Shown here: in pieces, positions 1-64,000 of the stretch | Layout: each line of letters opens with the position of its first letter | How positions within the stretch are numbered: the stretch's first letter is position 1 | Source of the DNA: Daphnia pulex | Taxonomy: Eukaryota > Arthropoda > Branchiopoda > Diplostraca > Daphniidae | Direction: 5' to 3' | DNA: 64,000 nt | Assembly (NCBI RefSeq): GCF_021134715.1 | Contig: NC_060022.1 | Span: forward strand, 2,175,001 to 2,239,000 | Made by a program: the position numbers and the translations under genes | Notes under the pieces: model-generated | Seen by the model: only the letters and a program-made list of their open reading frames with translations | Told to the model about the DNA's origin: nothing | Databases searched by the model: none

Positions 1-800
1 CGAGTTTCAATTTAAAATTGTAGTTACCTAATTTTTTTAACTAATCACAAAAAATACATAAGTTACAAAAGCAGGAAAAATCAAAGGAACACAAATGAAA
101 AGAGAATTGAATAGCTAGGATTGTTGCACTTCCCCATCGAAAAACGCGATAGTAAACGACGCATTCGTTAACTGGAAATTGTGCATTTTAATCAAGAAAC
201 TGTATACTAACTGAAAAGTCAGAAAACAGCCGAGCAGTTTCAGCCTAACGAGAGCTAGCCACCGCATCAAACCCTTAATCTTTCTTTTCAGACCGATGCC
301 GTAAGTAATTAAATAAAATCATTACACACAAGCAACGACAATTCTGGTTGAAGAACAAAACAAGAGTCTATTAGGATACCGACGTGATAAGACTCAAAAC
401 GCCGCCTTTAAATTACTGTCTTGAACGTTAGGTTAGTGTGACCGCGGCCATGTTTTTTTCTTCAGGGCAAACAAATGAAGACGATCAGCTGATTTAAACT
501 CTGTTGGATGTTGCCAGTCCTTCAGTCCCATAATGATGAATGACTATAAAATAACTAGACATCGGGTTGAGACAAGAAGAACATAGGTTAGCTATTAATT
601 AAATTGTATAATTGTAAGTTGAAAAATAAGTTTTGAGTCTCGTATTGTTACTCTTGTTCTTGTCTTGTGTCATTGGTGTTTGGTTGGTCTACAGGTGTGA
701 ATGCACCACAAAGTGAGTGAGTGTTTGTGTATGTTTTCAGATTAATTATTCATAAGTTCATATCTAACAAAATATTTTTTAAACTTCTTAATTCTTTTTA
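1..800. other. No gene seen; AT-rich flank
   Basis: No open frame here has recognisable protein character. A tiny exon-like segment, TTTCTTTTCAG then ACCGATGCC then GTAAGT, sits near 283-306, but I found nothing to join it to. It could be the edge of a gene lying to the left. Confidence 0.5.
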
Positions 801-802
801 AA

Positions 803-830
803 GCGGCCGCTGCGGCCGCCTTCCGGATCC
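803..830. other. Linker-like GC-rich cluster of rare-cutter sites
   Basis: Two NotI sequences (GCGGCCGC at 803-810 and 812-819) are followed within a few bases by TCCGGA and GGATCC (822-830). The surroundings are very AT-rich. This resembles a cloning linker or an assembly chimera, but natural occurrence cannot be excluded from one read of the sequence. Confidence 0.35.
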
Positions 831-1089
831 AGTTTCATAAGTTCATAAGTTGGCAGCAGTGCTTCATAGTTTCTACGTTCTTACGAGAGTTCGTCTGCAC
901 TCTGCACAGCGCTGCACAGCAGGCTGCGGCTTCCCAAATGACAAATTCGAAGTTTCTTTTTAAAAAATGCACATCTGCCGTAGCTCGTAGGTTTTTTCCC
1001 AATTGAAGAACAAGTACCTGATGAGTGATTAAGTGAATTTGGTCATTCAACTGCAGTTTCAAGTTAAAGTTACTGCTGAAGCTAGGTAT

Positions 1090-1835
1090 TCTCGGTTTGC
1101 TTATCTTGTTCGTGGCAATGATCTTGTGGCCTGAAACAGCTCTACATCTTTCCAAAATGTCGTCTCTTGCTGCATGTACCGGGTGTACGATTCGTCACAT
1201 GCAGAAATACTTCAGAACAGTTAGTGATTTTATTGATCAAAATTTTAGCCCTAAGGTTACACAAATTTATTTAAAGACCTTTTTTCTGATAGTAATTGAG
1301 TTTTTATTTTTCTATTAACAGCCTGGTGAAGTCTGAGCTTCTTCATTGCAGTCTACTGTGCAAATGGATTTGTTGCAGCTAGCTGGCGAAAGGTGTTTCT
1401 CTTGCAGACTTGCTACCTGTACCAGATGTAGCTTTTGTCACATGCAGAAACACTTCAGAACAATTTAAAGTAAGTAAGTTGATCAACTTTATTACAGTAA
1501 GGCTTTACTTTATTGATTTCTAGCTCTTTGCTTTACATCTGTTGAATTTTCAGTTAAGACTGTTGCAAAAGCTTGCCAACTGTTGATTTCTTTGTTACAT
1601 TTACAAGAGTAATTCTGACGGATTGCTAGTTTAACTGCTTCTATTATTTTCTTATGTTACACATCACTTTGTTTTCTGACAGTAATTGAGTTTTTTTTTC
1701 CCCCGAGTAGGATTCAAATGCACAGCCTCCTGAGGTCTGAGCCTCTTTTTTGCAGTCCATCGTGTAAATGAATTTGTTCAGACAGCTAGTGAATGGTGTG
1801 GTGAGCTGTTGCATGCAGGCTGTGGTGCTGGTGTC
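1090..1835 (+). repeat. Left arm of large inverted repeat with exon-like modules
   Basis: Three related modules lie here at about 1,090-1,225, 1,321-1,470 and 1,725-1,835. The same words return in reverse complement at 3,800-5,200. Examples are GCAGAAATACTTCAGAACA at 1,201, GCTAGCTGGCGAAAGG near 1,380, and GAGCTGTTGCATGCAG near 1,803. The middle module looks like an exon: it is preceded by TTTCTATTAACAG and followed by GTAAGTAAG. All frames carry stops, so no protein is claimed. Pairing module 1 with 5,050-5,140 and module 2 with 4,790-4,960 puts the symmetry axis near 3,140, almost on the central hairpin. Confidence 0.7.
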
Positions 1836-2682
1836 ATTCGTTGATTTAACTATGGACCGTTCAGTCGTTTGTTTATCGTAAGAAATCTGTCCCTTGTCGT
1901 AGGTGTGTAAAATTGTGTCGACTAGGCGGCAAAGTAGGTTAGCATTTAGTTCTTCATGTCGAAGACAAGTCAACAAGTGGCATCTTATTTTGTGCTTCTT
2001 TATAAGTGGCTTTTGTGGAAAGTACTTGTAAAGAGTTTAAACTTTTGTTGATGAAACAGCATAACAGAAATTCCTTTTGCCTTTTGAAAAGGTGAAGTGA
2101 AATCTTGATGATCTTTGATCATCTTCTTGATTATTTTTTCTCTAGTTTAGTGTACATTTCAAGTAAATCATTATTGGTATATTTTTATACAATTCAAATT
2201 TTTTTTTTGTGGTTTTGCTTTGCAGATTTCATGATCGGTTTTGTGTTTGAGCTGTTTATGTATGCTGCATGGGGATGGGGTACAGTGGTTATGCAGTCAT
2301 TTTCCAGTTGAGAGATGCGCTGAAATGAAGCTCGTGCAGACTTGCAGTTGAAAATCATTCTTTAAAGTTTAAAGTGTCGTTTGCCCATGTTGGTGTCCAT
2401 TCAGTATATTCAGTGTTGTGAAAAATAGTCGATGTTGCCTGATGGCTGCCGGGCTTATTTTATCGGCAGCATTTTGTCGATATGTCGTCTCTTGCTACCT
2501 CTATCGCCGTTGAGGTAATGCTTGATGTACAGTCTCATTTAATTATTGACTAAGTTAATACCTCCGTTTTCATTTCAGTTGATTCGTTTGCCGCCGTTCC
2601 TTAGACTTGATCCACCGTTGAAACTAAGAAGACGTTGCTGAAATTCAAGATTGATTAATAAGTTATGTATATAAATTACAAG
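1836..2682. other. Spacer within the repeat, no gene
   Basis: No supportable coding region. A fragment near 2,480-2,500 (TATGTCGTCTCTTGCTACC) echoes the arm modules. A possible acceptor (TTTTCATTTCAG, ending near 2,579) precedes a short frame with no recognised homology. Confidence 0.4.
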
Positions 2683-2968
2683 TGCATAATCTGGGCTCCC
2701 TTCTTCAGTGGCCCCGTTTCCCTAAATAACCACTAACCAACGCCCGCCGGTGGTCACTCACTCGCTGTGAAACCAGGAGGAGGGGAGGGCTCTGGTCGAA
2801 CGGGGACTTGGAAGGCGCATGATCCGATGAAAACTTTTGGAGGGTCATGAGTCTAACCCGGAAGCCTAGTATGACTACATCTCCCCAGTAAAACTTGCCT
2901 CGTACTTCTCTCTTCTTCTCGGTCCAGATAAATATCTCTGGGGGCCGTAGACATGTCCTATATCAGCA
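2683..2968. repeat. Conserved block shared with second copy at 45,328-45,607
   Basis: Starting at TTACAAGTGCATA, this block matches the second copy closely. Shared words include CTGGTCGAACGGGGACTTGG, GGAAGGCGCATGATCCG and CATGAGTCTAACCCGGAA. It is GC-richer than its surroundings and stays conserved while neighbouring DNA diverges. I tested it by eye against 5S rRNA and spliceosomal RNA motifs and saw no match. Its nature is unknown. Confidence 0.75.
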
Positions 2969-3400
2969 TGTGCGAGTTAAACAATGCAACCCACTACCCA
3001 ATGAAACAAAAAGCCATGGTTTAGTTTTGCGCAAATCTCCGTCAGTCAAGTTACAAATTTTTCTAATTCAACAACTCGTGTAGAATTTTTGCATCTAGTC
3101 TATTAGTGCAAATCGCGATTCCATGTGTTTGGTAGTTAAGAAAATGGTTGTTTAAAAAACAAACAATGGGATGTTCTGAAGCCAAAAAAACTCACCATTG
3201 TTTGTTTTTTAAACAACCATCTTCTCAACTACCAAACACATAGGATCGCTATTTGCACCAGTAGACTAGATGCAAAATTCGACAGAAGTTGTTGAGTTAG
3301 AAAAATTTGTAACTTGACTGACGCAGATTTCCGCAAAACTAAACCATTGCTTTTTGTCTCATTACCGCAGCGGTGGTGGCGGGTTGCGTTTAACTCGCAC
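2969..3400. repeat. Long hairpin-forming palindrome, copy 1
   Basis: The sequence from GTGCGAGTTAAAC at about 2,970 returns as its reverse complement at about 3,389-3,400. The inner stem from 3,091 to 3,168 pairs with 3,194-3,275 almost perfectly, for example GTTTGGTAGTTAAGAAAATG against the AACTACCAAACAC side. A loop of about 25 nt remains. Transcribed, it would form a hairpin of about 200 bp. The outer arms match the palindrome at 45,608-46,127, but the inner stem sequence is different there. Confidence 0.85.
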
Positions 3401-3800
3401 AGTAGAAAAACGTCTTGAACCGGGCGCGCTGTTTATTAAATTTTTGAACATTTTAAAAAGAAAATAAAAAAATTGGTTCATATAATATATTTATTTTTAT
3501 TTATTATAGATATTACATGGTTAAGGTTTAACATTGGTTTATAAGGTTAAGGGTATAAATTTAAGGGATGGTAGGTGTATGTTTTCGGGGTTGGAAGGAT
3601 TGGAAGGTTTACGTTTGTGGGGTTTGGAGATTAATTGGTAGGGATACATTTGTAGGGTTATAGATTAACTGAAATTTTATCCCAACAAGAAATATCCTCC
3701 CTCCCCCCTCCAACATCCTCCACTTTCCTTTCCCAATCCCGGAAACATGTTTATTATTTGTTGACATATAAACATCCCATATTTGTTTTTGTTGCTTCTG
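3401..3800. repeat. G-rich degenerate minisatellite and pyrimidine-rich tract of copy 1
   Basis: Irregular units rich in GGTTAAGG, GGGGTT and GGAAGG run from about 3,520 to 3,660, followed by a C/T-rich tract. The same order of parts occurs in copy 2 (46,260-46,500), where the units are a clean 33-bp tandem repeat. No gene. Confidence 0.55.
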
Positions 3801-5200
3801 AACTTATTAACGGTAAACTGCATAGTCACGATGACAATTTAACAATATAATGATGCAATTTCGGTAACACGAAACCAGCACCAAGGAACGGCTAATTGAA
3901 TTTGATGTAGAAAGCTCTTTCACCAGCATAGGCTGCAACAACGTGCTACATCGGACTGCAACTACGCGAACAAAAATGCCAAACCTATAACCATATTGAA
4001 ATGAATTAATCTTCAGCATCAATGGAAATGCTGTCAATGAAAAGACGAATAAATGTCACTTTATGTTATTTACAGGAGTTAAAGCCCTCAGCTGGCTGCG
4101 TCAAATCCATGTGTAAGTTGGGCAGCAACAAAGAAGCTCAAACTCCACCAGGGTGTTAATCCTATTTTCAAAAAAACACAATTACTATCAAGCAACAATT
4201 TCTCAAATGACTAAACAAAAATGATCAAAGTTAAGTTATATCACGAAATCCTTCAGAATAAATGTTGCAAAGGAATGTACAGTTGGCAAGCTTTTCCAAG
4301 GTTCAATTTCTACAACTTAAATTGGTTGAAGAGATAGGCACCAACTAAATCTGTAGTCTCACAGTTAGAAAGTTGAACATTATATTTACCTGAATTGTTC
4401 TGAAGTGTTTCTGACAAACGTGAAGCTGGTACAGGAAAAAGAGACGACATTTTGGCAGAATGTTCAGCTGCTCAGGCCACATGATCAGATGAAATTGCCA
4501 TGTAGAAATTATAGGCTGTTGCTTGTTAGTTGCAACAGCAATTACATAAACCTTTAACCAAAATGAAATGAAATTAATCTTTTAAATAATCAAATAATCA
4601 ATAAAAAATAATCAAATATCATTCAACTAAGCAATCCAACAGAATTACTTTTAAAAATATTACACAAGAAATCGACAGTTGGCAAGCAAAACGACAAGGC
4701 AAGTTGAAAGAGTCTTAACTGAAAAGTCAACAGAAATAAAGCAAAGAACTAGTCAACAACAAAGTAAATTGTAGCCTTACTTTAAAAAAGTTTTCCAACA
4801 TAATTACTTCAATGCCTGTAACGAAAGCTACAACTGGTACAGGTAGCAAGCCTGCAACTGCAAGAGGAACACCTTTCGCGGTTTCACCAGCTAGCTGCAA
4901 CAAATCCATGTGCACATTGGACTGCAATGAAGAAGCTCAGATTTCACCATGCTGTTAATAGAAAAATAAAAGCTAAAATACTGTAAAAAAAATAAGGTCA
5001 TAAAATAACTAAATGTGTAACTTACAGTTAAAAAGTTGACCAACATAATCACTTTTATTGTTCTGAAGTATTTCTGTATCACTGCATGTGACGAAACGTA
5101 CAGCCGGTACGGACAACAAGAGACGACATTTTGGGAAAATGCCATATGATCAGATGAAATTGCCAAATATAAATTGTAGGCTATGTTATCTGTAAAGTTC
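3801..5200 (-). repeat. Right arm of large inverted repeat with exon-like modules
   Basis: Modules on the minus strand lie at about 3,915-3,965, 4,080-4,170, 4,390-4,500, 4,790-4,960 and 5,050-5,200. They are reverse complements of the left-arm modules. The module at 4,790-4,960 read on the minus strand has the same acceptor (CTATTAACAG) and a matching donor context (TTTAAAGTAAG) as the left-arm module at 1,321-1,470. Each frame is stopped. The arm therefore looks like repeated exons of a non-coding or decayed transcript unit. Confidence 0.7.
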
Positions 5201-5619
5201 ACCACACAATAAATTTACATCTAATAACCTTAAAGAATACAAGCAGGAATTACCATTTTTGAGACGAATAAATCCAGGGAAGAAATAATTCTCGAACAGA
5301 CAAACAGTTTCTCCAAAAGAAGGCGTTACTTTGCTTGGCATTCACTTGTTAGTTGTTACGCGGTTGTTGGTCGCTCGTCCTCGTCGAATGCCAGCAGCCA
5401 TTTTGAAAGGGACGCGCAAGGTGCAACATTGCCATTGTCAGTTTTGCAATTCTGTCATGCCAATTTGGCCGCAATTTGGGAACCTATAAATAAAAGATAA
5501 AAAATGTCAGCTTGATTATAATTTGTGTCATTCTTTCATCAATGTGCTTGATGTCTATGATTTTTAAGTACAGATCAACACTTTAAATAAATATTCGACT
5601 GCAATGAAGAAAGTTCAGT

Positions 5620-5850
5620 GATATGACAAGTGATCTTACGCATGAAACCACCGATCAATTATCCAATAGAAGATGGAATGAGAGATTGGTCCGTTCTGGG
5701 GTTGGTGATCTCCAATACAAACAGCCGATAATTAAGATGAATCCTAATAAAACATGAGAAGAATATACATAAGTTAGCAATACTGTAATAAAGCTAGTGT
5801 TAGTTGTTACCTGTATCATTTCGATGGCACATTTAGTAGAATTAAATTTT
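5620..5850 (-). repeat. End block, inverted copy of 44,745-44,975
   Basis: Read on the minus strand, this block matches 44,745-44,975 on the plus strand over about 230 bp. Shared words include TTCTACTAAATGTGCCATCG, CTAGTGTTAGTTGTTAC (plus-strand form) and GATGGAATGAGAGATTGGTC. Its orientation is opposite to the main repeat, as expected if it is the terminal inverted part of the same element. The adjoining 5,201-5,619 and 5,851-5,995 hold no gene that I can support. Confidence 0.75.
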
Positions 5851-5995
5851 CGATCAACTGATTAAGAGTCCCAAAAATAGGTTGGGTGATCTCCCTAATA
5901 ACAAGAATTTACGATTGCCGTTGTCTACGAATTCGATTACAACCTGATTACAACATAATAGGGGAATAAGTTTTCGCTCATTCTATAACCCTGTT

Positions 5996-8900
5996 AGATC
6001 CTCTTTGGCTCTTTCTCGAAGGTGGCGTTTGTCAACTGCTTATGAAAATAAATGGAAATATTCGTTTTGTTGCCTCTCTGCTCAGACAGGCAATAAAAAA
6101 AACCTGGCGCACCAAACTTTTAGTACATGTTATTTAATATTTAAATACGCTACATTTACCGACTGTAATAACGGTCAAACGTCCCCTCAGACTTTTAATA
6201 GTTGGACGTTTCAAAATAAAACTTATCCTCCAAATTATTAACTACATTTGGTGAATTACCGTAGTTTACGTACAGTATCAAAAATTGATACGCAATACTT
6301 TCAAATTACACATCTCCAGCTCCAAAAGGAAGAGCTTCTGTATAATAAATATTCAAATTCAATTAATTCTACAAAAACTTTTTTTCGCAAGACATTATCT
6401 GGTGCCCTTGCCTCGTGCGCGTATGTGCCGGTGTGGCTCTATACGGTCCCTCTTTGTCAATGGATAGTTACTGGTTTACTTCCAGTCTGAAAACTTCGAA
6501 CTCGAGTTCCGCCACTAGAGTTTCGCCCCCCTCTTCACTTGCCGTCAATTTGTCTCTCCTATATTTGCATAATTTGATTAGGTAGCGGCAGCCAGAAGCT
6601 CCGACTGTTCACAAATTTCTTGTTATGTCGAGGGAAACGGAGAATTGAGATGAAAGATACACAGCTGGAGGATTTAATAAACTAGCGGTCCGTATTTAGA
6701 CACAGAAACTACAGTCGAATAGGGCAGCAGCATATTGGAAGCGATCATCATTCATCGCCTTAAGTTTCGAATCACGCCCCCGTGATCCTGCAGGATATAT
6801 GGAAGTATGGAGCTAGTACACAACCCAGTATAGCAGTAGCCTATGACTTTTAGAGTGTATGACAGTTTCAGGATTTCGAGTACGTATACGATTGCTGCAG
6901 AAGTTTCTTATGATGTTGAAATATAGTTCGATATTCGATTTTCTGTACTATCTCGTCAGAGCTTTCTCGGCTCTGACTGCGCCATAGGATTTAGAGGTTT
7001 TCCGACAATACACGATCAATGGGCACAACGCAGCAGCAGCAGTGTAAAAAACTTTCTGCGGCGGACTGTATATTCCTTATAGAGTCGATGTACTCACTGT
7101 ATACTACTCCCTAATACTTTACACGTTCCATCAAAGAGTTCGACTCGGATCGGATAGCATATAGGTTACGGTGCGGAGTTTACGGAATAAGGCGTGCATG
7201 CTGCTGGAGTTGGAAGCATTTTATTTATCGCCACAGAGGAATATACTCAGACTGTACGGTGCAGTGTACGTAGTTATATTTTGTCACATAAAACTGCTGT
7301 TTATTACACTCGGCAACTTTATAAATGCCTAATGGCAAGCCTATAATGGTATCAGCCAAGAGACTTTTGCTCGACAGTGTTATATGTCTCATATACCCGC
7401 TATAAAGTTGTATATCTAGTAGACCGATGCGATACTTTTGCATTTCAGACAACGAATCGCAATTAAGTTTTGTGGCCTAGAGAAATTTGTCAGGTGTGTT
7501 TATTGCGCGCTTATTGATTTAAAAATGCAATTTGATCTTATATACGCTGTATAACCAACGTTATTTTTATTTTAGAGACATGCACAGTAGGTAGTAGCCT
7601 ATAATGTCGGCAATAATAAAATTCTGAAATGTATTCGTTGAATTATACTGCATTTGAATTTGGTGTTTGCAAATAAAAATGCGCTTGGTAGTAGCTAGTA
7701 TATCGTATACGATCGATGAACGAAATAAGGAAATGCATGAATTCAAACAAACAACAGCTGCCATATGTTGAGTTTCACTGGCCCCAAAGTGTGTCAACAA
7801 TACCATTTTAATGCTAATCAGCTATTCCTTGCATTGCTAAACCGACAAAGGAAAGAGAGACGATGCATTTACGCTGCTGAGTTTACGGAATAAGTTGTCG
7901 GAGGGGAAATCACGCTAAATTTCTAATGACGTGTGATTATCTTTGAGAAGGTAATCGTTCAGCTAATTTGATACTTCAGCACAGGACTGGGCTGTAATGG
8001 CAAATAAACCTCTTTCTTTTATTTCAAGCTTAGCGATTCGTGGGTGGTACGACAACAGGCGAAATTTTAACCTAAATAAACAGAAAATCGGTAGAAAAAA
8101 AGCCGAAAAAAAGGCTCTGACTCTGATCTTTGATTCGCTAAACGTTTAGCTGAAGCCGCAATAGTAGCAGAAGTATTGCTTTCAAAGCATGTTAGCTTAT
8201 AGCCTACAAGTTTCTGTACAAATCCTTCCTTTCTAGTTCTATCTCAAATAAAACATGAACAAAGCAAAGAAAAGAAAATTTGAGTTTGGAAATAAGGGCG
8301 AATAATAGTTCAGTAAGAAAGGAACGATGAGAACACGAACAGAACGTATAATAGGGCCAAAAGGTGCGGTTTTTGTTTGTGAGGATTATGTGGAAGAGCA
8401 AAACATCGTTTCCCCTTCGTTTCTTGTTTTGGTCTCCCAGCATTACATAAAAGAGTTGGCGAACGTTCTGTACGAACCACACATACAAAAGCGAAGAGGA
8501 AAACTGACGAGAAAATATTCCACAGCACTGCATCTTTAGAAATTTGAAATAAGCGGATTTTCAGTACGTTTGTTCAATTATCAAGCTACTCGTTAAATCG
8601 CTTTTTGTTACTGAGAGCTCAATAAGGACTTCCAAAACCTTGTCACTGCATTCAGCATCAAGGTCTGTGGGTCTGTGTGTGTGTGATAAAGGACAAAATT
8701 TAAAACATTTTGGTATATTATTTGCGCCCACAGTTAGGCATCAGTTGTAGTAACGTCTCCAGCCTGATGTGTAATTACAGCCCCGATAGAGTTTGTCTAC
8801 GAACATACTCGATGGGCACAGTGAGAAAATGAGTGGACGCCACTGCTGAGGAAGCGGAGTAGAACGGTGGAAAAAAGGCGTTGCTGGCGGGTCGCAATCA

Positions 8901-9569
8901 TTCTTCAGAATGGCTCGGAAACAACTTGCACAAACCCAAGGCAACTTTTTCGTCCTCTTGTCGGCCTCGCATATACGCAAGCCTCGGGATGTTGTTCAAT
9001 TCGACCGTGGACGAGATACGTTGCCTCTATCTCTACTCGTGTAAGATGTATACGCTCTCCCTTTCGCATGGACTTGGAAAACTTTTCGGTGTGGACTTTA
9101 TTTTCCGTTTCTCCCTTCCCACCAAACAGCCACTCTATCCCATCCAATCCGCACTTATTTCAGTTGACTCGGTGGTCCTGCCCAATTAAGCAAGCCCTTG
9201 CAAATAAATTAAAGATAAACGTACAGTATAAGGCGGCCATCACTGATGGTAGTGGTGCGGTCGTATACCGGTCGCATAGTTACGGGCTAGCTACGAAACG
9301 TGACCAAACTTTGATGATGTTCATTTCAAAGTCCCTGATTCACTGCTGTACAGCAAGTTCGCCAACTCGCGTTTACTATTACTACACACACACACTCAGC
9401 AAACAGTGGCAGATTGCTGGGCTTCATATATAGCACGACGGAAATACAATGACAACAAATTGTGTACGTGTAGCTTTTTGACGTACACTTTTCACGATTT
9501 ATAGTTTTTACTTGAAATCATGTTTTCAAATGAAATTTTTATTGCAGGATGGAATTAAAAATTCCATTC
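5996..9569. other. No gene seen
   Basis: Open frames up to 188 codons occur (for example 8,867-9,433), but they have no domain, no plausible splice partners and composition unlike the real exons further right. I see no RNA gene, tandem array or transposase fragment. Confidence 0.5.
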
Positions 9570-11955
9570 AGTTTTTCAGAACGCCGATAAGAGGAGGTGC
9601 CGGAATGGCGACAAGTCCTTCTTAGTCAAAAAATTTTCTAGTTGCCCTTTACTTAAGCGTTTAAAAGTTCAAATATTTGTGACCCACAGAAAACGTTGGG
9701 AGGTAAAAAAAACGGGCCTGATCTGTACAGTCGAGCAACCACTTCTATTGGTTATTTTAATGAACCCTTACTAAGTAAAAAAATCGGCAAGAGAAAACAG
9801 TTCCAGCAGTCAACCGCCTAGCCCAGGAATAATCGTACTCCGTAAAGATTTATAATCAACGCCAAAAAATAGTCAAAAGGGAAAGAGTAGACCTAAATTG
9901 TTCCTACCTTCAAGCCCGGGACATCCACAGCCAGGAATCCAAAAGGGCTCCGTAGAAAAAGTTGAATCCACCAGGCAGGATAGGAAAAAGGGCGTCGCTC
10001 GTGAATACCCCCACACTCGCATGGGTGTACGCGAGCACATTTAAAGAAAGTGGAAGAAGAGATCCGGTAACTTGGTCGACATCGGTAGTTTCTCCAATAA
10101 GACGGGATGCTGTGTATCTAAATAAAAATTTGTAAAAATGGATTACGAAAAATATTGGCAGAAACAGCAATTAAGGAAAAATTGAAAATGACAGTGGGTA
10201 AACCCTATTTGTTAATAAATGGAAGAACTTAAGGTTTTTGTGTAATACACTGCATTTATGCAAGTCATACATAATTAAAATATCTAGCAGGTCACATTTA
10301 CAAAAGTAAAACGAAAATCATTACCCAGCAAACGATGATACTGAGATTGCAGTGATGGCAGCTCAATATCATCACAAGCAAAACTTGCATATGTTGTTGT
10401 TGTGATGGCTGCCACGGATCTCAAATCTGCACAAAGAAAAAGGTTACATAACATGCCAACATTAACAAACTGCCATGCATCGACTAGGGGCTTACATGAT
10501 AAATGCTAGTCAGGAACTAACATTTCCCAAATTTTGAACAGATTAACTCTACTATTTAAGCTACCATGAATCATTCTTTATTCGCATTTTTAGTTTTATC
10601 GGTTTTATTTACCTTCCAAACAGCATGAGTGGAGAGAATGGAGAGACACCATGGTTCACAATTTCACATGACGACCACTTTTTTTGTAATGGTATTTGAT
10701 GTGCTTTTCGTGCAGCTACATAGCACATGAGCATGGCGTAAGTTTCCAAGTAATGTGTTCTTTCCGTTTTCTTTGTTAAATTAAACTTCGTCTCTTTTTC
10801 GAATTTTTTTTGCAAACCAAACGAAAGCAGCAGACGACACATGTTTCCCTCTTGGTTTCCAAATTTTGGCGGGTGGTGGGAGGCGGGAAGGGTAAATTTT
10901 TAATATCGATATCTTAGCAGTTAAGCGTGGTTAATTAGAATATTTGTGTCGTCTGCTCATACTTTATTTCACAGTTTCGAAAAAACAAAAAGAGACAAAG
11001 TTTCAGATATTTTTGATTATAGAAAAGTGAACGGAGGACTGGTTTGGATTGGAAACGTGTACGTGGCTGCAAGAGAAATAGCAGAACAAATTAAAATGTG
11101 GTCGTCGTGTGGTTATGATGTCGTGACTCTCCATGCTCTCCACTCCATGCTTTCCTCAGGTAAATAAAACTATAAAAACGTGAATGGAATGATTTTGAGA
11201 GCTTATGCAGAAGAGTTAAACCTGAACCTGTTCCAAATATGTGAAATGTTGGTGCCCAATAACTACAGTGACTAGCATTTATCATGTATGCTCATTGTCG
11301 ATGGATTGGCAGAGTTTGTTTGCTCTATACAACCTTTACCTTGCATTCAGGGTATTACCGGGTATTACATTTAAATCTTAAGTAATCCTGTTTATTAACA
11401 ATAAGAGGGTTACCCACTGTCTTCTTTCTAGCTTTTTATTACTTGTTGTCTCTGCAATATTTTTTCGTAACCCATTGTTTTTCTTTTTCTTTAGATAAAC
11501 ATCTCCTAGACTAATTTGGAAAACTCTGTCCTCGTGTACACCCATGTGAGTGTGGGGGTATTCACGAGGACACCCTTTTTCCTATCCTGCCTGGTGGATT
11601 CAACTTTTAAACGGATGGATGAGCACTTGTGGATGCCTGGCTGTGGATGTCCCGGGCTTAAAGGTAGGACAATTGTCTCTATTCTTCCTTTTTTAAAAAC
11701 TATATGATGGCGTTGGTTATAAAATGTTACGGGGTACGATTATTCCTGAGCAAGGCACTTGACTGGAACTTAAATAACTCATTTGAAGAGCGACTCGTCA
11801 GGCTTGTTTTAAACCTCACAACTTTGTCTCCAGGCAAACAATCAAATTGAAAAAAATTGTTCAAAAAACACTTGAAACAATGTGCAAAGTCTATTCAATT
11901 GTATGTCCAAGAGGGACCTGCTGCCCTACCGGCACCTCCTCGTCTTCTAATTACC
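9570..11955. repeat. 2.4-kb foldback element with exon-like arms
   Basis: The two halves are imperfect reverse complements along most of their length. Pairs are 9,581-9,630 with 11,905-11,950 (word GGAGGTGCCGG), 9,665-9,720 with 11,800-11,850, 9,800-9,870 with 11,705-11,775, 9,905-10,050 with 11,510-11,680, 10,430-10,560 with 11,200-11,330, and 10,609-10,860 with 10,940-11,165. The axis is near 10,770-10,890. Each arm has an open frame ending at a splice-donor-like GTAAATAAAAC (minus strand at 10,612, plus strand at 11,160). The two frames are related: both contain Y-V-A-A-R and W-S-S-C. No transposase is recognisable. This is a foldback or MITE-like element, or an inverted gene duplication in decay. 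Confidence 0.75.
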
Positions 11956-14900
11956 TATGCTTTAGATATCGATAGCAAATTTTAGTATTTAATAAGTTCG
12001 TCTCATCAAGTACACTGAGCCCCCTATACCATACAAGAAAAAAGTAAAAAATTTGCACGAAACTTCTAAATAATTACTTTTAGTTTAAACCGAAATCGCC
12101 ACAATAAAACCCTCCAAGCTTTAAACGAAGAAGCCATGTTCATCTGATAGATTTGAATCGCAACTTTCAAAACAGGTTTTCTGCCCAAATGTTTGTTTCT
12201 ATGACTGCAGATGAATGGATTTGTACCTAGCCATCGGCGAAGTATTATAAGAAAATTTTTGCCATCCCAATTTGAATAATTATTCCTGAACACTATCCAC
12301 CACTGCTATTGACGAGTGTGTGCAGCGAATAATAAAGCCCAAAGCAGCATCCATAAATATACAGCCACTAAATATTGAAATTGTTTTTTCGCAGCTAATA
12401 TAGTTAACGTTCTTATTATAGTTTTTGCAGTCTAAAAGCCCTTTCCCCTACGGTTCAGCGATAATCACATCTCATCCGGCAATAGAATAACATCATCAGC
12501 GATTGCCGGTAGCACGTATAAGAAGAGAACCAATCAAGAAACTTTTTTTCTTCTTTCATTCCTTTTGTCAGCATAGTCAGCGCGTTCGTTTGATTTTCAT
12601 CGGCACGTCTGCTGGTGTAAGATTCTATTAGGATTATTCTGCATTTACATTATCCTTCGGACACGTTTGTTTATTTTCAATTTCATTCCCGATCTTTCAC
12701 TGCAAAATAGTAATGCAATCTAATGTTGTTTTGCATAGTCAATTTTTTTCGGAGATTGCGTTACTTTCTATCCCGCATCGATTTCATCTTGACCTATACA
12801 TTTCAAGTTGCTGACCATCCGAGTAAATTCATTTCTTACACTTTACCGAATACCATCGTAATGACGATGCCGATTTGACACAATTTATGGGCGGCCCGGG
12901 CTTTCCGGTCGTAAAGCACCGGATTTCCCCATGCAGATGCCATCATATCTCATCTTTCGGTTCGCTTTTATTTCCCTTTCCCAATATTGTTTATGTTGTT
13001 GCATCACCGTATGTCAAAACATCTTGTCTTTTTTTTTTAAAAGAGTGCAGCTGTAAAGCAGATTTTTACTTTGTACTAACGAAGAAATTCTCTTCCGAAA
13101 ATCAACCAGTCTGCCCTTGACTATTTAACCAAGGAGAAACAGCCTTGATCGCACGTGTTTCGTTTTTGAGACGATCGCCGACGGAAGTTTTGTTGCCCAT
13201 AAAAAAACCTGTCGGGAAGTTTTGATAGCAGATCCATCAGCCTCATCTCAGTTTCAGCCAAAGGATGTTAGAGCTATCATTTTCTTTTATCCGTTGGTAA
13301 AAATGGCAAACATTTTGATCGAGTTCCATTCTATAAGGCAATCCGAGTGTCTCTTAACCCCAAATCCGCCGTTCAACCTGTTTCCCCGATAAGTTTTCTT
13401 TTTCATCAATATGGTAGATGATTGTGATCCTGAATTTCTGAATTCCGGCCAGCTCTCATCTCCTTGTCTCTTCTGAAATATCATTCGGTACACGCGGGGT
13501 TCATTCTTCTGGGTGGTGGTCAAAGAACTCGGACAATTTCCTACATCCAACATCGCAATGATGAGCTCAGTAAAATATTATAACCCAATTTCAAGTTGCA
13601 TTAAATCCTGATTCAAGAATTGCCAAGAATGATCTGCAGAGGGAAAGCTAGCTTAGTATTCATCGTTGCATAATGAGTTAATGATAGTAATATCGGATGA
13701 AATAAAAGAATAAAAAAAGCTAATAACTATAATTCATCATCAAGTCACGTGGACTGTATATTACCTCCTTGCAACAACTATCAATTGCTCAGCACGATGA
13801 AGCTTCTCTTAGAGTATTCATTAGCGAATTTTCTTTTTCGGTGTACACAGACCAGTACTTTGATCAAGGCAATCTGTCATTACTCACCACACTGGCCAAA
13901 AGTGTCTACATAAATCGATTGCAGGTGTGAAATCGACGGGTTTTCCTGTGCATATGTAATTAACATAAGCGTTCCCACTTTTCCCATCAGACGAAAGAGC
14001 TGGACGATAGTTTATGGATGCAGGATATAGGCTTGGAGATATAAATCCTCGGGCAGTCGAGACAGGTTATTCAACCAGCTGTGTGTGTAGCATTGAAAGA
14101 CATTAGCAATTGCGCACCTTATTCGTCTGGACAAATATACACAGCAGAGAAACGTGTGCCAACAAAAACAAGCCCGGAAAATTTCAGCATCTATACAATG
14201 CGTAGGTAAAATTGTCAGATATAAGAGGTCATCGAGTCAAGCGCTCACAAAGAGAAACCCGATAAACCTTGTTTTCCGTCAGCCGTCAAACATGTATACT
14301 TTACATGTCATTTCTTGTTGGCTTTTATTTTTCTTATTCGGCTTCGCTCCGACTCCGCTGCAATGAAAAGAGCGTGTCCTGACAGGCCTTTTTCTTCTTT
14401 TGACACTGGTATGTCTGTTTTATTATCGGCTCTAGACGAAATAACCCCCCAAAAAAATTCCCTTCAAAAGATATTTTCACTTTACAACTCTCGATATTAT
14501 TTTTTCAATTTCTTTTTAAAGGGGTATATACGGCGCATATCATATAAGTATAGAATTTTTCGAGTTACTATCTTTTTGGAAATTTCAAATACATCGAATA
14601 CCGGAAACAACATATCACATTTTGGCTTACAACTCTCTATTTTGGTGTCGTCGTTGTTCATTACACATTCCTTGATGTCGTGTACGTCACCGTTCGCGTT
14701 CACTGATTTGTTGTTGGCCAGTCAATGGTATTACACCCACTGCAGCAGCATTGTTCCACTTGGCGCATCTCGTTTTTCTTTTTCCTCTCCAGTCAGTCGG
14801 TCGTGGTGCGGCGCTGCTTTTCTTTCTTACATATCCTATATTCGTGCGCCTTTTACACACGGACGGTTATATACTACACACACACTCTACTATATACTAT

Positions 14901-17900
14901 ACGACGACTGTATAGTACTATGAAAGATTCCGCCCCGCCCCTATGCACAAGCCCTTCTCTCTTTTTTCTTCTCTCTTCACCACTCGCTGCTGCTGCTGGG
15001 CTTTCAGTCTCGCGCTGGTTGTCAGCCACTTCGGATGCATATTCTATGCTGTGCTCTCGTGTCTTGTTTTTTTCACTTTCGATTAATTCATGCGCCGTGA
15101 TGAGAAATGCCTGTGCGTCATCAGTTCTCTTTCAAGGCACGTTGTTGTGATTGAGCCGCCCGCCATAATAACACAAGAATTTCTGAGTTAGTTTCTAATG
15201 TGGACGTAATAAAAAGTTTATCGGCGAAAGTTGACTGGACCAAAAGTGTGGGGCGGATTATTAACTTTGATTCGTCAAGTTGCTTGAGTGGGGAAGAAGA
15301 TATATAGAGAACTAACTCGTGGTTCAAAATCTGTGATGAAAGTGCGTAGACTGCTGGCAATAAAGTTGCCGTTAACGGGTCAACGCCATCGCAGCAGCAG
15401 CAGCTGATGCCCCCGTAAAGCGCCAAGGTAGAGAGAAAGTGAACGAGAGGGGTCCTTGTGTGTGTTGTTGTTGTCTAGCGTAAGTTATTGTTGTTGATGA
15501 TAGTGGCAGCTTGCCTAATCAGAGAGCGCTATTATCGCCAGCGTTTGCTGTATAAGAAAACGGAAATGGCGCAAGAGCAGTTTTCAGGGCAGACCTGGAT
15601 CGCGGTGCTGGCCTTTCAAATAGATGCAACATCTGCCAAAAGATTATTTTTAATATTTTTTTTCCCATTTGGAAATCTCTCGGCACTGTGAAAACGACTG
15701 AAATTATTATGGGTATACTGGAACAACTAGCTATTTTGTATATCTCCAGCATAGCTCAACAACAACAACTTATTATTCCGAAAAAAATAATAGAATTATG
15801 CAAAATAATGTAATCTATAAATGGCTGGATCGAATGTGCTGTAATTTGCCATTCAGGCGCCCGTTGTTCACGTGCAAAAGTTATTCAGAGTGTTGTGATC
15901 TTTTAGCCGATAAATCATCGTTCGGCAGGCGCGTTATTTGGCTGGCCTTTTTTTTTCTTTTATAATATCAAATTCTTCAAAACTCTCCGCCTTTTGGTTA
16001 AATTATTATTTATCGCTCACGGTTTCTTTTTTCTTTCTTTTATAGGCAGGAAACAGCATACATATATAGCTGCATGGTCGTATCTTTCATTCTACAATTC
16101 TTTGTCGCCGGTTGCGGTAAGCTTTTATATATTTTCTTTTTTTTATTTCTTTCACCTTATTTTAAGAAATGTAATGCATGCTTTTTTTTAAGATCGCTAC
16201 TTCCTGAAACTCCCCCCCTCTCAAAAAAGTAATAATTAACACTCGACGTCGAGCTTATAAGTGTAGGGTATACATTTTTGCAATGGTATATTCTTTAAGG
16301 AAGGAAATTGTTCACCTTTAAATAGCTTTTTGATTGAAGGAATTTGATTATCCTAAGAAAAAAACACCGCGGTGAATAATGGCAATTGAATTTGAGAATA
16401 GGACCAAAAGGTCGGAAGTATTTGCGTGTGATGTGTGGGTGTCGAATCACGTCCTTCAACCGGACTTGAATCAAATCACGACTGAGAAAACTCTCGAGAC
16501 GTTTGGTCGTATAGATCTATCCGCTCTTGGCTGGCCTGTCACTCGCAATAAAAATAGAAAGCCGATTATGTCCAGCATTTTTATGATTCGTTCGTCCCTA
16601 TAGTGCAAATCTGACAGACTTGTGAACACACTCCAAAGTCCCTGCATGGATGGATATCCTATAGGGAAGCTAGAATTTATTGTCCAATATTGTCCAACGC
16701 CTTTGCAGCTATAGGGTGTAGTGAGTTCTTTCTTGTGACAGGTGTGTACAACATATTCAGTTTAGCGCATCTGCTGCAGGTGGGTTGTGTTTTGTTGCTG
16801 TGCACCTTTTTTTTTCTTAAAAAACAGATGACGTATCGTATCTGATATTGAAATCGAAGCGCATCGGTCTGTAGGATAGGTGGACAGATGATGAAATGTA
16901 TATTATGCCTGTCTATCTTGTTGATGGATGTCCAATTCGACACGCAGTAGGACGTTACCTAACTATTTTCTTTCTCTCTCAAGTCCCGGCCGAATCATAC
17001 CTATCCTTTTGTATCATTCTCTCTCTCAAAATTTATTAAGTAAAACCCATTATACGCGGTTATTTCGTCTTAACAGATTGAAATAAAAGTTGATGTGGCA
17101 GCGTCGTCCGCTCGATTCTTGTCAAATTCATTCTGAATGTCGCCAATTGTTTTTGTTTCCACCTTGATAATAGGTCGTCGTCTGTCTTTTGTGACGTGAA
17201 TGAAAGGTAACACGAAACTGAGAACTATAGTCTCTATACAACGCAGTGCTTTGTTTTACATGTTCAAAAAGTTCAGGGCCGTGCCACAAGAAAAGGAAAC
17301 GCGAGAGAAAACTCTATGTTACGTGCGTGTCTTTGTCAAATGCGCGGGACTTTCGGTTGTAGATGTCAAACTTTTTTCTTTCCCCTTTAAAATTTAAAAA
17401 AAACTTCGTGCCGGAATATCAAAAGAAGTTCGCAGAGTTGGAAAGCCAAACGCAATTCCATTTGCTTTATCGACCGTTGTTGGAATCTTTTCAAATGAAT
17501 GAACATCGCAGCAGCGATGACCGCACCCTTTTTTGTCCTTCTTCTTTTTTCGATCAGGTCGATTGGTTGCGTCAATTCTAAACGATTCTGTCAAAATGTT
17601 TCCAGTCCATAGCAGCAGTTAGGTACGCCGTATACAGGAGGTATAATATCGATCGACAGGCGAAATTTCGAAGCCATTAAAATGATAAGAGAAGAAATTC
17701 AGATATTTACAGCGAGAAAGAAAAATGGAAACTGTTAAAAATGAAAGGGTCTATTCTCTCGTTTCGATTTAATGCCCCCGAATTTAAGATATATCCATCG
17801 ATACGTCAAGCAAATAGCCGTCAGTCAGGAAAATGGATTTTTCTAGCTAAGCGCTGACGTCGCAGGACGTGAAATTGGCCGTTAACTGGAACGCTGCAAA

Positions 17901-20900
17901 TATAAAAAAAAGACATGGCATAGTAAAAACGATCATCGTTCACAAAAGATCAACTGCGCTTGTGCGTTCAACCTGATGTAATCACCTTTAACGTCTATAT
18001 TCTTGCGACGTATTACGTCTCAGATTTTTATTTCATTTGATTTTTGCATCAGGTGCGCACCTTCATATTAATATTTACCGCAGCCGTTGAAAAGGAAAAG
18101 AAACTCTTATTATAGAATTAAGTGGCGTGTCTGTTGCAGGTTTCTGCGCCGTGTGTGATGACCGAGAGGCCCAGTCGTCGTCAATACTCTCAATATTATT
18201 ATAGACGCCACCAGCCTGTAATTGGAGTCTTTCTAATCATACGGCAGGCGTTCTAGACTTCACACGTGTGATAGCCCCGCTATAGAACAGAATTCGGGTC
18301 TCGTCCGCCCCGTTTTCTATTTTTTCTTCCATCAACGGCGACGCCAAATGATCGGTTGGTCTTCATAATATTCAGTCAGTTCGTTCTATGAAAATACGAG
18401 CATTTTGCAGCTCTTCATTTTCCATCACCGTTTTCCTATGGGAGGTTCTCTCGAGAGTTGGGTGGTTTTATTTTCCAGCCCAAATCTCCCAAACTATTAG
18501 ATGCATCTCGCACTGTTTTCAATTCAAAAGTGGGTGGGCTCTCACCTGAATTGGAATTTTAGAAATTTCTGATTAAGACCATTTTATATGCTAAACTTCC
18601 ACGTACGGTTATTAGACATGCAAGGTGGGGGTGACGTGTGGTGCGAAAACCTTGGAATTAATCGCTCCTAGTATATGCGCACTCTCCCGATCCAAAGTGC
18701 ATAGAATAGGATTTTCTCTAATATCGATTGGCATCCCACACTCTCGACATCGATATCGATCTCCGATGTGTCGTCGTGTCGAAGAGTCCTATCATATCAA
18801 ATTCATCCCAGACTTCTATATGAATGCTTGTATGTATCAGCAAGGCTGATGTAATAAGTAAATTCATACCATAGTAAAAGATTATAGTCGACAGAGCGAC
18901 TGATGGAATAATACTCTTATAGATGTGACATCAAATTGGTTTCTCCTACGGGGCATGTCATTTTGTTCATGTACAAGCTGCACGGTATCTTGAGGTAGGT
19001 TAAGATTCTGAATAGAAATCTAATAATGTATACCGGCATGGCCGTGCTATTGAACATCATTTATTCCGTACAAGCCCTTTTTTTTACTACATACGATGCA
19101 ATAACCCCTTTAAAAGCCCTATCGTTCTCTCCGTCCCCCAGATACATAAGCCTCACACTATTTCTCGTACGGAATAGAAATATGTCGATTCACATTTCGT
19201 TTGAGAATCCATACTATACATTTTTGACGTCGCCAACATTCTACTACTCAAATATTCGTGACCTTTTTGGATTTCTCTTGAATTTTGAGAAGACTATGAA
19301 ATGTTATATATTGAGCGCGTCGCCTGCATGTGGGAATTGTTCCTCCTCACACTACATCCATCTCCAAGAAGTATATAACGTGTGTGAGATGAGTTTTTGT
19401 TGTAACTTGGCGTCTATATCCACATATAGAAGTTCACAATTTTCCGACGAATCATTGATAAAGTTCTGCTACAGTTCACACGGCCGATATCGATTCCGCT
19501 TCTCGGCGGAACACGCCTCGCCCGATCCGCCTTCTTCTTCTTCCTTCCCGTCGTCTAAAGAAAAAAGGGACCCAAGTTGGTGCCGAGCGGGTCACACAGC
19601 CGGAAATGCGTTGTTTCCTTTTTCTTCTTCTTCTTGTGACAACTCTGTTCTCTCAACAATTTTATTTTTGTTTTTTACTATGTTTTCTTCTTCCAACCCC
19701 CTCGAGCGGTCAATAGAGTATACACTCGGAGAGATATAATCAGACGGGCTCGGGGACTGTAGGCTTCAATAAGTATATTTACGGGAACCGTGCGGGGTTA
19801 GGACCGTTACGGCACATGTACATATAAGTGCCGGAATTCTCGTGAAAATAAGGGAGCAATTACATCACTTCCATGAAAGCGGATTGTCGACTTTTGGTAT
19901 CCGTGACTGCGTGTTGCCAATGCCGTCGAAAACATAATTATTATTATACACGTCACGAATTTTTACACAGACTAGCTCCGAGAGCGCATCCGATCTAGTT
20001 ATGCGTGTATAGTTACGGAGGACTTGTCAATCATCACAAGATTTGGAAGTTTGGTTTGTCTCGGATCGAAATGACTCCCCGTTCAGTTGGTGAATGAAAT
20101 TCTTCATCCGTTAAACAAGCACATCATTTCTGTTCGTGAATCTTTGAACTTGTAGTGAATGAGCCATCTCTTGTCTAACCGCAATGAAAGGTATTCTGTT
20201 GACTTTTAATTATTTGATTTCATCCTTTTTGAATCTGTACCTTTAATCTTTGAAGATGAACTATTCGGATAGATTTGACTGAAGAGATTTGCCAGCAAGC
20301 CAATGGGTCGCTCAATAACTTGCCAGCTGGCAGATCAGTGTCTTTACTTGGGTTTCGGACGATGAATAATATGTTTTCAGGGCGCACAACGGGAGAAGCT
20401 TGTGCAACGATCCGTGCGGGACGATCCCTGAGACCTCACAAACCGTTAGCTTCATCTACCGTGACGGAATATCGTCTCGATGATGAAGATATGAGATGAG
20501 GTTTCTGCTGTTACTTATTTGCCCAGCAGTCCTTTTCGGCGTCGATATCGTATAGCGAAGCCAAATGGCCACTTTCTCGTAATAATAGACCAGAAATAGC
20601 AGCAGCAGCAGTTAATTTAGATATCAAAACTAATTCTAGTGATCAAAATAAAATGACTCGGAAATTCTAAAACACTAATGTCATATAATTCAAGTGTAAA
20701 CTGTATACGTGGGAGGGAAATAAGTGCCATTTGTAAATGGAGACCCGGCACAAATCAAAATAAGATGGGAAATAACCCGACAGCAGTGGCATGGAGCTCG
20801 GCGGGCTCGACCGGAAATTCAAATGTGACGGCCGAAATTTCGACGTCAATGGAAAGAAAAAACCGGGGCCGTGAGCTTCTGTCGACGCTGGCTGGCATTG

Positions 20901-22576
20901 TATAGTCTTAAAACTAAATTACGTTGCCTCGAGATGGATGTTTCCTGCTGTACATTTTCGGTTACATAATACGTTTTTACACCATCCCATATGCATATCT
21001 CTTTTTATAACCGTTGCATTTTATGCGTCCATCATTCCTTCTTGGCCTTCCATCACGAGTAGCGCGCCTATTTTTTTGAAATGAGAATAAGCCCCAGCCA
21101 TATAGTTTTTGGCTGGCATAGTAGAGAAAACTAGCAGAGTGATTGAGACGTCAACAAACTCACAAGGCTGTGGGGTCGACCACCCACACTTTCTCTTATT
21201 CTCTTTCGTGATGTAGCTGCTTTGCGGTCTCCTGTTGTGTGCATATACCCGTCGTAATAACCGAAAGAAGATAAATCCATTTGTCTCAGAGGCAGCAGCA
21301 GTTGAGATAGAATAAACAACGCGAATCATGATTATTTCCATTATATAGTGGCCGAACAATGTTACATCTATTCTTGTCATTTCCCCTTCACGAAGATATC
21401 AATTCGAGTTGGATTGGATATAAAATCTCTTGACTCCACAATGTTTGCTCATCTTCTATTTGATAGTCGGTTTTTGAGACATTTCAGGGGGGTTTAAATT
21501 TTCAATACCAACAGCAGAAAGAGACTTATTGAAAATTTAAATGCTATATTACAAATTCAACAAGGTGTTGTGAGAAATGGGCTAATAAATCCGAGAATAA
21601 ATCTGGCTGCGCGTTTGTCGCCTCGTCTCGTTTGAACCCCGCTGAGGCGGTCCGCAAGAATATTTATTTCCATTTACTCGACACACCTCATAGGAAGTTG
21701 CGTAACATATAATGCCTCAGTTGGCCCAACAAACGTCGTTGACTCATTTCTTACGTATTCAGCGCTGAGATTATCGATTCTTATAAGAAATAATGACCCC
21801 CTAGAGTTCTATAGACGGTTCCTAATAATTACCATACGGGAGTCTTTGAATTCTGGTTCGTGGAAAAGGTAATCCCGAGCTGGTTGTGAATCACCGGATC
21901 AGCAGAACGTTTCCGGTTTGTATTTAGATGTCGCGCTTTCTTCTTTGGAATTTAAATGGGGGAAACGAGTATGACTAGTGGCAGGTTCTTATTCGAAAGG
22001 AGCGGACGTCGTAATCAATACTTGGTGTGGGTGAAGATTATGTAAGATTAAATCCACATTTATAGTATAGACTGGCGTCAATCGCAGGCTAATTATTTGT
22101 CCATCCTTAGCGTGAATGAGTCCCAGATTTATTAAATAAGTTTAACTCTGCGGTAGCCTTTTTCAAAGTCAATCGTCAAATGTATAGTCATTGATCGTGA
22201 ATCTTACAAGAGAAATTTGAAGCTTAAGTGAATTTTTCTGTTCAGATTTTTACCCCTCAAAGGATATTTAAATTCGTGTGCACTATCGCTGTCTATGTAC
22301 GCCCCAGTCGTTTTTAAAAACGAATAACCAAATGCGATGCGAGTGCAATTCACTTTCGAATAAATCAAAAAGGCGCTAAACCCACACCCGATATTCTGTT
22401 TACACGTCTCAAATTCAAACGCCGGCCAACTGTATAGTATAGAAGGCTGAACCTCGTGAACCCGTTTGTCACCATTTCCACGATCGGCGTTTAATAGGTT
22501 CTTCTCGAAATAGAAACTCCATAAACTGCTTCCTTCTTGAGTGTGTTGACTGTAACTGGATCGAATGGGCAGTCTG

Positions 22577-22588
22577 GGGGGGGGGGGC
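22577..22588. repeat. Poly-G run
   Basis: A run of about ten G residues inside AT-rich DNA. It is a likely length-variable homopolymer. Confidence 0.8.
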
Positions 22589-22808
22589 CACCCGATCCGG
22601 TCGAAAGGAATGAAATAATAAAAAACAGATGTTTGTTTAGGGAAATTTAACCCAGCAGACTAAAGCGGTAATATACTGGACGGTTTGAGCGTGAAACCCC
22701 CGCACGCAAAGCGGATAAAGTCTTTTTGGACGAATCTAAGCGAAACCGCATCAATGCTAGACGGCCAAAACTCTGGCGATTATATTTGAGAGAGCGAATA
22801 TATAGCTT

Positions 22809-22828
22809 TGTGTGTGTGTGTGTGTGTT
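22809..22828. repeat. GT dinucleotide microsatellite
   Basis: About ten TG units in a row. Simple sequence only. Confidence 0.85.
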
Positions 22829-25540
22829 TTACAGCCACGTTGTGTATCTATCTAGTCGTCTCCCGCACCAGCAGATGTGGATTATATCTATTTGAATGCG
22901 CACCATTAATGTGAGAATTACAGCATGTGTAAAGAGAATGAGCATTGTGGAAACGTCTAAACATACACATCATACACACGGACACAATCATGAATCATAA
23001 TACCACTCTGGGCGCTTTGATGAAAAAGGTTAGCGCTAAATATGGGTGAATTAGTAATCTAAATGCCATAGAGAATAATACACGTATTATATACGTATAC
23101 AATTTCTAAAAATAAAACTTGAGTGCCGCCTATAAGTTGTAACATGTAATACAAATTAATTTCTTCCGCTTCGATTTATATACACGAAAGCGGCGGATAG
23201 TACATCCGCGCTGGATGTGATCGAGGTCGGGAGAAGAGAGTTCAGACTGAGTAGAAAATTGAAAGAGTTTCAACAAAATGGCCAGCATTAAATGAAGAAA
23301 AGTTTCGATTTCGCCTTAATGATATTTCAACTATTTTCTAATACGGTACATAGTTAATTCATTCAATCGCCCAGTTTTGAAGGACGAGAAAGAGCATGCG
23401 CTTTGAAATGGGAAATTGGAAAACTATTGGAAATTATATTAGATCAAATGATCAACGGAATAAAAAAGAATGCGGCAATAATTTTGTGTTCCCTCCCTCG
23501 TTGTTCTACAAGAACTTTTCCGCCCTTTATGGTTTTAAAAATGAAAGCATAGTATAAAAATATATGCATTCAAGATTCAGCAGCTCCCCCATCCACAGAA
23601 AAAAAAATGAGATATGCGTTCGGTACACGCCATTCCCGTTGTGTACGCAGTCGTGAGAGTCGTGTGCAAAGTCGTGCACGGAACACATGGCAGAGCGCTG
23701 TTGATTTGTGTTTTTTATCGGTCCATTTTCTTTATTATTTTTTTGTCTTCCCTTGTTTTTTTAAGATTTGCCTGCTAGGAATAAATAAATGTATAAGGGG
23801 GGGTGTCTCTTTGAAATTTGCAAATAACTCACCGCAAGAAGCCAAGCTCGGGTAGACACGTACCGTTTTGGCCTATAGTTTCGTTCTGCCCTTTTTCACT
23901 CACCATATGTAGGCGGGTATAGGAGTCGGTCTCTGGTGCGTTTCTCTTTTTCTAATTTGAAACCGACTACGACTAGGCATGCACACATGATCTGTGATGG
24001 CTTTGGCTAGTCGTCATTCTTCTGCCAGGCTGCTGTCGACTTTTCTTTCCGGTTCGGTAATTCTACGCAAAATAAGAAAAACAAAATGAAGAGGACTATA
24101 AGATGAAAATAAGGGACTCCAAGATGGATTCATTAACGCCTCAATTCTTGATAGAACGAACCTGATGGGTGAGACAACGGAACGCTCACGCTCGGTCGGC
24201 CGTCTGTGACGACGGCGATCAAAAGCGGAGATTATTATATTAGCTCAGAGATTTCGGGTCAAACTTTGGTAGAGTCGTATAACTTGTGCGTTAAACGGGA
24301 TTGGTGAATGATGACGTAAACGTGAATCAATCGTCGTAAAACTTTTGGGAGAGAATCCGGTGGGAATCCACACGGGTAAGAAAGAGCGGGTCCCGCGTGA
24401 ATCGAGATTTATGGCCGACAACTGCTTGAATTACAGCTTGAATTTTCTTTGTATAGTAAACGCTACACACATTTGTGTTACGCATTTAGGTATAATCACC
24501 TCATTTTTTTTTAAATCGACAAGTGATTTAAGGGAGAAAACAATAAATCAGTCCATTTCTTGAGTGTAAAATAGTGGCCATTTCTATTATGGACACGCAT
24601 AGTATTTACGTAAGTGCATGCAAATGCCAAATGGCGTTTTATTTATAGGAAAGTACTAAACATTATCTATATATACAGCCCCAAACATTCCAGCTTTACT
24701 AAGTTGATTAAGATCTTCACGAAGGGTTCGTGGCATACAGAACACAGTGCCAAAATTGCACAATGCACATGTATGTACTACAACCGTCGCGAATGAATGC
24801 CAAAAAGAAACACAGAGAACAGTTCATTATTGCATTTCTTCCTTTTCTATTAATAATCGTGTGTTGCAGTCCTATATGCTATGGATACTCCTACACGCGG
24901 GACTGCTGGGTCCACTGGGTCCAAGTTAGCAATTATACTAATCAGTTATATTTATATACTGACTCTGAGGCATATGGTTATGGCAAACTGTCATTGATTT
25001 GTGTGCGTGGGGATGGCCGGATGAGGGGGCGGTGGAGGATAGTAGTATTATTAGTTGGACTTTGTTATGTTACATAGTTGAAATATTTTGTCGTATTTTA
25101 ATCCTTAATTATCTATATAGTTACTTGATAGCTGAGCTATAATACTACAGGTATAAGGCGGTTACCTAGCGACATCTGAAACTGGACCATATAGTCCCAT
25201 ACTTATACAAAGACGACACAATTAGTTATACTGTTATTTCCGGCGGATTCTTTTGTTTCTCCTTCGGGTGGAGTGTGTTCGTGCCTTAGAGGACTCGGCG
25301 AGTACAAAGTACAACTAGAACCGGTAATATGTATAGCACATATCCGGCGATCCAGAGATATCTCGTATAAAATGATCCGTGTGTAATCACACATAAAAAA
25401 CAGCACGCAGAGCAGTCAATGTGTTTGTACCCCCCCTCAGCAGTAGACAATTATATCTTACCTGCAACAAAGGAATTATGTTATTTAAGGGAAAAACGAC
25501 CTCTCCCACTCATCCAGCAGCACGACTCCGGGTGGATTCT

Positions 25541-25556
25541 ATCTCTCTCTCTCTCT
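25541..25556. repeat. CT dinucleotide microsatellite
   Basis: Seven to eight TC units. Similar GA tracts occur at 26,817-26,834 and 27,751-27,765. They could serve as GAGA-type sites, but no gene start is nearby. Confidence 0.8.
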
Positions 25557-28500
25557 GTTGGCTCGTCTTAGTTACAGTCGATTTTGTTTCTATTCATGTC
25601 CTTTGGACGTTAACTATTTGCGACTTCTAGTGTTCAAATTCCCATCATGACCGGCAGGGGAATTTAATAAGACGGGCGCCGTGCCAACTAGTCGTATATA
25701 GTCACGTGTCCCGAATTCCAAATAGGATGTATAGAAAACCCAACGAAAATGGAACGCCAAAGAATGGGCGATGGGGCGCAGATAGTAAAAAGAAAAGAAA
25801 AATAGAAATGCGCCTTTTGCTGTTTTTTGTTGACGTTTCTTGTTTGGCTATCTTTTTTTTTTCTTTTGGCAAAACATATCCAAGTGGCTTCTATAAAGAC
25901 CCTGTTTATTATGGCAGGAAGAGCCGGAACAAGTCCATCCTTTTTGCAATCGATTGAAATGTAAACTACTATAGGCAGTCAAGTGAAATGGCATAACAAT
26001 GGTGCTGATGAAAGAGTTGTGTGCGCAAGTGCATTAGTGAAACTCGACCTGCTTTTCGCTAGATACAACCAGCAGAAACTGGAGAGCCCTCTTTCACGTA
26101 ATAGTGCGACTCTCTTACAAAAGCGGAATAATGTATGCAAGGGGAAATAAGAAGAAGAAGAGCAAATCAATGTTACATGTATATTTGGCGATTAATCAAA
26201 ATAAATGGACGGAAATAGATCCGCTATGACGTCTAAGAACCTGGATCGATTTTCTTCCAACCTTGTTTTTGTTTTTTGTTTTTCTCCGGAGAGAGAGGTT
26301 TAGTCATTTTATTGATATTTGATATTGACACGCTGTTTGACTGTATTTGTTGTTTTGAACGCATCGTGACGCTTTTAGACGTCGCGTGAGCCCCCCGCCA
26401 AACACGCGAGACCCATTTTTCAATCACAGACGAATAAGCCAAATAGATTTTGGTTCAAATCAACTTGAAACGCACGGGGTATATAGTATAGTTCTCATTC
26501 CGCGTCGACCAGCGCAGTTAGAAAACAACCGGGGCAACGGATATAGCAGCGCACCAGCGATTCTAAATCCGAATGATGGACTTTTATGCGCTTGCGGTAA
26601 ATATATATATGTACGTTTTGGGCCGATTGCCAAATGCACATCTCTCTCACTCGACGAGAAAAACAAAAGAAACTCGTATACTACCACTGCATCATGCGCT
26701 AGCCCCTTCATTTCTTATGGCTATATAACTATTGCTGCTGGCGCCGGAGACCCCCTTGTACTACGCACAAAATCGTGACAAGATAAACGAATATTGCCCG
26801 TCACACGTCACATCGTCAGAGAGAGAGAGAGAGGCAAAGAAAGTTGAAGGAGTAAAAGAAAGTCTGCCGAGGCCAACCAACCTTGGCTGATGTCGTTAGC
26901 TCTTATATACAATACGACACTCACTAATGATTCTGAAGAAGAAGAAGCGTGGGATGTATATGTGAACAGCACTGGAAGAAACGATTGAACTTTAAGCGGA
27001 TCAGTTCCGGTTTTCAAATAAGTCTGTAACTGATGTCACGCCAATTTTCTTTTCTTGTTGATTTGATTCATCAGACGAAACTGCAGGAGGCCATCTGTCG
27101 TCGAGTTATTAGCATCAAAATGTAATATCGAGCCAAGTCTGCCAGGGAGTTTGCGATTTAAATTTGAACAATGTCGTTATAGAGCGGCAGATTGGTTTCC
27201 CCTTTTCTGATCGGTGGAGCGCGTAATCAATCAGTTTTGTGACATCAAATGACGTCACGTTCTGCCATTCTTTTCCTTCTATTTAATGGCAGCGCATTGA
27301 ATAGAAGCAGAAATGTTTTATGAGTTCATCTTTTGCAGTTGTGACGCGCATGAATTATCATAGCCCCATCAAACAGCCGTTTCCTGCTTGGTATGGCCTT
27401 GATGCAGCTTATACTAAGATATACCACACGCAGAAAAGAATAAAACTTTCAAAAAATTTAAAAGAAAAAAGGCGTGATGTTTCGTTCGCCAATTTCGGAT
27501 GGTTATTCAGGATGCGAATTGCCAGTTCGATTTCGAAATGCGCCAAGCTCTTCTGGGAAAAAGTCAAAAGTTGCCGACAGACGGCCGACTAATAAACTTT
27601 ATGCGTATATCTAAATATACACACCCACTTCCCTGTGACTAATACAAGTATTTATGAATGCAGAAAAAAAGGGCTCAGTTCCAAGATTATATATTTTTTT
27701 ATTTTTCTTCATTTGACAAAATCTTTGTCAAAGCCTACGCATAACATGGCAGAGAGAGAGAGAGACTGAAACGAAAATGCAGTGGCTATCGTCGCCGGGA
27801 TCTAAAGAGTTCTCCGTTTGGCTTTTGGCTGCTTTTACAGATGCCAATTATAGACATCCACAAGATCCCCAAACGTGAGGGAGGTGCTGACTGTATCCTG
27901 TCTCCGCTCAATGCTTCTTTTTTATTTCTTTCGCTATCAAGATAAGGGAAATAGCGAATCTTTCTCTTTGGAGAACGAGACGGTTATCAATAGGATTTCT
28001 GAATGATTCGATATAGTCAAGGAGAGTAGTATTTTGCCATAGGCAAGAGCAGAAGACTAGCGGATTCGAATGTGTCATTTTTTGAGGATCTGTAAATGTA
28101 ATTTCAAAAACATAGGATAGGACGTAAAGTATCGACCATATTATACAGACAGACAGGCAGACAGCTACCTTGAAAGGCCCATATTTCATCTGGTTGCCTG
28201 GAAATTTCCTGTTAAATCATTTGCATACGGATGACAGGTAAAAAGGAGAGAGGTGGAAGGAAGATATAGACTCGATCAAGGCTCTCCCATACACTCTTAT
28301 CTTTAATTCAATCTTGTTGTTGTAAAAGTTTGCCGAAAGCCCAAAAGGAAAAATTAGGATTGATTTTGGGTTATTCGAATTTTGCTGATTGGATTATAGA
28401 CAATGCATTCTGATTTGATCTGGTCTGATGAAAATAGAAAATATCAAATACGATTTTAGAACCAGAGCTTTGTTGCAATTCCAACAAATATGAAACAAGA

Positions 28501-29515
28501 GTTTTTGTTTTAAAGAAAAAACCACAATATTTTTTGTAAAAAGAAAATTCCTTAATTTACTGACCATTCTTCTACAATTCTGATTTGATTATAAATATTT
28601 AAAAAAAATTTAATGCATCATGGGAATTGAATTTTGGAAAATGCAACACAGCTTACGTTGATTCGGACCGAGATTTTCATTGTCATTGTTATTCTGCCAT
28701 GGAGAGGTTGTGCATTTTCGCGCTTTTTTTCACGTGGTCAGACGTGGTGTTGCTGGATAAAGTGGACAGCCATGGAATATTTTTGTCTTTTCGACCAACT
28801 TTGAGTAAGTTCTCTTTTATTATTGAAGTGAAGTGCAGTAAAAGAAAGTAAAAGTAGCTATACTTTCACCCCTCATCGTTGAAATTAGAATGGAGTAGTG
28901 AATAACATAAAAGATGTGGTAATCAGTTTCGTTTTTTATTGATAGAATATGAGGCGACCAGCATATCATTGATTCAAGATTCCCCTTTACTATTTTACAG
29001 TTGGCCCCACTTCATATTACAGAAATTTTTCATTGAAATTGATGCCATAAGCCTAAAACTCCAAAGTATGGTTCCTACGATAAAAAAATTAGGTAAGATA
29101 GAGCCATTTTCCTCAGACAACTTTGAAACCCACAGTCGAATTGCACTAGTCGCAGTTAAGGTTCTTCAGACTCGGCGATTCTCAGATGACAGCCGAGCGG
29201 ATCGATAGACTAGCGTGTCGAGAATTGGCGCCGCCACAAGTTCAAACCTCCGACGACCGACAGCATTACGAGCGAAGGAAATCCGAACTTTGAATTTCTC
29301 TCCTTGCCCTTCGATTCGAGAATAGATGATGTCAAGAAAGTTCTAGTTTCCAGTTCGTATTAATCGTGAGATTCACGTCGACCGTGAGCCAACACCAATC
29401 GATTTCAGTTTGATAATAACACGATGTCCATGTCTGTTTCCTTGAATCCATTAATTATATCATCACTATGATTTAAATGTAAAATTTAATTTATTCTGTA
29501 TTTTTCTTTTAATAG

Positions 29516-29765
29516 GCACGAAAGACTGGGTCAAAATTAAGGAAATGTGAAATTGGAGCGACTGTGAAATGGAAGAAAAAGTCACCCGATCTGCCGGCGT
29601 GAAATTGTGTCGTAATCATCGACAAGTGACCGGACTGCCATCGCAGTGGACGTACTGATTCGGATGCGGAAGCGCCGCTCGTTGTCGATTATAAGGGCCG
29701 GAGATTGGCCGGCCTGGTATGATGAACCACGTCCATCCCGTTCACGTTTCACACCTGGTGCTGCC
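29516..29765 (+). promoter_or_regulatory. Spliced 5' leader of the adhesion GPCR with a 29-codon upstream ORF
   Basis: TTTTTCTTTTAATAG ends at 29,515 and is a good acceptor, so the first coding exon probably begins at 29,516 with an untranslated part. The leader holds an upstream ORF from ATG at 29,569 to TGA at 29,656-29,658. Before it lies an ATG followed at once by TGA. An in-frame ATG at 29,664 would add 34 residues before the signal peptide, but its context is weaker than that at 29,766. Confidence 0.4.
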
Positions 29766-32700
29766 ATGAGCCGCTTTGGAGTTAGCAGTTGCTCTCGTCT
29801 CTCGCTGACGTTGTTTTTCCTCGTCGTTTTGAACTCGATGTTGTTTATGGCAGTTGGAGCAGCTCCCGTCACATCCGTGTCCAACGATAAGAGGAGCAGT
29901 GCCGGATCACGCACATCTTTAAGCCGCTGCCCAGCCATTTTCAACCCGATCCCTATGGTTGCCAATGCCAAAGTTGCCACCAGTCCCGATCTAACTGGCC
30001 AAAATGGCCAATCGAACGCAACGGAACCGTCAACGTGTCGCTACTTTTTGACGAAACGTTTTGGGACGCTGACGACGCCCGGCTTCCCGTCGGCTTTCCC
30101 CTTGCCGTTCATGTGCAGTTGGATCATCAACGCGACGGGATTTGAGGCCGACTCGTTCGTGACTCTTTACCTGACGCAGATGTACCTGACTCGCGGCGTC
30201 AAAGCCGTCCAGTACTCTTTCCGCAACGAGACAACCGCCATCGGTCGCAAGGAGCTGGACGAGCTGCACACACTTCGTCCCCGGCCGTATTCCGTCTACA
30301 GGATCAAAGCGCGGTACCTGGAAGTGCAGGTGAACCTAGACGAGTTGGTCAACGCCAACCTGCGAGTCGAGCGCCGGTTCATGGACGTTTACGGCTTCAA
30401 CATCACGTACGAAATCCAACCAAACACTTCGCGCATTCGCTCGGATACGTGCAACGTTGCCAACTGCACATTTAACGGCCACTGTTACGCCAATCACAAT
30501 TACAGGTAAGTGCAGCAAGGATGTGCAAAGCCTCGAATGATTTGAAACGGTGTGAAATTACCGTCAGTCCAGTAATTCATAGAATCTTATTGCTAATGTG
30601 TGTAGTTGGGCTATCGCTCGACCGGAACAACACCACTGTTATTTGGCTAAAACGTCATTTTAACTAAACCGTTAAAAAAATTGCTGGAGAAGTTGTATTT
30701 TTAACTGGGCAATGTTGAAATGGCGTGAAATTATTAGATATTAGATCCACCAAATGCGTTTCTGGCCATGGATAAAGCTCTGATCGTTATTATGTTTACT
30801 GGACAAGTCTACACTCAAATGGAATTTGTTTATTATCGTATTTATTTATTATTGCCATTGGCAGCCAGTTCCAGTGTTCCTGTCTGCCGGATTTCTCTGG
30901 AAAGTATTGCCAATATGGTCCCGAATGCAATCCGGCCAAAGGAATCAACGTCTGCAAAAATGGTGGCGTTTGTGGGTAAGTGATAAAACGAGTGACCGAG
31001 GACACTGGACAGTGACTGTCTGGGTGGTCAAAAGTCTGTAATTTTCCAACACTTTATTGTCATTGCATTTCACAAAATAGGTACCGCAGCGGTTTGACGG
31101 TTGTGCGCTGCAGTTGTCCGCCCAATTACAACGGAAGTTTGTGCGAGTTTCGCCGTGAATTCATCCCCTCCAAAGGTATGGCCTATAATTTCGATCGCCG
31201 TCAACCAAATCGTTCGAGTTAGCTGTCGTGATCGGCGACGGGCATTTTCGATTGTACGTTGTTGGGGAGGGGGCTGCTGTTTTCATTTGTGGTTTTTGGG
31301 CCGTTTCATTGAGCGCGCCTTTCCCGCCGCTCGTCTCTCGTGATGTCTTTATTGGGTCATTACTGTTCTGTTCTTCTGGCCCATTCATTCGTCTATCGAT
31401 CGAACGAAAAGCCAGGCCTATCTGGTGGCGTGCAGACCATGGCCGCCTTTCTCAGCAGTCGCCATTCTCTGTAAAATTGGCCGTCTTCATTTGACCAGCT
31501 CACGTTCCTTTGTTTGAGTTGCTGTTAAGACTGTCAACATATTCCAAGCCACAGAGCCCAGCAGAGTAGATTTGACTTTTGACAAACACTTTTTCCATTC
31601 TGCTACCACAATCGTTACGCAAACAGGGAAATTGAATCAATGTCTGCATAATGTCTGCGATGTTTTGCTTGTCGTTGATTGAACACGCGTTTTATTATCT
31701 CGACTGTCTTGTTGGCCGCTTTGATTGCAGAGTGCCTTTCACGGTTCCGGTTAAACTGCAGCCACCACTGCGCCGTAACGGACAAGGGAGGAGCCGCTTG
31801 CCGCTGCCCGTTCGATCAGGCCTTGAGATCCGACAATGTGACCTGCTATCCGCTCGGTGAGTCATTTCTCTCTTTTTTGTTTGTTTCTTGCGTTTTCTCC
31901 ATCACTTTTTTATGGTTGCCAGTCTTCTTCGCCCCTATTATTTTGTTTCCTCCTCTGACGTACGCGTTTCTTTTATTTTCCACTCGCTCGTGATGCCGAT
32001 AAAGTGAAACGGAATGAGAGGGGCGAATAAAATTCGTGTGCAGCGAAATAAAGGGAACGATTGAATTGCATCGTGCATCTTTTTAGTGAACTTTGTTCGG
32101 TCGTTATGTTTGTTGTACGAACAAAAAAAAAGGAAAAATACTACTGTACGAACTTTGTGAGTTAAATGTAGCATCAAAAAGTCTGATGACATAAAATTTG
32201 AATCCAATTTTACGAAGTGTTGGACATTACGTAAATCCAACACTTTGCAATATTTTTGTCACAATATGCAGTTATGCACATTGTGAAAGAGGATCAATTG
32301 AAAGCAACAGGTGTTACCATCGGTATGTGACGTAATGAATCAACTTCATTTTGTCAAAAAACCGTTGCCACTTTTATCGCGATACTTTTGTTTGTTTTCT
32401 ATTGATGACGTAGAAAGAAAATGGTTTTCAAGTTCTACAAACTAATCATAACGAATCAATATGTGACGAGATTGCGAGAGCGTTTTCCGGATAACGTATT
32501 TTATACTTTGACTGGCAGGTTGTCAGAATCAGCGTAGATTCTGACAAATTTTACAGTAAATCGTACATTATCCATCTCCGGGGAAAATATAGCTCATTTT
32601 TTTTTATTTTTATTTGCTCTTTCTACACGTTAAAAAAACTTGCCATTTTCACCAATTACTAGGAAACACAATTCTTTTAAAAAACAATTTCTTCAGTTTG

Positions 32701-35700
32701 CGTCACTCGGCGTTGTCCACAATCAATTGCGCTGTTTCTTAAGTTTCTTATTTTCCTCAGTTCTGTCAGTGTGTCACCGGGCAACTAGGAAAAAGTACGA
32801 AGGCGACAAGAAAGATGAAGAAGAAGACTTGGGATTAATCGACAAGCTTGTCTACAGTCAGTGAACGAATGATGTGTCGTGCAACCGCCAAAAGGTTTTT
32901 TTTCCCCCGGGAAAGTGCGGATGAAAACAAGTCGTTCAAGTGGAAGGGAACGACGACCGAGTCTTGTTTTTCTCCCCCCGTGTTTGACAGGAGGGAAAAG
33001 GGTTGCATGACGATTAATTATTCCAACCAAGTAAACAACCTCTTCATACTTGGAACCGATCTAAGATCCCCCTTTCCCCATACCGCAAATGTTGGTATTG
33101 ATTAGCTGCTCCAGCATGGGCTCCTCTTGTTATTCTATGGTACATATTCAAAAGTCCCCGCGCTCGCTCTTATTGACGGGCGTCGAAAGTTCATTTCTCT
33201 CACTTTTTCCTCCATCGGCGAAACTTTTTGAAGGTCTTGTTATTCTACCCATACATATAACGTAATAGCTCGGAAATTCATTTGTCACTTTTCGTTTGTA
33301 GACGATGATGACATAAGGGTAGGCTGTACTGTTTGGGTAGGGCTGGAGCAATGGCTATGTAACACGAGGGGATTATTCTTTCCATTAAAAAATATTGGGC
33401 GCAAGCTTCCAACTCTCTTTTTTTTGCTACGACTTTTGTGGTGAGCCGCAACGTCTTCTGGCGAATAATAAATGCTTAGTCAACTTTCCCTTTTTGGGGG
33501 AAATTTTTAAAACTCTTTAACTCCGACCTCCCGTCTTTGGAAGCTTAACCCTAACGGCTTCGGCTTATTCTCTTTATCTAGCGTCCATCGATCAAAGCAT
33601 AAAGCAAACGATGAGAATAACGAGAACAATGACGCGTCGTTGACTGGCATTACATTTTTCTTAAATGGGTTTTCCGCAAATCAGGAACTCGGCCATTAAC
33701 TCATCTTGATCCTCCCTCCTGTCTGGCAATTATATGATGTTGTTCTGTTGTTGTTTTTTTTCGGTTTCAACTATATTATTTTGCTCCTTTCCAATCGCTT
33801 ATTTTTCCTGCGGTACTACATTACGGCTGCATTTATATCATACCCACTCTCACGTAACGAAACGATGAAAGACGAAGTGGGGAGGAACGTTATTTATTTT
33901 TATGTAACATCGTTTTGAAGTGCTTTTATAGGTTTTTTCAAAACCGAACCACCGGCAAAAAGATTGCTTATTTCTACAATGATGATTGTAAACGCGCACA
34001 GGATGCAATCGCTATATTGGGCAACCGCCTATTTACTCGTTTCTCTGTGAGCCGCAAATTGGGCTTCTCCTCTCATCTCCTTTTCTTTTTCCCTCCTCCG
34101 TATATATCCTACGCGATTTCGTGACGGTTTTTATTTGAAATTGTGAAGGCTCGTTTCCTGTACTCTGTAATCGCTGAGCTACGAAGAGAGACGATTGCGT
34201 AGTACGCACACACACACGCATTTACGTATGTCCTATATATTTTGATGCCCATCATTTTCAGTCATTCTTCAGCTCCAACCTCGATGGAGCGTTGGATTTC
34301 CCGCTCCATCGACCCCACAACTCCCTCCCTACTTTTCTGGTGTTCCTGCTGGGAACGTGTATTAGTCTTCGACGTTATTCCTATATTCGTTTTCTTCTTG
34401 ATTTCCATTATTTTGTCGAAAGAAAACTGCCAAATTCAAAAGTAGTATGTTGATTTACAACCGAGTTGCAGCAGCAGAATAGGGGAGAGAAAACTGGTTT
34501 TGTTAATGTGCGACCGTAGGTGTGTCACGTCTGCGTTACTGCGTTTTCGGTCCTTTGTGAAATATTCTTTTATGAAAACATAAAAGAAACTTGATGCATT
34601 TCTTATTTTTCTTTTTACGACGACGAGTTTCCAATTTCGTGGGTTTTGAACGGGAAATTCTAAAGTTAAAAAATTTTTGTTGGCCCCTTTTTTCTCGAGT
34701 GTTGTACTAAAATTAGAATAGCCTTTTGCGTCGACCGAAAAGAATATAATGGCGTAAAGAATAGTGTGGTCTCCGCCACATCACCAACACCAAACAAATA
34801 ATGCCGAAATAATGGGTGAAATTTCTCTTATTTCTTCTTCTTTTTTTAATCTTTTATTATGTCTAAATCAGCAGACAGCAGTCACACACATAATCTTTAA
34901 TTTTTTTAAAGAATGTGGTATAACTTATCGGCTTAATGTTTGTAAAGTTATTGGAGTCTAGGATCAGTTGGACGAATTAGTTGGTATTGGTTTTCAATTT
35001 TCCGAGAACAACAAACGCGACCTATACTTCATCAGCTTTTTAATGCCACTCTTAATTTCAGTCGTTCACTTCTATTTCTTTCCGCTTCTTTTTTTTTAAA
35101 TTCTAAATGGCATCGATTGACATGCGTGGAGCGCACTCGGCGTGAGATAATAAGTATCCAATTTTACCCATCGAAAATTCTCTATACAAGCTATTGCAAC
35201 TTTTTCATTCCGTTGGTAGTCATTTTGGGCTTGGTTGATTTCTCCAAGGCAACTGAGGGGGACATGGAAATATGATAATGCCGAGATAATGCCACTATAT
35301 GCGCACGACCCATGCGAAAAAGACTTCTATAAATTCCTCGATCTAAAATATTTGTGATGACGTCAATAGAGTTGCGAAGTGTCAATTCCATTAGTTGATT
35401 GGACGTGCATGCTTACATTTTTGGCTGGCAGTCGCGGTTAGCTGATCGGATGTTGGTGATGCGCGTGAATGAGATTTGTGTACTTATGACCATCTAATAA
35501 TACCCTCATTTGATATTGATGCAGCCGTTGCTGTTGGCAACGACACACAGTCTCAGCTAAAATTTCCACTAAAAAACAAACAAACAAAAGGTCAATAATG
35601 CGGAAAGGAAAAACTGTGAAGGATACAACAAATGCCATATTGCGGAAAGCCGACATTTTCACAACTTTCATCCTCTAGTTGGCTACTGCATTGACGTCGA

Positions 35701-38700
35701 CCAACTCCTCCCATTTTTTATTCAGTGATGTTCACGTCTCTTGCGAGAATAGTAGAGCCTTCTTACGAAGTTTCTTATTCAAATTTCTTTTTGCTTTTTG
35801 CCTTGGTTTCCCACATTCATCGTAAGGGCGTTCCTTTAGACCTTTCGTGTAGTATTTCACACGATCTTAGGAACGCTAAATATAATGTACACGATAAGCT
35901 TTTATTAGTTAAAAAAAAATAATAATGGCGTAATAGCTTGCGTCAACCAAGTCTGGCTAGTTTGTGTTAGTTTCCCAACTCTATAAACACTGTAACGTCA
36001 TTAATTCAATCTGTTTATTGCAGTGCCATTAAGAATCTTGGGGAACGTCGTACTGGATAGGCCAATAAGTTTCAGTGACAAGCGCTTGGTGGACGGAGTC
36101 ACGACCGAGGTAAGTTCATTTCCTCCCGAAACTTACTACTGGTAAATTACTTAATGTTATTTCCTATTTCTTTTCAGTTGAAGAAAATGACCGACGAATT
36201 AACAGCGTACCTGTTCGTGGTGGGTTCAGTCGATCTGTTCGAGTAAGTTCATCGTTTAAAAATAAGAGAGAAAATTCGGAATTTTTATTATTCTTTTTGG
36301 CTTCCAGATCTGATTCAAATCGGCTACAGTTCATACTATGGAATTCCGAGAATTACAATATGAGCCGGACGAATTGGATCCAGCAGCAAGTTCCTTCCGT
36401 GGCAGCCGTAAAAAGCCGAGGTTTCACTGCACTACTCAATCGATCGGCCACCGGACTTCGGTCCTCTTGGACTGGCGTCATGAAGAGGATGCCGCGTGGC
36501 ATCATAAATCCATTCACCACCACCTACATCCCACAGCAGTGGAACAACTCTTATTCGTCCTTCGTCAACCAAATAAACACGAAAACGTGGAAAGTGCAGG
36601 GCGAAGCCATCGCCATTCGAAACCTCAGCATTGTCCAAGTTCCAGCTCTCATCATCGAGGTCCGAATTTCTTGCCATTATTTTGTTATGCACAATTTATT
36701 CACGTTTATTCCGTACCATCTATTCATGCAGTGGGTAAAACTGGACGTCAAAGGTCAGGTTCGAGAAGGCTATCCCTTCACAGTGGCATGCAACGCAAAC
36801 GGCTCGGGTAGGAAAGATTTGAAAATGGACTGGTTCAAGGATGGCCATAAGGTGGACGACTCTTTTGCTCTGGCGCGCAACGTGTCCATCTTCATTCACG
36901 AGAATCAGGACCTTCGAGGATTCTTCACGTTTTATTTGGAGGTGAAACAGGCGTCGTTAGCTGATCGTGGCGAATTTGAATGTCGGGCCACTGACTGGGG
37001 ACAGACTGTCCGGAAGAGCGTTTTTCTCGACGTCATCACCCCTCCCATTCTCGACCTGATGCCCATCAATCCCGTTGTCCTGCCGGTATTTTCTTGTTTC
37101 TCTTTCGGAAAAAGAAATATTGCATTGACACCAAATTGGAAATCCTTGTTACTTTTTTGTAGGGAACGGCCGTGAATTTGACGTGTCGTGATGAGAACCA
37201 TCTGGCCCGGCGGACGACAACCAAGTACGTCTGGTTGAAAAATGGCCGGCCGATTGAATCGTCATGTGATGAGATCATTGAAGATTTGACGCCAGTCGGG
37301 AGTCTTTTGAAAATCACTGCGATTCAGGTTCGTTGATTTCTTCCAATTTAATATTTTTCGATTTCACCTGATCTTATTCCGTGTGATTGATGATAACCGA
37401 AATTTGTCGTCCAATATTTAGCATAGCACCAATTACTCATGCCGAGGTGAAAACGGAACCAAACTGGCGAACAAGACGACGCACATTTTTGTTGTTCGTC
37501 CAGACAGAGCCTGTCCCCAGGAGAAGAACCGGGGCGTCGAATGGCTTATGACGGCTGTTGACGTCACCAATTATCAATTCTGTCCAGCCGGATACGTTGG
37601 CGTGACAAGGAGACGTTGTCTCTCCGTTAAACAGCCGATAGACAACAGCGAAATCGCAGCGACTGCAGTTCGGGAATTTTGGAAATGGGGCGAACCAGAT
37701 TTTTCCGACTGCAGTGATCGTGAAGTCACCGAACTCTACCGTCAGTTGAAGTTGATCACTTTGGGCTATGCCGTCACCGATATCGCCTCCATCATCAACA
37801 AATTTGCCGATTTCATTCAAAGAAAACTCAAAGATTTTGCAGATCACGAGAGTCTGAAAAGTGCGGGTAGCGAACAGACAACCCAATTCCTTTATCTGCC
37901 TGGCGAAGGCAACGCTCTGCTAGAAATAGCCATGAACTTGGAGGCTTTTCTCTGGAGAAGGACAGAAGTTTTACCACAGTCCTTCTGGAACTCGACAGCT
38001 ATCCAATACTTGTATGCACTTGATGCCCTGCTGTCCATGCCAAAAGACTTTTTCCGCTTGGATGTAAGTAGGAAGCGGTCATTAGTTGTTTATGGAAAAT
38101 GAATAAAGTTTTCTTGAACTTGTTTTTTTCCAGGGAGGAATACCGATCCTGCGATTCATCCAGAATCACTTGACTCTGTTAGGCATCAGTCCGAAAGGAG
38201 GATATCCTCTTGGTGCCATTGAATCGCATCTATTAAAGAACAGCGACATTGACACCGACTTTAATAAGTAAACCAGAATTTGTTATTTTCGTTGTCCTTT
38301 ACTTTTAAAAATTGTTTGATTCTTTCCAACGTCCAGGAAAGAGCTCAAGTACAAAGAACGTTTGAAATTCTTGCCAAGGTATTTTTATCTTAATTGTTGC
38401 AATATCACTTGAATTTTATTGTTCTAATAATCTTATTCCCTTTTGAATAAAGTCAAACAGGTTTCAAAAATCTTACGCAACTTGCGCCCGCCCAATTCTT
38501 TCTCAATAAACCAAACGGATCCAACGTGACGATGGATTTCTTTTCGACGGTTGAACAACTGCAGATAAGGGGCGGTGAATATATTTGCGCCTTGTTGCTC
38601 CTTCAACCCACAAATCATTCCCGTGGATGGGACTATTGGGACATGAATTCTTGTTCCATCGAACGGCTGTCGGACCCGTCTGCGTTCCGCTGCCTTTGCT

Positions 38701-41607
38701 CTCATCAAGGGACAGTTGTTTTGCTGTACGCAGAAAGGGACTCGATGGTATGTCCATTTGTTTAATATTGTTTCCGAAATGATGATGAAACTAACATTGA
38801 TCGTCTTGCGTAGCAGCACACCGATGCAACATTTGATCTGTGGAAAATCATCGTTTTTGTGGCCTCCACTTCCAGTTTGATTGTCGTCATTGGCGTAATT
38901 GTTTTGTCGATCAAGTGGTATCGGCATCGCTGTGTTTGGGTTTGGTTTCAAATCCAGTTAGGGGTTGCACTTGTCCCACCTTCTTCTGTCTATTTTTTGC
39001 CAACCGAATCCATCGTAAGTTTAATTCAATTCAAGTAGAATCAATTAATAAGTTGTCGATAATGCCGCCTCCTTTCGTCACAGATTTCCGACCCATTCTG
39101 GACCATCGTGTTGACTGTGGCGACTTATCAATTCGTGACGACCGTTTGGGCCATGATCATGTACTTGAAAATGAACGCTATCCACCGTCCGGATGAAGAG
39201 GAAGTTTCGGATAAGTTTAATCAGAATAATGTCAGACTGGTTGGCTTGTCGATAGGTAACATGTCGTTGAAATGTCTGAGATTTTCTTGATCAACATCTT
39301 GATTTTCTTTCTTGCTTTTCCTGTGTACAGGTATTCCGCTGTCGTTGTCGGGTGTCCAGAGTTTGATTGAAGAATTCTCAACGGGATCGCCGTTCGTCAG
39401 CTGGTTTTCCCAGCTCAGCTCCATCTCTGGGATCTTTTTTTGTTTGATTTATTGTACGTTATTGATTGCCATCCTATCCTTGTATGTCATATCGACACGG
39501 GTAAGGGACGTTTCTTCTGAGAAGTTCAACGCCTTCACTCAAGAGGTTCCTAATGTAACCGAGATTAGGTAATAGCATGGTAAATGTTTCCTGCATTTCC
39601 CAATTTATTAAATTGAATCGATTGCAGTTCCGGATACAACCAACGCTGCCTGCTGCTAGCAATTTTGAGCCTTCTATTGACTGGAACTATGTTGAGTCAT
39701 CTTCGTTGGATTTCGCTTAGCGCTCACTGTATTGCCGCATTTTTACATTTGCTAGAAGTATAATCGATTTATATTCTTTGCTGCTCTGATTCCCCTAATT
39801 TTTGTTTTAAATCGAATGGATTGTTTTATTCAGGTTTTACTGGTTTTCGCTTTGATGATGACGTTCAGTGGTACAAATTACACCTGTTCTTTATTGTGTT
39901 TTTGGCGCCGGAATAAATTACCCGAAGGAGAAACGGTGAATGAATTACTCAACGCAACGGCTATGGTTGAGAGCCCACAGAGGAGGAACCTGCTGTCGCA
40001 GGAACAACTTCCGGTTGACGGTAGAGATTAATTTCATTTTAAAAAGGCGTACAATTTAAGACTTAATTTGTTTTTGAACGTCAAGAAGATGAAACATTGA
40101 AGACAATCAATAAAACGAAAAGGACAATTCAGCCTAGTGTGGATGACACCGTGTTTCCCGCACCTAAAAGAAGCAAAAGATGTAACCGAGCAGGTCCAGC
40201 TTCGTCTCCTTTACTTCAGCGAGCCGGACTGGGTCCTGAAGTGTTGCGGGCGTTCGGCGTGGAACCGCAGTCTTCGCACCAACTTGTTGGCAAAACTACT
40301 GGATGCCTTCAAGCAGAAAACACATCTGTGAACGGACCGGGAGATGCGATGGGATCTGGTAGAGATCGAGTCAATTCCATTGCGACGTGTGATGGAATGC
40401 AACGGGACGACATGGATTCAGGATTTGGACCCAGTGGCGGTGGTGGAAGTCAAAAATTAAACGGGTTGGATAGATTTTCTGACGCATGGAAGGTTTGTCA
40501 TTTCCAAACGAATTTAATATCTTGGCGATGTGAAGAATTTCATGTTTAAGTATTACGTAGTGTCTAACCTCCGCCATTTATTCTTATCCAATCCCCATTC
40601 TCTGTTCTATTTCAGTTCTTGAGTCGCATCCGCTGGAAGTTGCCGCTACGCGGATTACCTTCGAATGGGAGCACCAGCGGCGGAGGTTCATTTCGGTCAC
40701 GACAAAGCACGATGAGTAGCGCTACAACGGCGGAATTCGGTGGTGAACAAAGTAGCAGTGTGACGACTGAAGAGACGGAGGTTCAGATCCGGGAGTCTGA
40801 AGATACTGAATCCTTGATGGCACCTTACAGATTGAGACGATCGAGGACACGGTGGACTGACGACTACGGCCGAGAAAATGAACTCGACTCCAGGGAAGTC
40901 AGTAATTTGACTATAAAATGCAAACCTTATAGAGGTCGATGTTTCATCCGCTGTTCGCCGGAAAAAATCGGATCCAATGCCCTGTGGAACCATCAGTGTC
41001 AGGACGTAATTAGCGACAGGCAAGCGAGTTGGTTCCCAACGCAAAACGACAGCTGCGAACGATGCTGGCACAACCCAGAAACTCCATTTTGTGACATCTG
41101 TCTCACAGATAATTCTCATCCCGTTCAAAGTCGTCCGGGAACCATGTTCGTCCGAGCTGTCATTGAAAATCCACCTAAACTTCCGGTAAGATTTTCATAA
41201 TAGTAAATTAAATTTGTTTCGGCCAAGACCACTATAACATTGTCAAATAGAATAAAGACGACTGCGAATACTTGAAAATGGATCCTGCTGGAAGCCTGGC
41301 CGTTGATCAACAACGTGTCAAACGGCTTCAGGTCTACTACAACACGACCGTCAAACCGGCGACCCAAACCACAAATGATGGCGATTCCAACGTCATCAAT
41401 AAAGAGAAGCTGATGAGCTGCGCATCCTTTACAAAATCCTCCTGCATATCTCCGTCTTTGTTGCGTCAAAAGAAAATTCTCAACGGGCGAATCTTCAAAA
41501 AGTATCGAATCTCGTTGCGCAACGTTGTACATTCCACTCAGCAACGCAGACCAAACGAAATCAATTACCCAGCTGAATTTATCTCGTTAAGGGACCAAAC
41601 GCTCTAA
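29766..41607 (+). CDS. Adhesion G-protein-coupled receptor (CUB-EGF-Ig-HRM-GAIN-7TM), 21 exons
   Basis: Exons: 29766-30505, 30865-30975, 31081-31175, 31731-31856, 36024-36109, 36178-36242, 36308-36659, 36732-37085, 37163-37327, 37422-38063, 38134-38267, 38337-38378, 38453-38747, 38814-39014, 39084-39255, 39331-39568, 39628-39757, 39834-40020, 40086-40492, 40616-41185, 41251-41607. Phase closes throughout, giving about 1,822 residues. Order: signal peptide (1-32); CUB-like domain (about 75-220, with PGFP and CSW); EGF-like repeats (230-357); two Ig domains (about 530-700, with GEFEC and YSCRG); hormone-receptor motif (about 727-790); GAIN region; GPS ending C-L-C-S-H-Q-G (to 1,057); seven membrane helices (about 1,075-1,355); cytoplasmic tail of about 465 residues. 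Such receptors sit in the plasma membrane and couple adhesion to G proteins. The domain order recalls ADGRA/ADGRF, but there are no leucine-rich repeats, so the subfamily is left open. The ATG at 29,766 was chosen for its Kozak context and the signal peptide right after it. Confidence 0.88.
31857..36023 (+). other. 4.2-kb intron of the adhesion GPCR, no gene inside
   Basis: This is by far the largest intron of the gene; most of the others are 60-110 nt and the next largest is about 560 nt. No nested gene or RNA is recognisable. Its size suggests regulatory content or inserted DNA, but no copy of the window's repeats is present. Confidence 0.55.
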
Positions 41608-42530
41608 ATTTGTACCTAATCAATTCCCATTTAATAACCCAACCCTGATTCATCATAGCAATTTTTGCACGCAACAGTCGTCCTGTCGAAAGATATTCAG
41701 ACCTCAATGTTTAGGCGAACGAATGCCAAACCAGAAAATAATTGTATTTTTAAAGGACCATAGTTAGATGGCGAGTGTTCAAATGTTCTAGTCAACTCTC
41801 TTCTTTAACCGGTGACAATTGCCTCTTTAAATAACTTCAAGCGACCAAACAACCAAAGGCCCACAGCAACCTCTCAATTACTCCTCAGTTTTTTTTCACT
41901 TGTCTCAACCTTTCTCCTGCCACAGAGGAGTGTTTTACATATCAACGCACAGTAGTTTGTGTAATTATTTATCTGAAATTTTTTTGGTTTGGCAGATAAT
42001 CCAATTTGTTTTGGCTTTGTAATGTTCCTTGATAGATCAAATTCAATTCTTCGGTACTGCTGCACTGCAGGTAACGATTTGATTTAAATTACTTATTCCT
42101 CTAGATTTAAGCTAATTTGATTGAAATTTGGAGCTGATTGATTTTTTAAATGCCATGTATATACTTTATATTCAACACATATTTATTTTAAAATGTGACA
42201 GAATGATTTTATCCCTTTTTTTTTACAATGCGCTCACAGTTTATTCTCCACCATGTAAAACATGACTAAATGGGTGAGACAAATTTTTCTGCGAGAAAAA
42301 TTTAAAAGTTGGCGCTCAATTTATTTGTGGATTGTATTCTATTCTTATTGCTGATGAAAAAAAAAAAACAGCTTTTCTTGACTGGTTAATACCGGTTAAT
42401 ACGTGGCGAGTAAGTATTAAAACGGCTTAAAAGCCAACTCAATCAACATGCGATATTTCTCCCACACTTAATGGTGCAGTTGCAGTTACCCACTGAAATA
42501 AGCTTATTTTGAAACAAAGTTGTAATTGTC
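41608..42530. other. Convergent 3' region, no gene
   Basis: 3' flank between the receptor (+) and the peptide precursor (-). It is AT-rich with poly-A runs near 42,357 and 42,541. No clear AATAAA for the receptor was found close to its stop. Confidence 0.5.
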
Positions 42531-42536
42531 TTTATT
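42531..42536 (-). terminator. Polyadenylation signal of the peptide precursor
   Basis: AATAAA on the minus strand, 107 nt past the stop codon of the precursor. It is the first such hexamer downstream. Confidence 0.6.
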
Positions 42537-42642
42537 TTGAAAAAAAAAAAAAAAATTATATGTTCGTAAATCAAGATTGATAATCTGAAACATTGTTAAT
42601 CTTTTTTTTATCAGGAAAATCCCAGAAAAATCTATCTAGACA

Positions 42643-43813
42643 TTATCGGCTTGCTTTTTGTTCCAATTTCAACGCCTCTGCGGAACGACGCCCACGCCAG
42701 TATCGGCGGTAACCGCCATAATAGCCGCGGTAGAACTGGCTGGTTCTTGATCAATCAATTGATCAAATCTTCAAAAAATTTACCTTTAAGTATTTTTCCT
42801 TCCGTATCCAGGCAATCCATGCAGCGTCAATTGTATATGATAGGCTGATAGTACTATGGTACCAAATCAAATTTTTGACAATAAGAATTTTTGTTTATTT
42901 GACCATTTCACCGTGGTTTTAACAAACAAGGATAGCTTATTGAAATGTGGAAAAGCCAAATTTAGTGCAAGGTTCGTTGAAATAGTCCGGATTCAGCTTT
43001 TTCTTTTTTTTTTAAAGTCGGGATCTCACTTACCAATAGTATCCATTGCGATATCCGTACCTGCTGTAACTGTAAGGATAACCATAATAACTACGGCCGT
43101 ACCATTCGTTAGCGTCCAGGTCACCATCAACTTTAACATCGACATCTTTTTCCGGTGTTATTTCATCTACGGATCGACGTCCACGCCAATATCCCAGACC
43201 GTAACAGCCTCGGCGAGACTCGTTGATTTCCAGGTCAGTATTAATGGTTCCATCTTCTTCTGATGTCATCTCCCTTTCAGCGGAACGACGTCCACGCCAG
43301 TGTCCACTGGTACTTAAGTATCGACCATAGTACCCATAAGGACGGCCGTAGTAGCGGCTTCCGTACGATTCGTTGCCGTTCAAGTCATCTCCAACTTCAA
43401 CGTTGCTGGCCTCTTCTTCCTGTTTTGCTTCTTCTACTGAGCGACGACCACGCCAATAGCCAAGATGTCCACCGTAGTAGCCGCGACGGAACTCGATTGC
43501 CTCCTGGTCAGCAACTTCGATGTTGGCTTCGTGTTCCGGTTGCACCTCCTCGACAGACCGACGTCCACGCCAGTATTCATGATATCCACCGAAATAACCA
43601 CGTCGGTGCCGTTCAGCGACGTCTTGATCAGACACTTCCACGTTGCTCTCGGTTTTAGGTTTTACATTTACCTCAACGGCAGCAGTCAGTGCCAATGAAA
43701 GGCTAGCCAATATAACCTAAACATCAACATTTAATAAATTTGTGTACGGTACTTAATCATAAATGTCAAACACGGTGTAATGATAGCGACAAAGAACTCA
43801 CCACGAACTTCAT
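42643..43813 (-). CDS. Secreted precursor with five W-R-G-R-R-S cassettes; candidate amidated-peptide prohormone
   Basis: Exons on the minus strand: 43813-43802, 43716-43034, 42739-42643, giving 263 residues. Residues 1-17 are a clear signal peptide (start MKFVVILASL). The mature part alternates Gly/Tyr-rich segments with acidic spacers rich in E, D and V. Five cassettes end in WRGRRS, at 53-58, 92-97, 144-149, 181-186 and 246-251. Three of them start after RR (GYFGG at 44, GYYGG at 83, GCYGL at 174); a fourth follows a single R (GYYGG at 237). By prohormone logic, cutting after RR, trimming and Gly conversion would give peptides ending YWR-amide or HWR-amide. I do not recognise a named family. 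The alternative is a Gly/Tyr-rich antimicrobial or structural secreted protein with furin sites. The last cassette sits alone in exon 3. Confidence 0.85.
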
Positions 43814-43861
43814 TTCGAACGAGTTGAAAAATTAGTAGCAAGCTGTTGGTCAGTTGCAAGA

Positions 43862-43899
43862 AACTGATGCTGTTGAAATTTTCATTTGGACTATTTATG
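43862..43899 (-). promoter_or_regulatory. TATA box plus initiator of the peptide precursor
   Basis: On the minus strand, ATAAATAG (43,891-43,898) is followed about 31 nt later by TCAGTT (43,862-43,867), an arthropod-type initiator. The start codon at 43,813 lies about 50 nt further. Spacing and motifs are those of a focused core promoter and support this gene's first exon. Confidence 0.65.
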
Positions 43900-44744
43900 C
43901 TTCGCCGTTCAATGACAAATCCGGCCACATCGTTTAATTCTTTCCACATTAGAAATTAACGATTAACAAATAAAACTTCACATCGTCCCTGAATTCTGTT
44001 TGTTAGATGTATATCTTTTATGTTCGTATTATAGACTATGGATACCGAAACCAATCCTTAACCGGACATGAGAAGTGTATCGCGAAATTATCTTCCGTAT
44101 AGAGAAAACTTTCAAGGCAGCCCAAAACATTACTGTTAAGGTTAATTAGTTTGTACAAAGACAATAAAGATACGGTTGAACCAACAATCAGCAAACAGCT
44201 TATCTGCTTCGATACACACATGGTTCGTGCCACATTTCCCAGAAAATGTAAGGGAACATTAGTTTTGCTTAACACCCTGTTTTATTTGTTTATTTTTATT
44301 CGTCTACAGTCTACACTAGCGTGTCCGTTAAACCGTTAACGGTTTAGTAAACTTGTACTCAATAACTCAAGTATCCCACCCTAGATGGCGAAATCCTCGT
44401 CATGGAAAATTGTTGTCTAATTTGGGCCTTATTTCTTTGTTGAAAAAATGGCGGTCATGTGCGAGTGTCGGGACGTCAGGTTTAATTAAGCGGCAGCAAG
44501 TAACCGGCTTACGTCAACAATTCGTGCAGTAACAAACAGCAATCAGCAGTGTATTGCAGCATGGAGTACCAAGAAGAAGAAAGTTTAGAAGAAAACAGTT
44601 TCAAACAGTAAGTTAAGTCAGAATTTTAGAATTTCAGCGAAGGAAGTTGTTTTGTTATCATGACATGTCATTGGTCTCTTCAGATTTCAGAATACCTTTT
44701 AATTAATATTAATATGTCAGAATTAATGTTAAATTATCATAATT
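43900..44744. other. No firm gene; possible isolated first exon at 44,561
   Basis: An ATG at 44,561 opens a 47-nt segment (M-E-Y-Q-E-E-E-S) that ends at a good donor, GTAAGT at 44,608. No acceptor exon continues it convincingly, because the DNA to the right belongs to the repeat. A minus-strand frame at 44,036-44,275 lacks an ATG. Nothing else is seen. Confidence 0.35.
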
Positions 44745-44975
44745 AATCAAACTCATTGTATTCTACTAAATGTGCCATCGAAATTATACAGGTAACAACT
44801 AACACTAGCTTTATTACAGTATTGCTTCAACATATATTCTTCTCATGTTTTATAGGATTCATCTTAATTATCAGCTGTTTGTATTGGAGATCACCAACCC
44901 CAGCATGGACCAATCTCTCATTCCATCTTCTATTGGATAATTGATCGGTGATTTCATGCATAAGAAGATCACTTG
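44745..44975 (+). repeat. End block, inverted copy of 5,620-5,850
   Basis: About 230 bp match in reverse complement to 5,620-5,850, with small indels (for example CTTCAACATATATTC here against CTAACTTATGTATATTC there). It marks the left end of the second repeat copy. Confidence 0.75.
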
Positions 44976-45228
44976 TTTTGTATTGTTGTTTTTTTTATGT
45001 ACAGGTTCTTAATTAAAGGTTTCTAAATTGTCATGACCAACTTTATGAGAAGTCATGTCCATTCAAGAAAAGGACAAGGACTCTACAGTCAACAAGGTTC
45101 CGTGTTTGCTATCCTGCTACCCTTGGATCTCCCTACACAGGCCCTCTTGCTTTGAGGTATTGCTTTCTGTCACAACAATCTTGTTTGAATATTATTGGCA
45201 TCCAAATAAATGTTCATTCTGCTTACAG

Positions 45229-45306
45229 GGTAATCCTTCGCTACTGATCATGGACTCTATTGGTGAAACTGAAAACCGACGAGAGAATGCTGTAATCCAA
45301 GACTGA
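45229..45306 (+). pseudogene. Possible captured exon fragment, SENP/Ulp-like
   Basis: A good acceptor (TTCTGCTTACAG) precedes a 78-nt frame that begins G-N-P-S-L-L-I-M-D-S and ends in TGA. The P-x-L-L-x-M-D-S pattern resembles the strand of SENP6/7-type SUMO proteases that reads P-C-I-L-L-M-D-S. No catalytic His, Asp or Cys lies nearby, and the frame stops before any donor. In copy 1 the same position holds an unrelated acceptor-led frame. The resemblance is short, so the family call is weak. Confidence 0.25.
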
Positions 45307-45607
45307 TAAATTGTGTAGTTAGATTTAATTACAAGTGCATATCTGGGCTCCCTTCTTTTCTGTGGCCCCGTTTCCCTAACTACCACTAACCAACGCCGGT
45401 AGTCACTCACCCGTTGTGAAACCAAGAGGAGGGGAGGGCTCTGGTCGAACGGGGACTTGGAAGGCGCATGATCCGACGAAAACTTAGGGTCATGAGTCTA
45501 ACCCGGAAACCTAGTATGACTAATCGCTCCCCAGTAAAACTTGCCTCGCACTCTTCTCTCTTCTTCCATTTCCAGGTAATCTCCCTGGATCTACGCCGAC
45601 ACTGCAT

Positions 45608-46127
45608 GTGCGAGTTTTAGCAAGCAATCCGCCACCCAATTTGACAAAAAGTGATAGTTTGTTTTCACGGAAATTTCGTCAGACGGTTACAAAATTTCTA
45701 ATTCAACAATCTCATGTAGAAATTTGCATCTAGTCTACTGGTGCAAATTGTGATTCTTTAAGCTTGATTAATTTAGGTGATGTGTTAAAAGCAATTGTGG
45801 GTAGCTAAACAATGGAACTATCCACTTTTTCTGAATATTTTGGTTTTAGATCACTTTGTTGTTTTTAGATTTTCTTGTGATCTATCTTCAAAATATTCTG
45901 AAAAAGCGAATTAGTTCAATTTTTTAGCTACCCACAATTGCTTTTAACACATCACCTAAATTAATCAAGCTTAAAGAATCGTAATTTGCACCAGTAGACT
46001 GGATGCAAATTTCTACATGAGATTGCTGAACTAGAAATTTTTTAACCGTCTGACGCAATATCCGTGAAAACAAACTATCACTTTTTGTCAAATTGGGTGG
46101 CGGATTGCTTGCTAAAAAGCCTCGCAC
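45608..46127. repeat. Long hairpin-forming palindrome, copy 2
   Basis: It runs from GTGCGAG at 45,608 to CTCGCAC at 46,121-46,127. The inner stem pairs 45,727-45,855 with 45,878-46,008, for example GTGTTAAAAGCAATTGTGGG against CCCACAATTGCTTTTAACAC. About 20 nt remain as loop. The outer arms match copy 1, but the inner stem is a different sequence and still self-complementary. Confidence 0.85.
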
Positions 46128-46270
46128 AAAAAATATTGTCTCGAACCGGACGCTCTGTTTAATAAATTGTTTATTTTGTAAGTGTTCCAAAAACAGAATG
46201 AGTTTTCATAACATATAACTGGTTTATTTATTCAACAAAAAAATTTATATATTACAGATGTGGGGAAATG

Positions 46271-46369
46271 GGGGTTTAAGGAATAGATGTTGGTGGAAGT
46301 TTTGGGGTTAAAGGAATGGATGTTGGTGGAGGTTATGGGGTTTGAGGAATAGATGTGGTTATATAGATA
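46271..46369. repeat. 33-bp tandem repeat, three units
   Basis: Units start at 46,271, 46,304 and 46,337. Each begins GGGGTT and carries AGGAAT-A/G-GATGT. The first two differ at only a few positions; the third degrades after about 24 nt. Confidence 0.75.
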
Positions 46370-47840
46370 GGTATATGGATGGGATAGATAAAGGAATTTT
46401 ATTTCTACCTTATTAAAACAAACCACGACTTTTTCTAGTTAATGAAAATCAATTATCCCCCCCCCCCAGGTTTCCCAATCGCGAAGGCATGTTTATTATT
46501 TGTTAACGTAAAAATTCCCCGTATTACTATTTTTTTCATTCTCAACATATAAACGGTTAACTTCATAGACGCAAATGGCAATTAAACAAAATACAGGATG
46601 TAACTTCTGTGGCACAACACCAGCGATTCAACACCAAGGAACTTTTCTGTTCCTTTTCAACATAAAAACGGTTAACTGCATAGACACAAATAACAATTAA
46701 AACTGGATGTAACTTTTGTGCACAACACCAGCAGTCCGGCACCAAGGAACAGCAACAGCATAACTCGATGCAAAAAATCTTTCACCAGTATAGGCTGCAA
46801 CAACATGCCATATTGGACAGCAACATCACTGCTACGTAAACATAAACCTAAGACCAAAATGAAATTAATGTTTGATCAATGGAAATTTTGTATAGAATAA
46901 AACAAAAATCATTTCAAATGGAGTTCACCCAAATATTCTATGGCAACACCATCTGATAACTATAGTTTAAACAAAAATTTACATGAATTACTAGATTACT
47001 CATTTAAGATTTCAATACAAATTCATTTGAAATTTGTAGTGCTCTGCAGCGAAAAAAAAACATTCTTCTACAGTATCTGCCTATCTTGTTAACCAATTCC
47101 CCTTAAACAATCCATAACTCAATTTACATATGATCAAAGGAAAGAGCTGTTGACATGATGAAATCCCCAAATGTTAAAATTAAACAATGTAAGCAATTAT
47201 AGTAGTCCAAGCATGATACTTCTCAAGTAAGAACTTATAATTTTTTATCAAATTACCATTTCAAAGAGTCTTCTTGCAGTTCTACTAGATGTCCAACATT
47301 TCGGCAACCACAATGCAGCATGATCCAGCGTCAACTCAGATATGGCTGATCCCAGAAGACTTTGCATGGGACTCTCCCACACTCCAGGACAACATCAGCA
47401 CCAAAGACTGCATGCAACAGCTCAATTTAATCACACCTTTCACCGGATGACTGCAACCAATCCATGTGCACATTAGACTGCAACAAAGAAGCGCAGACTT
47501 CATCTGGCTATTGAAAAACAAAATCAAGTTACTATCAAGGAACAGAATCTCATGTAACATAACCAAAACGACAGAAGTATGAAGTTAAACTATACCATCT
47601 CTCAGAGTTACCTTGATAAATCTTACGAAGGAATTTGTAGTTGTCAAGTTTTCCAACTTGAAAATAACAAATGTAATCCACATTTCCATAATGGTTTTAA
47701 CTCATAATTGCAACAGAGAAGCAAATGGGTCTACTCTCTAGTCGAAACTAAATCTGTAGCGATCAACTATAATTACTTTAATTGAAAATGTTCCGCATGT
47801 GACGAAACGAGCAAGAGACATTTTGGAAAAAATGGATAGC

Positions 47841-48214
47841 AGTTTCAACTTTCAACAAACGAAGTCAAGTATGTCAGTAAAAAGCATAGAAAAAAGTAAA
47901 AAACACACTTTCCGCTCAGTGTCTTTAGAAGAAATGGCAGAAATTTCCCAATTTCGTCAGTAGACCTGAACCTGATGAAATGGGATTCCATAGAGCAGTA
48001 TGAAATTTCTTCACTAGGTGTCTTGCCTCGCCGAATCGTCGTCTGCTCCAGACCTGTAAACTGATTAGGTTATGACGTACGGGAATAGAGATCATAATAC
48101 TTTTTGTTATAATATTATGTGATTTATATTCAAAATTTCTATTTGGAACAGTTAAAGTCATTTTTACCGTCCGTTAAGAAATCGAAGCATTGTTTCGTTG
48201 AATGATAACTCAGA
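47841..48214. other. No gene; upstream region of ERG28
   Basis: A minus-strand frame (47,925-48,161) lacks recognisable character. The ERG28 promoter must lie here; no TATA box was identified. Confidence 0.4.
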
Positions 48215-49091
48215 ATGGTAGACCGAGGAGTCTACACTTTGCGAGGTTGGCTTGCGTTTGTGTCATTTTTAGATTTTGCTCAAGCTCTTCGTTCTTGGTT
48301 TGACAAGGATGTTTTCTTGGGGTCTTATTACAAAAACTACAATACTTCAACTAACATTACAGACCTTGAAAATCGTAAGCAAATTCTAATCCTTTACTTA
48401 CAGTTCTCCCCATTAGGGTTTAGATTTTATTAAATTTCAATGGATTCTTAGTTCTATGGAGTTTGTTTATTTTAACAGCCAGCATTCCACACTAATACTA
48501 TTTCATTCTGATGTCTGATAATTTCATTTACATAGTACCTCTACCATCCTCAAGTGCAAGACTCTTGATAGCTTACTCCATTCAAAATGGAAGCATTCTT
48601 TTACTTAGTGCCTTTTGCATTCACCACTGGTCGTAAGTAAAAATTGAAATTTGTAACTACTCTAGTTTATGATTTCATTAATTTTTTTTTTTGCAGGATG
48701 GCAGTAATGGCAATGTTTTCCCTTTGTAAATATTGACATAATTAACTAATATGTGTGTAATTTAAATTTTTATACATTTCATCTTTAGTATTGAAAATTG
48801 TGTACCTGATGCTGGAAGCATTGAAGTTTAAGAGTACTCCATTCAATTTTCATATTATTTTCCCTGTTATAGTAGATGGTAATATCTATTTCTTTGAATA
48901 ATTTTACTTTACCAAGCAATAATGCATAATTTGTAATACTTACTTCTTTAGGCATTACATTTATTGCACTAACCTTTTCACCAAAATTGCTAAAGAAAGA
49001 GGTATTAAATGACCAAGAAAATGAAGAAATCTTGAAACTTTGCAACGGGAAACCAATCTACTTGCCGCCAAAGAAGAAGAAACACAACTGA
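48215..49091 (+). CDS. ERG28: ERG28-like ER membrane scaffold protein
   Basis: Exons: 48215-48374, 48536-48632, 48697-48725, 48789-48878, 48952-49091, giving 171 residues with phases closing. The N-terminus (LRGWLAFVSF, ALRSWFDKDVF) fits the ERG28 pattern LRSWLxxVS, and the middle holds the A-R-x-L/F segment plus several hydrophobic helices. The protein ends K-K-K-K-H-N, a KKxx ER-retrieval signal as in vertebrate ERG28 (KKRN). In yeast ERG28 tethers the C-4 demethylation enzymes of sterol synthesis at the ER membrane. Arthropods generally do not make sterols de novo, so the role here is probably different. Family length is about 140 residues; the extra length is mainly a charged C-terminal tail. 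The 29-nt third exon is supported only by phase and family fit. Confidence 0.78.
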
Positions 49092-50046
49092 AGCGCTGAA
49101 TGTTAAATTTGATTTTTAAAAAACTTATCTAGTCAATACAAAGGACGTCATGGCCATCAGATGTTAAGTAAACCACTGTTTGTTCAATTACCGTTTTATT
49201 TAAGATGTTTGAATTGCAATAGAATAACTTCAAACGATGTATTTTTTATTTTTTTTTTACCTTCGCGCTGACTCGAGTACAACAGAGGTGAGGGGTTTCG
49301 GTCGAGCGGAGAGGGATGTCAAAACAAAGAAAAAAGTCACAGACCACTTTTGCGAATTGGAGAGCACCGATAAGTAAATATGTATAGCTGACACTAAAGT
49401 CGAAAGGAAAAAAAAATTTAGATAGCTAATAAAACCACAACACAAATACCAGTTGAAGTACATAAAAAAATGTCTTCAGGGCGATAGGGATTGACACGCA
49501 CGCGAAACAAGTGTTTCCAAACTTACGGAAACAAGAATCAAATAAAAAGTGGAAAAATGAATAAATAAATAATACAGGTGTGTTTTTAGCAGCAGCAGAA
49601 GTGACCCGATTATCACATAGCAGCTGGTGTTTTTCCCTATAGCCCCTCTAATAACGCATTTGACATTATCCATCGGGGAAAAGGAAGAACGCAACAAAGT
49701 ATATAATTATAAATTGAACAAGAAATGATAAAAAGTCATGATTGCGAAGGTTTTGAGGGGGCTACAACCGGCGAATGGAATAGAGTCGGCCCAAACGAAA
49801 CAAGCTCAATGGTTACCAAAAAAAAAAAAAGAATGCATCATTAGATAGTAAAAATCGTCGATATCGATTTCAGTTTTGAGGGTGGTAGAGCAGGGGGAAG
49901 GGCATTGACTAGCGTGAATGAAAAAGAGACTAGAAATAATTTATAAAACCCAGACATCAGTGCTGTGAACTAGAACTTGTAAATTGCGTGATGAAAAGCT
50001 GCCATGGTTCGGCATAAAGGGGAGAATTTTTAAAAGGATTCGGCGT
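49092..50046. other. Convergent 3' ends of ERG28 and the kinase
   Basis: No gene. A TTTATT near 49,239 would be AATAAA for the minus-strand kinase and would imply a 3' UTR of about 0.8 kb. A-runs occur at 49,818-49,829. Both transcripts must end in this interval. Confidence 0.45.
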
Positions 50047-57043
<6,997 letters not shown>

Positions 57044-57458
57044 GGTGATGTGTCCGTTGGTTTGCTTAGCAGGGCGTGCTACACATGGAAGTTGCAGGAG
57101 ATTTGGTCTCTTGGGTTTGCGCGTTTCCACCAAACTGGCGGCACTTTGACTCTTTTGGCTATTTCGCTCGTCGCTGCTGTGATCGGCGTCGTCGTCGTCG
57201 CTGCTACTCGACGAGCTGCTATTGCTGCTATGCAAACGTACGGCTGAGGTTGTTGAGGCTGCGACTGCTGGGCGTCGACCGGCACGAACGCAACCGCTGC
57301 TGCTCGACTGCGAAAAGCCGTTGACTAGGAGGGAGAATGCCGAGATTTTGATGCCGCCCAGTCCTGTGGCGGAAACTGCGACCGATCTGACGGATGATAC
57401 TGTCGCCTCGTCAACAGCTAGCGCCGCTACGTCTAAGCAGGGACTGGGTTCCGCCGAA
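57044..57458 (-). promoter_or_regulatory. 5' leader of the kinase, open in frame but without ATG
   Basis: The reading frame stays open upstream of the chosen start and encodes a Ser-run, D-D-D-D and a basic K-P-K-R-P stretch, but has no ATG. A good acceptor (TTTTCTTGTTGTTGCTAG) ends at 57,459. An upstream exon could therefore supply an earlier start and extend the protein by about 140 residues. Confidence 0.45.
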
Positions 57459-60400
57459 CTAGCAACAACAAGAAAACATAAAAAATGTGAAGGGAAACCA
57501 ATAAAAGCCGGGCATACCCCCCACCGAAAAACAGGGGGTTGCAGACGGGACTCGTACTACTGACGGTTCTGTGTGGGCGGCAAGCGTAATACATGAGACA
57601 ATGGAGCATTGTCACGCCGTACCACCGTACTGCACCGGGAAACGGTCAAAACGTTATAGCCAACCAGCTGCGACTGATTTATAACCACTACACAACAAAC
57701 GAAACAACTGCGTTACCAACAATCAGTTGTCGCCCGAATTTTTACTATGGAGAGAAAAAGGAAACGAATGCGAGAAAATGGCGCTTTTCTACTTCTAGCA
57801 AACGCCATTCAAAACTATCAAAGCATCTGAAAAGCACCGAAAAATAAGGGGGGTAGAGGTGGACTGGGGGCATAAAAAAGCCGAAGAATACGACGAGAGA
57901 CAGGGGGCCGCCCCGAGAGATATTTTCAGATCGCGGTCATCAGCTTCAACAAACAATCACGACAAAAGAGAAAACGAGACGTTCATGTTTGCTGCTGCTC
58001 AACGGGCATATAGCCAACAACACGCACGCACTCACGCAAGCAAGCAAACACACACACACACACACAGTTTGAATTAGATAGAGTCCTGTTGGTATAAATA
58101 CATCATTTGAAAGAGACGAGCGCCAATTCCAGCTTCGACCAGAGATTTTCAGTGGCTAACTTTGTCGACTCAACTTCCTATAATATTCAACCTTGAAATG
58201 TGTGTACAAGCGCGACCTTTTCAACGGGGGAAAAAAGAAGGAGAGACAGAGAAAAACGGCCCAGGCAAACTGGTTCTGTTTGGGATGTTTGGATCGATCA
58301 GAACAGTGGCGAAACGTAGGATTCAAGGTGTGTTTGCGAGCGATTCCTATACGTGCAATATAGTCTAGTTGGGGAAGTCCGAAGATGTATACACACATAA
58401 AAAGCCACACCACCGTTCCTATTTTTAGTCGACGAGATCGTACCGCCGAGACAGATACTGTCTCTGCCACTTTTTGCCCAATGCTCCACCTTCCTTACTG
58501 ACTCAAATTCACTAGCTCTTTGAGACTGATTGAATCCTGCTATCACTCGACACCCCTTTGTTTTTCTTGCTGAACAAGGGCAACTGCGCTGGGAAGGGAG
58601 ACATTGTCTACTGGAAAGTGAGAAAACGCAATACTCCATCACCCACTTGACTCTGCTCAATCCACAATTATGTTAACCTGGAAATGTAACAAAATTTAGG
58701 TTGGATCTGCTGGTTACGTTCACTTCACTAACTTCCAAACACTTTTCCTACCAACATGAATGAATAATGGGATAATCCCGGCCATACCCACTTGAGACCA
58801 GCCGTCATACCCCAGACAAAAAAATCAGTCAATGATAGAAAACCCCAGTAGTTCGCCCTCCAACAAAGCACGTATACACAGACCAGATCGTTGCCTAAAT
58901 CGATTTTTCTCCAACAAGCTCAAATTGCTCAATCACACGGGACTTTCCTCGAGGAAAAGAAAACCTTATTAGTTAGCCAAAACAAATCTATTTCAGCTTT
59001 TCTTACCAGTAGTTTGGCAGAAATCTATAGAACAGTTGAACGCCATATTTGTCGACACATTCGGACTGCGGCTGAGCAGAGCAGACGAAACAAAATTTGT
59101 TGGAAGGGGTTGGGTAACGCATAAAATCGATGATGCTAAGCTATCGATATGTAGTCTAAATCGATTTATAATTTCATACGAAATCCGGTCAACGACTTTT
59201 TGAGCTGTTTCCGTGAATGGGAACTGACCAAAAGCAATTAAATAAAATATTGAAGATAAAAATTTTGTGATTTACCACTGCATTATCTCCCAGCGCATAT
59301 CGGCTGCTTGCGGGCGACAAGGAGATTGAATGTAATTCGCCAGCGCGCGCACTCCGGAAATCGACTTTCTTTTTTGTTTTCACCTCTCGATAATAAATGT
59401 GTTGTGGTAGCTAGCTGTTGATATTCCCAATAAGAAATCGACGTCGATTCCCCCACACTGTGCGAACTGCGGAACTTTGCTTTTCGAAACGATATGCAGT
59501 TTTTATTGCTCGTGGACTAAAAGAAGGAGCTTTAAGTGATCGAGCCAGCTCCGCTAGCCAGATCCTTACAGACTGAACGCCCGCTATGCTTGAGCCGGTC
59601 TCTTGAATACGGCCTCGCTAGTTCTTTTTAGTTTTTTCTTGGCGCTCAACACGTCACGACAACCCGAAAAGCTTGTTTTGTTTTCTCCGTCTATACTACT
59701 ACCCCTTAATTCTCTTACTGTAGCATTTTGTGCTACAGTTGGCGTAAATGAAAACTAGAGTTCCTTATGTGACGGTTTTATTTAGACCCGAGTGCAGCAA
59801 TTTCAATGATCGTCTGGAAACGGTCCATGTGCAGTTCGTCACTCAACGTCCGCTCTGTTTAGTTAACCACCTGCCGCCAGATACGTAATTATACGTACAT
59901 ATACCTACGGTTTGTACAGCAGACCACGCAAAAGGGATGTCTTTTCTTGTAAATAATAAATACTCGTCGTGCGATCTCTGTACATTTCGTAATCTAATAA
60001 TAGCACTAGATTGCTTATTTTTACAAGGATGTTGCGTATTCGCGAACACGGATGCCACGTAGGAACAAACCATCTTCTTTCGATTTCGAAATCTTGTCCT
60101 CATTTTTAACGTTCTCTCTTTTTTCGCCGTCCAATTCCACCGATAACTGTGATGGAACAGGAGTTGAAGGAAATGCGAAACGCCAACGCAAAAAAATTCA
60201 AGTTGAACAAAATGTCGAGTATACCGTGATGGTTTGCCTTACTATTGTTTACCTTGCTCTACCTTAAGGCACTACCGTCCGCCCGGTACAAACTTGGCCA
60301 AATCACAACATCTTTTCTTAGAATATAAGATGTAACTAAAAATATACATGGTTTCCGCTCGCTTGCATTTGCATAATGTATTCTTAAAGTCGATGAGCCA

Positions 60401-60600
60401 GCACTTAACCAAATGGCAGAAACGACTTGTTTTGTTTGTTGTCGATTGACACGCTTAGCTTAAACTGATATATTTTTTCAAAGAGGGCCAGGTTTGCTTT
60501 GCAAATGTTTGAAGAACAAACCCGTTTAGAACGGAACAATAATCCAAGGAAAAAATAGAACATTTGAGCTCTGGCTTCATTAGCCGAGTCATGCAACGAT
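57459..60600. other. Intergenic region between divergent kinase and SLD5, no gene
   Basis: Contains a CA microsatellite (58,047-58,064) and scattered AT-rich DNA. No protein domain was recognised in any frame. It must contain the kinase promoter and non-coding first exon. Confidence 0.5.
59142..59149. promoter_or_regulatory. DRE-type palindrome TATCGATA
   Basis: A perfect match to the Drosophila DREF element, found at proliferation and housekeeping promoters. It lies 1.56 kb from the SLD5 start and 2.1 kb from the kinase start, so which gene it serves, if any, is open. Confidence 0.3.
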
Positions 60601-60609
60601 GTTTTTGTT

Positions 60610-60621
60610 TTTGGCGGGAAA
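60610..60621 (+). promoter_or_regulatory. E2F-type site upstream of SLD5
   Basis: TTTGGCGGGAAA is a textbook E2F/DP binding sequence, 80 nt before the SLD5 start codon. GINS genes are S-phase induced E2F targets in animals, so position and gene function agree. Confidence 0.65.
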
Positions 60622-60700
60622 CGTTGTTTTGTGAGGCCTCTCCTGTCAAATAGCAGTCGGCTTGTGGTAAAATTTCGTTTACGATTGAATAAGAATAATA

Positions 60701-61671
60701 ATGGCTTCCTATTCCGGAAATCTAACGCAACTAAGTGATCTTTTCGGAACAGCGGATACTATATCAGAGACCGAAGACGCCGAATTCTTATCTGCTTCTG
60801 AAGCCGTCAAGAAACTCGAAGAGGTTTGGAATGATTAGACGTGCCAAAAATGTCCTGTTTGATGTTGACATTCCTCTGTATTATTGTATGTCAAGAGCTG
60901 GCTCAATGAAATGCTCGCCCCAGAATTATTATCTCCACAGACTGAGCTAGTTGACTGTCTTTTAGAGCAGACAAAGAACATGGAAGAGAATCTGATGGCC
61001 ATTTCTAAATCAGATTTTCGATTTGCTTTGCATCGAATGGAAGTATGAACTACTAAATCAAGATTATGCCCTTCCCCCTTTACTAATATATTTGTAAAAC
61101 ATATGTTAGGTTGAAAGAATACGCTATGTAGTTACATCATACCTAAGAATACGTCTGGAGAAAATAGAAAAATTCCTTGGCTACTTGTTGAACAATGAAA
61201 ACAAAAGACAACGAAATGAACCAAGTTTGCTTACAGAAGATGAATTAAAATTTGCACAAGAGTATAGTATTACCAGTTATTTTTGTTAAGTTCCTCTAAC
61301 AACCATATTGTTTGTTTTTTGACAGACTAAACTCCAACACAGAAACCCACCTAAAAACTCTTGGACTCAGACACATGCCTACAAACATGAGAGAAATCAA
61401 CACCCAAAAATTCATTACAACTCCAAACCGAGATAGCTACGTTTTCGTATGCGTTAAGGATGATGCCCCCTCAGTTCTTGTGAGCGATGGCACTAGCGAG
61501 TAAGTGTTTATATTGAATTCAAATAATTTTTTCTTCACATTGTATTCAAAATTCTTATTTGATTTTATCAGGGGTGAAATAGAAGTGGAACTGCTGATGA
61601 ATTCTCAACATTTACTTCCGTATAGATCAATTTCAAGCTTGTTGCAAAATAATACGGTCAATTTGTTGTAA
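60701..61671 (+). CDS. Sld5: GINS complex subunit SLD5
   Basis: Exons: 60701-60823, 60896-61042, 61110-61261, 61326-61499, 61572-61671, giving 231 residues (human 223). The order of family landmarks is complete: W-L-N-E near residue 43 and A-P-E-L-L; M-E-E-N-L; H-R-M-E-V-E-R-I-R-Y-V; S-Y-L-R-I-R-L-x-K-I-E-K-F; the L-x-x-x-E-L-x-F-A-x-E helix; L-R-H-M-P near 165; D-S-Y-V-F near 190; and a hydrophobic C-terminal B domain. SLD5 forms the GINS tetramer with PSF1-3, part of the CMG helicase with CDC45 and MCM2-7 that unwinds DNA at replication forks in the nucleus. The gene begins 80 nt after an E2F-type site, with A at -3 of its ATG. Rab4 follows head to tail after 334 bp. Confidence 0.95.
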
Positions 61672-61995
61672 TTTAATTAAAGCTACACTTTTTGTAAAAC
61701 TTTTATGTAAAATTTCTTCAGGAATACAGGTAAATTTACAAAAAATTAATTTATTTTCTATTGAATACAACATACAAAAGGTGGCGCTAATGACCAAGTT
61801 GTTTTTTGAGCCGAGAAAAAACGTCTGCTAACTAACTTGTTAGACTTCATGAACTCATATAGCCAATCACTTTCCTTGCAATCACAAAGCTACATCCTGT
61901 TAGTTGATTTCTGGTTTTGACAGTTTCTTACTGATACTTGAGACTGAGACCCTTTACATCGGTTTATTGATAATATAGCCTTTCTCCGTAATTGT

Positions 61996-62005
61996 ATGCC
62001 CAAGG

Positions 62006-62013
<8 letters not shown>
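61996..62013 (+). promoter_or_regulatory. Five-codon upstream ORF overlapping the Rab4 start
   Basis: ATG CCC AAG GAT GGC TGA begins 10 nt before the Rab4 ATG and covers it in another frame. If it lies in the mRNA, it would lower initiation at Rab4 or require leaky scanning. Confidence 0.5.
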
Positions 62014-63265
<1,252 letters not shown>

Positions 63266-63433
63266 CACTATCAAAAAGAACTTTCAAGACGTAGAGACAG
63301 TTAACCATGTCTTAAATTCCAGTGTAATAATAATTCGAAACACGTCTATTTATATATATTTGACGAAACCGCTCGGTATTAATAACAATGTCCAAATTGA
63401 TGAGAAAAACCGTTCATACAGATTTCAAATTTT

Positions 63434-64000
63434 CTAACGTTTTTCATCTACATTCTCGAGTTCCTCATTTTCGAATCGACTGTATCCCCTGTGATCAGAC
63501 GAGAATAACGTCAGAGCAGTTAGCTCAGATACTTTTTCAGGTTCATCGGATTTAAGGATTAGGACCAGTGGAGCAAAGACTAAATTCAAAACACCCATGC
63601 AAAGCATCAGGCGAGGAAAGCCCAAAGATTCCACCAGCATTCCACCTAACATTGGACCTGTTCAGTAGGAGCAAATTATTCGTCTGTCGCATTTGTAAGT
63701 TTAAAAATGTAACTATTGAAATCAACTAACCTAAACAGTAGGCTAAACTAACGGCTGTTTGTCCAAGAGCAAAGGTTTTACCGTACGACGGGGACAAATC
63801 GACAATCTTTTCTAAACGTTGACGATTTTCTGCCAGCCTTGGTATTTTAACAGGATAACATTAATTGATCAAAATTGAATGGGTGTTATAACATGGGCCA
63901 AACTTACGTAGCCAAGAGAGGCACTAGCGACGCATCAACAGCACCTATCCCGGCACCTATGCAGAAATGCGGACCAGTTAAATGGATGATGGAACTAGCA
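63434..64000 (-). CDS. SLC18-family vesicular transporter, C-terminal part (runs off the window)
   Basis: Exons on the minus strand: 64000 (edge)-63908, 63837-63731, 63657-63434. The visible part holds the last helices of a major-facilitator protein: C-I-G-A-G-I-G-A-V-D-A-S-L-V-P, then Y-G-K-T-F-A-L-G-Q-T-A-V-S-L-A-Y-C-L-G-P, then G-F-P-R-L-M-L and N-L-V-F-A-P-L. These fit the vesicular monoamine and acetylcholine transporters (I-G-x-V-D-S-S-x-x-P, Y-G-S-V-Y-A-I-A-D, A-x-G-P, G-F-x-x-L). The family exchanges protons for cationic transmitters across the vesicle membrane. The tail has acidic E-N-E-E-L and ends D-E-K-R. It could be a VMAT, portabella-type or an orphan SLC18 member; the missing N-terminal half would decide. 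Confidence 0.8.

Follow-up and report, generated by a model that had tools for sequence, protein, structure and literature searches.

Gene structure at the locus

The window, a stretch of 64,000 nucleotides of the Daphnia pulex genome, carries on its minus strand a gene, here called G1, whose three-exon form runs from start to stop codon at 42643..43813, as delimited by spliced translation and a protein search. The initial annotation had marked exactly this interval. Up to three exons would together encode a secreted precursor of 263 amino acids. Coding exon 1 (43802..43813, minus; placed by spliced translation) supplies four codons, MKFV, and is separated by intron 1 (85 nt, GTGAGT..TTTAG, minus) from exon 2 (43034..43716, minus), which sits in an open frame at 43030-43716 (minus) and encodes the rest of the signal peptide, the spacers, cassettes 1-4 and the first part of core 5. 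A conditional exon 3 (42643..42739, minus) would add the end of core 5, a fifth WRGRRS and the C-terminal tail. Both introns (85 and 294 nt) begin with GT, end with AG and are compatible in phase. The putative signal peptide, MKFVVILASLSLALTAA (43678..43813, minus; its end judged by eye), is split by intron 1.

Spliced translation supports the precursor that had been proposed for this DNA, with its signal-type opening sequence and its repeated cassettes: WRGRRS occurs five times, its codons starting at 43572, 43455, 43299, 43188 and 42699. Core 1, GYFGGYHEYWR (43567..43599, minus), core 2, GYYGGHLGYWR (43450..43482, minus), and core 4, GCYGLGYWR (43183..43209, minus), each stand between RR and GRRS, and these are the three repeats (3/5 cores) that the annotation had placed directly after RR. 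Core 3, SYGSRYYGRPYGYYGRYLSTSGHWR (43294..43368, minus), precedes GRRS, and neither it nor the exon-2 part of core 5, WYGRSYYGYPYSYSRYGYRNGYY (43036..43104, minus), has a dibasic site in front of it; the starts of both were drawn by hand, as we drew all spacer and core boundaries in G1. The cores measure 11, 11, 25, 9 and 39 amino acids, with net charges of 0, +1, +4, +1 and +7. The acidic spacers claimed earlier are likewise present, five of them (24, 23, 24, 23 and 23 amino acids) with net charges of -3 to -8, and the protein closes with a 13-residue tail of net charge +1. If amidated, cores 1, 2 and 4 would have predicted MH+ values of 1433.64, 1327.63 and 1073.50. In 20,000 composition shuffles of G1, four produced one WRGRRS and none produced two. 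The looser motif G[RK][RK] is less special, with a shuffle mean of 0.8 and a maximum of 6 against 5 observed in G1.

Two possible endings of G1

Four of the WRGRRS motifs lie within exon 2 and the fifth is reached only through exon 3, so the five cassettes of the initial annotation hold for the 263-residue model and not for the exon-2 frame. In fact, an alternative stop codon, TAA (43030..43032, minus), stands directly after TGG and overlaps the intron-2 donor GTAAGTG. The short form would carry four WRGRRS motifs, its last core being free and ending ...NGYYW. An AATAAA lies 131 nt past this stop (42894..42899, minus), and a second one about 107 nt past the stop of exon 3 (42531..42536, minus). 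Exon 3 resembles the cassette-2 part of the query (63% identity, E 4e-8, in a search against the window).

These observations raise the possibility that exon 3 is a displaced piece of another copy and that the gene ends at ...NGYYW, a substantial possibility to which we give somewhat less than an even chance. The sister copy, G2, shares the W-stop and the downstream AATAAA, exon 3 was not found in it, and another copy, G5, likewise ends in Trp followed by TAA. Against this, the donor and acceptor of intron 2 are consensus-like, the phase is correct, the frame is intact and an AATAAA is present behind exon 3. Because G2 has the same ending without exon 3, we regard a four-motif product as about as likely as a five-motif product, or both may be made. 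The matter concerns gene structure and is compatible with any functional reading below.

A family of seven copies

Searches of the genome (13 contigs, 133 Mb; the window lies on contig C6) with three member proteins found at least seven copies of the family, distributed over contigs C2 and C6. The four C2 copies, G6 (9622k), G3 (9632k), G4 (9637k) and G5 (9640k), lie within about 18 kb, and the three C6 copies are G7 (27k), G1 (in the window) and G2 (2364k). Three copies are intact, one is truncated and three are apparently damaged. G1, G3 and G4 are intact by eye. G7 is a decayed copy of G4 with a stop inside the signal peptide and a divergent end; in G6 the AG of the first acceptor is gone and the copy is shortened; the second cassette of G5 is frameshifted relative to G6, possibly through an assembly error. 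First exons of four codons, reading MKF[VL] or MKLT in the alignment of 5' ends, are found in the six other copies too, and MKF or MKL followed by a hydrophobic stretch opens G1, G3, G4 and G5 (by eye).

G1 and G2 are part of a duplicated 5.1-kb segment that comprises exons 1-2 of G1 and the region upstream and is 95% identical to its G2 counterpart. Window positions 42819-47908 correspond to positions 3183-8298 of a C6 piece (L020); the two lie about 146 kb apart and have the same orientation. Over 693 coding bases the two copies differ at 5, with 3 replacements (dN 0.006, dS 0.013), too few differences for selection between them to be judged.

All seven copies share a protein pattern and a core promoter in our searches, the promoter pattern having been built from the same copies. 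Genome-wide, a loose WRGRR[S-like] pattern gave 77 matches against 42 for its reversed control. Four of these matches outside the family, at C4:311817, C7:1815710, C5:1864474 and C2:977224, were inspected and contained no cassettes, and a weak protein match at C3:9405840 (E 4.96) was set aside as noise.

A core promoter confined to the family

Upstream of the G1 start codon lie a core promoter and 5' leader of the form TAAATAG ... ATCAGTT initiator ... CAACTGAC (43849..43897, minus; C6:2218849-2218897). From an alignment of the seven 5' ends we derived the pattern TAAATAG, 15-35 bases, CAGTT, 2-8 bases, CAACTGAC, which has seven matches in the genome, namely the seven copies, and 0 in the reversed control. 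Recovery of the copies that served to build the pattern is by construction; the informative part of the search is the absence of any other match. NF-kB-type sites, for which two patterns were tried, were absent within 450 bp upstream of all seven copies, and GATA-type sites occur in the upstream regions of three (G1, G2 and G6). In all seven copies the initiator together with the leader makes up a dyad, CAGTT-(N)-CAACTG.

Selection on the paralogues and their junctions

Compared as far as the first junction, the six pairs of G1, G3, G4 and G5 have dN values of 0.28-0.40; dS is 1.0-1.7 in five pairs and undefined for G1/G5. The resulting dN/dS of 0.17-0.30 (5/6 pairs) is rough, the values being near saturation. 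Even with dS near-saturated, such ratios show the paralogues to be old and constrained proteins. Identity between paralogues is 23-55% in the spacers and 52-69% in the cores, with the order reversed in G3/G5.

Could G1 then be a chance open frame and not a gene? The lack of a database match in the Pfam and PDB scans might suggest so. The idea is countered by the purifying selection on the paralogues, by a promoter common to the whole family and by the failure of composition shuffles to reproduce the WRGRRS repeats, and we consider it exceedingly improbable.

Across all copies there are 17 junction-like motifs: 15 WRGRRS, one HRGRRD and one WRGYSW at the end of G4. For the codon table we used ten internal junctions of G1, G3, G4 and G5, leaving aside the recent duplicates G2, G6 and G7 and the end of G4. 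All ten have Arg at P4, P2 and P1 and Gly at P3; this count is partly circular, since RGRR was itself the mark by which junctions were recognised. The codons at P4, P3, P2 and P1 number 3, 4, 2 and 4 respectively, and all of this variation is synonymous. Trp at P5 and Ser at P1' are each found in nine of the ten. At the junction Gly there were at least three synonymous changes and no replacements, for which the chance without selection is roughly (1/3)^3 = 0.04; given a chance of that size, the evidence for an amidation glycine can be called suggestive but falls short of strong.

The cleavage and amidation route of the initial annotation is thus consistent with RGRR/S and its Gly at every recognised internal junction. 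It fits less well elsewhere. Gly plus a dibasic site follows 10 of 13 family cores and is lacking after the C-terminal cores of G3, G4 and G5, and a dibasic site precedes 7/13, so not every peptide has one before it. With no Gly-Arg-Arg end, the last cores of G3, G4 and G5 and of the G1 short form would not be amidatable in this way.

A neuropeptide precursor?

The annotation had called G1 a candidate WR-amide peptide precursor, processed by the route that is standard for arthropod neuropeptides. The peptide precursor with cassettes stands; the neuropeptide is one of three functional readings, and in our judgement an unlikely one. It holds that G1 is the precursor of amidated neuropeptides or gut hormones, cut at RR and RGRR, whose ...[YH]WR-amides share a C-terminus and act on one receptor. 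Gly at the amidation position of all ten internal junctions, spelled by four codons, argues for it, as do the near-constant Trp at P5 (9/10) and the RR before three of five G1 cores. The genome also encodes enzyme domains relevant to it: proprotein-convertase P domains (8 exon matches) and Cu2_monoox_C domains (14 exon matches), the latter common to the amidating enzyme PHM and related monooxygenases. A fixed C-terminus with variable N-termini is known in other arthropod peptide families, which gives this reading a precedent. We know of no arthropod neuropeptide family that ends in WR-amide. Nor do we recognise a parent neuropeptide of G1, which counts against this reading in view of how seldom new ones arise. 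The relevant decapod-insect comparison, as far as the portion of that study used here extends, describes new neuropeptides as coming almost only from duplicated known ones, with hyrg a possible exception, but it also reports paralogues of some neuropeptide genes in decapods, a point in favour (PMC4888303).

In layout the precursor of Dappu-RPCH is similar to G1, with a signal peptide, an amidation glycine and a dibasic site after the peptide (PMC5537346). Searched as degenerate codons, the RPCH peptide itself, pQVNFSTSW-amide (PMC5537346), gave one exact hit in the genome and none with the reversed control, as would be expected of Daphnia pulex or a close relative. Compared with amidated neuropeptide precursors, however, the G1 family has cassettes of variable length (cores of 9-26 amino acids, or 39 where exon 3 is used), last cores that would not be amidated (three without Gly-Arg-Arg), dibasic sites ahead of only the 7/13 cores noted above and a paralogous array with damaged tandem copies, all of which weigh against a neuropeptide. 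Decapod hyrg, a candidate neuropeptide precursor from crustaceans only, is described in the part of the source consulted without classical convertase sites, which the G1 family has; the two are compared by description (PMC4888303).

Core composition and database searches

The 12 tabulated family cores (the last stretch of G3, whose limits are unclear, is not among them) contain, when pooled, 32% Tyr, 22% Gly, 13% Arg and 7% His. Eleven are net basic and the remaining one has a net charge of 0. The initial annotation could not place the protein in a known family and had weighed a known cuticle or antimicrobial family against its own proposal. The scans agree: Pfam gave no family over cut-off for G1, G3, G4 or two pieces of G5, and PDB no relative of G1 or G3 up to E 1. 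Membership of a Pfam cuticle, chitin-binding or antimicrobial family was accordingly rejected for these sequences, and the only rows, both far below their cut-offs, were tRNA_int_endo_N (E 2.4) and DUF6491 (E 0.06). Rfam gave nothing over the gathering score in the window. The string WRGRRS had no match in the literature text searched, which says little since sequences are mostly in figures or supplements, and the part consulted of a report on Daphnia expressed genes contains nothing on the family (PMC1940262). Overall, G1 is by its predicted layout built like known polyprotein peptide precursors, and the Pfam and PDB scans did not place it in a known family.

The high Tyr and Gly content fits structural proteins too. 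G1 could be a structural or adhesive secreted protein of cuticle, peritrophic lining, egg coat or cement, with its Tyr cross-linked and RGRR either separating modules or left uncut. G1 has a four-codon first exon, its signal peptide is interrupted by an intron and its promoter is of TATA/initiator type, a layout known from arthropod cuticle genes. A single-sequence structure model of exon 2, with a mean pLDDT of 31 and no confident fold, would be compatible with a disordered precursor and with this reading, as weak evidence. The absence of a Pfam cuticle or chitin-binding match for the sequences scanned speaks against it, and a plain structural protein would not need a conserved RGRR/S and regular acidic spacers. 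We find this reading as unlikely as the neuropeptide.

A putative defence effector polyprotein

To explain these results we propose to place G1 in a small family of secreted precursors of the "string-of-peptides" kind that would release defence effector peptides, a role that we put first and rate as close to, if still under, an even chance. A furin-like convertase would cut after RGRR during secretion, a carboxypeptidase would trim the Arg pair, and the exposed Gly would be converted to a C-terminal amide; internal units would thus end ...WR-amide. The convertase P domains and Cu2_monoox_C domains of the genome support this route as well. The acidic spacer would neutralise the basic, sticky core within the precursor. 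Where RR stands before a core the spacer would be cut away, and elsewhere spacer and core may remain joined. The cores would then act extracellularly as surface- or membrane-binding defence peptides in epithelium or haemolymph, the weakest step of the scheme. Cutting at RGRR/S would be its best supported processing step. RGRR/S alone is a complete furin-type site, so the Arg of "WR" may serve cleavage rather than a receptor. To set short WR-amide peptides free, the precursor would have to be cut ahead of the core as well.

We rank a defence effector first because of the Baramicin-like layout, the basic aromatic cores with acidic spacers and the history of duplication and decay. Variable core length, RGRR/S, non-amidatable last cores and decay would suit an effector polyprotein at least as well, and in our view the damage among the tandem copies speaks for an effector family more than for a neuropeptide. 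Three findings count against defence: the absence of kB-type sites upstream, our proxy for immune induction (7/7 copies, 450 bp); the presence of GATA-type sites in no more than three of the seven copies; and the low net charge of cores 1, 2 and 4 of G1 (0 to +1, the amide not counted), which is weak for a membrane-active peptide. Moreover, the tandem-peptide layout is called rare among antimicrobial peptides in the consulted part of the Baramicin study (PMC8423362).

That same part of the study offers a close parallel (PMC8423362). Drosophila Baramicin A is, like G1, a precursor cut into several peptides, with tandem units between RXRR furin sites, and a duplication of its locus is reported, as in the G1 family. 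In G1, G3, G4 and G5 an RXRR does stand between tandem related units, as RGRR at 10/10 recognised internal junctions. The units differ, by description only: those of Baramicin A carry a VXRPXRTV motif, whereas G1 has Tyr/Gly-rich cores closed by WRG (PMC8423362). Baramicin A is also induced through Toll (PMC8423362), while no kB-type site was found within 450 bp upstream in the G1 family.

The peptides of the nlp-29 cluster of C. elegans, like the cores of G1, are rich in Gly and Tyr. The cluster, named "neuropeptide-like", encodes putative antimicrobial peptides and has diversified by duplication within a small genomic region, which recalls the G1 array with its dispersed, decaying copies (PMC2453101, in part). 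The multi-cassette RGRR layout with acidic spacers is not described for this nematode cluster in the portion of the source used, and the likeness is one of description (PMC2453101).

Daphnia is a model of host-parasite coevolution, and a D. pulex genome survey could not recover antimicrobial peptides (PMC2685406), which makes an antimicrobial family that escaped recognition plausible. We envision, as a tentative and rather unlikely extension of the defence effector reading, that the G1 family represents an unnamed group of host-defence peptides of water fleas, amidated and rich in Tyr and Gly. They would be made as polyproteins that furin cuts and that carry their own acidic neutralisers, and they would fill part of this gap. 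Should the family encode neuropeptides instead, they would form a new peptide family, new neuropeptide genes being considered rare in the part of the decapod work cited above (PMC4888303). Found by anatomy and not by homology, the G1 family provides candidates in the form of seven loci, together with predicted masses and a promoter specific to the family.

Neighbouring frames

Between G4 and G5 on C2 (piece L019, about 2007-1538, minus) lies a two-exon frame of secreted type, also with a four-codon first exon. It has an internal repeat (IDRISPP/LDRIPPL/IDQIHPL/IDRMMPG) and encodes a different protein, and its promoter does not fit the family pattern. Beside G5 (L019 4370-8998, minus) are open frames of 671 and 871 amino acids that look mobile-element-like by eye. 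In the window, which has 46 frames of at least 110 amino acids, one of the ten frames scanned had a Pfam match: a frame at 36114-37172 (plus) that encodes an immunoglobulin I-set domain (E 4.9e-6) and lies about 5.5 kb from G1.
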